Under the pieces are notes generated by a model that did not search any database, was not told the DNA's origin, and saw only the letters and a list, made by a program, of their open reading frames with translations. 59,665 nucleotides of DNA from Candidatus Frackibacter sp. WG13 (GTDB lineage Bacteria > Bacillota > Halanaerobiia > Halobacteroidales > Acetohalobiaceae). Location: assembly GCF_900114655.1 (NCBI RefSeq), contig NZ_FOTT01000019.1:1-59665 (forward strand), in the 5' to 3' direction. This document shows positions 1 through 59,665 of this stretch, piece by piece (within the stretch, counting starts at the first letter, position 1; each line of letters opens with the position of its first letter). Both the position numbers and the translations under genes were made by a program.

Positions 1-620
1 ATATAACTGGAACAGTAGATGAAGTTACTTGGAACTTGCTTAAATCAAAGACAGGACAAATAGATATTCCGCAAGATGATAATACTAACGATGATAGTGG
101 TAACAATAACAATGATGATAATAATAACAATGATAATAATGATAATTCACAAGACCCTAATAGTGGTTCTAACCAAGGTCAGCAACCAGATAGAAATTCT
201 GGTTCACAGCCAACTAATCCACAGACAGGTCAGATGACTGCTGAAGAAAGAAAAATGTTGAGTTTAGTAAATAAAGAACGGACTCAAAGAGGCTTAGAAC
301 CATTAGAAGTAGATATGAGATTAGTTAGACTGGCTCGTAAGAAAAGTAGAGATATGATTCAGAACAATTATTTCAGTCATAGGTCTCCAACTTATGGACT
401 TCCGTTTGATATGTTAAGAAATGCAGGGATTAGATATAGAACCGCTGGTGAGAACCTTGCTGGCAACTCAACAGTTACAAGAGCTCATACAGCATTAATG
501 AATAGTACGGGACATCGTCGTAATATTTTAAAATCAGATTATACGAAGATAGGAATTGGAATTATTGACGGTGGACCTTATGGTAAGATGTTTACGCAAC
601 TATTTATGGATGAATTTTAA
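1..620 (+). CDS. CAP/SCP-domain (YkwD-like) protein, 5' partial
   Basis: The frame is open from base 3, so the true start lies upstream of the window. The first visible residues (ITGTVDEVTWNLL) look like the end of a peptidoglycan-binding repeat (usual ending TGxVDxxTWxAL). Next comes an Asn/Asp-rich low-complexity linker of about 35 residues, a Gln/Ser/Pro stretch, and a C-terminal CAP domain starting at LSLVNKERTQRGL, with the family hallmarks NYFSH, AGENLAG and GHRRNIL. Bacterial CAP proteins of the YkwD type are secreted or spore-associated and their biochemical activity is mostly unknown. It sits upstream of a spore-coat cluster, which suggests but does not prove a spore-surface role. 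A terminator follows. Confidence 0.85.
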   Translation, partial: ITGTVDEVTWNLLKSKTGQIDIPQDDNTNDDSGNNNNDDNNNNDNNDNSQDPNSGSNQGQQPDRNSGSQPTNPQTGQMTAEERKMLSLVNKERTQRGLEPLEVDMRLVRLARKKSRDMIQNNYFSHRSPTYGLPFDMLRNAGIRYRTAGENLAGNSTVTRAHTALMNSTGHRRNILKSDYTKIGIGIIDGGPYGKMFTQLFMDEF

Positions 621-644
621 ATTAAATTTCAATTAAGACTTAAG

Positions 645-678
645 AAACAGAGGTGGCTTGCTTAGCTGCCTCTGTTTT
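645..678 (+). terminator. Intrinsic terminator after CAP-domain gene
   Basis: AAACAGAGG (645-653) pairs with CCTCTGTTT (669-677), and the 3' arm runs into a short T-run. It separates the CAP gene from the SPOCS cluster. Confidence 0.75.
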
Positions 679-718
679 ATTATACATCTATATTTTAAAT
701 AATTAGGATATGATAATC

Positions 719-746
719 ACATATTAACTAATTTTTGGATATTATA
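719..746 (+). promoter_or_regulatory. Variant sigma-K-like promoter upstream of 811 gene
   Basis: CAC with AC at 719-720, a 17-base spacer, then GATATTATA (738-746), one mismatch from CATANNNTA. The same GATATTATA variant precedes the small gene at 2026. It is weaker evidence than the exact sites in this window. Confidence 0.4.
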
Positions 747-810
747 GAACAAATACTTAATATTAATATAATTTTTTATTAGAATAGTCTGATTTAGAAA
801 GGAGGCATTA

Positions 811-1944
811 ATGAGTAAAGAGGGTTATATTCAAAAAGATGTTCAGCATTTAAACTTAAAAGCTCCAATGCGAGAAGTAAAAAATATAGATCCAACAATT
901 GAAGAGATTAATTATGATATTAGTGTTGGGCAGATAGTTATTATAGGAAAGCTTAATAGAGAGCTTTCCTATATAGGTACTGACAATATACTTTACTATC
1001 AAGAGGATAGTATTCCTTTTAAGACTTACATAGATGTGCCAAGAGCAGAACCAGGTATGAAAGCTCGAATTTACCCACATGTTGAACAGGTAAAATTTAA
1101 GCTTTCATCCAATGGATTAGAATTAAACCAAAAAATAGTTTTACAGTTTATAATTAAAATTATTAAAGAGAATTATTTAAATATAAGAAGTATAGAAAAA
1201 GAAAGAAAGGATAGTAGTTCTACAAACAAATTAGTTAAGGTGGCAGAGGTAATTAGTGAAAATAATGAACAAATTATAATAGAACAGACTGAAATTGGTC
1301 TTATGCCACCTATTACTATAGAAAGAGTGTTGATTAAAGCTTTTGTAGTAGAAGATAAAGACCTTCAACAAATAATAGTAATTACTGATTTAGAGTGGCA
1401 AGAAGTTGAGACTAAGAGTTTAGATGTATTTGCCTGGGAGGTAGTTGATGAAACTCTAGTTAATAGGAACTTAGAAATAAAGATTCGGTTAGTTCCTAAG
1501 GCCCAAAGGATAGTTAATGTTACTTCTAATCTTAAAAATATAAAACTTTATAGTGAAGCAAATTTAAATCAATTACTAATTTCAGGAATGCTAATTACAA
1601 GAGTTGATTATTTAGATTTAGATAATAATCACTATAATCTAGCAAAGGAAATTTCTTTTGAATTCATTTTAAATGTTGAAGAATTAGACTTAGAAATGAA
1701 TATTCAAATTCATGCTCAGAATATAGACACTAATTTTGAATTAAATGATAAAGGAGACGAAATAGTTCAAATAGTTGAGATGGAAGTTGTAGTTGTTATA
1801 ACCGAGAAATTAAAAATGACAGTACTTACTGATATAGAAGGTGAAGAGATTAATGAAGTTATCAAGAAGACGGTATTATTAGATTTAGTTGATGATAAAA
1901 GTTCTAAATTAGTGCCTATAGAGGTTGTAACTGGTCTTAGGTAG
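811..1944 (+). CDS. SPOCS (DUF3794) domain protein, two domains
   Basis: 377 aa. Residues about 15-130 form a clear SPOCS domain, with the IGTDN...YYQED...FKTYIDVPRAEPGM pattern shared with the neighbouring proteins. A second, more diverged copy lies at about 230-345. The middle and C-terminal segments are Ile/Val/Glu-rich. SPOCS domains occur in SipL and related spore-coat morphogenesis proteins of Clostridia, acting on the mother-cell side of the forespore. No signal peptide or membrane segment is seen. The start is set by an AAAGGAGG site 8 bases upstream. It is the first of seven SPOCS genes; the specific function of this paralogue is unknown. Confidence 0.85.
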   Translation: MSKEGYIQKDVQHLNLKAPMREVKNIDPTIEEINYDISVGQIVIIGKLNRELSYIGTDNILYYQEDSIPFKTYIDVPRAEPGMKARIYPHVEQVKFKLSSNGLELNQKIVLQFIIKIIKENYLNIRSIEKERKDSSSTNKLVKVAEVISENNEQIIIEQTEIGLMPPITIERVLIKAFVVEDKDLQQIIVITDLEWQEVETKSLDVFAWEVVDETLVNRNLEIKIRLVPKAQRIVNVTSNLKNIKLYSEANLNQLLISGMLITRVDYLDLDNNHYNLAKEISFEFILNVEELDLEMNIQIHAQNIDTNFELNDKGDEIVQIVEMEVVVVITEKLKMTVLTDIEGEEINEVIKKTVLLDLVDDKSSKLVPIEVVTGLR

Positions 1945-1953
1945 TTTATAATC

Positions 1954-1980
1954 ACAAAAATACTTAATTCGGATATTATA
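1954..1980 (+). promoter_or_regulatory. Variant sigma-K-like promoter upstream of small gene 2026
   Basis: AC at 1954-1955, 16-base spacer, GATATTATA at 1972-1980 (one mismatch to CATANNNTA). It lies 46 bases before the start codon of the 32-aa ORF, the same geometry as the exact sites in this window. Confidence 0.45.
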
Positions 1981-2025
1981 AAGTAAGAAGAGTGATTAGA
2001 ACAAGGAAGACAAGGAGGGGGAATT

Positions 2026-2124
2026 ATGGTAAAAAAAGAAAAAGGGAAAAGGAAGAAGGATAATAAGAATAGATTAGGTCCTAAAGAAATAAAGAGAATT
2101 ATTAAATTTAAAAAATCAAATTAA
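2026..2124 (+). CDS. Small Lys/Arg-rich peptide, 32 aa
   Basis: A 33-codon frame starting at ATG 2026, preceded by a very strong AAGGAGGGGG ribosome site. The product (MVKKEKGKRKKDNKNRL..., ending FKKSN) is about half Lys/Arg and has no hydrophobic segment. It sits between two SPOCS genes and has its own sporulation-type promoter variant at 1954-1980. I do not recognise a family. Small basic proteins are common in spore coats, so a spore-surface or acidic-polymer-binding role is a reasonable guess. It would be missed by gene callers with a length cutoff. Confidence 0.6.
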   Translation: MVKKEKGKRKKDNKNRLGPKEIKRIIKFKKSN

Positions 2125-2136
2125 TGATGTTAATGC

Positions 2137-2163
2137 ACACTTTAGACTCAATTTCATATAATA
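2137..2163 (+). promoter_or_regulatory. Sigma-K-type promoter, 2199 gene
   Basis: CACA context with AC at 2137-2138, 16-base spacer, CATATAATA at 2155-2163, an exact fit to AC-N16-CATANNNTA. The -10 ends 36 bases before the ATG at 2199. Confidence 0.75.
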
Positions 2164-2198
2164 TATCAAAACTATAAGAGAGAAGGAGGAATAAATTT

Positions 2199-2732
2199 AT
2201 GCCTACTAATAATATAAAAACATTACGTGTTATAGGAGAAGAAATAATGCAGATTACAGAAGGTACTACTCTTACATTAACCCACACCCCTGTTTCAATT
2301 GTAGATGTTCAATTAAGCCTATTTGATGTAACTGACCACATATTTAGAGATAAGGTAGTTAAGCAAGGGTTTATTCATGTTAATGTAATTTATAAGGGTG
2401 CTGATGGTATAGTTTATCACGAATCTACCAATGTTCCATTTGAAGAGGAAGTAGAGATTGGTGGTTTAGTTCCTGGTATTAAGTTTAATGGTCAAGTAAG
2501 AGTACCTGTTCAAAATGCTGAGGAGACTACTTTAGATGTAGAAAACTTTATTTTAGAATTAGATTCTGACTTTATTCTTAATAATGGCAATGCAATAACT
2601 CCTACTGTAACAGTAAAAGCATTAGCAAGAATTTTAGTTAAAGTTTCAAGAGTTGAGCAGATGAATGTTTTTGTTAATGGTCGTGATGGTGTTTTTAGAT
2701 TTTCAGGAACAACTCTTGATGGCAACTGTTAA
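2199..2732 (+). CDS. Single-domain SPOCS (DUF3794) protein
   Basis: 177 aa with one SPOCS-like domain covering most of the protein: VVKQGFIHVNVIYKGADGIVYHES, then NVPFEEEVEIGGLVPGIKFNG. It begins with a short leader (LRVIGEEIMQI) that resembles the VIGE linkers between domains of the large paralogues. No membrane segment or LysM is present. It has its own sigma-K-type promoter (2137-2163), an AGGAGGA ribosome site and a strong terminator, so it is a monocistronic unit. Probably a small structural coat component expressed late in the mother cell; the function is inferred from domain and promoter only. Confidence 0.8.
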   Translation: MPTNNIKTLRVIGEEIMQITEGTTLTLTHTPVSIVDVQLSLFDVTDHIFRDKVVKQGFIHVNVIYKGADGIVYHESTNVPFEEEVEIGGLVPGIKFNGQVRVPVQNAEETTLDVENFILELDSDFILNNGNAITPTVTVKALARILVKVSRVEQMNVFVNGRDGVFRFSGTTLDGNC

Positions 2733-2772
2733 CCACATGATTTGCGAAAATTAGTTAAATAAATTAGATCTT

Positions 2773-2807
2773 AAGCAGGTACTATTTTATAGTGCCTGCT
2801 TTTATTT
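2773..2807 (+). terminator. Intrinsic terminator after 2199 gene
   Basis: AAGCAGGTACTA (2773-2784) pairs with TAGTGCCTGCTT (2790-2801), followed by TTATTTT. Confidence 0.85.
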
Positions 2808-2826
2808 TAAAGATTAAAAATTAGAC

Positions 2827-2853
2827 ACAACCTTTTATAATTTGCATATAATA
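2827..2853 (+). promoter_or_regulatory. Sigma-K-type promoter, 2888 gene
   Basis: AC at 2827-2828 (in CACA), 16-base spacer, CATATAATA at 2845-2853. Exact consensus, 35 bases before the start codon. Confidence 0.75.
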
Positions 2854-2887
2854 AAGTACTAAGTTATCAAGAAAGGAGGAATTTAAT

Positions 2888-5200
2888 ATGTCAAGAATAG
2901 AGGGTCAAGACTTCCAGACACAGGGAGTTACTGTCCAACAGATAGAGTTAGAAATACCTGCACAAAAGATCAAGGATATAGATGCTGAAATTAGAGATAT
3001 TACTTTTGAGATTATTAATGATAAGATTATTATTCAAGGTATAATTCATAAGCAGATCTTTTTTGTAGGTACTGATAATGTAGTTCATCATCAAACAGAG
3101 GAGATGCCATTTAGTACATTTATAGATGTACCAGGCGCAGAACCAGGAATGGATGCTCAGATTCATCCTGAAATTGAACATGTTGCTTTTGAGCTCTCAC
3201 CTGATGGCACAGAATTAAATCAAAAAGTAGTTGTGGAAATCTTTGTCAAGATTACAGAGACTGTTCAGGTAAATATTGAAGAAACAACAGAGGGTTCATT
3301 ATATAAATTAGAAACAGTGATAGGTGAAAATAATAAACAGGAGATAGTTGAAAATGAGGTTGAACTAGATATTCCAGCAATTAAAATTGTAGATATTACT
3401 GCTGAGATTAGAGACTTAGAGACTGATGTAATTCAAGATAAGGTGATTATTCAAGGGGTTCTCCATAAGCAAATATTCTTTATTGGAGAAGATAATGTAG
3501 AGTATCATCAAGCAGAAAACGTACCATTTAGCCTCTTTGTAGATATTCCAGGAGCAGAACCAGGAATGAATGTGCAAGTTCATCCAGACATTGAACTTAT
3601 TAAACGTGAATTGATCGATTCAACAACTCTTTTACAGGAAGTGATTATAGATTTCTTTGTTAAGGTTACAGAGACGCAACAACTTAATTTAACTATAGGT
3701 GAAGGTCCATTAATGAAGTTAGACCGTGTTATAGGTGAAGATATAGTTCAAGTGATGAAGGTTAATGATATTACTTTAGAAAGACCAGCAATGAAAATTA
3801 GGGATATAGAAGCCACATTAAGGGATATACAGGCCGTAGTAATTACTGACAAGGTCATCGTACAAGGTACTATTCATAAGCAGATCTTTTATGTAGGAAC
3901 TGATGATGTAGAATATCATCAGGCAGAAGATGTGAACTTTAGTACTTTTGTAGATTTACCAGGAGCAGCCCCAGGTATGGATGTTACTATTAAAGGAGTG
4001 GTAGAACTTGCTAGAGGAACTTTAACTGATCAGACTACTCTTCATCAGAAGGTAGTCGCTGAGTTAGCTGTTAAAGTTACTGAGGAAGAACAGGTCAATA
4101 TAGTAATTGGTAATGGCCCCCTAATCAAGGCCCGACAAGTAGTAAATGAAGGAGTTAGACAGATAATAGTAGAGCAAGTTGCTGTCTTTCCACCAGTACC
4201 ACCGCCTGTAGCAGGGCTTGTAATTGATAGAGCCTTGATTAAGGAAGAAGTAGCAGAAGAGGTTTCAGAACAAATTTTAGTAGATAATGTCATTGACTTA
4301 GAAGATCAAGCTCAAAAGGTAAGATCAATTACTGGGACGATTAGAAATGTAACTGTAGAAATTGTAGATGGTGAAGTCTTAGTAGAAGGAGAAATAGTAA
4401 AAGAAATAGAGTTTGTGGACTCTGATAATGTAGTACGACAGATGACAGAAGTTGTACCTTTTGAAGCTTTAATAGAATTTCCAGATGTACCAGAAGGTGC
4501 CGAACTTAACGCCGATATAGTAATTGAAGATATTAACTTTAATTTAATTAATAATTGCACCGCAATAAGACAGATAGTTGTATTACAAATAACTGTAACA
4601 GCTGGAGAAAGCCGTCAAGTACAAGTAGTGACTAATATCAGTGCTACAGGTGGAGGTACAGTTGAAGTCGAGACTGTAGAAGTTAGAGCTCAAGTAGTAG
4701 TTGGTGAAGATACAATTACTCCGACTTTAGAGAATACGGTTGAATTAGATCCAGCAGCCGATGAAATAATCGATATGACAGGTGAATTACAAGATATCAC
4801 TACAGAAGTAATGGAGGATCAAGTTGTAGTTAATGGTACTGTCTTTAAAGAAGTAGAATATTTAGATGTTGATGATACAATTCAAAATACATTTGAAGAG
4901 ATACCATTTGAATTTACAATAGATATTGAAGGGGCAGCGCCAGGAATGAATGTTCAGGTTCATCCTGAAATTTTAGATATTGCTTTCGAATTAAGTGAAG
5001 ATGGTACAGAATTATTACAAATGATCGATTTAGAGATATTTGTAAAAGTAACTGAGATGGAGATTATAGAAGTAGTTACTGATGCGACTTCAGATTTAAT
5101 TGAAGAGCTTATTACAGAGATTGTTTTCTTAGATGTAGTTGGAGATGGTATTCCTGAGCCTGTACCTGTAGAAGTTGTTGTTGATGTTATAGGCACTTAG
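2888..5200 (+). CDS. Giant SPOCS protein with five tandem domains
   Basis: 770 aa made almost entirely of five tandem SPOCS domains, at about residues 20-135, 160-275, 296-410, 458-580 and 618-735. Domains 1-3 and 5 carry the PGAEPGM-type signature (near residues 81, 221, 357 and 681); domain 4 has the variant PDVPEGAEL. Linkers contain VIGE(N/D) motifs. Domains 1-3 are nearly as similar to domains in the 5326 protein as to each other, pointing to recent duplication. The protein is very acidic and has no signal peptide or membrane segment. SipL, the family member studied in Clostridioides difficile, works in coat assembly with SpoIVA; a repeat scaffold in the coat or exosporium is the likely role. 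Own promoter and terminator. Confidence 0.88.
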   Translation: MSRIEGQDFQTQGVTVQQIELEIPAQKIKDIDAEIRDITFEIINDKIIIQGIIHKQIFFVGTDNVVHHQTEEMPFSTFIDVPGAEPGMDAQIHPEIEHVAFELSPDGTELNQKVVVEIFVKITETVQVNIEETTEGSLYKLETVIGENNKQEIVENEVELDIPAIKIVDITAEIRDLETDVIQDKVIIQGVLHKQIFFIGEDNVEYHQAENVPFSLFVDIPGAEPGMNVQVHPDIELIKRELIDSTTLLQEVIIDFFVKVTETQQLNLTIGEGPLMKLDRVIGEDIVQVMKVNDITLERPAMKIRDIEATLRDIQAVVITDKVIVQGTIHKQIFYVGTDDVEYHQAEDVNFSTFVDLPGAAPGMDVTIKGVVELARGTLTDQTTLHQKVVAELAVKVTEEEQVNIVIGNGPLIKARQVVNEGVRQIIVEQVAVFPPVPPPVAGLVIDRALIKEEVAEEVSEQILVDNVIDLEDQAQKVRSITGTIRNVTVEIVDGEVLVEGEIVKEIEFVDSDNVVRQMTEVVPFEALIEFPDVPEGAELNADIVIEDINFNLINNCTAIRQIVVLQITVTAGESRQVQVVTNISATGGGTVEVETVEVRAQVVVGEDTITPTLENTVELDPAADEIIDMTGELQDITTEVMEDQVVVNGTVFKEVEYLDVDDTIQNTFEEIPFEFTIDIEGAAPGMNVQVHPEILDIAFELSEDGTELLQMIDLEIFVKVTEMEIIEVVTDATSDLIEELITEIVFLDVVGDGIPEPVPVEVVVDVIGT

Positions 5201-5217
5201 TTTTATTAATCTATATG

Positions 5218-5258
5218 ACCGGGATAAGTTATATATTACTTATCTCGGTTAATTTTTA
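5218..5258 (+). terminator. Intrinsic terminator after 2888 gene
   Basis: ACCGGGATAAGT (5218-5229) pairs with ACTTATCTCGGT (5238-5249) with one G-T pair, followed by an AT-rich tail with TTTTT. Confidence 0.8.
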
Positions 5259-5261
5259 TTC

Positions 5262-5288
5262 ACATTTTCAATTTACCACCATATGATA
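5262..5288 (+). promoter_or_regulatory. Sigma-K-type promoter, 5326 gene
   Basis: AC at 5262-5263 (CACA), 16-base spacer, CATATGATA at 5280-5288. Exact consensus, 38 bases before the start codon. Confidence 0.75.
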
Positions 5289-5325
5289 TATAGAAAGAAG
5301 TTGTTCTCAGAAGGGAGGCTTTTTA

Positions 5326-6963
5326 ATGTTTGGAATGTTCCTGCTGACTGGAATGGTTTTAGGCTTTATGATGAGTACCTACTATCTTTTAATGAACTAT
5401 GGAGAGCTTTCAATAGAAAGTTTATATACTCTTCTAACTGGAAATCGAAATTTTGAATTTGAAACGAATCATCTTTCAAAGGGTGATATAGATGAGAAGG
5501 AGGTTGAAAGTTGGGAGGAAGATTACCTAGATCTCTTTTCAAATGGAGAACCAGTAAAAGAAAATAAGACAGATTTGATGGAAAAAGGTATAGATGAAAC
5601 TTCGACAAGGGGGGGATTACTCAAAGAGGAGCAAAGTTTAGAAAGACCAGAAAAAAAAAGGGGGGATAATATGACTGATTTATTTCAGACTAATATTGAA
5701 TTACTTAAATTACCAGTCTTAATTGGCGAGAATGATGTTCAAAGGATGTTGGTTAGTGACCTTGAATTAGATTTTACAGCTCAAAAAGTTAGAAACATAG
5801 ATGCATCGATTCGTGATCTTACTTATGAAGTTATTGCTGATAAGGTAATAGTGCAGGGAGTAGTTCATAAACAGGTCTTCTATGTTACAGAAGATAATAT
5901 AGTTCAGCATCAAGCTGAGGATGTGCCTTTTAGTCTCTTTGTTGATATTCCTGGAGTCCAGCCAGGCATGGATGTAGATATTGACCCAATTATTGAAGAT
6001 ATTAAAGTTAAGTTATTAGAAGGTGGGGCAGTGCTACATCAAAAGGTTATTTTAAAAGTAAATGTCTTGGTAGAAGAGGTTCAACAATTATTTGTAGAGA
6101 CTGGTGAAGGTGCACTATCAGTTGTAGACAGAGTCATTGGTGAAAATGAGAACCAGACTATGATTGAAAGTGCTATAGAGTTAGATATACCAGCCATTAA
6201 AATTACTGATATTGTAGCTAAATTACAAGATTTAGAGACTGAAGTTATTAAAAACAAAGTTATTATTCAAGGAATACTTCACAAGCAGATCTTCTTCATT
6301 GGAGAAGATAATGTAGAATATCACCAGGCAGAGGATGTGCCTTTTAGTCATTTTGTAGATTTACCTGGTGCAGAGCCAGGAATGGATGTTCAAGTTCATC
6401 CTAATATTGAACATATTAAACGGGAATTAATAAATGAGGGAACAACTTTATCGCAGGAAGTAGTAGCTAGCTTCTTTGTGAAAGTAACAGAAGAGGTTCA
6501 ATTAAATGTTGCTTCTGGTAATAAATTAGTAAGATTAAGAGAAGTACTTGGAGAGAATACAAAACAGATATTAAATGAGAGCACGCTTGCTTTAGATGTA
6601 CCAGCAATTAAGGTTAAAGATATAGATGTTAGTGTAGTTGATATCGAAACACAAGTAATTACGAATAAGATAATTATTCAAGGTATTATTCATAAACAAA
6701 TCTATTTCATTGGTGAGGATAATGTAGAGTATCATCAGGCAGAAGATGTGTCGTTTAGTACATTTATTGATTTACCGGGAGCTGCACCTAATATGACTGG
6801 AGTTACAGTAAAACCAAAAATAGAATTTGTTAAACCAATTTTAAATCCAACTGGAGAGGAACTAACTCAGAAAGTGGTCATGGAATTATTTGTGAAAGCA
6901 TTCCGTGAACCACCAGCCCATCGACAGATAGCTGTAGTTTCTGTACCACCTTATGGAGTATAA
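5326..6963 (+). CDS. Membrane-anchored three-domain SPOCS protein, with a probable internal start
   Basis: 545 aa. Residues about 2-23 are a hydrophobic segment (FLLTGMVLGFMMSTYYLLM), followed by a charged linker to about residue 115, then three SPOCS domains with signatures near residues 209, 347 and 484. The start at 5326 has a GGGAGG site. A second in-frame ATG at 5671 opens exactly at the first SPOCS region and has its own GGGGGG ribosome site, created by an A9-G6 run (5651-5665); it would give a 430-aa soluble form. A G7 run lies just upstream (about 5609). This is the only SPOCS protein here with a membrane anchor. It could tether the coat layer to the outer forespore membrane. Own sigma-K-type promoter and terminator. 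Confidence 0.82.
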   Translation: MFGMFLLTGMVLGFMMSTYYLLMNYGELSIESLYTLLTGNRNFEFETNHLSKGDIDEKEVESWEEDYLDLFSNGEPVKENKTDLMEKGIDETSTRGGLLKEEQSLERPEKKRGDNMTDLFQTNIELLKLPVLIGENDVQRMLVSDLELDFTAQKVRNIDASIRDLTYEVIADKVIVQGVVHKQVFYVTEDNIVQHQAEDVPFSLFVDIPGVQPGMDVDIDPIIEDIKVKLLEGGAVLHQKVILKVNVLVEEVQQLFVETGEGALSVVDRVIGENENQTMIESAIELDIPAIKITDIVAKLQDLETEVIKNKVIIQGILHKQIFFIGEDNVEYHQAEDVPFSHFVDLPGAEPGMDVQVHPNIEHIKRELINEGTTLSQEVVASFFVKVTEEVQLNVASGNKLVRLREVLGENTKQILNESTLALDVPAIKVKDIDVSVVDIETQVITNKIIIQGIIHKQIYFIGEDNVEYHQAEDVSFSTFIDLPGAAPNMTGVTVKPKIEFVKPILNPTGEELTQKVVMELFVKAFREPPAHRQIAVVSVPPYGV

Positions 6964-6972
6964 AGAATAATG

Positions 6973-7010
6973 AGCAGGTGTCTTAATCAGATGCCTGCTT
7001 TTTATTTTTA
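6973..7010 (+). terminator. Intrinsic terminator after 5326 gene
   Basis: AGCAGGTGTCT (6973-6983) pairs with AGATGCCTGCT (6989-6999), two wobble pairs, followed by TTTTATTTTT. Confidence 0.85.
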
Positions 7011-7228
7011 CACTTTAATTATTGTTCTAAATAGGATTTAAATTAATATAATAATATTACAAGTAAACATAAAATTGAGAATATCTAACATTATAATTAA
7101 TAGATTATCTTTCTAACCTCCATAAACATTGATAAATATTTAAATTTAGCAGCAAGTAGGGGGTGGTTATTTGTTGCTTAGTATTACTACTGTAACTAAT
7201 ATTCAAAAAACTGGGGAGGAAAATCAAT

Positions 7229-8026
7229 ATGAATAAAGGTTTATATCTCTATTGTATTTTAGACTCCCCAGAGAAAGTCAAAATTGATCTATTAGGAATA
7301 GACAATATACATAAGCCATATGTTATGAGTTATCAAGGAGTGGGAGTTTTAGTTAGTGAGGTTTCATTAATTGACTTTGGCCAGAAGGAGTTAGAAAGGA
7401 AAGTAAGAGATTTAGATTGGTTACATGATAAGGCTAATCGTCATGAAATACTTATTGAACAGGCAATGGAGTTAACAACGGTAATTCCAATTACTTTTGG
7501 AACTGTTTTCGAGAGCAAAATTGAATTAAAAGAGTTGCTTAAAGAATCAATACCTAAGATTAAAGAATTATTTGCAATAGTAAAGGGACATGAAGAATGG
7601 GGCTTAAAATTATATTGTGATTTTTCTCAATTACGAAGGACTATATCTGGCTTACATGATGGTATTAAAGAATTAAAACGATGCTTAGAAAATAGCGAAG
7701 AAGGAATGGAGCAGTTTTTAGAACGAAGGTTAGAAATGGAATTAGATAAAGAAGTAAAAAATAAGGCATTTAGTGTAGCTGATGAAGTATATGAAAAGCT
7801 ATCATCTATAGCAACTAAGTCACATTTAAATGAATTATTAGATATAGAAATTACGGGGATTTCTAAACCAATGGTTCTTAATTCAGTTTATCTTATTAAT
7901 AAGCAATATGTAGCTAATTTTCTATTAAAGTTAAAAGAATTTGAAGATAAGTATTCTGAATTTGGATTTTATTTTTACTATTCTGGTCCTTGGCCGCCTT
8001 ATAACTTTTCTTCGCTTGAATTATAA
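7229..8026 (+). CDS. Gas vesicle protein GvpF/GvpL family
   Basis: 265 aa, typical length for GvpF/GvpL. Family features are visible in order: N-terminal GLYLYCI, the DLDWLHDKANRHE helix near residue 68, VIPITFGTVF near residue 90, and the C-terminal FYYSGPWPPYNFSS (family: GPWPPYxF). GvpF and GvpL are accessory proteins needed to start gas-vesicle assembly and bind the shell protein GvpA. No gvpA, gvpN or other gvp gene is in the window, and its neighbours are SPOCS coat genes. Gas vesicles attached to endospores are described in the halophile Sporohalobacter lortetii, so a spore-linked role is attractive but inferred. Unlike its neighbours, it has no exact sigma-K-type promoter. Ribosome site GGGGAGG. 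Confidence 0.88.
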   Translation: MNKGLYLYCILDSPEKVKIDLLGIDNIHKPYVMSYQGVGVLVSEVSLIDFGQKELERKVRDLDWLHDKANRHEILIEQAMELTTVIPITFGTVFESKIELKELLKESIPKIKELFAIVKGHEEWGLKLYCDFSQLRRTISGLHDGIKELKRCLENSEEGMEQFLERRLEMELDKEVKNKAFSVADEVYEKLSSIATKSHLNELLDIEITGISKPMVLNSVYLINKQYVANFLLKLKEFEDKYSEFGFYFYYSGPWPPYNFSSLEL

Positions 8027-8062
8027 GAAAACCCTCTGAAATTTTAGAGGGTTTTCTTATTT
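8025..8062. terminator. Bidirectional-type terminator after gvpF/L
   Basis: AAGAAAACCCTCT (8025-8037) pairs perfectly with AGAGGGTTTTCTT (8046-8058). The stop codon of the GvpF/L gene is inside the 5' arm. Confidence 0.85.
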
Positions 8063-8120
8063 ATTGGTTATTTTTATTCTTATTACAGCATAAATTTTAA
8101 TAAGGTTGGAGGTAACAGTT

Positions 8121-9854
8121 ATGAAGCAAGGAGGGGGGAAGTCTAGAGTTACCCACAATAAAAAAGAATATACATTTGAAATTAAAGAAGAGATCAGTTT
8201 ACCAGCTAAAACTCTTAATGTAGAAGATTATGTTGTTAAACTGAAAGAATTTGACTCTGTTTATCATAATGAAGAATTAATTATTCATGGTCAATTAATA
8301 GAGTCTGTCATTTATCAATTAGAGGGTGGAACTAAAGAAGCAAAAGTGGAGAAACCAAATTTTAAATACTTTTTACCACTTTCTGAACAGAGTTCCCAAC
8401 TTGAATATAAATTAAATTTAGATATAGAGCAGATTCAATATAAATTTAAATCTACTGCTTATCAGAAACAAACTTTAGTAAGTAATATAAAGTTAAAATT
8501 AATTATAACGGTCTTTCCTCCTTTAAACAGCTTAGATTCTCTTGCTTCTAATATCTATAAGAACTTAGAGACTAAAAAATTAATTTTGAATAAATTTTTA
8601 GCTGAAAAAGAGACTAACCTTTTAATTAAACAGAAATTAAAATTGGCTGCTAATATTGAAAGAATATTCGAATGTAAGGCTAACTTAAAAAAGGTCAAGG
8701 TTGAAAAAATTGAAGAAGAAGTTATGATTACTGGACAAATTATTTATCAGGTATTAGCTTTAAATAATCAAGGTCAAGTAAAGCATTATGAGATTATAGA
8801 GCCATTTAGAGAAACTACATACTTTAAAAAGACTAATCCTGGTGCCCAATTATTAGCCCAGAATCAAATTAGCGATTTAGAATTTGTTAAGTTAGAGGAT
8901 ACTTTAGAAGTAATGTTAGTAGTTAATGCTGTACTTACGGCTTACCAAGAAGTAGAGATGAGTATTTATACTAATTCTACAGGGCAGCGAGGCGAACAAA
9001 TTAAGGTTAAACAAGAGATTAATAATTTACATGAAGAGTGGATGCTGACTGACGAATTAATCTTGGACATCTCTTATAAAGAATTAATTGAAATGAAAGG
9101 ACAAGTGGTGAATGTTGAGGTTGAATTAATCTCCAATAAGATTATTGTTAGTGGAGAATTAAGTTATGAATTATACTATATAGATTTACATGGTCAAGAG
9201 AAGAATAAAAACTTTAATCTTAATTTCAATAAACTACTAAAGTGTCAGGGAACGAGGGAAGGTTTAGAATTTAAGTATCAATTAAAAGTAAAAGAGCTCC
9301 AACCAGAATTAAAACAGGGAAGATTAATATTAAAAACTTTTCTTAAATTAGTAGGTAACTTAAGAGAGGAAGTATTAACTAAAGTTGTTACTGAGCAGAA
9401 TGGAATTATATCCCAAAGTGTTCTAGATAGTTTCTTAGTAGAAAGAGTATTAAAAGTAGATAAATTAGAACTGTTGCTTCCTTATGAGCTTTATTTAGGG
9501 AGATATGCTAAACAGGTACAGGATATTGATATTAAAATTATTAATCCTGAAGGGAAGTTGTTAACGGGGAGTTTATTGTATAGTTGTCAATTAAAATCTA
9601 TTATTAATTTTATTGATTATAATGATATTGAACAAGAAATTACTAAAATAGAAAATATCAATGAATTACTTCCTACTGAAATAAATATTAAGGAGGCTAA
9701 TTTAGATATAAGCCCCCAAATAAAATATATTGATTATGAGTTAAGTAATGCAGGTGAGAAGTTATTATTAAAAGTTGTATTGAAGTGTCCGTATAAAATC
9801 TTAGAAAGAGTTCGATTGCCTATCTTAACTAAAAAGGTTTCTGTGGCAGATTAA
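8121..9854 (+). CDS. Diverged multi-SPOCS protein (about four domains)
   Basis: 577 aa from ATG 8121, chosen because a TTGGAGGT ribosome site lies about 8 bases upstream; an in-frame TTG at 8106 would overlap that site. Four diverged SPOCS-like units recur: each has a short LP/LS lead, a basic VKxVKVE-type strand, a (I/V)xGQ(L/I)xY turn and a ...NPGAQ-like signature (clearest near residue 240). It is Lys- and Leu-rich, unlike the acidic paralogues. No LysM, signal or membrane segment. Its last 26 bases overlap the 3' end of the opposing gene at 9829. No exact sigma-K-type promoter is seen ahead of it. Assigned by repeat pattern and context; the domain count is approximate. Confidence 0.75.
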   Translation: MKQGGGKSRVTHNKKEYTFEIKEEISLPAKTLNVEDYVVKLKEFDSVYHNEELIIHGQLIESVIYQLEGGTKEAKVEKPNFKYFLPLSEQSSQLEYKLNLDIEQIQYKFKSTAYQKQTLVSNIKLKLIITVFPPLNSLDSLASNIYKNLETKKLILNKFLAEKETNLLIKQKLKLAANIERIFECKANLKKVKVEKIEEEVMITGQIIYQVLALNNQGQVKHYEIIEPFRETTYFKKTNPGAQLLAQNQISDLEFVKLEDTLEVMLVVNAVLTAYQEVEMSIYTNSTGQRGEQIKVKQEINNLHEEWMLTDELILDISYKELIEMKGQVVNVEVELISNKIIVSGELSYELYYIDLHGQEKNKNFNLNFNKLLKCQGTREGLEFKYQLKVKELQPELKQGRLILKTFLKLVGNLREEVLTKVVTEQNGIISQSVLDSFLVERVLKVDKLELLLPYELYLGRYAKQVQDIDIKIINPEGKLLTGSLLYSCQLKSIINFIDYNDIEQEITKIENINELLPTEINIKEANLDISPQIKYIDYELSNAGEKLLLKVVLKCPYKILERVRLPILTKKVSVAD

Positions 9855-10254
9855 AACGCTTAGAAGCCAATTCTTCACCTTCTGCATTGTAGATAACAAA
9901 ATTAAGTTTCTGTTTATAGAAATAATCTTTCTTTATCTTAAAGATATGGGATAAATTTTTATTATAAGTGCCAACCATGGTTACTTTATGACCACGGTAT
10001 TTAATTTCGTTTATACTACCATTAAGCAGAATAATTAATAGTTCATTTGAGGCTAAATTATTAATTTCTTGTGAATGGAAATGATATTTATCTAATAACT
10101 TAGCAATCACTGCTGGATTAGAGGATATATATAATTTGACTTCTTCATTAAAGGGATAACTCCAATCATCAATTATTCTTTCTTCATATAGATTAATAGG
10201 TATATACTGTACGGCAGGATAAGGAAATATCTTATCAGAATATCCAAAAGGCAT
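9829..10254 (-). CDS. Unrecognised 141-aa protein of the spore locus
   Basis: The start ATG at 10254 is chosen because GGAGGT lies 6 bases upstream; a further in-frame TTG at 10269 overlaps that ribosome site. The product (MPFGYSDKIFPYPAVQYIPIN..., ending KRFNLPQKPF) has no membrane segment or known motif that I can recognise. It is aromatic- and Asn-rich with a beta-strand-like pattern. The only gene on this strand in the SPOCS block, it nevertheless has an exact sigma-K-type promoter 43 bases upstream (10297-10323), which ties it to the coat regulon. Its 3' end overlaps the converging SPOCS gene by 26 bases. Function unknown; a coat component is the best guess. Confidence 0.7.
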   Translation of the reverse strand: MPFGYSDKIFPYPAVQYIPINLYEERIIDDWSYPFNEEVKLYISSNPAVIAKLLDKYHFHSQEINNLASNELLIILLNGSINEIKYRGHKVTMVGTYNKNLSHIFKIKKDYFYKQKLNFVIYNAEGEELASKRFNLPQKPF

Positions 10255-10296
10255 ATAAGCCACCTCCAAATTTTTTAAATATAGCTTTTACTATTC

Positions 10297-10323
10297 TATT
10301 TTATGCTTTAATAAAAGAAATGT
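10297..10323 (-). promoter_or_regulatory. Sigma-K-type promoter, 9829-10254 gene
   Basis: On the minus strand: AC (10323-10322, in CACA), 16-base spacer, CATAAAATA (10305-10297). Exact consensus. Confidence 0.7.
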
Positions 10324-10369
10324 GATAGAAATTTATCTTATGGAAATAATTTCATAATAAAATTTGTAC

Positions 10370-10396
10370 ACATTTGGATTTCTGGTGCATATAGTA
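10370..10396 (+). promoter_or_regulatory. Sigma-K-type promoter, 10443 gene
   Basis: AC at 10370-10371 (CACA), 16-base spacer, CATATAGTA at 10388-10396. Exact consensus, 47 bases before the start codon. Confidence 0.75.
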
Positions 10397-10442
10397 TAAT
10401 TGAGAGGTTTAAGTATTTATTTTAGAAAGGAGGAGTAAAGTT

Positions 10443-12062
10443 ATGGATGAAAATAGAGCAATTAATTTTAAAGAAGAAACGGTTAGAGTGGAGTACGTAA
10501 TTGGCGAAGATATAATTAGAGAGTCGATCACCGATGATTTAACAGTACCTGAACAGAAGCCAGATATCGAAAGGGTACTAGAAGTTACAGCTGAAGTTAA
10601 TGCAACCGATGCAACGATAGAAGAAGGTGGTGTAGATGTAAGTGGGGAGATAGACATAGGTATACTCTATGTAGCTGATATAGCTGATCCTTATATTGAG
10701 CCTGCACAGCCTGTGCATTTCTTTGAAGGAATAATAAACTTTGATAACTTTGTTGATATTCCTGATGCTGAGCCAGGAATGCATGTAATAACAGATGTGC
10801 AAGTTGTTAGAGTAAACGGTGAAATGATTGATGAAAGAACGGTGCGAGTAACAGTCACTATTCGAAAGTTTGTTAAAGTAGTAGAGTTTAGACAGGTTAC
10901 GGTAATAACAGAAGTTACTGGCTTAGATGATGCTATTATAGAAGAAGAATTACTAAGATTAGAAGATGTGGTAGGAGAGAATACAATCCAAACGATTGTA
11001 GCAGGAACAATAGACGTACCCGAAGTAAAGCCACCAATCGAAAGAATTCTTAGAGCTCAAGCTGATTTAGTTGATGACAGTGTTGAGAGTGAGATTACAG
11101 ATGATGCAGTTATAGTGGATGGAGAGCTTGATGTTGGAGTAGTATATGTTGCAGAGACAGATGCAGGTGATCAACCGGTTCACTTTGTAGAAGGTGCTAT
11201 TGATTTCTCACAAGTAATAGATATACCAGGGGCTATAGACGATGATATGTCAGACTTTGTTGATGTTACTGTTAAGAGAGTGACGGCTACTAGAGTAGAT
11301 GAAGACACTGTTAAAGTAGAGGTAGTCATTGAGATCTTTGTTAAGGTTACTGAACCAATCCAGGTTACAGTTGTTACTGATATTCAGAGTGACAAGGTGA
11401 AGGTTGAACAAGAACTATTAAGAGTAGAAGAAGTAATTGGTGAGGATACTATCTCCGAAACAATTACTAATGAGTTAGAGCTATTACCAGGGGATCCAGA
11501 TATTGAGCAAGTAATTGAAGTGAATGCCAACATATTAGATCCGACGGCTAATGTAGAAGAAGGTGGAGTGCTTGTCGAAGGTCAGATTGAAGGAAATGCT
11601 CTTTATGTAGGAGATGTAGATGATCCTGGTTTTCAACAACCGGTCTTCTTTGTATCGGATGTTTTTGATTTCGAAAATTTCGTTCAAATTACAGGGGCAG
11701 AGCCAGATATGGGAGCCTTTACTAATGTAACAGTGAAAAGAGTGAGATATAATTTATTAGATTCTCGCGCTATTGAATTAATAGTTACTATCACTAAGTT
11801 TGTAAAAGTAGTTCAGTTTGTGCAGACAGATATTGTTACTGACATAGTTGTTGTTTCACCAGTTGTAGATAAAGACTGTCCAGATCGCCCATCATTTGTG
11901 GTCTATGTAGTACAGCCAGGCGATACCTTATTTAAGATTGCACAAAGATTTAATACAACAGTAGATGCTATTGTAGAACAGAACGATATTGAGAATCCAG
12001 ACGTAATTGAAGTAGGTCAGAAATTATGTATTCCAAAAGGAATTATAGGTGCAAAAGGCTAA
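10443..12062 (+). CDS. SipL-like protein: three SPOCS domains plus C-terminal LysM
   Basis: 539 aa. Three SPOCS domains have signatures PDAEPGM near residue 108, PGAIDDDM near 262 and TGAEPDM near 417, separated by EELLRxExVxGE(N/D)T linkers. The C-terminus is a LysM domain at about 488-534 (VVYVVQPGDTLFKIAQRFN..., ending GQKLCIPKG). SPOCS plus C-terminal LysM is the architecture of SipL, whose LysM domain binds the coat ATPase SpoIVA in C. difficile; length is also close to that protein. Acts in the mother cell at the forespore surface. Start set by AAAGGAGGAG. Exact sigma-K-type promoter upstream. A second protein of the same architecture follows at 12201, so which one is the SipL orthologue is open. 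Confidence 0.88.
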   Translation: MDENRAINFKEETVRVEYVIGEDIIRESITDDLTVPEQKPDIERVLEVTAEVNATDATIEEGGVDVSGEIDIGILYVADIADPYIEPAQPVHFFEGIINFDNFVDIPDAEPGMHVITDVQVVRVNGEMIDERTVRVTVTIRKFVKVVEFRQVTVITEVTGLDDAIIEEELLRLEDVVGENTIQTIVAGTIDVPEVKPPIERILRAQADLVDDSVESEITDDAVIVDGELDVGVVYVAETDAGDQPVHFVEGAIDFSQVIDIPGAIDDDMSDFVDVTVKRVTATRVDEDTVKVEVVIEIFVKVTEPIQVTVVTDIQSDKVKVEQELLRVEEVIGEDTISETITNELELLPGDPDIEQVIEVNANILDPTANVEEGGVLVEGQIEGNALYVGDVDDPGFQQPVFFVSDVFDFENFVQITGAEPDMGAFTNVTVKRVRYNLLDSRAIELIVTITKFVKVVQFVQTDIVTDIVVVSPVVDKDCPDRPSFVVYVVQPGDTLFKIAQRFNTTVDAIVEQNDIENPDVIEVGQKLCIPKGIIGAKG

Positions 12063-12084
12063 AAATTTAGATAACTTGAACCTA

Positions 12085-12118
12085 AAGGCTGTGGGGAGAC
12101 CTACAGTCTTATTCTATT
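12085..12118 (+). terminator. Probable terminator after 10443 gene
   Basis: AAGGCTGT (12085-12092) pairs with ACAGTCTT (12103-12110), with a GG/CC extension inside the loop. The T-run is interrupted (ATTCTATTT), so strength is uncertain. Confidence 0.5.
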
Positions 12119-12144
12119 TACACATAATTATTTCTCCAGTTTTC

Positions 12145-12171
12145 ACACTATCTTAGTTTCTACATAAAATA
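12145..12171 (+). promoter_or_regulatory. Sigma-K-type promoter, 12201 gene
   Basis: AC at 12145-12146 (CACA), 16-base spacer, CATAAAATA at 12163-12171. Exact consensus, 30 bases before the start codon. Confidence 0.75.
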
Positions 12172-12200
12172 TATTAAGGTTAACTAAAAGGAGGGAGAAT

Positions 12201-13709
12201 ATGGATAATATTACTGTCGCCAATTTAATCCTTCGTGAGCAGATAGAAGAAACGGTCGAAAGAAGAATTGTTTTAGCCCAGAATCGACCAGGAGTAGCTA
12301 GAGTATTAGAGACTAATGTTAGATTAGAGAATATAGAGACTGAAGTCGTAGATGGAGGAGTTAGAATTAATGGGATTTTACGAACGACAATCTTATATGT
12401 TCCAGAAGATAATACATCAGCAGTAGAGACGATTGAAAAGAGAATAAGCTTTAGTTTTGTAGTTGACGTTAATGTACCAGGGAGAACAGTGGAGATAGAT
12501 CCTGCTCTCTTTGTTCAAGAGGCAGAAGTTATAATTGTAGACCCACATAATCTTAGATTAACAGTCGTTATTGTAGGTAGGTTAAACTTTATTGAAGCAG
12601 AAAATATAAACTTTATTACTGATGACCAAGCTCAGATAGTTAGGGATGAATTTGAGTTTGATCAAGTAGTTGCTGAAAAGACAGTGACCAGGCAAGTTGA
12701 AAGAGTAGTAGAGTTAGCTAATAATCAAGCCCCAATTGAGCGAGTACTAAATATTCAAAGTACAACTAGGATCATCAATACTCATGTTCGTAGGAATCAA
12801 GTAGAGGTGCAAGCAGAGATTAGAAGTCAGATTTTATATCAATCCCCAGATGGTAGGACGCGAAGCTTGAATATCACTACTCCATTTACCGAGAGAATCA
12901 GAATTGAAGGCGCTAGAAGTGGGATGCAGGCTTTCGTTGATTTAGAGATTATAGACCAAGATTTTAGAATAATAGACCCTAGGACTTTGCGGATTAATTA
13001 TGAAACAGAGATTAATACAGCAGTCTTAACAAGAGACCAAATAGATTTCCCAATAGATATAGATGGTGACCTATTCCCTAGAAGAAGGACTGTCTTAGTT
13101 GAAAGAATTGTAGCCAGAAAGCAGACGCGAGTCTTATTACGAGATACAATAGATGTTCCACCTCCGGGTGCTAGTAGAGTAGTTAGGGTTACAGCTGATG
13201 TAGCTGACCAAGTGATAGAAGCTGATGTAGACGACGGAGGAGTATTTATTTCTGGTGAGGTAGATGTTAATGTATTATATGTAGCTAATCAACCTGATCA
13301 ACCGGTCTTCTTTGTTGGAGATACACTGTTCTTTGATGAATTTATCTCTGTTTCAATTCCTAGAGACGTATTTAGAGTTAGAGCTTATCCAGAAGTTAGA
13401 GTTGTAAGTGCAGAAGGAGAAGTAGTAGATGGGGATACAATTAGGATTAGAGTCTTATTAAGTATTGAAGTCTTGGTTACAGCAATAGTAGAAGTTCCAG
13501 TGGTCATAGGCGTAGGGGAGGATAGAGAAGAATTTGAGCCACCCCGACCAACGCCAGATGAAGGTGAAATTTATATAGTTAAACAAGGAGATACTCTCTT
13601 TATAATTGCGCAAAGGTTTGGAGTAACAATAGCTGAATTAGTGGCAGTTAATGATATTGTTAATCCTGACCAACTAGAAGTCGGCCAGGAGTTAATAATT
13701 CCTGATTAA
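12201..13709 (+). CDS. Second SipL-like protein: SPOCS domains plus LysM
   Basis: 502 aa. Three SPOCS-type domains, at about residues 15-150, 165-300 and 315-440, are more diverged and Arg-rich than in the 10443 protein (for example VERRIVLAQNRPGVARVLE). A Pro/Glu linker (EEFEPPRPTPDEGE) leads to a LysM domain at about 456-502 (YIVKQGDTLFIIAQRFG..., ending GQELIIPD). The LysM and last SPOCS domain match the 10443 paralogue best, so the pair probably arose by duplication. Ribosome site AAGGAGGG. Own sigma-K-type promoter. Expected to act in coat assembly; its partner is unknown. Confidence 0.85.
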   Translation: MDNITVANLILREQIEETVERRIVLAQNRPGVARVLETNVRLENIETEVVDGGVRINGILRTTILYVPEDNTSAVETIEKRISFSFVVDVNVPGRTVEIDPALFVQEAEVIIVDPHNLRLTVVIVGRLNFIEAENINFITDDQAQIVRDEFEFDQVVAEKTVTRQVERVVELANNQAPIERVLNIQSTTRIINTHVRRNQVEVQAEIRSQILYQSPDGRTRSLNITTPFTERIRIEGARSGMQAFVDLEIIDQDFRIIDPRTLRINYETEINTAVLTRDQIDFPIDIDGDLFPRRRTVLVERIVARKQTRVLLRDTIDVPPPGASRVVRVTADVADQVIEADVDDGGVFISGEVDVNVLYVANQPDQPVFFVGDTLFFDEFISVSIPRDVFRVRAYPEVRVVSAEGEVVDGDTIRIRVLLSIEVLVTAIVEVPVVIGVGEDREEFEPPRPTPDEGEIYIVKQGDTLFIIAQRFGVTIAELVAVNDIVNPDQLEVGQELIIPD

Positions 13710-13712
13710 TTA

Positions 13713-15377
13713 TTAAACCTCCATGATTAATGGTAGAATCATGGGGTTTCTTTTTAGTTCGTGGTATAAAAAATCATTAACAACATATTTGATTTTAGAC
13801 TTTAGCTTAGACCATTCAGTAACATTAGCTGCTTCAGTCTTTTCTAAAGCTTTCTTAACTCTCTTTTTAATTTTAGCTATTAGTTCTTGTGAAGTCTGGA
13901 TATGAATAAATCCCCTAGAAATGATGTCAGGACCGGCTACTACTTCGCCGGTCTTGCCATCAATAGTAATCATAATAATAATCATTCCATCATCAGCAAG
14001 AGCTTGACGGTCATTGAGGACTACATTACCTATATCACCAACCCCTAAGCCATCTACAAATACCTTTCCTGCTGGTACCTTGTCGGTTATCTTAGCTTCA
14101 TTAGAATTAATCTCAAGTTTAACACCATTTGGTGTAATAAAGATGTTCTCTTCAGATATTCCTATCTCTTTAGCTACTTCAGCATGATGGTATAAGTGTC
14201 TATATTCACCATGAACCGGAATAAAATAGTTAGGCTTAGTAAGAGCTAACATTAATTTTAATTCTTCTTTAGCTGCGTGTCCAGACACATGAACATCAAA
14301 TTCATTACCATAGATTACTTGAACTCCTTTTTCCAAGAGTTGATTAATGGTATTACTAACTGATAATTCGTTCCCCGGAATAGGAGTAGCAGATATAAAG
14401 ACAGTATCAGTATTATTAACTTGAATTTGATGGTGATCTCCTCTAGCAACTCTAGTTAAAGCTGCCATGGGTTCTCCTTGACTACCGGTCATCAAGATGA
14501 CCAATTCTTCCGGTTCTAACTTATTGATACTTCTAATATCTACTAACATATCAGAAGTTAAATCTACATATCCCAACTCTTGGGCAGTCTGTACAGAATT
14601 AATCATACTCCTACCAGTAACGGCTATCTTTCTATTAGTCATTTTAGCAGCTGTAATGGCCTGTTGGATGCGATGAATATGAGAAGAGAAGGTAGCAACA
14701 ATTACTCTACCTTCTGCTTCCGTAAATCTATCTTCTAAGGTCTTGCCTATTGTACTTTCAGAACCAGTATAACCATTTCTTTCGGCATTAGTACTATCTG
14801 ATAGGAGGGCTAATAGACCTTCTTCTCCTATTTCAGCCAATTTATAAAAATCAGTGGGCTTATTATCAATTGGAGTAAAGTCAATCTTAAAGTCACCAGT
14901 ATAAAGGATCTTACCGATATCGGTTTCAAGTGAGATTGCTACAGCATCAGGAATACTATGGTTAACATTGATAAATTGTGCTTTAAAGCTACCGAGTTCA
15001 ACTTTATCTCTTGGCTTAATTATATTTAGTTCAGTATTCTTAAGCAAATTTCTATCTTTAAGTCTATCTTTAACAAAAGAAATTGTTAGTTGAGTACCAT
15101 AAATAGGTATGTTTATATCTGAAATTAGATAAGGTATGCCACCGATATGGTCTTCATGACCATGGCTTAATAGTAATGCTTTTACTCTTTCTTTATTCTC
15201 TTTTAAATAGGTCATATCAGGAATCACTAGGTCAATTCCTAGCATTTCATCAGTAGGGAACATCACACCTGCGTCTAAAATTAGAATATCTTCTTTATAC
15301 TCAATGACAATTAAGTTATTCCCAACAACTCCTTTACCACCTAGTTGAATAATTCCAATTCTATCTTTTTTTGTCAT
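13713..15377 (-). CDS. rnj: Ribonuclease J
   Basis: 554 aa, the usual length for RNase J. Metallo-beta-lactamase motif SHGHEDHIGG at residues 71-80, then downstream metal ligands in NVNHSIPD and YTGDFK; beta-CASP region follows (LLSDSTNAERNGYTGSE, ATFSSHIHRIQQ, TGSQGEP, HVSGHA, PVHGEYRHL), and a C-terminal domain. RNase J is a 5'-to-3' exo- and endoribonuclease in RNA maturation and decay. Start ATG with an AAGGGAG site. Upstream is a cluster of DnaA boxes (15400-15543), so DnaA could influence its transcription. Its last codons form the terminator hairpin of the opposing gene. Confidence 0.96.
   Translation of the reverse strand: MTKKDRIGIIQLGGKGVVGNNLIVIEYKEDILILDAGVMFPTDEMLGIDLVIPDMTYLKENKERVKALLLSHGHEDHIGGIPYLISDINIPIYGTQLTISFVKDRLKDRNLLKNTELNIIKPRDKVELGSFKAQFINVNHSIPDAVAISLETDIGKILYTGDFKIDFTPIDNKPTDFYKLAEIGEEGLLALLSDSTNAERNGYTGSESTIGKTLEDRFTEAEGRVIVATFSSHIHRIQQAITAAKMTNRKIAVTGRSMINSVQTAQELGYVDLTSDMLVDIRSINKLEPEELVILMTGSQGEPMAALTRVARGDHHQIQVNNTDTVFISATPIPGNELSVSNTINQLLEKGVQVIYGNEFDVHVSGHAAKEELKLMLALTKPNYFIPVHGEYRHLYHHAEVAKEIGISEENIFITPNGVKLEINSNEAKITDKVPAGKVFVDGLGVGDIGNVVLNDRQALADDGMIIIMITIDGKTGEVVAGPDIISRGFIHIQTSQELIAKIKKRVKKALEKTEAANVTEWSKLKSKIKYVVNDFLYHELKRNPMILPLIMEV
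13715..13755 (+). terminator. Terminator of 12201 gene, embedded in the rnj 3' end
   Basis: AAACCTCCATGATT (13715-13728) pairs with AATCATGGGGTTT (13737-13749) with one bulge, followed by CTTTTT. The same bases encode the last residues of the converging RNase J gene. Confidence 0.75.
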
Positions 15378-15399
15378 AGAAAAGCTCCCTTCTTGCTAG

Positions 15400-15543
15400 T
15401 TATCCACACTATCCACAAGTTATCCACATTAATTTATCAAAAACTTATCCACATCAATATCCCTATAAAAGAAGTGTTTTAGTAACTTATCCACAGTATC
15501 CACAGAACAATCCACAAATCTGTTAACAACTTTCTGTGAATAA
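15400..15543. promoter_or_regulatory. DnaA-box cluster
   Basis: Four exact TTATCCACA boxes at 15400-15408, 15420-15428, 15445-15453 and 15487-15495. One-mismatch boxes directly abut two of them: CTATCCACA at 15409-15417 and GTATCCACA at 15496-15504. CAATCCACA (two mismatches) lies at 15508-15516, and a reverse one-mismatch box TGTGAATAA at 15535-15543. AT-rich spacers and a GTTAAC palindrome lie between. Such density is typical of oriC, a DnaA-titration site or a DnaA-controlled promoter. No dnaA gene is in the window, although the region is origin-proximal by synteny. Confidence 0.85.
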
Positions 15544-15553
15544 TTTAACATTC

Positions 15554-16126
15554 TTATTTGGGTATTTTTAGCTTTTGTCCCGGATAAATTCGTTCAGGGT
15601 CTGAAATTTGATTTAATTCGACTAATTTTTGAACCGAAGTATGATAGTTTTTGGCGATTTTATATAATGAATCGCCATGTTTCACTGTATAAAGAATATA
15701 TTTAGAATTAGAGTCAACATTTGAGTTAGGTTCTGAGTTATTATTATTCTGTGCATTATTAGGATTAAGCTGTTGATTACTGTTGATAATTTTAATTGGA
15801 GTCCCAACGTTAACTTTTTTATAAACCGCTTCTACATCTTTATTGTGCATCCGAACACAGCCGTGAGAAACTGCTTGACCAATTAACCAAGGCTTATTAG
15901 TACCATGAATTCCGTGTTTTCTCCAAGTGAATTGAATCCATCTTGTACCTAATCCTCCACCAGGGTTCATACGTTTAAGTAAGACTTCAAAATCACCAGT
16001 AGGAGTAGGGGTAGAGCTTTTGCCAACAGCTACTGGATAATGACCAATTACTTTTCCGTCTTCATAAAGTTCTAAGTAATGCTGCTTAGTATTAATCAAA
16101 ATCTTGTTATTAATATTATTCACCAC
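15554..16126 (-). CDS. L,D-transpeptidase (YkuD) with C-terminal LysM
   Basis: 190 aa. YkuD domain at about 8-113: [25 protein letters not shown], and the catalytic SHGCVRM motif (Cys nucleophile, conserved His). An Asn/Ser-rich linker leads to a LysM domain at about 145-190 ([17 protein letters not shown]...GQKLKIPK). There is no signal peptide, unlike vegetative L,D-transpeptidases, which fits mother-cell expression and assembly on the spore like B. subtilis YkuD. An exact sigma-K-type promoter lies 45 bases upstream (16171-16197). The start is one of two adjacent GTG codons after an AAGGG site; which one is used is unclear. Likely crosslinks spore peptidoglycan (inference). Confidence 0.9.
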
Positions 16127-16170
16127 CCTTCAAAAATTATGTAAAGATTAAAGGAAAGCTTTAGTTATAG

Positions 16171-16197
16171 TATTATATGGACAAAAATAAAAATTGT
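16171..16197 (-). promoter_or_regulatory. Sigma-K-type promoter, L,D-transpeptidase gene
   Basis: On the minus strand: AC (16197-16196, in AACA), 16-base spacer, CATATAATA (16179-16171). Exact consensus. Confidence 0.7.
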
Positions 16198-16251
16198 TGA
16201 TAATTTTTAAACTTCTGTTCAAAATATAATTTAAGAGTTAGGAGGGATAGC

Positions 16252-17070
16252 ATGGGTGAAAAAGTACAAGGAAGATTACTAATTATAGGTGGAGCAGAAG
16301 ATAAAGATGGGGAATGTAAAATTTTAAAAAAGGTGGTTGAATTATTAGAAAAAACAGCTAAAAGCTTAGTCATTCTAACCACAGCTACCCGTTTGCCTAA
16401 AGAAGTAGGCACTGAATATAAAAGGCTCTTTACTGAATTAGGCTTAGATAAGGTAGAAGTAATTAATATTGAATCAAGAAAGAAAGCTAATGATAAAAAG
16501 ATAGAAAGAAAGGTCCAAGATGCTGCAGGGGTCTTCTTTACTGGTGGCGATCAATTGCGTATTACTAGTCTTTTAGGTGGTTCAAAAGTTGCAGGAGCTT
16601 TACACCAGATCTATCAACAAGGAAGCTTAATTGTTGGTACGAGTGCTGGTGCTGCGGCTATGAGTGACACAATGATTGTACAGGGAGATAATACAGAAAC
16701 GCCGAAAAAATGCACTTTAAAGATGGCCCCAGGCATGGGATTATTAGAAGAAGTAATTATAGATCAGCATTTTGCTCAAAGAGGTAGAATTGGGAGATTA
16801 TTATTAGCGATTGCGCAGAATCCTTATGTATTAGGAGTTGGCATTGACGAAGATACTGCAATTTTAGTTGAATCCACAGGTAGATTTAAGGTGTTAGGTA
16901 GTCAAACAGTGACTATTGTAGATGCTAGTGAGATATCACATACCAATGTATCAGAACTGCATTCTAATCAACCGTTAGGGGTATCTGATATCCGGTTACA
17001 TGTAATTCCTGCTGGCTATCAATATGATCTAGAATCTAAGCAAGTAATTATTCCTGAGGATATTCAATAA
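16252..17070 (+). CDS. cphB: Cyanophycinase
   Basis: 272 aa. Peptidase S51 family: N-terminal LLIIGGAEDK, FFTGGDQLRI near residue 95, catalytic Ser131 in VGTSAGAAAMS, and DQHFAQRGRIGRLL near 164. Cyanophycinase cleaves the arginine-aspartate storage polymer cyanophycin into beta-Asp-Arg dipeptides. It lacks a signal peptide, so it is the intracellular type. It is followed by cyanophycin synthetase with a gap of about 120 bases and no terminator, so the two are probably co-transcribed. Ribosome site TTAGGAGGG. The adjacency makes the assignment secure. Confidence 0.95.
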   Translation: MGEKVQGRLLIIGGAEDKDGECKILKKVVELLEKTAKSLVILTTATRLPKEVGTEYKRLFTELGLDKVEVINIESRKKANDKKIERKVQDAAGVFFTGGDQLRITSLLGGSKVAGALHQIYQQGSLIVGTSAGAAAMSDTMIVQGDNTETPKKCTLKMAPGMGLLEEVIIDQHFAQRGRIGRLLLAIAQNPYVLGVGIDEDTAILVESTGRFKVLGSQTVTIVDASEISHTNVSELHSNQPLGVSDIRLHVIPAGYQYDLESKQVIIPEDIQ

Positions 17071-17189
17071 TTTTTAAGCAAAGTATAGTAATTATATTCA
17101 ATGGGTAGAATAGTTAAAGTCGACTGAAAAAATAATTAAATTATGGTATTTAAAATGATTTAGTCAAAGAGATGAAGGTGGTTATGGGA

Positions 17190-19829
17190 ATGAAGCTTTT
17201 AGAAATTTCTACTTTACCAGGTGCTAATATTTATACCTACCAACCAGTAATTAAAATGAAAATTGATTTAGAAGAATTTAAGGCTAAAGAAAGTAAAGAT
17301 ATAGAAGGCTTTAATTCTAGATTAATCAAATTAATTCCGACCTTACGAGAGCATTATTGTGCTTTAGGTAGACCAGGAGGCTTCATAACTAGACTTAAAG
17401 AAGGTACCTATTTTGGTCACATAATAGAGCATACTGCAATTGAATTATTAAATCTCTTAGGACATAAAGTCAACTATGGTTGTACTCGGAGAACTGAAGA
17501 ACCAGGTATTTATAATATAGTGTACGAGTATGAAAGAGAAACCCCGGCAATTTTAGCAGGAAAAGAGGCTTATAGATTAGTCTTATCTATCATTAATGGT
17601 CAGGTGGTGAATATGAAAGAGATTATGGGAAGATTAAAGGAAGAAGACAGAGGTTCTGCATTAGGTCCTAGTACTAAGGCAATAGTTGAAGCAGCTCATA
17701 AAAGAAATATACCAACAATTAGATTGGGTGAACGCAATAGCTTAATTCAATTAGGTTATGGTAAGTATCAAAAGAAAATCCAGGCCACTATTAGCCAGCA
17801 GACTTCTTGTATAGGAGTTGATACAGCCTGTGACAAATGGCTAGCTAAAAATTTATTGTATGAAATGGGACTTCCAGTAGCTAATGGAGAGATAGTTACT
17901 ACTAAACAAGAGGCTATAGAAGTAGCTGAAAGGTTTCAAGGTAAGGTGGTGACAAAACCATATAATTCTAATCAGGGTCAAGGTATTAGTCTTAATCTTA
18001 TTACTTCCAATGAGGTAGAGGAGGGTTTTAAATTAGCTCAAAAGTATAGTGCAGAAGTAATAGTAGAAGAGATGATTCCTGGTAATGATTATCGAATATT
18101 AGTAGTTAATGGACAAGCTGTGGCAGTAGCACAAAGAATTCCAGCTCATATTATCGGTGATGGTAAGACAGATATTTTGAATTTAATTAAAGAGGTTAAT
18201 AATGATCCACTGCGAGGAGAGGGACATAGTTTACCTCTAACTAAGATAAAGGTAGACCAAACAGTCCTTCGCCTTTTAGCTCATCAAAATTATCATTTAG
18301 ATTCAATTCCTAAGGAGGGAGAGCAGGTCTTTTTACGTGAGACAGGCAACCTCAGTACAGGTGGTACAGCTATTGATAAGACAGATGATATCCATCCTCT
18401 TAATAAAGAATTAGCACTTCGAGCAGCTGAAGTAGTCGGTTTAGATATTGCAGGGGTAGATTTAGTTACCTCAGATATTAGTAAACCAGTTTCAGATAAT
18501 CAAGGTGCTATTATTGAAGTCAATGCAGCGCCAGGGATTAGGATGCACCATTATCCTACTGTTGGTAAAAAACGAGATGTTGCTGGAGCTATTGTTGAGA
18601 TGTTATTTCCATCAACAGAACCAAGCCGGATTCCTATTATTTCGATTACAGGAACTAATGGAAAGACAACAGTAACTAGGCTAGTTAGCCTAATTTTGCA
18701 GCAAAAAGGCTATCAAGTGGGAATGACGACTACTGATGGTATTTATATTAATCAGCAATGTGTCTTATCAGGAGATACCACGGGACCACTAAGTGCTCAG
18801 ACTGTATTAAGAGATCCTAATGTAGAAGTAGCTGTTTTAGAAACAGCTAGAGGCGGAATTTTAAGGGATGGCTTAGGATATGATGAGAGTGATATTGGAG
18901 TAATAACTAATATTTCTCCTGACCATTTAGGTCAGGATGGGATAGAAAGTTTAGAAGATTTAGCTGACATCAAATCTTTAGTGATTGAAAGAATTAATGA
19001 TGAAGGCAGTGCTATTTTGAATGCAGATGATAAAGAAGTAGTTAAATTGGCTAATAAGAGTAATGCGCAGAATATTATTTATGTCTCACAACAGAATAAT
19101 AATTTCATTGTCAGGAAGCATATGGCCCAAGGTGGAACTGCAGTTTATATTAAAGAGGATAAGGTAATGATTAATCATCAGCAAGAAGAATTAGAATTGA
19201 TTGATGTAAATAAGATTCCAGCAACGTATAAGGGAATAGCTAAGCATATGATTGAAAATATATTATTAGCAGCAGCTATCTCTTTTGACTTTGGAGTTGA
19301 AACGGAAGCTATTAGAAAGACTTTAAAAGATTTTGGTAAAGATTATAAGCAGAATTTAGGACGACTGAACCTTATAGAAATAGCAGGGAGAAAGGTTATA
19401 TTAGATTATGGACATAACTTGGCTGGTTACGAAGCAACTTTGGAAGTAGCAAAAGAGTTAAAAACCAAAGGAATAGTCGGTGTAATCGGTGTTCCAGGAG
19501 ATAGAAAAGATGAATCTATTATAAAACTAGGACACTTAGCTGGAAAAGAGATTGAGAAGATATTTATTAAAGAAGATGAGGATTTGCGAGGAAGAAAAGA
19601 AGGAGAAGCAGCCCAGTTACTAGCTACGGGAATAAAGAGGTTTAGTTATAAAAAAGAATTTAAATTTGTCTTATCGGAGTTAGAAGCAGTAAAGGAAGCA
19701 TTAAAAGTAACAGAACCAGGAGATATACTGGTAATATTCTATGAGAAGAATCCAGAAAAGATACTAAATTTAATAAAGGATGAACTAAAGCCTAAAGAAG
19801 AATTAAACGAAGTTGTACTTGTTGAATAA
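17190..19829 (+). CDS. cphA: Cyanophycin synthetase
   Basis: 879 aa. The start ATG at 17190 (MKLLEISTLPGANIY) matches the family N-terminus and has AAGGTGG at 8-base spacing; in-frame ATGs at 17172 and 17184 are poorly placed. Three parts are visible: an N-terminal domain (FGRT-like NYGCTRRTEEPGIYN), an ATP-grasp domain (VTKPYNSNQGQGI, IEVNAAPGIRMHHYP) that adds Asp to the backbone, and a Mur-ligase-like domain with ATP-binding SITGTNGKTTVTRL near residue 488 that adds Arg. Makes cyanophycin as a nitrogen, carbon and energy store; endospore-forming Clostridia also make it. Forms an operon with cphB. Confidence 0.96.
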   Translation: MKLLEISTLPGANIYTYQPVIKMKIDLEEFKAKESKDIEGFNSRLIKLIPTLREHYCALGRPGGFITRLKEGTYFGHIIEHTAIELLNLLGHKVNYGCTRRTEEPGIYNIVYEYERETPAILAGKEAYRLVLSIINGQVVNMKEIMGRLKEEDRGSALGPSTKAIVEAAHKRNIPTIRLGERNSLIQLGYGKYQKKIQATISQQTSCIGVDTACDKWLAKNLLYEMGLPVANGEIVTTKQEAIEVAERFQGKVVTKPYNSNQGQGISLNLITSNEVEEGFKLAQKYSAEVIVEEMIPGNDYRILVVNGQAVAVAQRIPAHIIGDGKTDILNLIKEVNNDPLRGEGHSLPLTKIKVDQTVLRLLAHQNYHLDSIPKEGEQVFLRETGNLSTGGTAIDKTDDIHPLNKELALRAAEVVGLDIAGVDLVTSDISKPVSDNQGAIIEVNAAPGIRMHHYPTVGKKRDVAGAIVEMLFPSTEPSRIPIISITGTNGKTTVTRLVSLILQQKGYQVGMTTTDGIYINQQCVLSGDTTGPLSAQTVLRDPNVEVAVLETARGGILRDGLGYDESDIGVITNISPDHLGQDGIESLEDLADIKSLVIERINDEGSAILNADDKEVVKLANKSNAQNIIYVSQQNNNFIVRKHMAQGGTAVYIKEDKVMINHQQEELELIDVNKIPATYKGIAKHMIENILLAAAISFDFGVETEAIRKTLKDFGKDYKQNLGRLNLIEIAGRKVILDYGHNLAGYEATLEVAKELKTKGIVGVIGVPGDRKDESIIKLGHLAGKEIEKIFIKEDEDLRGRKEGEAAQLLATGIKRFSYKKEFKFVLSELEAVKEALKVTEPGDILVIFYEKNPEKILNLIKDELKPKEELNEVVLVE

Positions 19830-19903
19830 CTGAAATTAACGAAGAGTAGTTAGCTTAAAGCAGGAGAAATTGTTAATTTAGAGGAAGTATATTATGGTAT
19901 AAC

Positions 19904-20107
19904 CACAAAAAGGTCACCTTTCGCGGCAAAATACATTTTTCGAAACATCTAAGGTTCGTATCCGCCAAAAATAAGGCTTCCTAATCTATAGGACGTCCTG
20001 TCCTGAGATTAGCTCACCACGTCCTGTGGTTCGGCCATATTTTCGGCTCCTACTCACCAAGATGTTGACCGAAAAATGTATGATTTGCTCAATATGACCT
20101 TTTTGTG
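19904..20107. repeat. 204-bp palindromic, multi-hairpin intergenic element
   Basis: Fills most of the 334-bp gap before ispE. Perfect 13-bp terminal inverted repeats CACAAAAAGGTCA (19904-19916) and TGACCTTTTTGTG (20095-20107). Inside, ATACATTTTTCG (19931-19942) pairs with CGAAAAATGTAT (20070-20081), and AACATCT (19944-19950) with AGATGTT (20060-20066). The centre has at least two hairpins: CTAATCT..AGGAC with loop GTCCT closing to GTCCT..AGATTAG (19981-20012), and ACCAC-GTCCT-GTGGT (20016-20030). It is GC-richer than its surroundings and has no ORF. Could be a MITE-like or REP-like mobile repeat or a structured RNA. No clear target-site duplication is visible. Confidence 0.75.
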
Positions 20108-20163
20108 TTCTAATCATATCATTGATTAATTAATAAAATTTCGAATCTAGGGAGGATAAGTAA

Positions 20164-21048
20164 TTGAATACAACTCTAAAGTTAACTGCTCAGGCAAAGA
20201 TTAATCTAATTTTAGATGTAATAGGTAAGCGTGCAGATGGTTATCACGAAGTTGAGATGATTATGCAGAGTATAGATTTAGCCGATGAATTATCATTTAC
20301 TAAGATAGATAAAGGGATTGAAATAGAGGTAGATAATCCTCAAGTACCAACAGGTCCTAAAAACTTAGTCTATAAAGCAGCTAAGCTTCTATTTGACGAA
20401 TACGGACTTACAGGTGGGATAAAGGTTGGGATAAGTAAGAATATTCCGGTGGCAGCTGGATTAGCAGGAGGGAGCACTAATGCTGCGGCTACTTTGGTAG
20501 CAATTAATCGATTATGGAAATTAGAATTAACAAACGACCAATTAATTAGTCTAGGTGCAAAGTTAGGAGCAGATGTGCCCTTTTGCATAGTGGGAGGAAC
20601 AGTCTTAGCAACCGGAACAGGTACTGATTTAGAACCATTAGAAGTTAATCCAGAACTGAATTTAGTATTAGTAAAACCACCATTTCCTGTTTCTACTGCT
20701 GAAATATATCAAAGCTTAGAGCTCGATAAGATAAGTCAGCATCCTAATTTAGATAGGATGTTAACTGTGCTTAAAGAGGGTGATGATTTAGAGATTATTT
20801 TAGCCACTAGCAATTTGTTAGCTCAAGTGACTATGGAACGTTATCGAGAACTAAAAGAGTTACAGGAACTATTGGAAAATGCAGGAGCAAAGAAGGTTCT
20901 TATGTCGGGTAGTGGCCCTACTATGTTAGGTTTTACTGATGATTTTGATACAGCTAGGCGGATAAAAATTAGACTGAAAAAGCGATTGCCAGAAGAATTT
21001 ATTATAAGAACGACTAAAACTACTCCTCACGGCATAATCATCAAATAA
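20164..21048 (+). CDS. ispE: 4-diphosphocytidyl-2-C-methyl-D-erythritol kinase
   Basis: 294 aa, usual size. GHMP kinase features: N-terminal LTAQAKINLILDVIGKRADGYHEVEMIMQ (substrate-binding Lys and the DGYH motif), PVAAGLAGGSTNAAATL near residue 95 (ATP-binding glycine loop) and C-terminal LMSGSGPTMLG. Phosphorylates CDP-methylerythritol in the MEP isoprenoid pathway. The start is TTG 20164 with a GGGAGG site; there is no ATG alternative. First gene of an operon with the nucleotidyltransferase at 21065 and probably purR, as in Bacillus, where ispE precedes purR. Confidence 0.96.
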   Translation: MNTTLKLTAQAKINLILDVIGKRADGYHEVEMIMQSIDLADELSFTKIDKGIEIEVDNPQVPTGPKNLVYKAAKLLFDEYGLTGGIKVGISKNIPVAAGLAGGSTNAAATLVAINRLWKLELTNDQLISLGAKLGADVPFCIVGGTVLATGTGTDLEPLEVNPELNLVLVKPPFPVSTAEIYQSLELDKISQHPNLDRMLTVLKEGDDLEIILATSNLLAQVTMERYRELKELQELLENAGAKKVLMSGSGPTMLGFTDDFDTARRIKIRLKKRLPEEFIIRTTKTTPHGIIIK

Positions 21049-21064
21049 AAAGGAGAATGTAGAG

Positions 21065-21850
21065 ATGAAGTATAATGCTGTCGTTTTAGCAGGAGGGAAG
21101 AACAAAGACTTAATAACCGATGATTTGACCGTAAATTATGAGGCATTAATTCAAGTGATAAAAAGACCGATGATCGCCTATATCTTACAAGCATTGCTTG
21201 CTGCTAAAGGAATTAATAAAGTAGTAGTGGTTGGGCCTAAAGAGGAAGAAAAAATGTTATTGGCAAATGGAGCAGACCTAGTAGTGGGGAGTAAAGAGAG
21301 TATAGTTGATAATATAGAATTAGGTTTAGATATGATTAAGAGAAAATTTGAGGAGAGTCAATATACATTAGTGATTAGCTCAGATATTCCATTAATTACT
21401 GCTAATGCCATTAATGCTTTTATTAATGACTGTGAGAAGTTTAAAGGAAGGTTTGGTGTCTATTATCCAATCATTCGTAAAGAAAAAAATTTAGCCGCTT
21501 ATCCGCACTCAGCAAGGACTTATGTAAAACTAAAAGAAGGAACGTATACTGGTGGAAACTTAGGGTTGATAAGGTCAGAAATAATCAATAAATCAGCAGA
21601 TTTAATGGAACGCATAATGGCTAATCGTAAGCATCCTTTAAAGATGAGTAGAGTATTAGGTTTTAAGTTTGTAATTAAGCTTCTGTGCGGCAGATTATCA
21701 TTAGTGGAATTAGAGAAAAGAGTTTCTAACTTAATTAATGACCGTTGTAAAGCGGTCATTACTGATTATCCAGAATTAGGTTTTGATGTTGACAAGCAAG
21801 AGGATTTAGAGATAATTCAAAATCTATGCAGGACTTTACCTAATACTTAA
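21065..21850 (+). CDS. MobA-like nucleotidyltransferase family protein
   Basis: 261 aa. N-terminal AVVLAGGKNKDL is the glycine-rich NTP-binding signature of NTP-transferase fold proteins, and ISSDIPLITANAINAFI near residue 105 carries the metal-binding Asp. The loop YTGGNLGLI near 160 is also typical. Such proteins transfer nucleotidyl groups to sugars, molybdopterin or similar acceptors; the acceptor here cannot be told. It begins 17 bases after ispE and precedes purR, an arrangement I recall from other clostridia. The C-terminal 100 residues contain a basic region (RILGFKFVIKLLCGRLSL-like) of unknown role. Confidence 0.82.
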   Translation: MKYNAVVLAGGKNKDLITDDLTVNYEALIQVIKRPMIAYILQALLAAKGINKVVVVGPKEEEKMLLANGADLVVGSKESIVDNIELGLDMIKRKFEESQYTLVISSDIPLITANAINAFINDCEKFKGRFGVYYPIIRKEKNLAAYPHSARTYVKLKEGTYTGGNLGLIRSEIINKSADLMERIMANRKHPLKMSRVLGFKFVIKLLCGRLSLVELEKRVSNLINDRCKAVITDYPELGFDVDKQEDLEIIQNLCRTLPNT

Positions 21851-21852
21851 AG

Positions 21853-21896
21853 AAACATGAACAAAACGATAAACTGAATAGTTATTGTTCGGAAGG
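21853..21896. promoter_or_regulatory. Possible PurBox pair upstream of purR
   Basis: The reverse complement of 21884-21896 contains CCGAACAAT, the core of the B. subtilis PurBox (AWWWCCGAACWWT). A degenerate direct copy, ATGAACAAA, ends at 21865, so the pair is inverted with about 18 bases between, close to the usual 16-17. It suggests autoregulation of purR. The second box is weak. Confidence 0.4.
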
Positions 21897-21912
21897 AGTG
21901 CCAGAAATAACG

Positions 21913-22725
21913 ATGAAGATGCGGAGAAGCGAAAGAATTGTAGCAATTACTAAAATTTTAATCGATAAACCATATAGGCTATTCTCTTTAAGCCACTTTA
22001 CAGAGAAGTTTTCAGTTGCTAAATCAACTGTAAGTGAAGATTTAGCTATTATTAAGAGGGTATTAGCAGCAGAAGAGATGGGTAAGATTGAGACATTATC
22101 AGGTGCTGCCGGTGGTGTTAGGTTCATTCCCAATAAAGCGAGCCAAGATATTAAAGAGACAGTCAATCTTTTATGTGAAGAGTTATCTGATGCCAAACGA
22201 ATTCTGCCGGGTGGATTTCTATACATGACAGACCTTATCTTTTCCCCGGAATTAATTATGGAAGTAGGTAAAATCTTTGCTACGAAATTTGCAGATTTAG
22301 AAGTGGATTACATAATTACTATAGAGACTAAAGGGATTCCTATAGCATTAGCTACTGCGAGGGCTATGAATCTACCGGTAGTTAGTGTACGAAAGGATAC
22401 TCGGGTAACAGAAGGTTCAGTAGTAAGTATCAATTATGTTACTGGGTCATCTAAAAAGATAGAGACTATGTCTTTATCTCGTAGAGCTTTACCGATTAAT
22501 TCTAAAGTAGTTATTATTGATGATTTCATGAAAGCTGGAGGGACAGCTAAAGGCATGTTGGATTTAATGCAAGAGTTTCAAGCTGAAGTCTTAGATATTG
22601 GCGTATTAATGGAAACTGCTGAACCATCAGAGAAGTTAGTTTCCGATTATACCTCTTTAATAACTTTAGAAAAAGTAGATGAAGTGAAAGAGGAAGTTAT
22701 AGTTAAACCAAGTTCTTGGGTGTGA
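21913..22725 (+). CDS. purR: Purine operon repressor PurR
   Basis: 270 aa. N-terminal winged-helix domain (MKMRRSERIVAITKILID..., FSVAKSTVSEDLAIIK) followed by a phosphoribosyltransferase-like domain with the PRPP-binding loop VVIIDDFMKAGGTAKGML near residue 200. Gram-positive PurR binds PurBoxes and is released by PRPP. The ATG at 21913 gives the family N-terminus (MKMRRS; B. subtilis MKFRRS); a GTG at 21898 overlaps the AAGGAG site. The spacing to 21913 is long (14 bases), so the start is not certain. Possible PurBoxes lie just upstream. Ends in a shared bidirectional terminator. Confidence 0.94.
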   Translation: MKMRRSERIVAITKILIDKPYRLFSLSHFTEKFSVAKSTVSEDLAIIKRVLAAEEMGKIETLSGAAGGVRFIPNKASQDIKETVNLLCEELSDAKRILPGGFLYMTDLIFSPELIMEVGKIFATKFADLEVDYIITIETKGIPIALATARAMNLPVVSVRKDTRVTEGSVVSINYVTGSSKKIETMSLSRRALPINSKVVIIDDFMKAGGTAKGMLDLMQEFQAEVLDIGVLMETAEPSEKLVSDYTSLITLEKVDEVKEEVIVKPSSWV

Positions 22726-22768
22726 AAGATTAATACGCCCTTAGAACTCCAGGGACGTATTAATCTTT
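22725..22768. terminator. Bidirectional terminator between purR and the ATPase gene
   Basis: AAAGATTAATACG (22725-22737) pairs with CGTATTAATCTTT (22756-22768), extended by CCCT and AGGG inside. It serves convergent genes. Confidence 0.75.
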
Positions 22769-22783
22769 AAGACTATGAAGGAA

Positions 22784-23866
22784 TTATAAGATTTCAGCAA
22801 CTATAGATTTACGTCGTTCATCAATAGCTTCAAAGTCCATAGCTTCTATGTAATATTCTTCTAAATCATCATGTAGGCTTTTAGCATTAGCAATTTTAGT
22901 GATTGCTTTAGAAATTAATTTATTATATCTCTCTTTAGCATTTAAAATTTCATCATTAAATTGGTCAACCTTTTCTTGGTCAACGCAGTCTAGCATATTA
23001 ATGACTTGGTCACCTTCTCTAGTTGGTTCTATCTGATGAGGAGCGGTGCCATCAATTAAAGCGACATCAAGTTTAGGAATTATGATTGTATCTACACTTT
23101 CTGGGTCAAAAGAACAGTGAAAGAACTGTACATCATACCCTCTCTCTAAAGCAGCTTCAGCTACCTTTTGGGTTAAGGTTGCCTTGCCAGTACCCGGTCT
23201 ACCTTTAATAATATAGCGATTCCTTATATTAGAGGTAATACTACTAAGATAATCTACAGGACCCTGTGGAGTTAAGGCACTAGCAAATAGACGGCGAGTT
23301 TGGCCAGCCTCTTCACTGATAGGTTGGGTATTAAAGAGTTTATCAATTACTTCGGTTGTCTTTTGATTAGCTTTTTGAAAGTCCATAGCTTTTATGTAGT
23401 AATCCTCCCATTCATCGTGAACTAACTTAGCCGTTGCTAAGTAGTCATAGGCTCTTTGAAATAGACCCCATATTTGGTCGTTTAAATCTTTAATCTCTTT
23501 TGTATACTCCTTTAAAAGCTCACGGTCCCAATATCGGCCTAAATTGATGATTTCATCAACTGCACCTGGATATTCAGGGTCTACCATATGAGGTGCAGTA
23601 CCATCTAAGAATGCTACTTTAAGTTCTTTAATAACTAGACCGTCTAATGAGTTATTATCAGATGAACACCAGTGATATTCGATATTGAAGCCTTTCTCTA
23701 TCATAGTTTCACCGATCTTTTTCATAAAAGTAGATTTACCAGTACCAGGACCTCCTTTAATAATGAAGATTCGATCAACATTATATGGTAAATATTCATA
23801 AAAAGAATAGAAGCCTTGAGCAGTATTGCCACCAGGAAATAGGTTAATAACTTGACCTTCTTTCAT
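22784..23866 (-). CDS. Duplicated P-loop ATPase, probable sporulation gene
   Basis: 360 aa built from two homologous halves. Half 1 has Walker A GGPGTGKST (38-46), VAFLDGTAPHMVDP near 84, and AKLVHDEWEDYYIKAMDF near 146. Half 2 has GRPGTGKAT (222-230), VALIDGTAPHQIEP and AKSLHDDLEEYYIEAMDF. The second P-loop has Ala-Thr after the Lys where the first has Ser-Thr. It matches an uncharacterised Firmicute ATPase family whose substrate is unknown. An exact sigma-K-type promoter (23908-23934) lies 42 bases upstream, placing it with the coat genes although it sits inside a housekeeping block. No membrane segment. Ribosome site AAGGGGGA. Confidence 0.8.
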   Translation of the reverse strand: MKEGQVINLFPGGNTAQGFYSFYEYLPYNVDRIFIIKGGPGTGKSTFMKKIGETMIEKGFNIEYHWCSSDNNSLDGLVIKELKVAFLDGTAPHMVDPEYPGAVDEIINLGRYWDRELLKEYTKEIKDLNDQIWGLFQRAYDYLATAKLVHDEWEDYYIKAMDFQKANQKTTEVIDKLFNTQPISEEAGQTRRLFASALTPQGPVDYLSSITSNIRNRYIIKGRPGTGKATLTQKVAEAALERGYDVQFFHCSFDPESVDTIIIPKLDVALIDGTAPHQIEPTREGDQVINMLDCVDQEKVDQFNDEILNAKERYNKLISKAITKIANAKSLHDDLEEYYIEAMDFEAIDERRKSIVAEIL

Positions 23867-23907
23867 AATTATTTCCCCCTTATAACTTTAACTTGATTTA
23901 ACAGTAA

Positions 23908-23934
23908 TATAATATGCAAATAGATTTAAAGTGT
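23908..23934 (-). promoter_or_regulatory. Sigma-K-type promoter, P-loop ATPase gene
   Basis: On the minus strand: AC (23934-23933, CACA context), 16-base spacer, CATATTATA (23916-23908). Exact consensus. Confidence 0.75.
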
Positions 23935-23955
23935 GCGAAAATTATTATTAAGCAA

Positions 23956-23984
23956 TTGACATGATGACTACTTTTTGTTAATAT
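23956..23984 (+). promoter_or_regulatory. Sigma-A promoter of MerR-family gene
   Basis: TTGACA (23956-23961), 17 bases, TAATAT (23979-23984). It diverges from the ATPase promoter. Confidence 0.75.
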
Positions 23985-24051
23985 GTATGTACTATGGGGA
24001 GTATATCGTTAGAAGCGAGTGTATCCTAGAAACTGAAGGAGTTGAAAGTAG

Positions 24052-24444
24052 ATGGCAGAAATAGATCCTAATACTCCAGTATATTCAATTGGAGTAGTCA
24101 AGGAAATGACTGGGTTGACTAGAAGACAGATTCGTTACTATGAAGATTCGGAGTTAATTAAACCAGCTAGAACTAAAGGGAATCAAAGGATCTATTCACA
24201 GAATGATATAGAAAAGTTAAATAAGATTAAAAAGTTGCTGGATAATGGTTTGAATATTGCTGGTATTCAGGAACAGTTAGGAACAGTTAAAGAAGAAAAA
24301 AATAAAGAAGAAGAGAAGATAGATGATGAATCTTTAAATGAAATTAGAGTAAGTAAAGAGAAGTTAACTTCTTTATATCCAGTCTCTAATCGCGCTAGTT
24401 TAGTAAAGCTATTAAGTGAAGACTTAGAACCAAAAGATAAATGA
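24052..24444 (+). CDS. MerR-family regulator (GlnR/TnrA-like)
   Basis: 130 aa. N-terminal MerR winged helix at about 10-75: YSIGVVKEMTGLTRRQIRYYEDSELIKPARTKGNQRIYSQNDIEKL, the GlnR/TnrA form (RQIRYYE, GNQR.YS). A Glu/Lys-rich linker (EEKNKEEEKIDDE) leads to a short C-terminal tail, VSNRASLVKLLSEDLE, reminiscent of the GlnR C-terminal autoinhibitory helix. GlnR represses nitrogen-assimilation genes in Gram-positives in response to feedback-inhibited glutamine synthetase. glnA is not next to it, so the GlnR assignment is by similarity. Strong sigma-A promoter and strong terminator make it monocistronic. Confidence 0.82.
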   Translation: MAEIDPNTPVYSIGVVKEMTGLTRRQIRYYEDSELIKPARTKGNQRIYSQNDIEKLNKIKKLLDNGLNIAGIQEQLGTVKEEKNKEEEKIDDESLNEIRVSKEKLTSLYPVSNRASLVKLLSEDLEPKDK

Positions 24445-24449
24445 TTAGT

Positions 24450-24485
24450 AAAGACTTCTTATCAATTGATAAGAAGTCTTTTTTT
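24450..24485 (+). terminator. Strong intrinsic terminator after MerR gene
   Basis: AAAGACTTCTTATC (24450-24463), AATT loop, GATAAGAAGTCTTT, followed by a T-run. Confidence 0.9.
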
Positions 24486-24515
24486 ATGGACAACTACTTT
24501 AGAAAGGAGTCTTAG

Positions 24516-26099
24516 ATGAAATTAGACTTAAAATTAAAAGGTGGTTTAGTAGTAGATGGTAGTGGTCAGGATAAATTTGCTGCTGATATCGGAATTAAGG
24601 ATGGGATTATTGTTACTATAGGAAACTTGAGTAAAGATGCAGCAGTAGAGGAGTATGATATTAATGGATTTGTTGTAGCACCAGGTTTTATAGATATCCA
24701 TTCCCATTCTGACTTTTCGTTGCTAGCCAATCCTTTAGCTAGTGGCAAGGTGTACCAAGGGGTAACTACTGAAGTTGTTGGTAATTGTGGTTCATCAGCT
24801 GCTCCTGTAACTGAAGAATCGAAAGGCTCAGTTATCCGTAACTTACAGGAATATAAATTGAATCTAAATTGGAATGACTTTACTGGTTATTTTAAAGAAA
24901 TAAATAGAAAAGGGTGTGCTCTAAATATAGCTTCTTTAGTAGGTCATGGGCTCTTACGCAAATCAGTTATGGGTGATAAGACAGGTGAACCTACTAATAC
25001 GGAATTAAAGAAGATGCAGAAGTTATTGGCGCAAGCCATGGAAGGAGGGGCTTGGGGATTATCTACAGGTTTAATATATCCTCCATCTTCTTATGCAAAG
25101 ACTGATGAATTAATTAAATTATCTAAAGTAGTAGCTGAATATAACGGAATCTATGCTAGTCATATTCGTAATGAAGGTGATAAATTAATCACAGCTGTTG
25201 AAGAAACAATTGAGATTGGTAAGCAAGCAGAAGTAGTTGTTCAGATCTCACATCACAAAACTACCGGCAGGAAGAATTGGGGGAAAGTAAAGAGAACATT
25301 AGAATTAATAGCTAATGCTAATCAAAAGGGGTTAAATATTAACTGTGATGTTTATCCTTATTTAGCTACATCTACTGGTTTAGCAGCTCTTCTGCCACCT
25401 GAAGTAAACAAAGGTGGACGTCGAAAAGTACTAAAAATGCTGCAGGAAGAAGAAACTATAATTAAAATCAGAAAATACTGGCAAAGAGAGAGAAGAGAGA
25501 AGGAGTCATGGGATAAGATATTAATAGCTGAAGTAAGCCAATCTGATAATCAACAATTAATAGGTAAAAGTATACAGCAAATAGCAGAGGAAGAAAGCAG
25601 CCCTCCAGAGGATATAGCTATTAATCTATTAATTGCCGAAGAATTGTCAGTAAGCATGGTTAAATTTTCAATGTTAGAGGCAGACTTAGAAGAAGTAATA
25701 ACTTCTAATTTTAGTATGATCGGTTCTGATGCTTTAACTCGGGTTAAAGATGGGATCTTGGATAAAGGGAAACCACATCCTCGTGCTTATGGAACATTTC
25801 CGAAAGTTATCAAAGAATTTGTGGTTGATAAGGAATTGCTTACTCTAGAAGCAGCAATCAAAAAAATGACTTCTATGCCAGCACAAAAGTTAGGTTTAAG
25901 TGATAGAGGAAAGATAGCCCCTAACTTAATAGCTGATTTAGTTGTTTTTGAATTAAATCAAATCAAGGACCGTTCTACTTACAGCAATCCACATCAGTAT
26001 GCTCAAGGAATAAAACACTTATTAGTTAATGGTCAATTTGTTATCAAAGATTATCAGCAGAATAATAATTTGCCGGGAAAAGTTTTGTGTCCTGTCTAA
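24516..26099 (+). CDS. D-aminoacylase / N-acyl-D-amino-acid deacylase
   Basis: 527 aa. Amidohydrolase-superfamily enzyme: VVAPGFIDIHSHSDFSLL with metal-binding His62 and His64, the Cys-containing GNCGSSAAP near residue 92, HIRNEGD near 215, ISHHKTTGRKNWGK, and the metal Asp in IGSDALTR near 405, ending with a typical beta-sandwich (IAPNLIADLVVFE). The family hydrolyses N-acyl-D-amino acids; some members act on D-amino acid-containing peptides from cell wall. The true substrate is not determined by sequence. Ribosome site GAAAGGAG. Single gene between two terminators. Confidence 0.9.
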   Translation: MKLDLKLKGGLVVDGSGQDKFAADIGIKDGIIVTIGNLSKDAAVEEYDINGFVVAPGFIDIHSHSDFSLLANPLASGKVYQGVTTEVVGNCGSSAAPVTEESKGSVIRNLQEYKLNLNWNDFTGYFKEINRKGCALNIASLVGHGLLRKSVMGDKTGEPTNTELKKMQKLLAQAMEGGAWGLSTGLIYPPSSYAKTDELIKLSKVVAEYNGIYASHIRNEGDKLITAVEETIEIGKQAEVVVQISHHKTTGRKNWGKVKRTLELIANANQKGLNINCDVYPYLATSTGLAALLPPEVNKGGRRKVLKMLQEEETIIKIRKYWQRERREKESWDKILIAEVSQSDNQQLIGKSIQQIAEEESSPPEDIAINLLIAEELSVSMVKFSMLEADLEEVITSNFSMIGSDALTRVKDGILDKGKPHPRAYGTFPKVIKEFVVDKELLTLEAAIKKMTSMPAQKLGLSDRGKIAPNLIADLVVFELNQIKDRSTYSNPHQYAQGIKHLLVNGQFVIKDYQQNNNLPGKVLCPV

Positions 26100-26129
26100 T
26101 ACTTTTTCCTTAAATTACATACAATAAGC

Positions 26130-26158
26130 TTGACATAGAATTATTTCCTTGTTATAAT
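26130..26158 (+). promoter_or_regulatory. Perfect sigma-A promoter of candidate small RNA
   Basis: TTGACA (26130-26135), 17-base spacer, TATAAT (26153-26158). It is the best vegetative promoter match in the window, yet no ORF follows it before a terminator. Confidence 0.85.
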
Positions 26159-26164
26159 GTTTTC

Positions 26165-26255
26165 TGTTATTAGCAATTGTTATATCATTAGAGTGAGCAT
26201 ATTTATATCATTCTGACCATTTAGACTAAAAAATGGAGCAATTGCTCCATTTTTT
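26165..26255 (+). ncRNA. Candidate ~90-nt small RNA or leader RNA
   Basis: Transcription from the perfect promoter at 26130-26158 should start near 26165 and stop at the hairpin AAAAAATGGAGC-AATT-GCTCCATTTTTT (26228-26255). The 90-nt stretch has no ATG and no ribosome site, only short GTG/TTG frames. TAGCAATTGTTA near 26170 shares the CAATTG core with the terminator loop, so the two could pair. It is either an independent sRNA or a terminator-containing leader of the exonuclease gene at 26358. Not 6S RNA (too short) and not a riboswitch class I can name. Confidence 0.6.
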
Positions 26256-26260
26256 GTTTT
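26228..26260 (+). terminator. Intrinsic terminator of candidate small RNA
   Basis: AAAAAATGGAGC pairs with GCTCCATTTTTT around an AATT loop, continuing into GTTTT. Confidence 0.85.
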
Positions 26261-26357
26261 AATTATGGATATAATATATTATAATATAGATTGTAAGAAG
26301 AAGATTTGGCTTTAATTTGCTTCTGATAACTAGAGGCAACCAGGAAGGTGCTAATAG

Positions 26358-27188
26358 ATGGGTTACTTAAACCAGGATGACCTTTATAAGCATAAGCTAG
26401 CTGTTATTTTAGGGCGAGGCAAGAGGCTGAGAAAGATGTTAAAGTCTTTTCCTTCTGAAGCTCAATTTAAAGCGGCTTCATTAAGAAGAATTGGAGAGAT
26501 AATCGGGATTAAAGATTTAGAATCTAAGACTATGCTCCAGTTAGAAAGGTTAGATAAGACTTATAATGAACTAACTACTCCTCAGCATTCAGCTAGATTG
26601 AGTAAGTGTCCTAAAGCAAAGAAGATTATGTGTATAGATACTGAATATTTATGGGGTGATCTAGATTCAATCCAATATGCTATTAAAGGTTATAATGAGT
26701 GGCTAGAGACTGGTATTATCTTTACTAATCAGAGTCTAGCTGATTCTGTATCAATAGAAGATGGAATAGATTTATTAAGAGAAATAATTGATGAGTTTGA
26801 ACCGGATATATTAGTAGGTCATAATTTTAATTGTGATATTACAACTTTAGAAGAAGCTTATGGTAGAGAGATTCCCGAATTACATAATTATGATGATACT
26901 TTATTTATGGTTCGTAAGAGTAATGTAGCAAATATTATTGGAGGAGCCAGTTTAGATAAGATAGTTAAAGAGATATTTAGAGGTTCTAGTATTGGGTTAT
27001 TTGCTGCTTATCAAGATTTAAAATTATTTATTAAGTATGGATTGAAGGATGCATTATATCCTATTTATATTAGAGAATACTTAATAACGGGAGAGATTCC
27101 GTTTGTTGATCCAGAAGTGAAGATAGATAGAATATTAAAAGAGAGTAATTGGGAAGAGGTAGATTTTGACTCTATCTTATTTGATTAA
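26358..27188 (+). CDS. DEDDy-type 3'-5' exonuclease-like protein
   Basis: 276 aa. The N-terminal 90 residues are helical, with an IGEIIGIKD segment reminiscent of a helix-hairpin-helix. Exonuclease motifs follow: Exo I MCIDTEYLWG (DxE) near residue 94, Exo II LVGHNFNCDI near 157, and Exo III YGLKDALYP (YxxxD) near 230. These are the four acidic residues and Tyr of DEDDy DnaQ/PolB-type nucleases. No polymerase domain is present, so it is a stand-alone nuclease whose nucleic-acid target is unknown. It precedes glmU by 22 bases. Ribosome site AGGAAGGTG. Product name from motifs only. Confidence 0.75.
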   Translation: MGYLNQDDLYKHKLAVILGRGKRLRKMLKSFPSEAQFKAASLRRIGEIIGIKDLESKTMLQLERLDKTYNELTTPQHSARLSKCPKAKKIMCIDTEYLWGDLDSIQYAIKGYNEWLETGIIFTNQSLADSVSIEDGIDLLREIIDEFEPDILVGHNFNCDITTLEEAYGREIPELHNYDDTLFMVRKSNVANIIGGASLDKIVKEIFRGSSIGLFAAYQDLKLFIKYGLKDALYPIYIREYLITGEIPFVDPEVKIDRILKESNWEEVDFDSILFD

Positions 27189-27210
27189 TTTTAGAGGGGG
27201 CTTGAGGAGA

Positions 27211-28563
27211 ATGAGTAGACTGGCCACTATTATTTTAGCCGCTGGTAAAGGGACACGGATGAAGTCTGAGCTGCCCAAAGTATTACATGAAGTTTGTGGG
27301 AAATCGATGGTAGAGCATATTATCTCAGCTGCTAGCGTTTTAGAACCATTAAAGAATATAGCTGTTATTGGATATAAAGGTGAGTTAGTTGAGCAAAAGT
27401 TGGAAGACTTAAATGTTAATTTTGCTTATCAAGACCAACAGTTAGGTACCGGTCATGCAGTAATGCAGGCTGAAGAATTATTAAATGAGTTTGTAGGGTC
27501 TGTCTTAGTGTTATGTGGGGATACTCCTTTATTAACCATTAATACTTTACAAGAACTTGTAGATAAACAGCAGAATACAGAAGCAGCTGTTTCTATTTTG
27601 ACGACTGAAGTTAATGACCCCGCTGGATATGGCAGAATTGTTAGAGGGGAAAGAGGAAATGTAGCTAAAATTGTAGAAGATAAAGATGCTACTTTAGAAG
27701 AAAAACAGATTACTGAGGTAAATACAGGAACTTATTGTTTTGACAGTCAGCTTCTATTTGCTGCTTTAGATGAAATTGATGCTGATAATGCGCAAGGAGA
27801 GTATTATTTAACTGATGTAATTGAAGTGCTTAAGAATCAAGGTGAGCAGGTTACTGCAGTAGTCACTGATGACCAAGCAGAGACTTTAGGTGTCAATACT
27901 AGAGTACATTTAGCAAAAGCAGAGAAGATTTTAAGGAAAAGAATCTCAAATTATCATTTAGAATCAGGGGTAACTATTATGGACCCTGAGAATACTTACA
28001 TTGATGAAGGGGTAGAGATTGGTGAAGACACAGTTATTTACCCTTTTACAATTATTGAAGGAGATACTAAGATTGGTGTTCGGTCGATTATTGGGTCACA
28101 GAGTAGAATTGTAGATTCCGAGATAGGCTCTCAGGTTGAAGTTCAGAATTCAGTTATTTTAGAGGCTAAAGTAGGCGATAAGACGAAAGTGGGGCCTTTT
28201 GCTTACCTAAGACCAGGAACCGAATTAGGTCAAGAAGTTAAGGTTGGTGATTTTGTAGAGATTAAGAAAGCTAAAATTGGTAACCAAAGTAAAGTTCCAC
28301 ATTTGAGTTATATTGGTGATGCTGTCATTGGAGAACAGGTTAATATAGGTGCTGGAACTATTACTGCAAACTATGATGGGAAAGAAAAACACCAAACTAA
28401 GATTCAAGATGGTGCATTCATAGGAAGTGACTCAACATTAGTAGCTCCAATTAAGATTGGGCAAGATTCGATTACAGGTGCTGGTTCAGTTGTAACTAAG
28501 GATGTAGATGATGAGGAATTAGTATTGGGAGTGCCGGCTAAAGCAAACAAAAAAGATGATTAA
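27211..28563 (+). CDS. glmU: Bifunctional UDP-GlcNAc pyrophosphorylase / GlcN-1-P acetyltransferase
   Basis: 450 aa from ATG 27211, which gives the expected N-terminus MSRLATIILAAGKGTRMKS; GAGGAG lies upstream, and an in-frame ATG at 27166 would overlap the previous gene. Uridyltransferase domain: LAAGKGTRMKSELPKVLH, QLGTGHAV near 78, GDTPLL near 103. Left-handed beta-helix acetyltransferase domain from about 250, with hexapeptide repeats, PFAYLRPGTELG, HLSYIGDAVIG and GAGTITANYDG. Makes UDP-GlcNAc for the cell wall in the cytoplasm. Position before prs and ctc follows the Bacillus gene order. Confidence 0.97.
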   Translation: MSRLATIILAAGKGTRMKSELPKVLHEVCGKSMVEHIISAASVLEPLKNIAVIGYKGELVEQKLEDLNVNFAYQDQQLGTGHAVMQAEELLNEFVGSVLVLCGDTPLLTINTLQELVDKQQNTEAAVSILTTEVNDPAGYGRIVRGERGNVAKIVEDKDATLEEKQITEVNTGTYCFDSQLLFAALDEIDADNAQGEYYLTDVIEVLKNQGEQVTAVVTDDQAETLGVNTRVHLAKAEKILRKRISNYHLESGVTIMDPENTYIDEGVEIGEDTVIYPFTIIEGDTKIGVRSIIGSQSRIVDSEIGSQVEVQNSVILEAKVGDKTKVGPFAYLRPGTELGQEVKVGDFVEIKKAKIGNQSKVPHLSYIGDAVIGEQVNIGAGTITANYDGKEKHQTKIQDGAFIGSDSTLVAPIKIGQDSITGAGSVVTKDVDDEELVLGVPAKANKKDD

Positions 28564-28645
28564 ATATAAGTAGTATTAAATCTTTTAGTCATTATTTATT
28601 ATAACTATAATTTAGAGGAAAACCAGACAGGAGGGGCCAACTTAA

Positions 28646-29593
28646 ATGGGAATGAATAAAGAAAGGCTAAAGGTATTTACAGGAAATTCTAATCCTGAAT
28701 TGGCCGAAGAAATTTGTGATTATTTAGGGACATCATTAGTCCATTCTAAGGTTTCAAGGTTTAGTGATGGGGAGATAGGCGTAAGTATTGAAGAAAGTAT
28801 TCGTGGTTCAGACGTATTTGTTGTTCAGCCGACTAGTGCACCAGTTAATGAGAATATTATGGAACTATTAATTATGGTGGATGCTTTAAAGAGGGCGTCG
28901 GCTAGAAGTATAACGGCTGTAGTACCTTACTTTGGGTATGCTCGTCAAGATAGAAAAGCAAAGCCGAGAGATCCGATTTCTGCTAAGCTAATTTCAAACT
29001 TATTAGCTTCCGCTGGAGCTGATAGATTGGTCTGTCTTGATCTTCATGCAGCACAGATTCAAGGATTCTTTGATATTCCTGTGGATCATCTATTAGGGGC
29101 ACCCATTTTAGCAGAGTACTTCTTAAATAAAGATCTTGAAGATACTATTGTTGTTGCTCCAGATGTAGGAGCGGTAAAGAGAGCTCGGGATTTTGCGGAA
29201 AGACTTAATACTTCAATTGCAATTATTGATAAGAGAAGACCAAAGCCTAATGTTTCAGAGGTTATGAATATTATTGGGAATGTAAAAGGCAAGAATGTAA
29301 TTCTATTAGATGATATGATCGATACTGCTGGAACAATCACAGAAGCAGGGAGAGTACTGCAAGAAAAAGGTGCTGAAGAAGTCTATGCCTGCTGTACTCA
29401 CCCAGTCTTTTCTGGACCTGCAATTGAAAGATTAGAAAACTCAACGCTAAAAGAGGTGGTAGTAACTAACACTATTGCGTTGTCTGATGAAAAACAGTTG
29501 GACAAGGTTAAGATTTTATCAATTGCACCGCTATTAGGAGAAGCATTAGATAGAATCTTTAAAGATCTGTCAGTTAGTGTTTTATTCGACTAA
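28646..29593 (+). CDS. prs: Ribose-phosphate pyrophosphokinase
   Basis: 315 aa, full length. Features: [47 protein letters not shown] near 99, [17 protein letters not shown] near 132, and the PRPP loop [12 protein letters not shown] near 221. Makes PRPP from ribose-5-phosphate and ATP for purine, pyrimidine, His and Trp synthesis; PRPP is also the PurR effector. Ribosome site CAGGAGGGG. The glmU-prs-ctc-pth order is as in Bacillus. Confidence 0.97.
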
Positions 29594-29597
29594 GATT

Positions 29598-29626
29598 TTG
29601 ATTTTTAATTAAAAAAGTGTTAAAAT
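29598..29626 (+). promoter_or_regulatory. Probable sigma-A promoter before L25/ctc
   Basis: TTGATT (29598-29603), 17 bases, TAAAAT (29621-29626), 41 bases before the L25 start codon. Confidence 0.5.
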
Positions 29627-29666
29627 ATTGATTATGAGAAGAATTTAGTAAAGGAGAGGGTATGTA

Positions 29667-30314
29667 ATGGAACGTTTAGAGCTTGGTGCAGAGGTGAGAA
29701 CTGAAACTGGATCAGGGGTAGCTCGCAGATTAAGAGATGCAGGGTTAGTTCCTGGTGTTGTATATGGTCGTAAAGAAGAAGTAGTTAATCTAAAATTAGA
29801 TTCTGGAGATTTAAAGGAAGTAATAAATGGTAACGCAATAATTGACTTAGATGTAGATGATGAAGTCAAAACAGTAATGGTTAAAGAGGTTCAAAAGGAT
29901 GCTATTACTGGACAGCTATTACATGTAGACTTCCATCAGATTGCTCTTGATGAAGCGATCTCTATTGAAGTACCTGTTACTTTAGAAGGAGTTGCTGCTG
30001 GACAGCGTGAAGGTGGAGTAGTACAGCAAGCACTTAGAGAGATTGAAGTTGAATGTTTACCAACTAATATTCCAGAAGACGTTAAAGTTGATATTAGTGA
30101 ACTTGAAGTAGGTGAATCTTTACATGTTGCAGAATTAGAAACTGAAGAAGATGTAGAGATTGTAACTTCTGGTGACGAAGTAGTAGTAACAGTGGTTGTT
30201 CCTACAGAACTTGAAGTTGAACCAGATGAAGTCGAAGAAGAAGAGATTGAAGAACCAGAAGTTATCGGTGAAGAGCCAGACGAAGAAGAGGAAATCGAAG
30301 AGGAAGAAGAATAA
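29667..30314 (+). CDS. rplY: 50S ribosomal protein L25 / general stress protein Ctc
   Basis: 215 aa, the long CTC type. The N-terminal 5S-rRNA-binding domain (about 1-92: RTETGSGVARRLRDAGLVPGVVYGR) is followed by the TL5/CTC C-terminal domain (VPVTLEGVAAGQREGGVVQQALREIEVECLP). The tail from about 180 is a run of about 35 residues that are mostly Glu/Asp, longer than usual and in keeping with a salt-adapted organism (inference). Binds 5S rRNA in the large subunit. Ribosome site AAAGGAGAG. A terminator lies between it and pth. Confidence 0.95.
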   Translation: MERLELGAEVRTETGSGVARRLRDAGLVPGVVYGRKEEVVNLKLDSGDLKEVINGNAIIDLDVDDEVKTVMVKEVQKDAITGQLLHVDFHQIALDEAISIEVPVTLEGVAAGQREGGVVQQALREIEVECLPTNIPEDVKVDISELEVGESLHVAELETEEDVEIVTSGDEVVVTVVVPTELEVEPDEVEEEEIEEPEVIGEEPDEEEEIEEEEE

Positions 30315-30339
30315 AGAAATTTATAGATTTATTAACGGA

Positions 30340-30370
30340 GGCGTAATCATTAATTTGATTACGTCTTTTC
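30340..30370 (+). terminator. Terminator or attenuator between ctc and pth
   Basis: GGCGTAATCA (30340-30349) pairs with TGATTACGTC (30356-30365), followed by TTTTCTT. It lies 27 bases before the pth start codon, so some read-through is likely. Confidence 0.7.
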
Positions 30371-30396
30371 TTAATTTTAAAAGGAGGAGATTGGTT

Positions 30397-30954
30397 TTGA
30401 AATTAATTATTGGCTTAGGTAATCCAGGCTTTAAATATACTAAGACAAGACATAATGTTGGTTTTAGAGTAATAGATGAATTAGCTAAAAGACATCATGT
30501 AAAAGTTAATAAGAAAGAGAAAGAGGCATTAACCGGTAGTTTTCGATATCAAGGTGAAAAAGTAATCTTAGTTAAGCCGCAGACTTATATGAATAATAGT
30601 GGAGAAGCAGTTGGGAAATTAGCTAGGTGGTATGATATTGAACCAGTAGACATAATCATTATTTATGATGATTTAGATTTAGAAGTAGGAAGGTTACGAA
30701 TTAAAAATGGTGGTGGACATGGTGGACATAATGGAATGAGATCCATCATCAATCATTTAAGTAGCAAGCAGATTGCTCGTATCAAAATTGGTATTGGAAG
30801 GCCACCAGAATATATGACGGTTAGTGACTATGTTTTAGGTAAATTTGATAAAGATAATCGAAAACAAGTTCAGCAGATAATACTAACAGCAGCCAAAGCA
30901 GTCGAAGTAGCATTAGAAGAAGATTTGGAGACTGCTATGAATGAATATAATTAA
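30397..30954 (+). CDS. pth: Peptidyl-tRNA hydrolase
   Basis: 185 aa from TTG 30397, giving the family N-terminus MKLIIGLGNPGFKYTKTRHNVGF; AAGGAGGAG lies 7 bases upstream. Catalytic His is in TRHNVGF (about residue 20); also PQTYMNNSGEAVG near 65, YDDLDLEVGRLR near 91 and GGHGGHNGMRSI near 105. Recycles peptidyl-tRNAs released from stalled ribosomes. In Bacillus it is followed by fin and mfd; here a PrsW-like gene intervenes. Confidence 0.96.
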   Translation: MKLIIGLGNPGFKYTKTRHNVGFRVIDELAKRHHVKVNKKEKEALTGSFRYQGEKVILVKPQTYMNNSGEAVGKLARWYDIEPVDIIIIYDDLDLEVGRLRIKNGGGHGGHNGMRSIINHLSSKQIARIKIGIGRPPEYMTVSDYVLGKFDKDNRKQVQQIILTAAKAVEVALEEDLETAMNEYN

Positions 30955-31133
30955 GTAAATTTTATAATTAAATTCGCACATAATTAATTGATGTAAGTTA
31001 TCGCGGAATTTTTGGCGTTAGCATTAATTATGGAAGAACCTTAATTAAAATCGTTACATATTTCTTTGGCTAATAGCTAATACTTATAATTGAGGTATTA
31101 TCAATAGATATTAGTTAAGGCTGGAGTGGGAGT

Positions 31134-31523
31134 ATGAATATTATTTTAGCGGGATTAATTGCTGCTTTAAGTGCGATGGTGCTTAATAGATATTTAGTAG
31201 AGGAAACTGGAAATGAAGTAATTATCTATTTAGTTCCGTTTATAGAGGAGACTCTTAAAAGCTTTTCAGCTTATTTTTTACGAGCAAATCTCTTCTTAGT
31301 TCATTTATTCTTTGGAATCATTGAAGCTATTTATGATATCTATTCTGCGGAAGATCATGGCTTATTTGCTGGTCTGTCAAGCATCTTAGACCATGCAATC
31401 TTTGGCTATCTAACTTGGTCAGTTTATCTTCAGACTAATGGGATTCTAATCGGTGTCTTAGTTGCTACAGTCTTTCATACTTTGTGGAATTATATGATTC
31501 TAACCAGGATAGGGAGGAATTAA
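31134..31523 (+). CDS. Small PrsW-like membrane protein
   Basis: 129 aa, mostly hydrophobic with about four membrane segments. Motif order resembles PrsW/CPBP-type intramembrane proteases: EETLK near residue 38, FGIIEAIYD near 61, DHAIFGYL near 85 and a C-terminal HTLWN near 119, supplying the paired Glu and His residues. It is much shorter than B. subtilis PrsW (about 218 aa), so it could be a minimal protease or a non-proteolytic relative. It lies between pth and fin, where most relatives have nothing. The next gene, fin, starts 3 bases after its stop, so they are translationally coupled. PrsW cleaves an anti-sigma factor in B. subtilis. Confidence 0.65.
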   Translation: MNIILAGLIAALSAMVLNRYLVEETGNEVIIYLVPFIEETLKSFSAYFLRANLFLVHLFFGIIEAIYDIYSAEDHGLFAGLSSILDHAIFGYLTWSVYLQTNGILIGVLVATVFHTLWNYMILTRIGRN

Positions 31524-31525
31524 TA

Positions 31526-31747
31526 ATGGAATTAATCTATTATTGCAACCAATGTAATAGATTAGTGGATGAATTAGAAGTAGAAAAAATAGATGAGGAA
31601 AAGTTGGGGCTGTCTATCTTGACTTCAGATGAGAAAGAGGATATAATAAAAAGAACGGAAAATAGAATAGAGATAGGGATTATTTGTGATGAATGTGAAA
31701 TCGAAGATGACCTAACCTCTTTGGTTGGTGATAATTTATTACATTAG
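31526..31747 (+). CDS. fin: Anti-sigma-F factor Fin family protein
   Basis: 73 aa from ATG 31526 with GGGAGGAA at 6-base spacing; a longer in-frame start inside the previous gene is not supported. MELIYYCNQCNRLVDELE, then LGLSILTSDEKEDII and IICDECEIEDDL, match Fin (YabK) of B. subtilis (YYCxxCGxxV, LG..LT..E..D.I, ICxxC), including two CxxC zinc-binding pairs. Fin is made in the forespore and inhibits sigma-F to help the switch to sigma-G. Position between pth and mfd is exactly as in Bacillus. Confidence 0.9.
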   Translation: MELIYYCNQCNRLVDELEVEKIDEEKLGLSILTSDEKEDIIKRTENRIEIGIICDECEIEDDLTSLVGDNLLH

Positions 31748-31766
31748 ATTTTTGAGAGGGAATTTT

Positions 31767-31798
31767 AAGGACCTTGGTAGAGGACTAAGGTCCTTTTT
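31767..31798 (+). terminator. Intrinsic terminator after fin
   Basis: AAGGACCTTGGT (31767-31778) pairs with ACTAAGGTCCTT (31784-31795) with one wobble, followed by TTT. Confidence 0.85.
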
Positions 31799-31835
31799 GG
31801 TGTATAATTGATTTATTAAAAGGAGTCAAGATAAA

Positions 31836-34800
31836 ATGAATAATGGTGTGGTTGGAGTTTTAAAAGAATCCAAAAGGATTAAGGATATAAAGCAAAATTT
31901 CAGTAAAAATTTGAATACTCAGTTGTCAATTAACTTATCAGCTTCACATAGGGCCTTTGTTATGGCAAACTTATATGAGGAACTGAAAGGAAAGAAATTA
32001 TTAATTACCTATAATTGGCAACGGGCTAATGACCTTTATGAAGAGTTATTAAGACTATTACCCGAGGATGAAATATTTCTATTTCCACAATTAGATATCT
32101 TACCTCATGAAAGAATAGAGACTGATATTTCAGTTAAGATTCAAAGATTAACAGTGTTAGAAAATTTAAAAACTATGAGTGACCTAATAGTTATTGTTCC
32201 TATTCAAGCTTTGCTTCAAGGGTTAACTCCAAAGGAAATATTCTTTGATTACCATTTTGAGATTAACATAGATGATAATATAGATTTAAAAGAATTTGGC
32301 AAACAGTTAATAGAACAAGGTTATGAGCGAGTCGATATGGTAGAGAACAAAGGTGATTTCAGTATCAGAGGTGGAATTATTGATATCTATCCTCTGACGA
32401 AAGATAATCCAGTAAGGATTGAACTCTTCGGTGATGAGATTGAATCAATTCGTGAGTTTGATTTAGCTACTCAACGTTCTATTAAAGACTTAAGTAATGT
32501 GAGTTTACCACCAGCGACAGAGATACTACTGAGTTCCATGACTTTAGATGAGGGAATTAAGAGTATAAGAGAACTATTAACTGCAACTAAAGAAGAAATT
32601 TTAGGAAAGGAAAATGAGAATGAAGCATCTGAGTTAGAAAAAAGAATAGAAGGAGATATTGAGAAATTAAGAGAAGGGATTATTTTTCCTGGGATTGAAC
32701 AGTATCTGCCTTCTATTTATAGAGAGATGTCTACTTTAATTGATTATTTTCAAGAAGGAGATTTAATCTTTGATGCTCCTAATCGAATTAGAGCTAAAGC
32801 TTTTAATATAATTGATGACCTTAACGAATTGAAGTTATCTTTATTAAAACAAGGAAGTATTTTAAAGAACTATGAAGAAAACTTTGTGCCTTTCGAAGAA
32901 TTATTATCTGATATTTATAATTATTCTAAACTATATTTGAGTACAGCGTCTAAGATTAAAGGTTTAAAGGTAGATAAAGAATTAGAGCTTAATATAGAAA
33001 AGCCTCAGGTATTTCATGGGCAGGTTAGTCAGTTTATTGATAGAGTAAAAGAATTGAAGGATGATAGATTTAAGGTTCTCATAACTCTATCTACTAAGAG
33101 TAAATGTAAAAGATTAGTTGATGCCTTAAAAGAGGAAGGGTTACCTGCTTTCTATGTAACTAAAGTTTCAGACCAAATTAAACCGGGGAATATAGTGGTA
33201 ACAACAGACACTTTACAAGAAGGAATAATTTTACCGGCAATAAAGTTCATCCTTTTTGCTGAGAATAATATCTTTAAACAGACTAAGAGGAAACGAAAAA
33301 GAAAGGTTAAGGCTTATGATCAGGGAGTTAAGATTTCTTCATTTGAAGAGTTGAATGTGAATGATTATGTTGTACATGAAAATCATGGGATTGGTAAATA
33401 TCTAGGGGTAAAGACTTTGGAAGTCCAAGGACATAGTCAAGATTATCTATTAATTAATTATGCTGATGAAGATAAATTATATGTTCCAACTGAGCAAGTT
33501 GATCTAATTCAAAAGTATGTGGGAACGAAAGGAGAAAAACCTAAACTATACAGTTTAGGAAGTAATGACTGGTCAAGGGTTAAGAAACGGGTTCAAGAAT
33601 CGGTTCAAGAGATGGCTGAAGGTCTATTAGAACTTTATGCTGAGCGAGAAGTGGCTAACGGATATGCTTTTTCTGAAGATACGGTATGGCAAAAAGAGTT
33701 TGAAGCGGACTTTCCATATGAGGAAACAGCTGACCAATTGAAAGCTATCCAAGAGGTTAAAGAGGATATGGAATCACCTCAGCCTATGGACCGTTTGCTT
33801 TGTGGCGATGTTGGTTATGGTAAGACAGAAGTGGCTATTAGAGCTGCTTTTAAGGCAGTTATGGACGGCAAACAAGTGGCCATGTTAGTACCAACAACTA
33901 TTCTGGCTCAGCAGCATCTTAATACATTTGTAGAAAGATTTGAAGATTATCCTGTTAATGTTGATATGTTAAGTAGATTTAGGACACCAAAATAACAAAA
34001 AGAAGTTGTTAAAAACTTAAAAAGAGGTTTAGTAGACGTTATAATTGGAACTCATCGCATCTTATCTTCGGATATTGAATTTAAAGACTTAGGATTACTA
34101 ATCGTTGATGAAGAACAACGTTTTGGGGTTAAGCATAAAGAGAAGTTAAAAGATATTAAAAGAAGTGTTGATGTCTTAACCTTAACTGCTACACCGATAC
34201 CAAGGACATTACATATGTCCTTGGTAGGAGTGAGAGATATGAGTTTAATTGAAACTCCTCCAGAAAATAGGTATCCGATTAGAACTTACGTCAGGGGATA
34301 TAGTCCTAACTTAGTTAGAGAATCGATTCAAAGAGAGTTAAATAGAGGTGGACAGGTCTATTTTGTTCATAATCGGGTGGCAGATATTGATAAAGTAGCT
34401 TCTCGCATCAAAAAGTTAGTACCCGAAGTAAAGTTAGCAGTAGCACATGGTCAAATGAGTGAAAGCCAACTAGAAAAGATTATGCTTGCTTTTTTAGAAG
34501 GAGAGTATGACTTATTAGTCTGTACTACAATTATTGAAACTGGCTTAGATATTTCTAATGTAAATACAATAATTATTAATAATGCTGATAAGATGGGGCT
34601 GTCACAGCTTTATCAACTTCGTGGTCGAGTAGGGAGGACTAATCGTGTTGCTTATGCTTATTTGCTTTATAAGAGTGACCAGATATTATCAGAGGTTGCG
34701 GAAAAGAGACTGCAGGCTATTAAAGAGTTTACCAATTTAGGTTCTGGTTTTAAAATAGCTATGCGCGACTTAGAGATTAGAGGTGCTGGTAATATTTTAG

Positions 34801-35360
34801 GTCCCGACCAACATGGTCATATTGAAGCTATTGGATTTTCGCTCTATTGTAAATTATTAGAACAGGCGATCAAGCAGTTAAAAGGGAAATCTGAAGAAGA
34901 AAGTGTAGAGGTTAATATTGATTTAGATATTGATGCCTATATTGCTGAGGATTATATTCCAGATTCCAAACAAAAAATAGAAATTTATAAAAAGATTTCG
35001 GGTATTATGGAACTAGAAGATGTAGCCGATATTAAAGATGAATTGGTGGATAGGTTCGGTGCTATCCCTCAACCAGTATTAAATTTGATTAAAATTGGAA
35101 AAATAAAAGTGTTAGCTTTAGATTTAGATGTAGGAAGTATCAAGTCTGAAGGAGAAGCAATAGTAGTTAAGTTTAATAGCGCCGATTATTTATTGGGAGA
35201 ACAGGTTATTGAATTGAGTAGAAAGTATGAAGGCCAAATTCGTTTTAGGGCTACAAAAGAACCGATTTTAAAATTAAAAGTGGTTAAGGATGAAACAAAG
35301 AATTTGGATACTCTAATTGATATCTTGAACTTTTTAAATAATACTCAGAATAGTAAATAG
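31836..35360 (+). pseudogene. mfd: Transcription-repair coupling factor Mfd, interrupted by an in-frame stop
   Basis: The reading frame matches Mfd over 1,174 residues, the usual length, but codon 720 is TAA (33993-33995) where the family has Glu in SRFR(T/S)xKEQ; one G-to-T change explains it. The frame continues unbroken after the stop (QKEVVKNLKRGLVDVIIGTH, DEEQRFG, LTATPIPRTLHMS, GRVGRTNR). Before it: UvrB-like N-terminus, RNAP-interaction domain (SFEELNVNDYVVHENHGIG), and Walker A GDVGYGKTE. A truncated product would keep Walker A but lose the DEEQ box and the second RecA lobe, so translocase activity should be lost. Mfd removes stalled RNA polymerase and recruits UvrA. Could be a true mutation, read-through or a sequence error. 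Confidence 0.93.
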
Positions 35361-35385
35361 TTGAAAAGGATAGAATATAAATGCC

Positions 35386-35495
35386 TTCCCTTCCATATAG
35401 AGGAGTCAATTTGATGTATAAATTATGAATTAGTACTATTTATTAGAGTTTGAGAATAAAAATATAAGATTAGCTATATACTATGAATGGAAGGG
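35386..35495. repeat. Long-range inverted repeat upstream of spoVT
   Basis: CCCTTCCAT near 35388 and ATGGAAGGG near 35487 form a 9-bp inverted repeat about 90 bases apart, framing the probable spoVT promoter region. The middle is AT-rich. Function unknown. Confidence 0.4.
35454..35483 (+). promoter_or_regulatory. Possible sigma-G-type promoter of spoVT
   Basis: GAATA (35454-35458), 18 bases, TATACTA (35477-35483), one mismatch from the sigma-G pattern GNATA...CATNNTA. spoVT is a sigma-G gene in B. subtilis. Confidence 0.4.
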
Positions 35496-35532
35496 TCTCT
35501 CAATAATTATAAATTAAGGAGGTGAAATCTGG

Positions 35533-35565
35533 TTGCAATTCTATCCATATTATAGAATTGTTTAG
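35533..35565 (+). CDS. Possible 10-aa leader peptide before spoVT
   Basis: The strong AAGGAGGTG ribosome site ends about 50 bases before the spoVT ATG, too far to serve it. It is ideally placed (8 bases) for TTG 35533, which opens MQFYPYYRIV followed by TAG. The same bases form a perfect hairpin, CAATTCTAT with ATAGAATTG. spoVT starts 11 bases after this stop with only a weak site of its own. Translational coupling or leader-peptide control is suggested. Confidence 0.4.
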   Translation: MQFYPYYRIV

Positions 35566-35576
35566 CCAGAAAGATT

Positions 35577-36137
35577 ATGAAGGCTACAGGAATAGTAAGA
35601 AGAATAGATGATTTAGGTCGGGTTGTAATTCCGAAAGAAATCCGGAGAACGATGCGTATTCGTGAAGGTGAACCGTTAGAGATATTTGTTGATCGAGATG
35701 GTGAAGTAATTTTAAAGAAGTATTCTCCAATTGGACAGTTAGGTGAATTTGCACAGGAGTATGTTGATTCATTACATGAGGTTACTGGCTATATAGCCTG
35801 TGTTTTGGATAGAGATGTAGTAGTTGCAGTTTCAGGAGCACCTGAAAAGAAGTTTTTAGATAAACCAATTAGTCAGGCAGCAGAAAAAGCTTTAGAAGAA
35901 AGAGAGACTATAGTAATGGAAGAGCCAGGAGAGCATGCCTTTTGCGAAGGGTGTAAAGGCGATGATGAAGACTGTAAGTTTAGTTCACAGGTATTAGCGC
36001 CTATTGTTTCTTCACAGGGTGATCCGTTAGGTGTGGTCGTTTTAAGTTCGCAAGACCCTAATGCAACAATGGGTGATTTAGAAACTAAATTAGCCAACAC
36101 TGCTGCTGGATTTTTAGCCAAACAGATGGAAGAATAG
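35577..36137 (+). CDS. spoVT: Stage V sporulation protein T
   Basis: 186 aa. The N-terminal AbrB-type DNA-binding domain (MKATGIVRRIDDLGRVVIPKEIRRTMRIREGEPLEIFVD; residues 1-50) is nearly identical to B. subtilis SpoVT, which fixes the start at 35577. A GAF-like C-terminal domain from about 55 contains a Cys cluster CEGCKGDDEDC near 121. SpoVT tunes sigma-G-dependent forespore genes and spore properties. The start codon lacks a good ribosome site nearby; the strong one is 50 bases upstream and seems to serve a 10-codon leader. Follows mfd as in Bacillus. Confidence 0.96.
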   Translation: MKATGIVRRIDDLGRVVIPKEIRRTMRIREGEPLEIFVDRDGEVILKKYSPIGQLGEFAQEYVDSLHEVTGYIACVLDRDVVVAVSGAPEKKFLDKPISQAAEKALEERETIVMEEPGEHAFCEGCKGDDEDCKFSSQVLAPIVSSQGDPLGVVVLSSQDPNATMGDLETKLANTAAGFLAKQMEE

Positions 36138-36149
36138 AGTAGTTTTAAG

Positions 36150-36179
36150 GGTGAGTCATCTTCTGGCTCACTTTTTTTT
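36150..36179 (+). terminator. Intrinsic terminator after spoVT
   Basis: GTGAGTCA (36151-36158) pairs with TGGCTCAC (36164-36171), followed by a run of T. Confidence 0.85.
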
Positions 36180-36279
36180 ATGAGTTAATAAAAAATAAAA
36201 GGGATTGAAGTAGATTATATTGAATTAGAAAATGATAAGATGGGCTCTAAAGTTAAAAGAAGAGAAAGGGAGTCAGTAG

Positions 36280-37887
36280 ATGGTTAAGAATAATAAACAA
36301 GGTTTTTTGCAAGGGGCTTTAGTCCTAACCTTAGCAGCATTTATTAGTAAATTCATGGGTCTATTTTATAGAGTTCTATTGACCCGTTTAATAGGTAAAC
36401 AAGGTATTGGACTCTATCAAATGGCTTATCCCATCTATACAACAATTTTAGTTATTTCTAGATCAGGTATTCCAGTAGCAATTTCAAAGTTAGTAGCAGA
36501 GAAAGTAGCAGAAGACAACCAAAAGAGTGCTTATAGAATCTTCAGAGTTGCTTTAAGCATTAGTTTTATATTAGGCTTAATATTTTCCTTTGGCTTAATA
36601 GTTACCGCTAAGCCTATTGCTCAGAATATATTAAGAGACCCGAGAGCATTCTATTCGGTTTTAGCTATTGCTCCGGCTATCTTTTTTGTTTCGATTATGG
36701 CTTCATATCGTGGTTTTTTCCAGGGATTACAGACAATGAATCCAACGGCTATCTCACAGATAGTAGAACAATTAGTCAGAATGACTACTATGTTATTACT
36801 GGCTTATCTCTTACTATCTAAAGGAATTAAATTTGCTTCAGCAGGTGCTGCGTTTGGTGCTGTTACCGGAGCGATTGCTGGTTTAACAGTCTTGCTTTAT
36901 ATTTACTATAAACATAAAAATGAAATTGATGAGTTCGCTTTAAGTGGACCAGGGGATAAATTGTCGATTAGTAAAATAATTAGTCGGTTAGCATCTCTAG
37001 CTTTTCCGGTGACCCTAGGTGCGTTAGTGCTACCATTAATGCAGTTTGTAGATGCTACTTTAATCCCTTGGCGATTACAGGTAGCAGGTTTTTCTATTAA
37101 TGAAGCAACCGGCTTATATGGAGATTTTGCTGGAATGGCAATGGTATTGGTTAATTTCCCTACAGTATTAACGGTTTCTTTAGCAGCTAGTTTAGTGCCA
37201 GCTATTTCTGAAGCTTTTGCTTTGGGAAAAGACAGATTGATTAAAGCTCGAACACAATCGGCTTTACGAATAACTATTTTTATCTGTTTGCCAGCGGCTG
37301 TCGGGCTATTAATATTAGCAACGCCTATTACTGATATGTTATTCGATGTTCCAGAAGCAGGAATTCCTCTCCGCTATGTATCTTGGGGAGTCATCTTCAT
37401 CTGTTTACAGCAGACTTCCTCTAGCATCTTACAAGGGATTGGTAAGACGGCGATTCCAGCTAGGAACTTATTCTTAGGAGCAGCATTGAATGCGGCTTTG
37501 AATTACCAACTAACATCAATTCCAGGCATAGGTATTCGCGGAGCAGCTTTTGCGACAGCTTCCGGTTTCTGTTTAGCTGCAGTTCTAAATTTGTTGGCTA
37601 TAGGGCGCTTAATAGGTTATAATTATAATTATCAGGATATGTTACTGAAACCGATATTATCTGTAGTAATAATGAGTTTAGCAATTATACCAATTTATAA
37701 TAAGACTATCAGTTTAGCAAATCATAATACTGTTGCTACTTTAACAGCAGTCTTTGCTGGAGCTTTAATTTATGGTCTGGTACTTATGATCAGTGGTGCA
37801 GTAAAAGAACGTGATATTAGGTTGATTCCTAAAGTTGGAGATAAATTAGCTGTGATCTTATTAAGAATTGGATTAGTGAGGGGATAG
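36280..37887 (+). CDS. MurJ/SpoVB-type lipid flippase (YabM-like)
   Basis: 535 aa, strongly hydrophobic with about 14 membrane segments. N-terminal GFLQGALVLTLAAFISKFMGLFYRVLLTRLIGKQGIGLYQMAYPIY is the hallmark of the MATE-like polysaccharide biosynthesis family (SpoVB, YabM, MurJ), with conserved Arg and Gly residues in the first helix pair. These proteins flip lipid-linked cell-wall precursors. Position after spoVT matches B. subtilis yabM; SpoVB itself is a paralogue needed for the spore cortex, and which role this one has is not decidable. The stop is one base before mazG, so the two are coupled. Ribosome site GAAAGGGAG. Confidence 0.9.
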   Translation: MVKNNKQGFLQGALVLTLAAFISKFMGLFYRVLLTRLIGKQGIGLYQMAYPIYTTILVISRSGIPVAISKLVAEKVAEDNQKSAYRIFRVALSISFILGLIFSFGLIVTAKPIAQNILRDPRAFYSVLAIAPAIFFVSIMASYRGFFQGLQTMNPTAISQIVEQLVRMTTMLLLAYLLLSKGIKFASAGAAFGAVTGAIAGLTVLLYIYYKHKNEIDEFALSGPGDKLSISKIISRLASLAFPVTLGALVLPLMQFVDATLIPWRLQVAGFSINEATGLYGDFAGMAMVLVNFPTVLTVSLAASLVPAISEAFALGKDRLIKARTQSALRITIFICLPAAVGLLILATPITDMLFDVPEAGIPLRYVSWGVIFICLQQTSSSILQGIGKTAIPARNLFLGAALNAALNYQLTSIPGIGIRGAAFATASGFCLAAVLNLLAIGRLIGYNYNYQDMLLKPILSVVIMSLAIIPIYNKTISLANHNTVATLTAVFAGALIYGLVLMISGAVKERDIRLIPKVGDKLAVILLRIGLVRG

Positions 37888-37888
37888 A

Positions 37889-39376
37889 ATGTTAGATAAA
37901 GAGTTAGGTAACTTAAAAGTAATCGGTTTAGGACCAGGTAAGATAGATCACCTAACTTTGGGTGCCTATGAAGCATTACAGAGAGTAGACAAGCTTTTTT
38001 TAAGAACTAGAGAGCATCCGATTGTTGAACAATTATCAACAAGAGATATTGAATTTAAAACCTTCGATTCTATTTATAATGACGAAGAGAACTTCAATGA
38101 TGTATATGAGAAGATTAAAGAAGTATTAATAACTCAATTAAAAGAAGGCTTGGATGTTGGTTATGCAGTACCTGGCAACCCTTTAGTAGCGGAAGAATCA
38201 GTTCGAAAATTATTAGCAGAAGTAGATCCAGGAAAGATAGGGATTATTTCCGGGGAAAGTTTTTTAGATGTGATCTTTACTTCTTTGAATATAGATCCAA
38301 TAGAGGGTTTACAGGTGCTAGATAGTTTAAGCTTTACAAAAGGAGATTTATCAACTAATCAACATTTAATGTTGACTCAATTTTATAATCAGTTAGTCGC
38401 ATCTAATGTAAAATTGACTTTACTTGAGGTTTATCCGGAAGATCATTCAGTCGTTATTATTAAGGCAGCGGGAATATCTGAGTTAGAGAAAAGAGTAGAA
38501 GTTCCTTTATATGAATTAGATAGAGTTAAGTGGATAGACCATTTAACCTCTGTTTACATTCCACCTCTAAAAGGGAAAGTTGAAGGCAATTTAAATCAAA
38601 TGGAAGAATTTAATACATTAGTAAAGATTATGGAAAAGCTAAGAGCAGATGATGGTTGCCCGTGGGATTTGAAACAGGATCATAATACTTTACGACCTTA
38701 TTTAATTGAAGAGACCTATGAAGTCTTAGAGAGGATAGAGAATGAAGATATTTTAGGTTTATGTGAGGAGATAGGTGACCTCTTATTACAGGTTGTTTTT
38801 CATGCTCAAATAGCTAAGGAGAATGATGAGTTTGATATTGAGGATGTTATTTATAGTATCAGTGATAAGATGATAAGACGTCATCCTCATGTCTTTGGAA
38901 CCGAAAAGTTAAAAACAGCAGATGCTGTTTTAGATAGGTGGGAGGATATCAAAGCAGTTGAAAAGAACGATACTACAGATGATACAGAAACAATTTTAGC
39001 AGTTACAGAAGGATTACCAGCCCTAATGGAAGCCCAGAAGATACAAAAGAAGGCGGCAGAAGTTGGGTTTGATTGGCCTAGTATTAAAGGGACTCTAAAT
39101 AAACTTGAAGAAGAGCTAATAGAGTTCAAAGCGGCATTAAAAAGTGAAGATAAAGATAAGATTAGAGATGAATTAGGTGATCTACTATTTGCTATCGTAA
39201 ATGTAGGTAGATTTTTAGATTTCCACTTAGAATTAGTCTTAAAAGATGCTACAAATAAGTTTAAAAGAAGATTTTCGTATATAGAATCAGCATTAAAAAA
39301 AGAAGAAGCAAAATTCAAGGATAAGTCCTTAGAAGAATTAGAAGAGCTATGGCGAGAAGCGAAGAAAGAGGAGTAA
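37889..39376 (+). CDS. mazG: YabN-type fusion: tetrapyrrole methylase-like domain plus MazG
   Basis: 495 aa. The N-terminal domain (about 1-220) is a SAM-dependent tetrapyrrole-methylase fold with VIGLGPGKIDHLTLGAYEAL and YAVPGNPLVAEESV. The C-terminal MazG domain (about 240-490) has CPWDLKQDHNTLRPYLIEETYE, EEIGDLLLQVVFHAQIA and a second ELGDLLFAIVNVGRFL repeat, supplying the EExxE...ExxD metal ligands of NTP pyrophosphohydrolases. The MazG half clears non-canonical NTPs; the methylase half has no known substrate. The fusion and its place after yabM match B. subtilis yabN. GTG/ATG overlap is avoided by one base. Confidence 0.94.
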   Translation: MLDKELGNLKVIGLGPGKIDHLTLGAYEALQRVDKLFLRTREHPIVEQLSTRDIEFKTFDSIYNDEENFNDVYEKIKEVLITQLKEGLDVGYAVPGNPLVAEESVRKLLAEVDPGKIGIISGESFLDVIFTSLNIDPIEGLQVLDSLSFTKGDLSTNQHLMLTQFYNQLVASNVKLTLLEVYPEDHSVVIIKAAGISELEKRVEVPLYELDRVKWIDHLTSVYIPPLKGKVEGNLNQMEEFNTLVKIMEKLRADDGCPWDLKQDHNTLRPYLIEETYEVLERIENEDILGLCEEIGDLLLQVVFHAQIAKENDEFDIEDVIYSISDKMIRRHPHVFGTEKLKTADAVLDRWEDIKAVEKNDTTDDTETILAVTEGLPALMEAQKIQKKAAEVGFDWPSIKGTLNKLEEELIEFKAALKSEDKDKIRDELGDLLFAIVNVGRFLDFHLELVLKDATNKFKRRFSYIESALKKEEAKFKDKSLEELEELWREAKKEE

Positions 39377-39399
39377 TTAAATCAAGGAGGAAGATTAGA

Positions 39400-40560
39400 A
39401 TGAAAATGTTCAACAAGAAATTGATAACTTGTATTTTAATAGTTAGTAGTCTCTTGATGATGACCTTACCAGCATTTGCAGTTGGCTTTGATGTTGAAGC
39501 TAAGTCAGCAATCTTAATGGAAGCAGAAACAGGACAAGTCTTATTTGCTAAAAATAAAGATAAAGAACTTCCACCGGCTAGTATGACTAAGATTATGACG
39601 CTATTATTAGCAATGGAAGCTATAGATTCAGGACAGTTCACTCTAGATGATACAGTTATTACTAGTGAATTTGCATCTTCAATGGGTGGTTCCCAAATTT
39701 ACTTGGCTCCGAAAGAGAAGATGAAAGTAAGGACATTATTAGAAGCGATAGCTATTGCTTCGGCGAATGATGCTTGTGTAGCGATTGGGGAATATATTGG
39801 CGGAACAGAAGGTAGTTTTGTAGCGATGATGAATCAAAAGGTTAAAGAATTAGACTTAAAGCATACTAATTTTGTAAATAGTACTGGCTTGCCTACTGAC
39901 GATGGAGAACATTATAGTAGTGCGTATGATTTGGCTGTAATGGCTAGAGGATTAGTTACTAAGCATCCAAAAGTTTTAGATTGGACTAGTACTTGGATAG
40001 ATACAATTAGAGATGGGGAATTTACTCTTTATAATACTAATGGTTTAATTGAATATTATCCAGGTGCTGATGGCCTTAAGACCGGGTGGACAGATGAGGC
40101 TGGTTATTGTTTGACGGCTACAGCTAAAAGAGATGGTATGAGATTAATCTCAGTAGTAATGCAGACGGATAGTAAAAAAAGTCGAGTTGAAGAATCAGCT
40201 AAATTATTGAGTTATGGATTTAGTAGATTTGATTTAACAAAAGTGGTAAGTAAGGGAGAGAATATAGGGGAAGTTAAGGTAAAGAATGGTGAAAAATTGA
40301 AGGTAGCCGTAGAAACAGCAAAAGACTTACAAGCAGTTGTCAAAACTGGAGATGGTGAAATTGAGCGAGATGTTAAATTGAATAAAGAAGTAGAAGCACC
40401 AATTAAGCAAGGAGAAACTGTAGGTAAGTTAGTATTAACTCAGCAAGATAGAAAGGTAGGTACAGTAAACTTAGTTGCTAGTAAAAGTGTAAAGAAAGCA
40501 AGTTTATTGACTAGATTAATTAGAATGATTAAAGAGTTTCTATTAGGCTTTTTTAAATAA
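39400..40560 (+). CDS. dacF: D-alanyl-D-alanine carboxypeptidase (DacF-like)
   Basis: 386 aa from ATG 39400 with AAGGAGG at 7-base spacing. Signal peptide to about residue 27 (LLMMTLPAFA). Penicillin-binding motifs SMTK (61-64, catalytic Ser61), SAN (121-123) and KTG (227-229), then a PBP5-type C-terminal beta domain and an amphipathic tail (LLTRLIRMIKEFLLGFFK) that anchors it to the membrane. Trims the terminal D-Ala of peptidoglycan stem peptides; DacF works in spore cortex maturation in Bacillus. It is not part of the canonical yab cluster and sits directly with a SpoIID-like gene, suggesting a sporulation wall pair. Confidence 0.92.
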   Translation: MKMFNKKLITCILIVSSLLMMTLPAFAVGFDVEAKSAILMEAETGQVLFAKNKDKELPPASMTKIMTLLLAMEAIDSGQFTLDDTVITSEFASSMGGSQIYLAPKEKMKVRTLLEAIAIASANDACVAIGEYIGGTEGSFVAMMNQKVKELDLKHTNFVNSTGLPTDDGEHYSSAYDLAVMARGLVTKHPKVLDWTSTWIDTIRDGEFTLYNTNGLIEYYPGADGLKTGWTDEAGYCLTATAKRDGMRLISVVMQTDSKKSRVEESAKLLSYGFSRFDLTKVVSKGENIGEVKVKNGEKLKVAVETAKDLQAVVKTGDGEIERDVKLNKEVEAPIKQGETVGKLVLTQQDRKVGTVNLVASKSVKKASLLTRLIRMIKEFLLGFFK

Positions 40561-40570
40561 TGAGATGAAT

Positions 40571-40620
40571 AATCCCCTTCATTTACAGACAGAATAAGAC
40601 TAAAAGTAATGAGGGGGATT
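40571..40620 (+). promoter_or_regulatory. Hairpin covering the ribosome site of the SpoIID-like gene
   Basis: AATCCCCTTCATT (40571-40583) pairs over 13 bp (one G-T) with AATGAGGGGGATT (40608-40620). The 3' arm is the GAGGGGG ribosome site for TTG 40625. This could sequester translation, act as a weak terminator after dacF, or both. Confidence 0.6.
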
Positions 40621-40624
40621 AAAT

Positions 40625-41587
40625 TTGAAAAGAATCAAATTCAAGTTCATGATTGGTATTCTATTAATTATGACGTTAGCATTATTTAGTGGTTGTGCAC
40701 AGAATCAACAACAAGGAAAGCCGAAAGTAAAAGGTATTACTGATGAGAATGTTAAGCAGATAGAAGAACCTACGCTTAAAGTCAAGACTACAGAGGGACA
40801 GACGAAGACTATGAAGATGGAAGAGTATATTATGGGTGTTGTGGCTGGAGAAATGAAGAAAGATTGGCCTTTAGATGCCTATGGAGCACAGGCAATTATA
40901 GCTCGAACTTTTGCGATGAAGAGACTTGAAGATAAAGGAACAAATGTAATTAGCGGTAGTCATAAAGAGGCACAAGCATATCGTCCACAGAATATTGATG
41001 ATAAGATTAAGAAAGCTGTCCAGAAGACAAGAGGTGAAGTTATTATTTATGAAGGTGACTATATTAATGGTTGGTTCCACTCTAGTGCGGGAGGAGAAAC
41101 AACTAGTGCTAAGGTAGGGTTAGCCTATAGTAAACCTGAACCACCATATATAGTTAGTGTTAAATCTCCAGATCAAGAAGCACCGGAGGATATAAGGTCA
41201 TGGTCTGTTTCATTTGGTAAGGATAAAATAATAGAGGTACTAAAGCAGGCAGGAGTTAAGAGTGTGAAAGCTATTGAAGATATAGAGATTCTAAATAAAG
41301 ATAAGACAGGACGGGCTATAGATTTAGCAATCAAGTATGATGGTAGAACAAAGAAGATGAAAGCAGCTAGTTTTCGAACTTCAATCGGTCCAGATAAGTT
41401 AAAGTCGACGCTGATAAAGTCTATTGAAGTTGCTGGTAATGAAGTGACTTTTAAAGGAAGCGGTTATGGACATGGGGTAGGAATGAGTCAATGGGGAGCA
41501 TTTGCTATGGCCAAGGAAGGAAAGAGTCCCGAAGAAATTATTGATCATTATTATAAAGATGTTAATATTGCTAAGAAGTGGGAATAA
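40625..41587 (+). CDS. SpoIID/LytB-domain lipoprotein
   Basis: 320 aa from TTG 40625. Lipoprotein signal peptide with lipobox LFSGC (Cys about residue 23). SpoIID domain: EEYIMGVVAGEM near 68, AYGAQAIIARTFAM near 86, GWFHSSAGGETTSA near 150 and the C-terminal SGYGHGVGMSQWGAFAMA with FRTSIGPDKLKST. SpoIID-type enzymes are lytic transglycosylases; SpoIID drives engulfment with SpoIIP and SpoIIM. It may be a LytB/SpoIID-like paralogue rather than true SpoIID, because it is a lipoprotein and sits outside the usual spoIID locus. Translation may be held by the hairpin at 40571-40620. Confidence 0.9.
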   Translation: MKRIKFKFMIGILLIMTLALFSGCAQNQQQGKPKVKGITDENVKQIEEPTLKVKTTEGQTKTMKMEEYIMGVVAGEMKKDWPLDAYGAQAIIARTFAMKRLEDKGTNVISGSHKEAQAYRPQNIDDKIKKAVQKTRGEVIIYEGDYINGWFHSSAGGETTSAKVGLAYSKPEPPYIVSVKSPDQEAPEDIRSWSVSFGKDKIIEVLKQAGVKSVKAIEDIEILNKDKTGRAIDLAIKYDGRTKKMKAASFRTSIGPDKLKSTLIKSIEVAGNEVTFKGSGYGHGVGMSQWGAFAMAKEGKSPEEIIDHYYKDVNIAKKWE

Positions 41588-41604
41588 ACCCACTTCTTTT
41601 TTTG
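41573..41604 (+). terminator. Intrinsic terminator after SpoIID-like gene
   Basis: AAGAAGTGGG (41573-41582) pairs with CCCACTTCTT (41589-41598), followed by a T-run. The 5' arm overlaps the end of the gene. Confidence 0.9.
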
Positions 41605-41907
41605 TTGGCAGGAATATTCTAATTAAAATAAAAATATTTTAATTAGAAAGAAGGAATTTATATAAAGTTAAAGAAATAATCAAATGAGTGACGAAGTTGA
41701 TTCAGTTAAGCAGAAATACAATTTATATGATGAAAATGATATATATGGAAGGAGGGAGAGTAGGCGAGAAGCTAAAGTGAGTTGAAATTGATGGGATAAT
41801 ATTAGTATTTAGAAGAGAGGATTAAGTAGATATAATTTAGAAGAGATTAGCAAGAAGAGAAGAAATAATTGTATAAAAATAATAAATACGAGGAGTGAGT
41901 AGTAAGT
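41605..41907. other. Purine-rich intergenic region
   Basis: 303 bases with no supported gene. A 33-codon frame at 41684-41785 lacks a ribosome site, and GGAAGGAGGGAG at about 41750 has no start codon at the right distance. It probably holds the transporter's leader and promoter; no clear promoter hexamers are visible. Confidence 0.5.
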
Positions 41908-43413
41908 ATGGCAGCAAAAAGAGATCAATGGGGAAATCGAGCAGCCTTTGTTTTGGCAGCAATTGGTTCAGCAGCTGGTTTAGGGAATGCTTGGCGTTTT
42001 CCTTATACAGCTTATGCTAATGGAGGTGGAGCTTTCTTAATCCCTTATTTTGTAGCGTTATTTACAGCGGGGATTCCATTAATCATTTTGGAGTATGGAC
42101 TAGGACATAAGACACAGCAAGGAGCACCAGGAGCATTTAAAAAGATTAAAGAGACATGGGAAGGTCTTGGTTGGTGGGCTGTACTGATTAGTTTTGTTAT
42201 TATGTCGTATTACGGTGCGATTATGGCTTGGATTTGGAAATATTTAGCTGGTTCATTTAGTGTAGCTTGGAAGTCAGGGGTAGCTGACTATTTTTATAAA
42301 GAAGTACTACATTTATCTTCAGGTCCGGCAGAATTAGGTGGCTTCAGCACACCGGTATTAATCGGAACAGTGGTTACTTGGGCTCTTATTTATTTTATTC
42401 TAAGAAATGGAGTTACTGGTGTAGGAAAAGTAGTAATGCTTACTGTGCCATTGCCGGTTATCTTATTAGTAGTATTAGCAGTAAGAGCAGTTACTTTACC
42501 AGGAGCTATCGAAGGGTTGACTTATTATTTGCAGCCGGATTTTTCAGTCTTAACTGATCCGCAGGTTTGGTTGGCGGCTTATGGTCAGGTCTTCTTCAGT
42601 TTGAGTTTAGGTTTTGGTATTATGATTGCTTATGCAAGTTACCTACCGGAAGATAGTGATATTACAAATAACGCTTTAATTACTACCTTTGCTAATTGTG
42701 GAATCAGTTTCTTAGCTGGGTTTGGTATCTTTGGTACTTTAGGATATATGGCTCAGGCTAAAGGAGTAGCAGTGGCAGAAGTAGTTGATGCTGGCGTAGG
42801 ACTAGCTTTTGTAACTTATCCAGAAGCGATCAGTCTTCTACCTGGTGGACCGGTAGCTCAGACAATCTTTGCTCTTGTCTTCTTTTTAATATTATTAACG
42901 TTAGGTATAGATTCAGCCTTCTCTATTACCGAATCAGTAATAGCTGGTTTTGATGATAAGTGACCTGGTAAGAAGAAGAAGGTTATTCAGTTAGTTTGCT
43001 TAAGTGGATTAGTTGCTGGTCTATTATTTGCTACTAAGGGTGGATTATACTGGTTAGATATAGTAGATCACTTTGTTAATGGTTTTGGTCTAGCAGTAGT
43101 TGGACTATTTGAATGTATTGTAATCGGTTGGATTTATGGACCTAAAAACTTACGTGAATATATAAATCCATTATCTGAAATTAAGATTGGAACTTGGTGG
43201 GATATTATGATTAAGTATGTAACTCCTCTTATCTTAACTTGGTCATTAGTCAACAGTGTGATTCAAGAATTTAGCAAAGCATATGGAGGTTATCCTCAAT
43301 GGGCTTTAAATATTGGTTGGGCTGTTGCTATTGGTGCTGTAGTATTAGGTTTTGCTGTATTTGCTCGATTAAAAGGACAAGAAGGAGCAGAAGAAGAGAA
43401 TTTGCAAGTTTAA
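41908..43413 (+). pseudogene. Sodium-dependent (NSS/SNF) transporter interrupted by TGA
   Basis: The frame encodes a 501-residue NSS transporter broken by TGA at codon 352 (42961-42963), in FDDK-stop-PGKKKKV where relatives often have Trp; one TGG-to-TGA change explains it. N-terminal WGNRAAFVLAAIGSAAGLGNAWRFPYTAYANGGGAF carries the conserved Na-site residues. About eight membrane segments precede the stop and three to four follow in frame (VIQLVCLSGLVAGLLF, ITPLILTWSLVNSV). NSS proteins import amino acids with Na+. A truncated protein would lack the last helices. Followed by a MetS-like small subunit gene, so the substrate may be Met/Ala. Could be mutation, read-through or sequence error. 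Confidence 0.92.
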
Positions 43414-43456
43414 ATGAATTTGACCAGAGTTATAGTTGATGAAAGGAGGAGAGATA

Positions 43457-43561
43457 ATGCCTGGTTCAGCAATTGCGATGTTAATCTTCGGGTGTATAGT
43501 ATTATATGGAGGTTTAGGTTACTGTTTGAATATAGCTATCAAATCAAACAAAGATAAATAG
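43457..43561 (+). CDS. MetS-like small subunit of NSS transporter
   Basis: 34 aa: MPGSAIAMLIFGCIVLYGGLG, one membrane helix, then a short basic tail (KSNKDK). It matches the tiny MetS-type proteins encoded right after NSS transporters (MetP-MetS of corynebacteria) and needed for transport there. GAAAGGAGGAG ribosome site at 6-8 bases. It lies 43 bases after the transporter frame and before a strong terminator. Intact although its partner carries a nonsense codon. Confidence 0.82.
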   Translation: MPGSAIAMLIFGCIVLYGGLGYCLNIAIKSNKDK

Positions 43562-43574
43562 TGAACGGTCTAAG

Positions 43575-43608
43575 AGGCAGTTGAGATTATCTCAACTGCC
43601 TTTTTTTA
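43575..43608 (+). terminator. Strong terminator after MetS-like gene
   Basis: AGGCAGTTGAGA (43575-43586), TTA loop, TCTCAACTGCCT (43590-43601), then a T-run. Confidence 0.92.
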
Positions 43609-43711
43609 ATGGGCGATGATTTCTAGTCAATATTACTAAAAATATACTGATTAAAATTATTAAAAAGAGATAATAATAAAAGTACTAGTAAATGAAGGAG
43701 GTAATATAGCT

Positions 43712-43930
43712 ATGGATCGTAAAAGAAGTGAATTTGACAGATTCACAAGTGATGAATATAACTCAGAGGTTTCAGACATGAATTACTGGTGGTATACACA
43801 AGGTGATTTTGATATGGAGATGGCTAATGAATTTGATCATGCAACAGTTGGCTGGTGGTCTAATAACTGGAGTGGTTGGGATGAAATAAAGATTAGGGAG
43901 AAGCATGATGGCTGGTTTGACAAAGAATAG
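43712..43930 (+). CDS. Trp-rich 72-aa protein of unknown function
   Basis: 72 aa, acidic, with seven Trp and many Asn/Asp residues (MNYWWYTQGDF, TVGWWSNNWSGW, DGWFDKE). No membrane segment and no family I can name. Strong AAGGAGGT ribosome site 11 bases upstream. It lies just before yabP in the sporulation part of the window, but its promoter shows no sporulation consensus. Codon use and the strong ribosome site support it as a real gene. Confidence 0.65.
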   Translation: MDRKRSEFDRFTSDEYNSEVSDMNYWWYTQGDFDMEMANEFDHATVGWWSNNWSGWDEIKIREKHDGWFDKE

Positions 43931-43997
43931 TATTCATGAGTCATAGATATTCCCCAATTAACATAAATATAGATTAAAGAGTGAAAGGGGGATATCT

Positions 43998-44252
43998 ATG
44001 AGCAAACATCAGATTAAACTTATAAATCGTGAGTTAATAGAGATAACTGGAGTGACAGAAGTTCTCAATTATAGTGAAGAAGAGGTTAATTTAGAAACAG
44101 AATTAGGACCTCTGTTTATTACTGGAGAAGGTTTTAATATCAAACAATTAAATTTAGATGATGGAGAGTTAGTAATAAATGGTCATATTATGAACTTGGA
44201 CTACTCAGAGAATGCTAAAGGTGGAAGTTTTCTTAATAATTTATTTAAATAA
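43998..44252 (+). CDS. yabP: Sporulation protein YabP
   Basis: 84 aa. LINRELIEITGVTEVLNYSEEEVNLETELGPLFITGEGFNIKQLNLDDGELVINGHIMNLDYSE is the YabP/YqfC fold: a short beta-protein with a conserved GV..V..Y......L.T..G.L.I.G..L.I..L....G.L...G.I..L.Y pattern. In B. subtilis YabP is a mother-cell protein made under sigma-E and needed for sporulation with YabQ. Ribosome site AAAGGGGG. The next gene is yabQ, but a short terminator-like hairpin separates them. Confidence 0.93.
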   Translation: MSKHQIKLINRELIEITGVTEVLNYSEEEVNLETELGPLFITGEGFNIKQLNLDDGELVINGHIMNLDYSENAKGGSFLNNLFK

Positions 44253-44272
44253 AGTGAATAGTTATTTATCTT

Positions 44273-44296
44273 AGCCACATTGGGTGGCCTTTTTTA
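44273..44296 (+). terminator. Short terminator-like hairpin between yabP and yabQ
   Basis: GCCAC (44274-44278) pairs with GTGGC (44284-44288), followed by CTTTTTT. The stem is short, so partial termination is likely. Confidence 0.6.
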
Positions 44297-44391
44297 TTTA
44301 TGACCAATACCAGTTTAAAAGTTAGCTTTCGCGCATAATTAATTGACCATGTAAGGGCCTTAGATTTCAATTACAATTGGGGTGAAGGTTG

Positions 44392-44805
44392 ATGATTTCA
44401 TTAGAAGTACAGATAAGAACATTTGCATATATGATTTTATTAGGCAATTTTTTAGCTTTCATCTTTGATATTTATCGTGTGATTAGAAGTTTTGGACTTT
44501 TAGGTGACTTAATTACAAAGATAATTGATTTTAGTTTCTGTATATTAGCAGGGACTATGACTTTTGTTGTCTTGTTGAAAGGTAATGTAGGTGATGTTAG
44601 ATTCTATATCTTTATTGGTTTAGCGGTAGGAATCTTATTATATAATCGATTATTTAGTAAATTTGTAATTAGATATTTTAGATTAATTTTAGAAAAAATA
44701 ATTATTTTTATTAAGCAAATTTTAAAATTGATTCAGAAGTTATACAACTTCATTAAAAGAGGTTTAGTTGCTTTTAAAGAAAAGATAACTGAACTTAAAA
44801 CATAG
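44392..44805 (+). CDS. yabQ: Spore cortex protein YabQ
   Basis: 137 aa from ATG 44392 (an in-frame TTG precedes it by one codon). Three N-terminal membrane helices: FAYMILLGNFLAFIFDIYRVIR, FSFCILAGTMTFVVLL and FYIFIGLAVGILLYNRLF, then a basic amphipathic tail. This is the YabQ pattern, including FDIYRV. YabQ localises to the forespore membranes and is required for cortex formation in B. subtilis. Ribosome site GGGGTGAAGG. Order yabP-yabQ-divIC is as in Bacillus. Confidence 0.92.
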   Translation: MISLEVQIRTFAYMILLGNFLAFIFDIYRVIRSFGLLGDLITKIIDFSFCILAGTMTFVVLLKGNVGDVRFYIFIGLAVGILLYNRLFSKFVIRYFRLILEKIIIFIKQILKLIQKLYNFIKRGLVAFKEKITELKT

Positions 44806-44935
44806 CCCTAATAATAAAGAAATATATTTTGCAAGTTACTTAAGAAGGAAATCATAATTATATCTAGAAAACTATAATAATAGATAACACTTTTTAACAG
44901 CTTGGTTAAACTTTACATAAACTTAGGAGGATACT

Positions 44936-45274
44936 ATGAATAGGAAGAAGAATAATGAAATTAAAAATAATAGTTCATTTTTGCAACTTGCTGCTTCCAA
45001 AAAATTATTATTAGTTGTCGTCCTAATATTAGCTGGGGTTGCTTATAGTTTTTTTCAAGCAAACACTAAAGTTGAGAAGATGAAGAAAGAACTAAATAAT
45101 TTGCAGTTACAGGCTAATGCTTTGGAAAGAGAAGTTGATGTATTAAATAATAAACTTAAAAAAGTAAATTCTAAAGAATTTATTAGAGAGATTGCTAGAA
45201 AAGATTTAGGTTTAGTTAAACCTGGTGAGACTTTATATATAGTAGTTGATGAAGAAGATGAAGAGGTTAAATAG
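44936..45274 (+). CDS. divIC: Septum formation initiator DivIC/FtsB family
   Basis: 112 aa. A cytoplasmic basic N-terminus, one membrane helix at about 24-41 (LLLVVVLILAGVAYSFF), a heptad-like coiled coil at about 45-82, and a C-terminal FIREIARKDLGLVKPGETLYIVVD segment typical of DivIC/FtsB. It acts with FtsL and DivIB in the division septum, including the sporulation septum. Ribosome site TTAGGAGG. Its stop overlaps the extended GTG frame of the next gene; tex is likely co-transcribed. Confidence 0.93.
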   Translation: MNRKKNNEIKNNSSFLQLAASKKLLLVVVLILAGVAYSFFQANTKVEKMKKELNNLQLQANALEREVDVLNNKLKKVNSKEFIREIARKDLGLVKPGETLYIVVDEEDEEVK

Positions 45275-45291
45275 TGGAAGGGGTAAAGTAT

Positions 45292-47448
45292 ATGCAAGAA
45301 GAGATTAATCAACAATTAGCTAATGAATTAGATTTAGCCAAAAAGCAAGTGAAGAACACAGTAGAATTATTAGATGATGGAAATACTATTCCATTTATAG
45401 CAAGATACAGAAAAGAAGTAACAGGAGGGCTAGATGAAACTCAACTTAGAGATTTAAATGAGAAGTTAGAGTATTTACGTAATCTAAATGAAAGAAAAGA
45501 TAAAGTTATTGAATTAATAGAGAAGCAAGATAAATTAACTCCAGAATTAGAGCAAAAAATTAGACAAGCTACCCAATTGCAAACAGTTGAAGACCTCTAC
45601 CGCCCTTATAAGCAGAAACGGCAGACTAGAGCTACTAAAGCTAAGGAGAAAGGATTAGAGCCTTTAGCTGAGCTATTCTTAGAACAAAAGGAAAAAAGCG
45701 GTTCTATAAATGACATTGCTGCTGAATACTTAGATGAGGATAATGAGTTAGTCGAAGTTGATGATGTACTACAAGGAGTTCGAGATATAATTGCTGAGTA
45801 TGTAGCGGACCAACCAGAGGTAAGAAAGCTGGCCCGTAAATTAACTTTCTCTAAAGGAAATCTAACTGCGAAAGTAATTGAAGACGAGGAGAATAATTAT
45901 CTAGATTATCATGAATATAGTGAAAAGATAAAGAATGTTCCTCCTCACAGGACTTTAGCTATCAATCGAGGAGAAGAGGAAGAAGCGTTAAGGGTGAAGG
46001 TGACTGCTCCTGAGGAAAGAATTCTCTTTAAAATTAAGAAGATAGTTATTGAAAACTCTGAGACTATATTTTTAGCACAGATTGAAGAGGCTATTGAAGA
46101 TGGTTATCAGAGATTAGTTGCTCCAGCTATTGAAAGGGAAGTTAGGAATAAATTAACTGAGGAAGCTGAGGAGCATGCAATTGATCTATTTGCAGATAAT
46201 TTAAGAAACCTTTTACTACAACCACCAGTTCGTAATAAAAGAGTTTTAGCTATAGATCCTGGTTTTAGGACCGGAGCTAAAGTAGCGGCTATTGATGAAA
46301 TAGGAAACTTATTAACTACTGCTACTATCTATCCTCATCCACCACAGAAAGAAATAGATAAGTCAAAGAAGATAATTAAAGAATTAGTAGATAAATATCA
46401 AATAGAGGTAATCACTATTGGCAATGGAACCGCCTGTAGAGAGACAGAGGCTTTTGTAGCTGACATTATTAATGAGGTAGATGGGAAGTTGCATTACATA
46501 ATAGTTAGTGAAGCAGGAGCATCTGTATATTCAGCTTCTAAAGTAGCGCAAAAAGAGTTCCCGGAATTAGATGTTTCTTTAAGAGGAGCTATTTCTATTG
46601 CTAGAAGATTACAAGATCCGCTAGCAGAGTTGGTAAAGATAGACCCTAAGCATATTGGAGTTGGAATGTATCAACATGATCTTAATCAAGGGAATTTAGA
46701 AGAAGCGTTAGAGGTAGTAGTGGAATCAGTAGTAAATTATGTTGGAGTTAACTTAAATACAGCGTCATCTTCATTATTAAAATATGTAGCAGGAATTAAT
46801 ACAAGTGTAGCTGAAAAGATAGTTAAGCGTCGTGAAGAAAATGGTAAATTTGTTAAGAGGAAAGACTTAAAAGATGTTTACGGTGTAGGACCTAAGACCT
46901 TTACTCAGGCAGCTGGATTCCTAAGAATTTATAATGAAGATGATAAATTAGCGGCAACTCCAATTCATCCGGAATCTTATCAAGTAGCTGAAAATTTGTT
47001 ATCTAAAGTTGGCTTTGATTTGCAAGAATTAGATTTTGATGAACAGAAGGCTGAATTAAAAGAAGCGTTAAATGGTCTCGATTTAGAATCTGTGGCTGAT
47101 GAATTGGAGGTAGGGTTACCTACACTACAAGATATTAAAAAAGCACTAGTAAGACCAGGTAGGGACCCAAGAGAAGATTTGCCAAAACCTGTTTTCAAAC
47201 AAGAAGTAACTAGTTTAGAAGATTTAAAAGTAGATATGATTTTAAAAGGAACAGTTCGTAATGTTGTAGATTTTGGTGCTTTTGTAGATATTGGAATTAA
47301 AGATGATGGGTTAGTACATATTTCTGAATTGAGTTCAGAATATGTTGAAGATCCATTAGAGGTAGTAAGAGTAGGGGATATAGTCCAAGTAAAGATTTTA
47401 GATATAGATGCAGATAGAAAGCGGATAGCCTTGACAATGAATTTTTGA
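45292..47448 (+). CDS. tex: Tex family RNA-binding protein
   Basis: 718 aa from ATG 45292 with GGAAGGGG upstream (GTG 45274 is less likely). Tex layout: helical N-terminus (TIPFIARYRKEVTGGLDE), YqgF/RuvC-like domain (LAIDPGFRTGAKVAAID near 325), helix-hairpin-helix pair (LNTASSSLLKYVAGINTSVAEKIV, VYGVGPKTFTQAAGF) and a C-terminal S1 domain (ILKGTVRNVVDFGAFVDIG, KDDGLVHISEL). Tex binds nucleic acids and influences transcription and stress or spore toxin expression in several bacteria. It is inserted between divIC and the yabR-like gene, with an IS605-type element directly after it. Confidence 0.94.
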   Translation: MQEEINQQLANELDLAKKQVKNTVELLDDGNTIPFIARYRKEVTGGLDETQLRDLNEKLEYLRNLNERKDKVIELIEKQDKLTPELEQKIRQATQLQTVEDLYRPYKQKRQTRATKAKEKGLEPLAELFLEQKEKSGSINDIAAEYLDEDNELVEVDDVLQGVRDIIAEYVADQPEVRKLARKLTFSKGNLTAKVIEDEENNYLDYHEYSEKIKNVPPHRTLAINRGEEEEALRVKVTAPEERILFKIKKIVIENSETIFLAQIEEAIEDGYQRLVAPAIEREVRNKLTEEAEEHAIDLFADNLRNLLLQPPVRNKRVLAIDPGFRTGAKVAAIDEIGNLLTTATIYPHPPQKEIDKSKKIIKELVDKYQIEVITIGNGTACRETEAFVADIINEVDGKLHYIIVSEAGASVYSASKVAQKEFPELDVSLRGAISIARRLQDPLAELVKIDPKHIGVGMYQHDLNQGNLEEALEVVVESVVNYVGVNLNTASSSLLKYVAGINTSVAEKIVKRREENGKFVKRKDLKDVYGVGPKTFTQAAGFLRIYNEDDKLAATPIHPESYQVAENLLSKVGFDLQELDFDEQKAELKEALNGLDLESVADELEVGLPTLQDIKKALVRPGRDPREDLPKPVFKQEVTSLEDLKVDMILKGTVRNVVDFGAFVDIGIKDDGLVHISELSSEYVEDPLEVVRVGDIVQVKILDIDADRKRIALTMNF

Positions 47449-47476
47449 TTGTACTTTATAGGAAAGGCTCAGAAAA

Positions 47477-47497
47477 CCCCTTTGCTTGTCTTAGGGG
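47477..47497. repeat. Left-end subterminal hairpin of IS element
   Basis: CCCCT (47477-47481) and AGGGG (47493-47497) around a loop containing TTGCTTGTCT, identical to the right-end loop. Confidence 0.75.
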
Positions 47498-47703
47498 ATG
47501 AATGAGTCTTTTCCCCAAAATTTAGCTTTCTTTAAGTTAGGAAAAGTTTTAAAGATGTAATTAGCAGATATACTCTTTAGTTTTCTAATTATATCTACTG
47601 GAGCAGAGATAAATAAATGTACGTGGTCTGGCATTATTTCTTGTTCAATGAGTTCATATCCATAATTGTATTTACTATGCTTGGTTGTCTTTGTATTTGT
47701 CAA
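47491..47703 (-). pseudogene. tnpA: TnpA (Y1 HUH transposase) fragment
   Basis: About 70 codons related to IS200 TnpA: YNYGYELIEQEIMPDHVHLFISAPVDIIRKLKSISANYIFKTFPNLKK, including the metal-binding HVH of the HUH motif. The N-terminal beta-alpha part and the C-terminal helix that carries the catalytic Tyr are missing; the frame stops in the left-end hairpin. Intact TnpA is about 130-150 aa. Its 5' part overlaps the end of the ribbon-helix-helix gene in another frame. Inactive. Confidence 0.85.
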
Positions 47704-47824
47704 GGATATATTCCATACCTTCCTCTAGCAAGTCATTAGCATTTTTGTTTAATTCAATAGCTAATATTTTAATCTTTTTGTATAAATCTTCATCTAATGT
47801 AGTATTAATATTTTTTCTAGCCAT
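47675..47824 (-). CDS. Ribbon-helix-helix DNA-binding protein, 49 aa
   Basis: The frame MARKNINTTLDEDLYKKIKIL... through EEGMEYILDKYKDNQA has the ribbon-helix-helix (Arc/CopG) form: an N-terminal beta strand with alternating residues (NINTTLDEDLYKKI), then two helices around a NANDLLEEG turn. GGAGGTG lies 7 bases before its ATG (47824). It diverges from tnpB, and the shared 97-bp gap holds overlapping sigma-A promoters and a TGTCAAT/ATTGACA palindrome. It is likely an autorepressor that also controls tnpB. Too short for many annotation pipelines. Confidence 0.78.
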   Translation of the reverse strand: MARKNINTTLDEDLYKKIKILAIELNKNANDLLEEGMEYILDKYKDNQA

Positions 47825-47843
47825 TTAAAACACCTCCAAAATA

Positions 47844-47872
47844 ACTATACCACATAGTTGGCAATGTGTCAA
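47844..47872 (-). promoter_or_regulatory. Sigma-A promoter of the ribbon-helix-helix gene
   Basis: Minus strand TTGACA (47872-47867), 17 bases, TATAGT (47849-47844). Its -35 box overlaps the left half of the operator palindrome. Confidence 0.75.
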
Positions 47873-47886
47873 TGTTATGTTATAAT
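47858..47886 (+). promoter_or_regulatory. Sigma-A promoter of tnpB
   Basis: TTGGCA (47858-47863), 17 bases, TATAAT (47881-47886). It overlaps the divergent promoter. Confidence 0.75.
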
Positions 47887-47893
47887 ATTGACA
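47867..47893. promoter_or_regulatory. Palindromic operator between RHH gene and tnpB
   Basis: TGTCAAT (47867-47873) and ATTGACA (47887-47893), 13 bases apart: a perfect inverted repeat that covers the minus -35 and the plus -10/+1 region. It suits a dimeric ribbon-helix-helix repressor. Confidence 0.65.
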
Positions 47894-47921
47894 TAGATAA
47901 CAATGTAAAGAAGGTGGAAAT

Positions 47922-49172
47922 ATGAGGTTAGCATTTAAATTTAAACCTAAGTTTACTAATAAGCAATTAAAAATAATTAAAGAAATCAGTTGGCATACCA
48001 CTAAACTCTATAATATTGTCAATTATGAAGTTAGGAATAATGAAGATGTAAAACCTGTCTATACTAGATTAGAAAAACAGTTTAAGAGTAATTGGCATAA
48101 TGACTTCCTTCATAGTCATAATAGACAACAAGCATTAAAGCAGTTAGCTCAAGATTGGAAAAGTTACTTTGCTAGTATCAAAGACTATAATAAAAATTCT
48201 AACAAGTATAAAGGTCAACCTAGACCACCTAAGTTTAAGAATATGGACAAAAATCCTAATGAGATAATCTTTACTAACTTAGCAACTAGAGTTAGAGATA
48301 ATCATTTGCTATTGTCCTTGTCTAAAGCGATAAAATCTGAGTACAATGTAAAAAGTCTTAAATTTGAGTTGCCGTTAGCAGTTCAAAGCATTGTGGATTT
48401 AGATGCTATTCAGCAGGTAAGGATTAAGCAAGATAAACTTTCTAAAGAATGGTATTTACTGATTATCTATAAAGTTGAAGAAGTTGAGGAGAATACTAAT
48501 CCTAACATAATGTCAATAGACTTAGGTTTGGATAATTTAGCGACTTTAACATTTAAAGATAATTCTGAAAGCTATATAATTAATGGTAAGACTATTAAAT
48601 CTAAGAATTCTTATTTTAATAAAGAAATCGCTAAATTTCAAAATATCAGAATGAAACAAGTAGGTAGTGACAAATTTAAGGATACTCAACAAATTAGAAA
48701 CCTTAGATTAAAAAGAAGAAACTATGTTAAAGACTATTTGCATAAAGCCAGTAGAAAGATAATTGAATTAGCAATTGAAAATAAAGTATCTACTATCATC
48801 ATTGGAGATTTGAAGAATATTAAGCAAGATAATAGCCTTAAATCTTTTGTTCAAATACCAATACAAAGATTAGTAGAGTTAATTGAGTACAAAGCTGAAT
48901 TAGAAGGTATTAAAGTAATCTTAATTAATGAAAGCTATACATCAGGTTGTAGTTCCGTAGACCTAGAAAAACTAAATAAAGCTAACTATGATAAATCTAG
49001 ACGAATCGCAAGAGGTCTATTCAAAACAGGTAATAAACTAATCAATGCTGATGTAAATGGCTCATTAAATATAATGAGAAAATACTTAAAAGATAAATGT
49101 ATTCCCAAAATGCTAAAGCAGATTAGGGATAATGGGGTAGTGGATACCCCAAAAAGAATAAGGGTTGCCTAG
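47922..49172 (+). CDS. tnpB: TnpB-like RNA-guided nuclease family protein (IS605 OrfB)
   Basis: 416 aa, full length for compact TnpB. RuvC motifs: MSIDLGLDNLATL near residue 203 (catalytic Asp), IIIGDLKNIK near 292, and INADVNGSLNIMRK near 367 (third Asp). The second motif has GDL where better-known TnpBs have EDL. The region before RuvC III (TSGCSSVDLEKLNKANYDKSRRIARGLFK) lacks the usual CxxC...CxxC zinc ribbon; I know of this variant form in Firmicute TnpB relatives. TnpB cuts DNA guided by an RNA from the element's right end. Ribosome site AAGGTGG. Intact, unlike tnpA. Activity not assured. Confidence 0.9.
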   Translation: MRLAFKFKPKFTNKQLKIIKEISWHTTKLYNIVNYEVRNNEDVKPVYTRLEKQFKSNWHNDFLHSHNRQQALKQLAQDWKSYFASIKDYNKNSNKYKGQPRPPKFKNMDKNPNEIIFTNLATRVRDNHLLLSLSKAIKSEYNVKSLKFELPLAVQSIVDLDAIQQVRIKQDKLSKEWYLLIIYKVEEVEENTNPNIMSIDLGLDNLATLTFKDNSESYIINGKTIKSKNSYFNKEIAKFQNIRMKQVGSDKFKDTQQIRNLRLKRRNYVKDYLHKASRKIIELAIENKVSTIIIGDLKNIKQDNSLKSFVQIPIQRLVELIEYKAELEGIKVILINESYTSGCSSVDLEKLNKANYDKSRRIARGLFKTGNKLINADVNGSLNIMRKYLKDKCIPKMLKQIRDNGVVDTPKRIRVA

Positions 49173-49210
49173 TATTAGGTGGAAACTTAAATACCACACT
49201 TCTTTTAAAG

Positions 49211-49232
49211 CCTCCGTTGCTTGTCTCGGAGG
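49211..49232. repeat. Right-end subterminal hairpin of IS element
   Basis: CCTCCG (49211-49216), loop TTGCTTGTCT, CGGAGG (49227-49232). In related elements the guide RNA ends near this point. Confidence 0.8.
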
Positions 49233-49240
49233 TGGTTCAC

Positions 49241-49269
49241 TTGACACTAAGTAGAATATGAGGTATAAT
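49241..49269 (+). promoter_or_regulatory. Perfect sigma-A promoter of the S1-domain gene
   Basis: TTGACA (49241-49246), 17 bases, TATAAT (49264-49269). It starts within 10 bases of the IS right-end hairpin, so the insertion left the promoter intact or supplied its upstream part. Confidence 0.85.
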
Positions 49270-49331
49270 ATTGATAGTTAGTGTAAATATTTTTGCGCTA
49301 AGAAAATTTTAAGAGGAGGAATTTTTAAAGT

Positions 49332-49694
49332 ATGTCAATTGAGGTCGGGAGTGTCGTAGAAGGAGTAGTAACTGGGATAACAAATTTCGGAGCTTTTGTA
49401 GAGCTATCTGGAGGTGAAACTGGGTTAGTTCACATTTCAGAAATAGCTGATACTTATGTTAAGAATGTAAATGACTATTTAAGTATGAAAGAAGAAATCA
49501 AGGTGAAGGTTATTTCTATAGATAATGATGGTAAAATTGGCTTATCTATTAAGCAGTTAGATGATGAAGATAAAAAGACTCCTAAGGTACCTTTTGAAGA
49601 GCAAATGAAACAGTTTATTAAAGAGAGTGATGAAAGACAACAAGATTTAAAGAAAAGCATTGAATCTAAACGTGGTGGTTCGTCACGTTATTAA
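49332..49694 (+). CDS. S1 RNA-binding domain protein (YabR-like)
   Basis: 120 aa. S1 domain at residues 3-73: VGSVVEGVVTGITNFGAFVELSGGETGLVHISEIADTYVKNVNDYL, KVISIDNDGKIGLSIKQL. The tail from 85 is charged and ends GGSSRY. Size and position after divIC correspond to B. subtilis YabR, a polyribonucleotide-binding protein of unclear role. Its strong promoter abuts the IS right end. Ribosome site GAGGAGG. Ends before an inverted repeat at 49753-49779. Confidence 0.9.
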   Translation: MSIEVGSVVEGVVTGITNFGAFVELSGGETGLVHISEIADTYVKNVNDYLSMKEEIKVKVISIDNDGKIGLSIKQLDDEDKKTPKVPFEEQMKQFIKESDERQQDLKKSIESKRGGSSRY

Positions 49695-49752
49695 ATATAT
49701 GAGTTATAGTTTCTAACTATGTAATGTATTAAATAAATTATGAATTTGACTA

Positions 49753-49779
49753 TTAAACACCCTCTAAGAGGGTGTTTAA
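49753..49779 (+). terminator. Hairpin after S1-domain gene
   Basis: TTAAACACCCTC (49753-49764), TAA loop, GAGGGTGTTTAA (49768-49779). The stem is perfect but the T-run is poor. Confidence 0.6.
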
Positions 49780-49825
49780 TTAGATTTAGAGGTAAAAAAC
49801 AAATGAGGTTGAGAGGTGAAATTTA

Positions 49826-50389
49826 ATGGAGCAGGAATATACAGAGGAAGATTTAGAAGTAATAAAGAAGCAGTTAGGTAGAGAGCCAAGAAATCTAGTT
49901 GGAGTGGGGAAGAGATGTGAGCATGGTTACCCCCAGATACTAATTACTTATCCAGTCTTTAATAAAGAGGATGAGTTAGGTATCTTTCCTACGACTTATT
50001 GGTTGAGTTGTCCAGAGTTAATAACTAGGATTTCGGAATTAGAGTCGGAAGGATTAGTTAAAGAGATTCAAAATGAGATAATTAATGATCCTGTTGAGAG
50101 GGAAAGATTATTATTATCTTATGATGATTATGCTCAAAATAGAGTTGAGCTATTATCTTCTGAGGATTTAAAGAACTTAAAAGAGAATTATCCTGGTCGT
50201 TGGAAGGTCGTTTCGGAGTCAGGAGTAGGTGGTATTATGAATTTGGAAGGGGTTAAATGTTTACATACTCAATATGCAGATTATTTATTAAATAAAAAGA
50301 ATCCTGTTGGAAAAAGAGTAGAAGAATTATTGAAGGAAGGATTCTCTAATTCTTGTGAAGAAGAATGTAATGCTGATTGTAAGGAGTGA
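49826..50389 (+). CDS. DUF501 domain protein
   Basis: 187 aa. KKQLGREPRNLVGVGKRCEHGYPQILITYP near residue 14, FPTTYWLSCPELITRISELE near 53, and GVGGIMNLEGVKCLHTQYADYLL near 132 are the conserved blocks of DUF501, including Cys and His residues that could bind metal (RCEHG, SCP, KCLH). The Cys-rich tail (SCEEECNADCKE) is extra. The function is unknown; it is often next to ppx/gppA, as here, where the next gene starts 5 bases after its stop. Confidence 0.88.
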   Translation: MEQEYTEEDLEVIKKQLGREPRNLVGVGKRCEHGYPQILITYPVFNKEDELGIFPTTYWLSCPELITRISELESEGLVKEIQNEIINDPVERERLLLSYDDYAQNRVELLSSEDLKNLKENYPGRWKVVSESGVGGIMNLEGVKCLHTQYADYLLNKKNPVGKRVEELLKEGFSNSCEEECNADCKE

Positions 50390-50394
50390 AAAAG

Positions 50395-51330
50395 ATGGAA
50401 AGATTAGCAGCTATTGATATAGGAACAAATTCAACCCGGCTTTTAATCGGGGAACTTCTATTAAGAGGTGAGATGCAACCTTTAGCTACCGAGTTAAGAA
50501 CCACCCGTTTAGGAAAAGGTGTTGATTCATCACAGTGTTTGCAACCAGAAGCAATAGAAAGGACTATTAAGGCCTTATCTGAGTATAGAAGATTATTAGA
50601 TGATTATCAGGTTAATAAATTTAGAGTAGTGGCCACTAGTGCAGTTAGAGATGCTGTTAATCGACAACTATTTATCGATAAGGTTAATGAAAGAACGGGA
50701 TTAAATGTAGAAGTTATTAGTGGAGAAGAAGAAGCAGAACTTTCTTATTTAGGGGTAGTTAAGGGATTATCAGATCAATTATTAGATTCTAATTTAGTCT
50801 TAGATATTGGTGGTGGGAGTACAGAATTTATTCTTGGGGTTAAGGATAAGATAAAAGAAAGATTTAGTATTGATGTAGGTGCAGTGCGAATGACAGAAAA
50901 AAGTTCGGATATAGAACAGAGAAGTGAGATGATTTCATCGCTCATAACTCCGGTTATTAAAAAAATAGATGATAATTTAGAATGTTTATTAGGAGTTGGA
51001 GGAACAATAACGACTCTAGCGGCAATTGATCAGAGTTTATCTTCATATGACCCTAAAAAAGTCCATGGTTATGCTTTGGATATTTCGACAATTAAAGAAA
51101 TTCTTTTAAAATTAAATACAAAGTCTATTACAGAAAGAAAAGCAGTAATCGGATTACAGCCTAAAAGAGCAGATATTATTGTAGCAGGAATTCAAATTTT
51201 ACTAGAGATAATGAAGAGAATGAGGAAAAAGAAGATTATAGTTAGTGAATCTGACATTTTAGAAGGGATTATTTATGATTATAGCAAAAAGAAGAAAACT
51301 AAAGTAAAAGAGAGTAATAAAGGAATATAA
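50395..51330 (+). CDS. Ppx/GppA exopolyphosphatase family protein
   Basis: 311 aa from ATG 50395, which has AAGGAG at 8 bases; an in-frame GTG at 50386 overlaps that site. ASKHA-fold phosphatase: AAIDIGTNSTRLLIGE at the N-terminus, VVATSAVRDAVNR near 80, ISGEEEAELSYLGV near 108, LDIGGGSTEFILG near 135 and GVGGTITTLAA near 200. Hydrolyses polyphosphate or pppGpp. It is a short, two-domain form without the HD domain of E. coli GppA. Pairs with DUF501. Confidence 0.93.
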   Translation: MERLAAIDIGTNSTRLLIGELLLRGEMQPLATELRTTRLGKGVDSSQCLQPEAIERTIKALSEYRRLLDDYQVNKFRVVATSAVRDAVNRQLFIDKVNERTGLNVEVISGEEEAELSYLGVVKGLSDQLLDSNLVLDIGGGSTEFILGVKDKIKERFSIDVGAVRMTEKSSDIEQRSEMISSLITPVIKKIDDNLECLLGVGGTITTLAAIDQSLSSYDPKKVHGYALDISTIKEILLKLNTKSITERKAVIGLQPKRADIIVAGIQILLEIMKRMRKKKIIVSESDILEGIIYDYSKKKKTKVKESNKGI

Positions 51331-51364
51331 TTGTGTAATCATTGCTAATAGTCTGTGATGGTTA

Positions 51365-51393
51365 TTGACCATAGGTGTAATATATACTATAAT
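51365..51393 (+). promoter_or_regulatory. Sigma-A promoter of the tRNA pair
   Basis: TTGACC (51365-51370), 17 bases, TATAAT (51388-51393), 40 bases before tRNA-Leu. Confidence 0.75.
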
Positions 51394-51432
51394 TATTGCT
51401 GTCGTCGCAAAAAAAGGTCTAAAAATTAAATT

Positions 51433-51522
51433 GCCGGGGTGGCGGAATTGGCAGACGCATCGGACTTAAAATCCGATGGGCCTTTAGTGCCCGTGTGGGT
51501 TCGAGTCCCACCCCCGGCACCA
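51433..51522 (+). tRNA. tRNA-Leu (anticodon TAA)
   Basis: Class II tRNA with a 7-bp acceptor GCCGGGG/CCCCGGC, anticodon loop CTTAAAA (anticodon TAA, reads UUA), a long variable arm, T-loop TTCGAGT and encoded CCA. UUA is among the most used Leu codons in this AT-rich genome. Confidence 0.97.
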
Positions 51523-51526
51523 TTTT

Positions 51527-51603
51527 GGCGGTGTAGCTCAGCTGGCTAGAGCATACGGTTCATACCCGTAGAGTCCGGGGTTCAAATCCCTGCGCCGCCA
51601 CCA
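51527..51603 (+). tRNA. tRNA-Met (anticodon CAT, elongator type)
   Basis: Acceptor GGCGGTG pairs with CGCCGCC, anticodon loop TTCATAC (CAT), T-loop TTCAAAT, encoded CCA. The closed first base pair argues against the initiator. It closely follows the B. subtilis elongator tRNA-Met sequence, so Met rather than lysidine-type Ile. tRNAs also lie before spoIIE in Bacillus. Confidence 0.95.
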
Positions 51604-51638
51604 TTTTTATATTAAAAATTAATACATATTTTTACAAG

Positions 51639-51672
51639 AACACTCTGAATAATAGGAGTGTTATTTTTTTTG
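51639..51672 (+). terminator. Intrinsic terminator after the tRNAs
   Basis: AACACTCT (51639-51646) pairs with GGAGTGTT (51655-51662), followed by ATTTTTTTT. Confidence 0.85.
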
Positions 51673-51746
51673 TCATAATATATAAGAAAAAATTGTACGA
51701 CCATCTAGATAAAACGACAAATCTTCTCTGGGAAAAGATGTATAAT
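51669..51746 (+). promoter_or_regulatory. Possible Spo0A-controlled promoter of spoIIE
   Basis: TATAAT at 51741-51746 lies 49 bases before the spoIIE start. Upstream are TTTGTCATA (51669-51677), one mismatch from the 0A box TTTGTCRAA, and AACGACAAA (51713-51721), an inverted box with two mismatches. spoIIE is activated by Spo0A in B. subtilis. Confidence 0.45.
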
Positions 51747-51794
51747 ATACTTTACAGCCATAAAAGGTTAAATTTCAGAGGAGGTATTAATATA

Positions 51795-54227
51795 ATGTTA
51801 GTTGAGACTGATCTTCCTATTTATAAAAGATTAAAGGAGAATGATAAAACTAAATTAGAGGTGATAAGTCAATTAGTTAAGGAGATAGTTCTAGAATTTG
51901 ATTTATTACACCTTGTGTATGTATGCTTAGGGGTAGTAATTGGACGAGCCTCTTTATCAGCAAATCTATTACCTTTTGGATTAGCTTTTTTAGGAGTGAG
52001 TGTTTACCAGAAACTTTATAAAAGCGAAGGGATAAGTAGAGTAGTATTCTTTATTATTAGTATCTATATTGGTTATTATACGGCTTTGGGCTGGAGTTGG
52101 CTATTTGCTAAATATTTGTTAGCAGGAATATTATTTAGTTTAGCTTCGCTGGTTTTCTTATATGGGAAACAGAGAGTTTCTAAGATACATTTTGCAATGT
52201 TAAATGCTGGTGTGCTTTTAGTTATTGAAGTCATTAATATATTTTTAGCAAGCAAACATTTGTATTATAATCTAACTCTCTTATTAGGAGTAGTATTGGT
52301 AGGAGTTTTAACCTTGGTTTTACTTGAAGGTTTATCACCGTTACTTGGGGCTGAAAAGAGAGAAGAGTTAGAAGAGATTAATATCTTAGCACTATTAATT
52401 ACATTAGCAAGTTTGAGTATTGGCTTTCCTAATGTAAATATAGGAGTAGTCAATCTTTCGCGGGTATTTAGCGATTTAATGATTATGCTGGTAGCTATCA
52501 ATGGTGGAGGAACTGTAGCAACGGTAGTAGGAGTTGTAATCGGGTTATTCTATAGCATTTCTAACTTATATGTGATTGAAGTCACAGGTCTTTATGCATT
52601 AGCTGGTTTAATTAGTGGTAATTTTAAAAGAGAAGGTAAGTTAGGGGTAATTATAGGTTTTTCATTAACAATACTACTTTACACTATATTTTTAATAGAA
52701 CTAAATAGTATTAATGCAGTGATAGGAGAAGCATTATTAGCAGGTGGAATTCTAGTTTTGCTTCCTGATAAGATAATTGAGTCTTTAGGAAGATGGATCC
52801 CTGGGTCAAAAGCTTATTCGATGGAATCACAACAAGAAGAGATGCAGAATAAGATTGTAAATCGAGTTAATGAAATTTCTGATGTTTTTATAGAATTAGC
52901 TAATACTTTCCAACAAGTTTCAAGGGCTAATCCTAACCAAAGTGACAATGTGGAAGAACTATTGAGTATAATTACTAATCAAGTTTGTGTAGAATGTGAA
53001 TATTATAGTCTTTGTTGGGAACAAGAGTTCTTTAAAACTTATCAACGTTCTGTTGAAGTCTTATCGGTGGCCGAAAATCAGGGTGGAATTAGTTCTAAAG
53101 TATTAAGTCAAGTCATGCACGGCGAATGTAGGATGTCAGTAGAATTTAGTGAGACAGCAAATAGGCTTTTAGAGAAGTATGAGACTAATAACTTCTGGCA
53201 GAAGAAGTTAAAAGATAGCAAGGAGGTAATAGGTAATCAGTTGTTAGGGGTTTCCCAACTCCTTGAAGCAGCAGCCTCCGATTTAGCAGTTGATATTAGA
53301 TTTGATAATAATTTAGAAAAAGTAATTCAAAGTGAATTAGAATTGTATGGAATATTCACTAAAAAAGTTTCTACACATAATATTGAAAACGAAATGAGGA
53401 TTTCTTTGACCAAAGAGTCTTGTGCCGGCAACCAAGAATGCAAGCAGGAGATTATCCCTATCCTGAATCAAGCTTTAGATCAAAAGTTTCAGGTTTCTTG
53501 GAATAAGTGTGGGGGACATTTAGGTAAGCAGTATTGTTCTTTAGAAATCACACCAACTACTACATACCGAGTCGAAACAGGTGTTGCACAAGTTAGCCCT
53601 GGTCAAAAAGAGATATCAGGAGATAATTATAAAGTTATAGATGCAGATGACGAAGAGACTATTTCTATCCTAAGTGATGGCATGGGTAGAGGAGAAAGAG
53701 CAGCTTTAGAGAGTCAAACGACGGTTGATTTACTAGAAAAGTTAATTACAGCTGGTTTTGATAAGAAATTAGCTATTAAGACGGTTAACTCTGCACTCTT
53801 ACTTCGTTCTGCGGAAGAAGTATTTGCTACTGTCGATATCAGTGCTATTAATTGTTATACTGGGCAGACTGAATTTATCAAGGTTGGTTCAGCGCCTACT
53901 TTTATTAAGCGTGATAGTCGTAAAATCGATTTAGTTAAAAGCACTTCTCTTCCAATAGGAATTATGGATAATATAGATATAGAATTGACACAACAGATGC
54001 AGATTTCACCAGGAGATATGATTATTATGGTAACCGACGGTATTTTAGATTCTCAGGAAGATGAAATAAAACAAGAAGAGTGGATGATGCGTTTATTAAG
54101 AAATAATTTAATAAATGACCCTCAATCATTAGCAGACTATATTTTAGAGCAAGCTATTGAGGCTAAACAAGAGATTAGTGATGATATGACAGTAGTAGTA
54201 ACAAAGTTGAATAGTTACCGAAGTTAG
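51795..54227 (+). CDS. spoIIE: Stage II sporulation protein E (SpoIIE phosphatase)
   Basis: 810 aa from ATG 51795 with GAGGAGG at 9 bases; B. subtilis SpoIIE is 827. About ten membrane helices fill residues 50-330 (YVCLGVVIGRASLSANLLPFGLAFLG onward). A central cytoplasmic region with Cys pairs (VCVECEYYSLCWEQEF) follows, then the PP2C phosphatase domain from about 590: ISGDNYKVIDADDEETISILSDGMGRGERAALES, SINCYTGQTEFIKVGSAP, MVTDGILDSQED. It dephosphorylates SpoIIAA to activate sigma-F and interacts with FtsZ at the polar septum. The gene follows the tRNAs as in Bacillus. Confidence 0.95.
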   Translation: MLVETDLPIYKRLKENDKTKLEVISQLVKEIVLEFDLLHLVYVCLGVVIGRASLSANLLPFGLAFLGVSVYQKLYKSEGISRVVFFIISIYIGYYTALGWSWLFAKYLLAGILFSLASLVFLYGKQRVSKIHFAMLNAGVLLVIEVINIFLASKHLYYNLTLLLGVVLVGVLTLVLLEGLSPLLGAEKREELEEINILALLITLASLSIGFPNVNIGVVNLSRVFSDLMIMLVAINGGGTVATVVGVVIGLFYSISNLYVIEVTGLYALAGLISGNFKREGKLGVIIGFSLTILLYTIFLIELNSINAVIGEALLAGGILVLLPDKIIESLGRWIPGSKAYSMESQQEEMQNKIVNRVNEISDVFIELANTFQQVSRANPNQSDNVEELLSIITNQVCVECEYYSLCWEQEFFKTYQRSVEVLSVAENQGGISSKVLSQVMHGECRMSVEFSETANRLLEKYETNNFWQKKLKDSKEVIGNQLLGVSQLLEAAASDLAVDIRFDNNLEKVIQSELELYGIFTKKVSTHNIENEMRISLTKESCAGNQECKQEIIPILNQALDQKFQVSWNKCGGHLGKQYCSLEITPTTTYRVETGVAQVSPGQKEISGDNYKVIDADDEETISILSDGMGRGERAALESQTTVDLLEKLITAGFDKKLAIKTVNSALLLRSAEEVFATVDISAINCYTGQTEFIKVGSAPTFIKRDSRKIDLVKSTSLPIGIMDNIDIELTQQMQISPGDMIIMVTDGILDSQEDEIKQEEWMMRLLRNNLINDPQSLADYILEQAIEAKQEISDDMTVVVTKLNSYRS

Positions 54228-54266
54228 ATAAAATAAATAACTAATTGAAGAAGGAATCAAAAAAGT

Positions 54267-54275
54267 TTTGTCGAA
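54267..54275 (+). promoter_or_regulatory. Exact 0A box upstream of tilS
   Basis: TTTGTCGAA fits the Spo0A box consensus TTTGTCRAA exactly. It lies 100 bases before the tilS start and just after the spoIIE stop codon. Confidence 0.5.
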
Positions 54276-54366
54276 AGAATTATTTTGAACCAAGCTTATT
54301 ATAGTATATTTTAAGAAAGAGATGATAATCCTAAATTATATATTACTGTTAACTAGAGGCGATATA

Positions 54367-55770
54367 ATGTGTCTATTAGAGAATGTTAGGAAAACAATTG
54401 ATAATCATAAACTGTTAACTAAAGGAGATAAGGTTTTAGTTAGTGTTTCAGGAGGACCAGACTCTTTAGCTTTATTACATATTTTGCATCGTTTACAACA
54501 GGATTATGATCTATCTTTGTATGTATTTCACTTAGATCATATGTTTAGAGGTGAAGAATCTAAAGCTGATGCTGAGTATGTTAAGCTATTTGCTGAACGT
54601 TTAGAAATTCCAGTAAACATTCGTGAATATGATGTACCTACTTATATAAAGGAAAATAATCTCTCTAAGCAAGCAGCAGCACGGGAAATTCGTTATCAAC
54701 TTTGTGTTGAGTTAGCTAATGATATAGGGGCAGATAAGATAGCTCTTGGCCAACATGCTGATGACCAAGCAGAAACAGTGATGATTAATTTTTTACGCGG
54801 AGCAGGTTTAGAAGGTTTAAGTGGGATTAACCCAATTAGAGATGATAGGTTTATTAGACCATTATTGGAAGTTTGGCGTAAAGATATTGATAATTATTGT
54901 GAAGAGTATAATTTACAACCTCGTTTAGATAGTTCTAATTTTAAGCCAGTCTATTTAAGAAATAAGATTAGGTTAGAGTTGTTACCCTATCTAGAAGATG
55001 AGTTTAATGAAGGGGTTAAAGAGAATTTAAATAGAATGGCTGAAATTATAAGAGTTGAGAATGATTTTTTGGAAAGTTATGTAGTGAAGGAGTATAAACG
55101 AATTTTAGCTAATGAATCTCAGAATAAGTTATCCTTATATTTAGAGTCGTTAAGGGATTTAGATTTAGCTATTCAAAGGAGGGTGTTTAGGAAAGCAATC
55201 AGTTCTTTTTGTGGAACTAAAAAAGATTACTACTTCCATCACATCCAGCAGATTGAGGAGTTAATTAATGTTGGGGAGACAGGTAGTATAATTCAACTTC
55301 CACAAGGATTGCGTGTTAAAAGAGGTTATGAAAAGTTAATCTTTTTCTGGCAAGAAACTCAACCAAGAACTAAGTCAATTTCACAGATATATTCCATTCC
55401 AGGAAAGTATCAAATAAAAGATTTAGGAATTGAAGTTATATTAAAAATTATAATAGCAGGTCCAAATTGGAGGCAAGTTATAAGAGAAGAAGATAAATTA
55501 TATATAAATAAAGATAGAATCGGTAATCGAATCAAAATAAGGAATCGTAAAGATGGGGACCGATTTCGGCCATTAGGTATGCAAGGAAGCAAGAAGATAA
55601 AGGATTTTATGATCGATGAAAAAATTCCAGTAGAGTTAAGAGATAGGATGCCAATTTTTACAACTTTAGATGATGAAATATTTGCTATAGATGATTTAAG
55701 AGTTGATAATAGATTTAGAATAACAGATAAAACAAAAGAAATATTAACTGTACAAGTTAATAGAATCTAA
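54367..55770 (+). CDS. tilS: tRNA(Ile)-lysidine synthase
   Basis: 467 aa from ATG 54367 (GAGG at 8 bases). The N-terminal PP-loop SVSGGPDSLALLH at 26-38 binds ATP; HLDHMFRGEESKADAEYV near 57, LGQHADDQAETVMINFLRGAGLEGLSG near 132 and PVYLRNKIRLELLPYL near 199 are TilS hallmarks. The C-terminal domain ends RIKIRNRKDGDRFRPLGMQGSKKIKDFMID. Converts C34 of the CAU-anticodon tRNA-Ile to lysidine so that it reads AUA; essential. Followed by hpt after 17 bases, as in Bacillus. Confidence 0.96.
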   Translation: MCLLENVRKTIDNHKLLTKGDKVLVSVSGGPDSLALLHILHRLQQDYDLSLYVFHLDHMFRGEESKADAEYVKLFAERLEIPVNIREYDVPTYIKENNLSKQAAAREIRYQLCVELANDIGADKIALGQHADDQAETVMINFLRGAGLEGLSGINPIRDDRFIRPLLEVWRKDIDNYCEEYNLQPRLDSSNFKPVYLRNKIRLELLPYLEDEFNEGVKENLNRMAEIIRVENDFLESYVVKEYKRILANESQNKLSLYLESLRDLDLAIQRRVFRKAISSFCGTKKDYYFHHIQQIEELINVGETGSIIQLPQGLRVKRGYEKLIFFWQETQPRTKSISQIYSIPGKYQIKDLGIEVILKIIIAGPNWRQVIREEDKLYINKDRIGNRIKIRNRKDGDRFRPLGMQGSKKIKDFMIDEKIPVELRDRMPIFTTLDDEIFAIDDLRVDNRFRITDKTKEILTVQVNRI

Positions 55771-55787
55771 AAAAGGAGGAAGTAATT

Positions 55788-56339
55788 GTGCTAACTGAAT
55801 TAGAAGATCAAATTGAAGAAGTCTTAATTACAGCGGAAGAAATAGAGGAACGAATTGTAGAGTTAGGAGCAGAAATTACAGCAGATTATGAGGTTGATGA
55901 TGATATTGTAATGGTAGGGATTTTAAGAGGTGGCATAATGTTTATGTCTGACCTTGCTCGACATGTAGATTTACCTGTAACTTTTGATTTTATGGATGTT
56001 TCGAGTTATGATGGAACTAAATCCTCAGGAGTTGTAAGAATTATTAAGGACCTAGAGGAAAATATTGAAGGTAGACATGTCTTAATTGTAGAAGATATAA
56101 TAGATACTGGTTTAACTTTAAAGCATGTGGTTGATTTTTTAGCAACAAGAGATCCAGCAAGTATTAAGATTTGTACACTATTAGATAAACCAGACCGTAG
56201 AACAGAAAAAGAAGTAGACATGGATTATAATGGTTTTGAGATTCCAGATAAGTTTGTAGTTGGGTATGGTTTAGATTATAATGAAAAGTATCGTAATGTT
56301 CCCTATATTTTTGTTCTAAAGCCAGAAGTTTATGAGTAA
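55788..56339 (+). CDS. hpt: Hypoxanthine-guanine phosphoribosyltransferase
   Basis: 183 aa from GTG 55788 with AAAGGAGGA at 7 bases. MVGILRGGIMFMSDLARHV near residue 43 and the PRPP loop VLIVEDIIDTGLTLKHVV near 103 define the purine phosphoribosyltransferase; DKPDRRT and GYGLDYNEKYRNVPYI near 160 fit HPRT. Salvages hypoxanthine and guanine. The tilS-hpt-ftsH order is widely conserved in Firmicutes. Confidence 0.96.
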   Translation: MLTELEDQIEEVLITAEEIEERIVELGAEITADYEVDDDIVMVGILRGGIMFMSDLARHVDLPVTFDFMDVSSYDGTKSSGVVRIIKDLEENIEGRHVLIVEDIIDTGLTLKHVVDFLATRDPASIKICTLLDKPDRRTEKEVDMDYNGFEIPDKFVVGYGLDYNEKYRNVPYIFVLKPEVYE

Positions 56340-56379
56340 ATATTTGGTGAAAGATAAGTGATAATTTCTAGTTAATTTC

Positions 56380-56408
56380 TTGCTAATTTCTATTTTTTAT
56401 AGTATAAT
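56380..56408 (+). promoter_or_regulatory. Sigma-A promoter of ftsH
   Basis: TTGCTA (56380-56385), 17 bases, TATAAT (56403-56408), 43 bases before the start codon. Confidence 0.65.
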
Positions 56409-56450
56409 AATTAATTGTGGTAAGCTATATATTATAGAAGGGAGGATTAT

Positions 56451-58400
56451 TTGTTGAATCGATTTTCGAAGAATATTGGCTTTTATTTGATAATAATTGC
56501 TATAGCATTTTTGATAGCACAGTATTTCATAAGTCCTGCCCCAGTTAAACAAGACTTTAGTTATAGTCAGTTTATAACTTCAGTCAAGAAAGGCAAGATA
56601 GATAAGGTAACAATTGTTGGGGAGGAGATAGTTAAAGGTAAGACCCCAGAAGGAAATCAGTTTGAAATAAATATTCCAGGAACTATCGAAAAGGTTGAAC
56701 AAATCTTACAAGATAACGAAGTTGCTATTGAGACTAAGCCAGAGCCTGAGCCGCCTTGGTGGGCTAGTATCTTAGGTTATCTATTACCAACTATCCTAAT
56801 CTTTGGTTTTTGGTTCTTTATTATGCAGAGGATGCAGGGTGGCGGCAACAAAGTAATGTCTTTTGGTAAGAATAAAGCTCGTCGTCACGATGACGAAAAG
56901 AAACAAGTTACATTTGATGATGTAGCTAATTATGAAGAGGTTAAAGAAGAGTTAGTAGAGGTTGTAGAGTTTTTAAAGTCACCAGATAAGTTTAACAAAT
57001 TAGGTGCTGAAATACCAAAAGGAGTATTATTAGTTGGACCACCAGGAACTGGTAAAACATTGATGGCAAGAGCAGTAGCTGGTGAAGCGGGGGTTCCATT
57101 CTTTATTATAAGTGGTTCAGACTTTGTAGAAATGTTTGTTGGAGTTGGAGCTTCACGAGTTAGAGACTTATTTGAACAAGGAAAAGAGAATTCACCATGT
57201 ATTATCTTTATTGATGAATTAGATGCGGTAGGTAGACAACGAGGAGCCGGAGTTGGTGGGGGTCATGATGAAAGAGAACAGACTTTAAATCAGCTATTAG
57301 TTGAAATGGATGGTTTTGAGCCTAATGAAGGTATTATTTTGATGGCTGCTACTAATAGACCGGATGTTTTAGATCCTGCTTTATTAAGACCAGGACGGTT
57401 TGATCGTCAAGTAATAGTTGATAAGCCGGACTTTAAAGGACGTAAAGGTGTTTTAGAGATTCATGTTAAGGATAAACCATTAGCTGATGATGTAAGGTTA
57501 GATATATTAGCTAAAAGAACTCCAGGATTTACAGGGGCTGATATGGAGAACTTGGCTAATGAAGCAGCAATCTTGGCTGCTAGAAGAGATAAGGATCAGA
57601 TTAGCATGTTAGAGTTTGATGATGCTATTGATCGTGTAATTGCTGGTCCACAGAAGAAGAGTAGATTGATTAGTGATAAGGAGAAGGATATTGTTTCTTA
57701 TCATGAGACAGGTCATGCTCTCTTAGGTGAATTACTAGAGCATTCTGATCCGACTCATAAGGTATCAATCATTCCGCGAGGTAGAGCTGGTGGATTCACC
57801 ATTAATCTACCTGAAGCAGATAAGAACTTTGTAACCAAATCCGAATTGATCGATAGAGTGACTGCTCTTTTAGGAGGACGAGTAGCTGAAGAGGTATTTT
57901 TAGATGAAATAAGTACTGGTGCTCAAAATGACCTAGAAAGAGCTACTAAGATTGTTCGAGGTATGATTACAGAATACGGAATGAGTGATGAGATTGGGCC
58001 ACTAACTTTAGGTCAAAAGAATAGTGACCAAGTCTTCTTAGGTCGTGATATTTCTAGAAATAGAAATTATAGTGAAGATGTAGCGGCTTTAATAGACAAG
58101 GAAGTTAAGAATATGATTGAAAATGCTTATGATAAAGCTACTAGAGTTTTAAGTGAGAATAGTGCTATGGTAGAGAAAATGGTTGAGGAGCTTAAGGATA
58201 AAGAAACATTAACCTCAAGTGATATTAAGAAGATTATTGCTGAGTTTAAAGGTGATTATGAATATAATCCAGATAATGATGAGTTAGAGGCTGAAGATAC
58301 GCAACCGGTCAAAAGTGAGGAACCGGAAGATTTTGGGACTGGATTAGATGAAAATACAGATAGTAGAATTAATATTAAATTAAGAAATAAAAGAAAATAG
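56451..58400 (+). CDS. ftsH: ATP-dependent zinc metalloprotease FtsH
   Basis: 649 aa. Membrane helix 1 at about 9-26, an extracytoplasmic loop, helix 2 at about 104-124 ([22 protein letters not shown]). AAA module: Walker A GPPGTGKT near 201, Walker [13 protein letters not shown] near 253, second region RPGRFDRQV. Peptidase zinc site HETGH near 418 (usual form HEAGH) with a downstream Asp in the DLERAT region. Degrades misfolded membrane proteins and regulators; required for sporulation in B. subtilis. Two adjacent TTG codons (56451, 56454) can serve as start after GGGAGG. Acidic C-terminal tail. Strong terminator follows. Confidence 0.97.
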
Positions 58401-58409
58401 GAAGTAGAT

Positions 58410-58443
58410 AAAAGAGGTGGCTGTTGAGCCACCTCTTTTCTAT
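58410..58443 (+). terminator. Strong terminator after ftsH
   Basis: AAAAGAGGTGGCT (58410-58422), GTTG loop, AGCCACCTCTTTT (58427-58439). Confidence 0.9.
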
Positions 58444-58823
58444 TGTATAAAAGGATTATTGTGTTACTTTATAGTCTTTATGGATTTTTTTTACACAAAA
58501 AGAAGGGGTTTTTATGGTTGAAAGATAATATATTTAAATAGTGCAAAGATAATATAGGAGAAATAGAATGATTAATATCTTAGATTTGCAGAAGTAAATG
58601 TAATAAATTACATTATTAAGAAATATAATTTAAATATGGTGGATATCTATAATGGCCGGAAGGGGGTAGGTACAGGCAGTCAGGAGTATATATTAATCAT
58701 AATTAGTGATAAAAGTGGGGTTAAAGGTCTTTAGTATAATATAAAAATTTATAATATTTTAAATTTTCATTAGTTTGTATAGAAAATTAAATTATAATAA
58801 AACGAAAGGTGGATGATTATTAA
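58444..58823. other. Intergenic region before fhs
   Basis: 380 AT-rich bases. Contains a perfect inverted repeat AATGTAAT-AA-ATTACATT (58597-58614), a possible operator, and a GC-richer patch (about 58655-58685) within a 32-codon frame, 58636-58734, that has no ribosome site. No known folate or ZTP riboswitch pattern could be recognised, and no clear promoter hexamers precede fhs. Confidence 0.5.
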
Positions 58824-59665
58824 ATGGCAGTAAAGTCAGATATTGAAATAGCTCAGGAGGCAGAATTAAAGCACATTACGGAGATAGCTGAAATTCTAGG
58901 ATTAAGCAAGGATGAAATCGAACTATATGGAGATAACAAAGCTAAAGTTAAGTATGAAGCTTATAAGGAGAGAATGGACAATGAGGACAGTAAGTTAATC
59001 TTAACTACTGCTATTACTCCTACTCCTGCTGGTGAAGGTAAGACAACTACTAGTGTTGGTTTAACACAGGCTTTAAATCAGTTAGGACATAAGACTACAG
59101 TAGCTCTAAGAGAACCGTCTTTAGGACCATGTATGGGAGTTAAAGGTGGTGCTGCAGGTGGAGGTTATTCACAGGTAGTTCCAATGGAAGATATTAACTT
59201 ACACTTTACAGGTGATATTCACGCTATTGGTGTTGCTCATAACATGCTTTCAGCAGCAATCGATAATCACATTAAGCAGGGTAACGACTTAGGTTTAGAC
59301 CCGAAAGAGGTAGTATTCGAGCGTGTTGTTGACATGAACGATAGAGCATTAAGAGAAGTATTAGTTGGTGTAGGTGGCCCTAACGGTCAGGTTAGAGAAG
59401 ATGGCTTCATGATTACAGTTGCTTCTGAGGTAATGGCTATTCTTTGTCTTTCTGAAGGAATTGAAGACTTAAAAGAAAGGTTAGGTAACATCGTTATCGG
59501 TTATACATTTGATGATGAGCCTGTACAGGCTAAGCAGTTAAATGTACACGGAGCTATGGCTGCATTACTTAAGGATGCAATTAAGCCTAACTTAGTACAG
59601 ACTTTAGAGAATACACCAGCATTTATCCATGGTGGTCCATTTGCTAATATCGCACACGGTTGTAA
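58824..59665 (+). CDS. fhs: Formate-tetrahydrofolate ligase, 3' partial
   Basis: First 280 residues; the gene runs off the window. [26 protein letters not shown] matches the family start. The P-loop [17 protein letters not shown] is at about 67-83, followed by [46 protein letters not shown]-like [10 protein letters not shown] and GYTFDDEPV. Joins formate to tetrahydrofolate with ATP, the entry step of the methyl branch in acetogens and also used in purine synthesis. Ribosome site AAAGGTGG. Codon use here is somewhat richer in common codons, as for a highly expressed gene. Confidence 0.97.

Follow-up and report, generated by a model that had tools for sequence, protein, structure and literature searches.

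Endospore-attached gas vesicles have been known for decades in halophilic anaerobes. In Sporohalobacter lortetii, the vesicles are made solely with the spores and remain attached to them, and in Orenia sivashensis they lie between the exosporium and the coat and are also found in vegetative cells (PMC4187190). No description of the genes behind endospore-attached gas vesicles, or of their control, was found in the open-access papers searched. The assembly proteins have been described in other organisms: in haloarchaea, GvpL binds all the other accessory Gvp proteins and has been proposed to be their platform, GvpF being a partner of GvpA (PMC7688916), and a chaperone role has been suggested for GvpF in the Bacillus system (PMC11445434). 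On the side of the spore coat, the SipL protein of C. difficile, made of three SPOCS domains and a LysM domain, is a SpoIVA-binding protein that directs the coat to its place (PMC6436350).

The DNA analysed here, called the window, is a stretch of 59,665 nucleotides from Candidatus Frackibacter sp. WG13 in which a gene of the gas-vesicle GvpF/L family was found inside a cluster of spore-coat genes. It was compared with the other genomes of its order (13 in all), five belonging to the family of the window (f1: the window genome G000 and G001, G002, G003 and G004, representing four genera) and eight to the sister family (f2). When 43 upstream regions of the compared loci were aligned, a common box emerged, AC N15-17 CATANNNTA, which we take to be the sigma-K consensus; it occurs in 21 of these regions for 0.6 expected from dinucleotide shuffles. 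The features of the window locus are the following.

811-1944, plus strand: SPOCS-domain protein of 377 aa (PF12673, E 3.5e-14)
2137-2163, plus strand: sigma-K-type box AC N16 CATANNNTA, ahead of the 2199 gene
2199-2732, plus strand: SPOCS-domain protein of 177 aa (PF12673, E 3.1e-7)
2827-2853, plus strand: sigma-K-type box ahead of the 2888 gene
2888-5200, plus strand: SPOCS-domain protein of 770 aa with five repeats (PF12673, E 1.7e-73)
5262-5288, plus strand: sigma-K-type box ahead of the 5326 gene
5326-6963, plus strand: SPOCS3, SPOCS-domain protein of 545 aa with three repeats (PF12673, E 8.2e-47)
6972-7000, plus strand: intrinsic-terminator-like hairpin in the gap between SPOCS3 and gvpF (folding z -5.3)
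7229-8026, plus strand: solo GvpF/L-family gene (GvpL-type), 265 aa (PF06386), single copy in the genome
8023-8060, plus strand: intrinsic-terminator-like hairpin after gvpF (folding z -7.8)
8121-9854, plus strand: SPOCS-domain protein of about 577 aa (PF12673, E 8.9e-13); start called at 8106 by the ORF caller, likely ATG at 8121
9829-10269, minus strand: small spore-associated protein (about 140 aa) without a match in Pfam
10297-10323, minus strand: sigma-K-type box for the 10269 gene
10370-10396, plus strand: sigma-K-type box ahead of the 10443 SPOCS-LysM gene
10443-12062, plus strand: SipL-like protein with three SPOCS domains and LysM (PF12673, E 1.6e-51; LysM, E 2.6e-18)
12145-12171, plus strand: sigma-K-type box ahead of the second SPOCS-LysM gene
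12201-13709, plus strand: second SipL-like protein, SPOCS and LysM (PF12673, E 1.6e-33; LysM, E 4.4e-16)
13713-15377, minus strand: RNase J (the homologue in L047 is an RNase J)
15554-16126, minus strand: L,D-transpeptidase with LysM (the homologue in L047 is YkuD plus LysM), with its own sigma-K-type box near 16197

The initial annotation had described a clear GvpF/L protein between SPOCS genes, and both parts of this description were borne out. The open reading frame starts with ATG behind the ribosome-binding site GGGGAGG, and its product matches the Pfam family PF06386 (GvpL_GvpF) over 244 of the 245 profile positions with an E value of 2.3e-55 and 188.7 bits, for a cut-off of 23.6. Around it, seven genes of the window match PF12673 (SipL/SPOCS), LysM being also present in the last two. 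The gene is thus embedded among those of SipL/SpoVID-type SPOCS-LysM proteins, and the genome holds SpoIVA in addition to the two SipL-like genes close by. In contrast to these proteins, the GvpF/L product carries neither SPOCS (PF12673) nor LysM, PF06386 being the only family returned by the Pfam scan, and it should be considered as their neighbour, not as a member of their family.

Of nine coat-cluster genes tested in the window, six have the sigma-K-type box ahead of them. No strict box was found ahead of gvpF in the window, G003 or G004, the best looser match of the window (6 of 8 positions) having been discounted, and no sigma-70-type promoter was detected before the window gvpF on its own strand. 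Terminator-like hairpins flank the gene on each side (two observed, 0.3 expected in shuffles), which gives it the appearance of a separate transcription unit. The spore-coat setting proposed at first is right, with the difference that in the window the gene looks like a unit of its own and has no consensus sigma-K box.

The absence of any other gvp gene within 60 kb, pointed out in the initial annotation, extends to the whole genome for the proteins searched. In the window assembly (2.77 Mb, 99.99% complete), neither GvpA, GvpK, GvpG nor a second GvpF/L could be detected, the GvpF/L gene being present in one copy. The results for GvpA, GvpK and GvpG are informative because the same searches detect these proteins in G002 and in G009, a genome of the sister family. 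The window genome can thus not build gas vesicles, in contrast to S. lortetii and O. sivashensis, whose vesicle-bearing spores belong to the same halophilic-anaerobe group. Gas-vesicle function in this genome was ruled out on the same grounds, GvpA, GvpK and GvpG being missing. Flotation, with the protein nucleating or anchoring vesicles on the spores of the window organism, has in its favour the spores of these two species (PMC4187190) and the gvp cluster that G009 carries within its spore-coat locus. Vesicles need a shell protein, however, and GvpA is missing from the window genome and from three of the four other f1 genomes, G002 being the exception; with GvpK and GvpG also lacking in the window genome, flotation is extremely improbable there, the gvpA search that was to decide on it having come back empty.

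The sites conserved in the GvpF/L family, P87, E123, G253, P254, W255 and the C-terminal GPWPPYNF motif, are all present in the window protein. The solo proteins of the five f1 genomes, which align without any internal gap, share a tyrosine at position 250, immediately N-terminal to this motif, where the other GvpF/L proteins have Glu or Asp (43 of 49) and never Tyr (0 of 49); the clade has also lost Tyr162 and shows further specific substitutions at Pro109 and Phe132. For the G001-G002 pair, on which alone we relied since the NG86 method is near saturation for the distant pairs, dN/dS was 0.155 (NG86) or 0.096 (YN00). These ratios indicate that the solo gene is under purifying selection.

In a tree of 44 sequences, the five solo proteins form one clade (100/100) placed within a set of 21 that holds the GvpL-type sequences, and its grouping with the GvpF-type was rejected (p 4e-6). 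According to its sequence, the window protein thus groups with the GvpL-type and not with the GvpF-type: the GvpF/L identity given at first is right, and its type is specified here. The structure was predicted with AF2 from a 54-sequence alignment (pLDDT 95.2, pTM 0.88), which replaced a run with five sequences (pLDDT 55). Foldseek searches of the PDB with this model returned as significant matches the GvpF crystal structures only, 4qsg (E 4e-16) and 6l5d (E 1.5e-15), with TM scores of 0.67-0.80, and the same two entries were obtained by a sequence search of the PDB. Because the alignment contained GvpF/L relatives, what the model shows is above all that the sequence can adopt this fold and, the fold being unchanged, the model by itself points to no new role. 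The window protein is thus similar to Halobacterium GvpL and to the crystallised GvpF proteins in its full-length domain, its predicted fold and its C-terminal motif, and differs from them by the missing gvp partners, the coat-locus setting and the substitutions of its clade.

The adjacency of gvpF and SPOCS genes, whose comparison across relatives had been proposed, was found in the whole family: each of the five f1 genomes has one solo orthologue at the same position of the coat locus, and SpoIVA was found in all five. A. arabaticum, which is possibly G001, is listed as a Spo0A-positive non-spore-former missing several genes (PMC3533761), and sporulation of every f1 strain is for this reason not certain. 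In f1, the order of the locus is L,D-transpeptidase-LysM, RNase J, SPOCS-LysM, a gene of 137-146 aa and gvpF, the first two being conserved markers of the locus end in all the compared genomes of the order. An extra SPOCS gene (444-586 aa) lies between the 137-146 aa gene and gvpF in the window, G003 and G004, the only ones of the five f1 genomes to have a SPOCS gene of the 577-aa type next to gvpF. On the other flank, SPOCS3 is found in four of the five genomes, G002 lacking it.

In the class (59 genomes), GvpF/L was found in nine genomes: all five members of f1, one of the eight members of f2 (G009), where the three copies all belong to a gvp cluster, and G411, G439 and G437. Among these 59 genomes, a solo GvpF/L in the coat locus was seen in f1 only, the matches of G439 and G437 being on short contigs and the three of G411 lying in a gvp cluster distant from the coat genes. 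In the outgroups G187 (family f5) and G439 (f6), the small gene directly abuts SPOCS3 with no gvpF in between, so that an insertion on the line leading to f1 is the simplest reading, and the solo gene was probably gained at the coat locus. Alternatively, a single ancestral gain in the order may have been followed by losses in f2. In the phylum sample, 19 of 398 genomes gave a GvpF/L match; one of them, G056, has a single GvpF/L gene (L048:9476-10258) located outside any coat locus, by transporter and chemotaxis-like genes.

Two relatives place the gene behind a sigma-K-type promoter. In G001, gvpF starts 47 bp after the stop codon of SPOCS3, has no box of its own and is preceded by the sigma-K-type box of SPOCS3, an arrangement compatible with co-transcription; in the window, G003 and G004, about 200 bp and a terminator-like hairpin separate the two genes, those of G003 and G004 being akin to the hairpin at 6972-7000. 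In G002, the stretch preceding gvpF can be aligned both to the SPOCS3 promoter of G001, with a score of 63 (25 for the best of 200 shuffles), and to the final codons of SPOCS3, with a score of 49 (36 for the best shuffle). These alignments indicate that an internal deletion (L043, around 9760-9962) removed SPOCS3 and left its promoter directly ahead of gvpF, with a sigma-K-type box 178 bp upstream of the gene. The solo gene has thus outlasted its neighbour and retained the promoter of the latter. As G002 has a complete gvp cluster elsewhere in its genome, the solo gene has also been retained beside the three GvpF/L copies of that cluster.

These observations bear on the possibility that a vegetative or stress-related GvpF/L-like protein stands among the coat genes by chance. 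The separate transcription unit of the window, with no consensus sigma-K box, and the solo GvpF found in G056 outside any coat locus would agree with such a coincidence. It is nevertheless quite unlikely, since five genomes belonging to four genera have the gene at one and the same place of the coat locus, and in view of the close spacing (47 bp) behind a sigma-K-type coat gene in G001 and of the deletion that put the gene directly under that promoter in G002.

The link that had been drawn to the gas-vacuolate spores of relatives proved to be right at the level of the locus. In the sister family, the sole gvpA-bearing genome, G009, has a whole gvp cluster in the corresponding slot of its coat locus (L047:6901-12623). 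This locus begins as in f1, with L,D-transpeptidase-LysM, RNase J, SPOCS-LysM and the small gene, after which stands a gene of 129 aa; then come gvpA, a gvpL-type gene, a gvpJ-type gene of the GvpA family, gvpK, gvpF/L, gvpG and a second gvpF/L. A small ORF, an AAA ATPase at the position expected for gvpN, and gvpO (identified by Pfam) complete the cluster, beyond which lie CryBP1-family and other coat-like genes. The gvpA gene is divergent from the assembly operon and is preceded by a sigma-K-type box. Such a box also precedes gvpA in G002, the other gvpA-bearing genome of the order; the chances per region (0.016 in G009 and 0.04 in G002) should not be multiplied, because it was partly in this same alignment that the boxes had come to notice, and because the two gvpA genes are related. 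G008, of the same genus as G009, has the same flanks and a 129-aa gene 88% identical but no gvp, and no gvp was found at the corresponding slot of G010 and G007, which makes of the cluster a presence/absence feature of this slot. The 129-aa family, for which Pfam gave no match, was observed by the coat genes of f2 at L047:6901-7290, L158:7207-7596, L159:8727-9116 and L162:7599-8015.

Spores such as those of S. lortetii and O. sivashensis would predict this coat-locus arrangement of gvp genes. A gvp system tied to sporulation would be expected to have this form, and G009 thus provides a concrete candidate for the genetic basis of gas vesicles attached to spores. The locus points to the site of the genes of the spore-attached "float" and offers a concrete and testable object, a complete gvp cluster within a spore-coat cluster, in which a sigma-K-type box precedes the shell gene.

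In another reading, an ancestor of the order would have had a whole gvp cluster at the coat locus, as G009 has; most lineages would have lost it, and f1 would have kept only the GvpL-type gene, either decaying or with a leftover role. Such a relic would be in agreement with the complete cluster still present in the equivalent slot of G009, where the GvpL-type gene lies closest to the coat genes and shares their strand, and with the tree that unites the solo proteins and the GvpL-type proteins of G009 and G002, which was not rejected (p 0.194), although this test is weak either way as the pair was chosen after the locus had been seen. The best tree, however, keeps the solo clade apart from these GvpL proteins; the directly adjacent coat genes of the outgroups require a prior insertion; and none of the five copies is disrupted, all of them being under purifying selection, which makes pure decay unlikely. 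We consider a relic of this kind unlikely, and one that gained a role merges with the recruitment proposed below. The best tree does not show a direct descent of the solo gene from a cluster GvpL of the G009 type, and the test did not reject it (p 0.19).

The explanation that we favour, and hold to be fairly probable, is that a GvpL-type assembly scaffold has been retained or recruited, without the vesicle, as a spore-envelope protein serving as an assembly factor. Recruitment as a coat protein, put forward earlier beside flotation, gains support from the conservation of the gene in the coat locus across the family, from purifying selection and from the sigma-K coat promoter lying upstream in relatives, although a position in a coat cluster does not by itself prove a function. 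Since haloarchaeal GvpL binds the accessory Gvp proteins, a GvpL-type protein devoid of GvpA is plausible as a general scaffold. In the window organism, the protein would be a late product of the mother cell during sporulation. It would no longer assemble Gvp proteins around GvpA but would bind the self-assembling SPOCS/LysM coat proteins encoded by the same locus and, as a scaffold or chaperone, help them to order or to dock on the forespore surface. A protein of vesicle assembly would thus apparently have entered the spore envelope, the vesicle having been lost or never present and, if true, this recruitment would give the GvpF/L fold a new role.

More speculatively, the SPOCS locus of the order may be the home of sporulation-controlled gvp genes. 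The G009 cluster, with its gvpA and sigma-K-type promoter, would build vesicles on the developing spore, and the solo GvpL-type protein of f1 would be a coupler between vesicle and coat, kept as a coat assembly factor after the loss of the vesicle. We regard this scenario as conceivable and rather doubtful.

Other genes of these loci seem to be related to the spore. Among the genomes of the class, the family of the small protein encoded at 9829-10269, which carries the motif PFGYSDKIFPYPAVQYIPI, is present in 24 of the 27 that have SpoIVA and in one of the 32 that lack it; as this family tracks sporulation, it is likely to be an unnamed coat protein. CryBP1-family genes were observed near the coat locus at L042:1209-2300 and L047:15354-16364, both confirmed by PF07029, and at L158:4411-6744, recognised by sequence similarity, and could encode spore-surface proteins. 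Further along the window, a gene of 360 aa (22784-23866, minus strand) is preceded at about 70 bp (near 23934) by a sigma-K-type box and may also belong to the late sporulation genes; relatives have a similar P-loop ATPase-like ORF near the same locus.

Follow-up and report, generated by a model that had tools for sequence, protein, structure and literature searches.

The 176 bases that separate the stop of an L,D-transpeptidase gene from the start of rnj, the gene for RNase J, hold an ordered array of DnaA boxes. We read this array as an extra-origin DnaA-box cluster of the Bacillus subtilis kind, of fixed geometry, that would serve rnj as its leader and as a control region responsive to DnaA; taken as a whole, together with the mechanism proposed below, this reading has a probability of roughly 55%. 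The array lies within the stretch of 59,665 nucleotides that was analyzed (the window), contig C23 in a draft assembly of 2.77 Mb (G000 in what follows). Eight box positions, lettered A to H from the transpeptidase end toward rnj, were recognized in the gap: TTATCCACA occurs four times without a mismatch, two boxes that abut a neighbor have one mismatch, one box is weaker, and one is an inverted TTATTCACA. Every box is on the plus strand except the inverted one. The gene names ispE, purR and rnj are used here as readings of Pfam matches. The features of the region are:

13713..15377, minus strand: rnj, RNase J (PF22505, PF17770), downstream of the array
15400..15408, plus strand: box H, TTATCCACA, perfect, 23-31 nt before the rnj ATG
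15409..15417, plus strand: box G, CTATCCACA, one mismatch, abutting H
15420..15428, plus strand: box F, TTATCCACA, perfect
15445..15453, plus strand: box E, TTATCCACA, perfect
15454..15459, minus strand: possible -10-like hexamer TATTGA, weak, abutting box E, read by eye from the alignment
15487..15495, plus strand: box D, TTATCCACA, perfect
15496..15504, plus strand: box C, GTATCCACA, one mismatch, abutting D (0 bp)
15508..15516, plus strand: weaker box B, CAATCCACA, two mismatches, 3 bp from C
15522..15530, minus strand: TTGTTAACA element, between B and A
15535..15543, minus strand: outer box A, inverted TTATTCACA
15554..16126, minus strand: L,D-transpeptidase gene (YkuD, LysM), preceding the array

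An earlier note on this DNA had described a dense cluster of four perfect and two abutting near-perfect DnaA boxes, one box of the cluster being inverted, and this description was borne out when the 176-bp gap was compared with 2000 dinucleotide shuffles of its own sequence. Perfect TTATNCACA sites averaged 0.017 per shuffled gap and reached at most 1, versus 5 observed; for one-mismatch sites, the mean was 0.39 and the maximum 4, versus 7 observed. The array is the densest 150-bp stretch for boxes within the window, and it contains 4 of the 37 perfect TTATCCACA copies present in the whole genome, where the reversed-pattern control gives 27. Counted across the entire window, one-mismatch boxes number 76, no more than the 82.5 expected, so the signal is one of clustering. 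Several boxes are hence gathered in a single non-coding stretch beyond chance, as is characteristic of extra-origin clusters. DnaA very probably binds them.

The same note had suggested that the array could be a displaced or second part of oriC. The single DnaA match of the draft genome lies on a different contig (C29). This DnaA is an ordinary one, and its oriC, which uses the box found in the array, is bipartite, with boxes on both sides of dnaA. GC skew across dnaA passes from about -0.3 to +0.3, and a run of TAG/TAA triplets (DnaA-trios) stands beside the boxes between dnaA and dnaN. On either side of the array, skew stays positive, dipping locally over two reversed genes without a switch of sign; in the complete relative G004, it goes from negative to positive across the dnaA end of the contig. 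DnaA-trios occur near dnaA in all five genomes of the family, whereas a search that covered the five rnj arrays and a second array of G000 described below found none in any of the rnj arrays. A dense set of DnaA boxes close to the chromosomal origin is what a second origin would offer, but the array does not adjoin dnaA, shows no change of skew sign and lacks trios. With skew, dnaA location and trios all against it, we rejected this proposal, which we consider extremely unlikely. The GC-skew and dnaA-location checks called for in the note place switch and boxes at dnaA, on C29 and away from the array. On the other hand, its placing of the array near the origin by synteny held: in G004 (2469596 bases, dnaA near 0.7 kb), the rnj array is ~84 kb from dnaA. 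The array is therein proximal to oriC while lying outside it, and for the window's own genome this proximity is given by synteny. As a separate observation, in the dnaA-dnaN gap of G000 (L005:12307-12331), three boxes follow one another head to tail at intervals of 8 bp beside the trio run, a packing even tighter than that of the rnj array.

The array was found upstream of the orthologous rnj in all five genomes of the family (G000 to G004), which represent four genera. In the alignment, the inverted box A, box B, the abutting pair C-D and boxes E, F and H line up in every one of them. Box A is an inverted perfect TTATNCACA throughout; box B reads TTGTGGAT invariantly; box D is always perfect; and boxes E and F are kept, the latter in the form TTGTCCACA in G002. 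The position of box H is also maintained, with one mismatch in G003 and G004. Position G amounts to a box in just two genomes, G000 and G002. The TTGTTAACA element is identical in all genomes except G001. Spacing is nearly constant: 27 bp between A and B in four genomes and 26 in G001; a B-C gap of 3 bp in four and 2 bp in G001; 9 bp from start to start of C and D, with their 0-bp abutment, in all five; and 42 bp between D and E in four and 41 in G001. The E-F spacing is variable (21 to 25). In the five-genome alignment, 58 of 72 box columns are invariant, versus 17 of 104 non-box columns, the boxes being defined on one aligned row and the genomes being related rather than independent, so that the p-value of this comparison is not to be taken at face value. 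When the composite B-C-D pattern was searched in the genomes of the class, it was present in 5 out of 59, exactly the five family members, and its six matches are all upstream of rnj. Because none of the five related genomes has lost this layout, the array is probably a real control site linking replication state to RNase J. An origin as plasmid iterons is not supported, the array being conserved in place across genera.

Conservation also points to the gene concerned. In G001, ispE instead of the transpeptidase gene adjoins rnj, and the array is still there; the transpeptidase gene was accordingly rejected as a necessary partner. An rnj match was obtained in 60 of the 61 genomes searched, and 30 rnj loci were compared, five from the family and 25 others. 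Leaving out the incomplete locus L033, none of the 24 loci from outside the family, for some of which the best match is a paralogue, has a cluster, and they show at most a single box or two weak ones. In the sister family, loci in which a LysM/transpeptidase-like gene directly precedes rnj have no cluster upstream (L011, L012, L014, G006, G009), and no box was detected within 400 bp upstream of rnj in G005, G010, G006 and G009; the window's genome also has a second rnj paralogue, which likewise lacks boxes within this distance. We therefore rejected the array as a generic feature of rnj, in view of these 24 loci, the four sister-family loci and the paralogue. As it is kept in the genome where the transpeptidase gene is missing from this place, and is absent in the sister family and at the paralogue, the array goes with this rnj in this family. 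Its staying with rnj in five out of five genomes, even without an adjoining transpeptidase gene, favors control of rnj, and regulation of this gene by DnaA acting from the array appears somewhat better than an even prospect.

Two tandem SipL/SPOCS-LysM genes adjoin rnj in the window (10443-13709); at the same place, there are two in G002 and one each in G003 and G004. Cyanophycinase-like (peptidase S51) and cyanophycin-synthetase-like genes (16252-19829) are present in G000 and G002 and absent at the same place in G001, G003 and G004. A 360-aa protein with two P-loop regions, which has no clear Pfam family (22784-23866), stays beside a purR-like gene in G003 and G004.

A second array of DnaA boxes was identified upstream of a CAP-domain gene, again in all five genomes of the family. 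Its locations are:

G000:C41:2465-2549 (L006): CAP array of the window's genome
G002, L127:4911-4995: CAP array
G001, L128:5580-5633: CAP array
G003 and G004, upstream of CAP (L137, L138): CAP array

As at rnj, the outer box is inverted, and most of the other boxes have the orientation relative to their gene that is seen at rnj. The 42-bp step recurs in three of the five genomes; in G004 it is 32 bp, and in G001 a step of about 43 bp can be read by eye with a two-mismatch partner. A conserved TGnTATAAT lies below the array in all five. The distance between the rnj and CAP arrays is 17 kb in G002, where both are on one contig, ~11 kb in G003 and ~14 kb in G004, and from synteny with these relatives we infer that C41 sits beside the start of the window.

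Besides a part of oriC, the note had put forward a DnaA reservoir and DnaA control of rnj. As a pure reservoir, the two arrays would bind DnaA near oriC and thereby delay or space initiation, with any effect on rnj incidental. Their distances from dnaA in G004 (~84 kb for rnj and ~70 kb for CAP) agree with such a role, as does the early initiation seen in B. subtilis once six extra-origin clusters are deleted, according to parts of PMC5295017 and PMC13220808. Nevertheless, a reservoir requires neither a fixed spacing nor a fixed gene, and both are kept in five of five genomes; the array also stays where the neighboring transpeptidase gene is absent. Against a strong role in timing, the review PMC5295017 states that no cluster has been identified in B. 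subtilis that contributes significantly to the regulation of initiation. We consider a pure reservoir unlikely, at about one chance in four if put in words, while noting that holding DnaA in reserve and controlling rnj are not mutually exclusive; titration of DnaA would then be a side effect or a second role of the array. That removal of the array would shift the timing of initiation is a tentative expectation, somewhat short of even odds. The earlier note had mentioned the timing of sporulation as well, and nothing in the analysis ties the array to it.

The near-constant geometry, with steps common to the two loci, could alternatively speak for a catalytic DnaA site comparable to datA or DARS of E. 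coli, at which the geometry would build a DnaA oligomer that changes the bound nucleotide. Yet B. subtilis has neither datA nor DARS loci, according to the part of PMC13220808 consulted, and is not known to have any site of this sort; YabA, a regulator of the Bacillus type, was found in 13 of 13 genomes searched. We judge a catalytic site quite improbable here.

It could also be argued that the repeats act in the leader RNA of rnj, or bind another protein, and that their match to DnaA boxes is coincidental: on the strand of rnj, all of them but one resemble TGTGGATAA, and transcription may include several of them. The match to the box of the genome's own oriC is, however, perfect; the outer box is inverted in five out of five genomes; and a similar array precedes the CAP gene. 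Rfam gave no match at the array, which led us to reject a riboswitch or known leader RNA. A coincidental resemblance is, in our estimate, a very slim chance.

Control of rnj by DnaA would be exerted in a region that the boxes fill and in which the promoter scan supports no promoter: scanning the rnj strand of the 176-bp gap returned no site, the -10-like hexamer included. At the place of this hexamer, the relatives have TATAAT, TATATA, TGTATT and TATAAA, as read by eye from the alignment. Since no terminator was found between the transpeptidase gene and rnj, transcription of rnj could proceed by read-through from the former. We propose that DnaA would nucleate on the tight B-C-D triplet and then spread to boxes E to H, across the presumed start of rnj. 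With C-D sparsely occupied beside a weak promoter, RNA polymerase could be helped, whereas it would be blocked once all boxes are filled; this promoter step is weak, because the scan found no site on the rnj strand of the gap. The output of rnj would then track DnaA activity, being lowest when DnaA is plentiful and released upon its depletion or its being drawn to oriC, although the direction of the regulation is a guess. As both arrays are near oriC and would be duplicated early, they might bind several DnaA molecules soon after initiation. A more ambitious proposal would make the rnj and CAP arrays a family-specific DnaA module near oriC through which RNase J, which clears nascent RNA and stalled RNA polymerase, would respond directly to the activity of DnaA, their 42-bp and 0-bp steps building a defined DnaA complex without known counterpart in Firmicutes, possibly one like those of datA and DARS; as a whole, we hold it to be unlikely.

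If DnaA does set the output of rnj, replication initiation would be wired to RNA turnover. Such wiring would make sense because, as reported in the part of PMC12448304 consulted, RNase J1 of B. subtilis can remove RNA polymerase that has stalled, as seen in vitro, and it is counted among the responses to conflicts between replication and transcription. Among open-licence papers, we found none joining DnaA boxes and RNase J, and none pairing the Halobacteroidaceae with the replication origin. The register kept across four genera also provides a natural experiment on which spacings of DnaA boxes are important away from oriC.

Extra-origin DnaA-box clusters are in themselves of an already known kind. 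Those of B. subtilis are located upstream of ywcI/vpr, trmE, ywlC, yqeG/sda and yydA and downstream of gcp; DnaA activates sda, while ywlC, trmE-noc and others appear to be repressed by it (PMC4447404, in part). Like the array, these clusters group, as far as described there, several DnaA boxes within a single intergenic region that is not part of oriC, in most cases where a gene begins. They differ from it in their genes, rnj not being among the binding regions given in the part of PMC4447404 consulted, whose main text has neither rnj nor ykqC, and the array in turn keeps its geometry across genera and includes boxes abutting at 0 bp. Clusters in other places were also encountered in our survey of same-strand box pairs with at most 30 bases between them. 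One in a different family (L044:1501-1540, G014) is directly downstream of the TsaD (gcp) gene, a place that, being shared with B. subtilis, may be old or convergent. In family f3 (L055, L056, L058, L067, L068 and others), a box pair recurs away from dnaA; three of these loci were scanned, and the pair is there close to DUF445, cation-efflux, CorA or GGDEF/HD genes. It would be another lineage-specific extra-origin cluster. Same-strand box pairs of the sister family occur only at dnaA, places being compared by eye.

In E. coli, DnaA prefers pairs of boxes 2-3 bp apart, and the genes that it binds include some of RNA metabolism (PMC11317965, in part). The double boxes described there are, like those of the array, closely spaced and in one orientation; B-C (3 bp) and F-G (2 bp) fit the preferred spacing, whereas C-D and G-H have no gap. 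At nrdAB, activation or repression depends on DnaA occupancy, as stated in the part of PMC8203912 consulted. The loci datA, DARS1 and DARS2 resemble the array in being non-coding DnaA-box loci outside oriC at a conserved place; they differ in using IHF or Fis and in acting on the nucleotide of DnaA, according to parts of PMC5295017 and PMC13220808. Compared with these systems, what is new in the array is rnj as the gene, the second site at CAP and the register kept across four genera.
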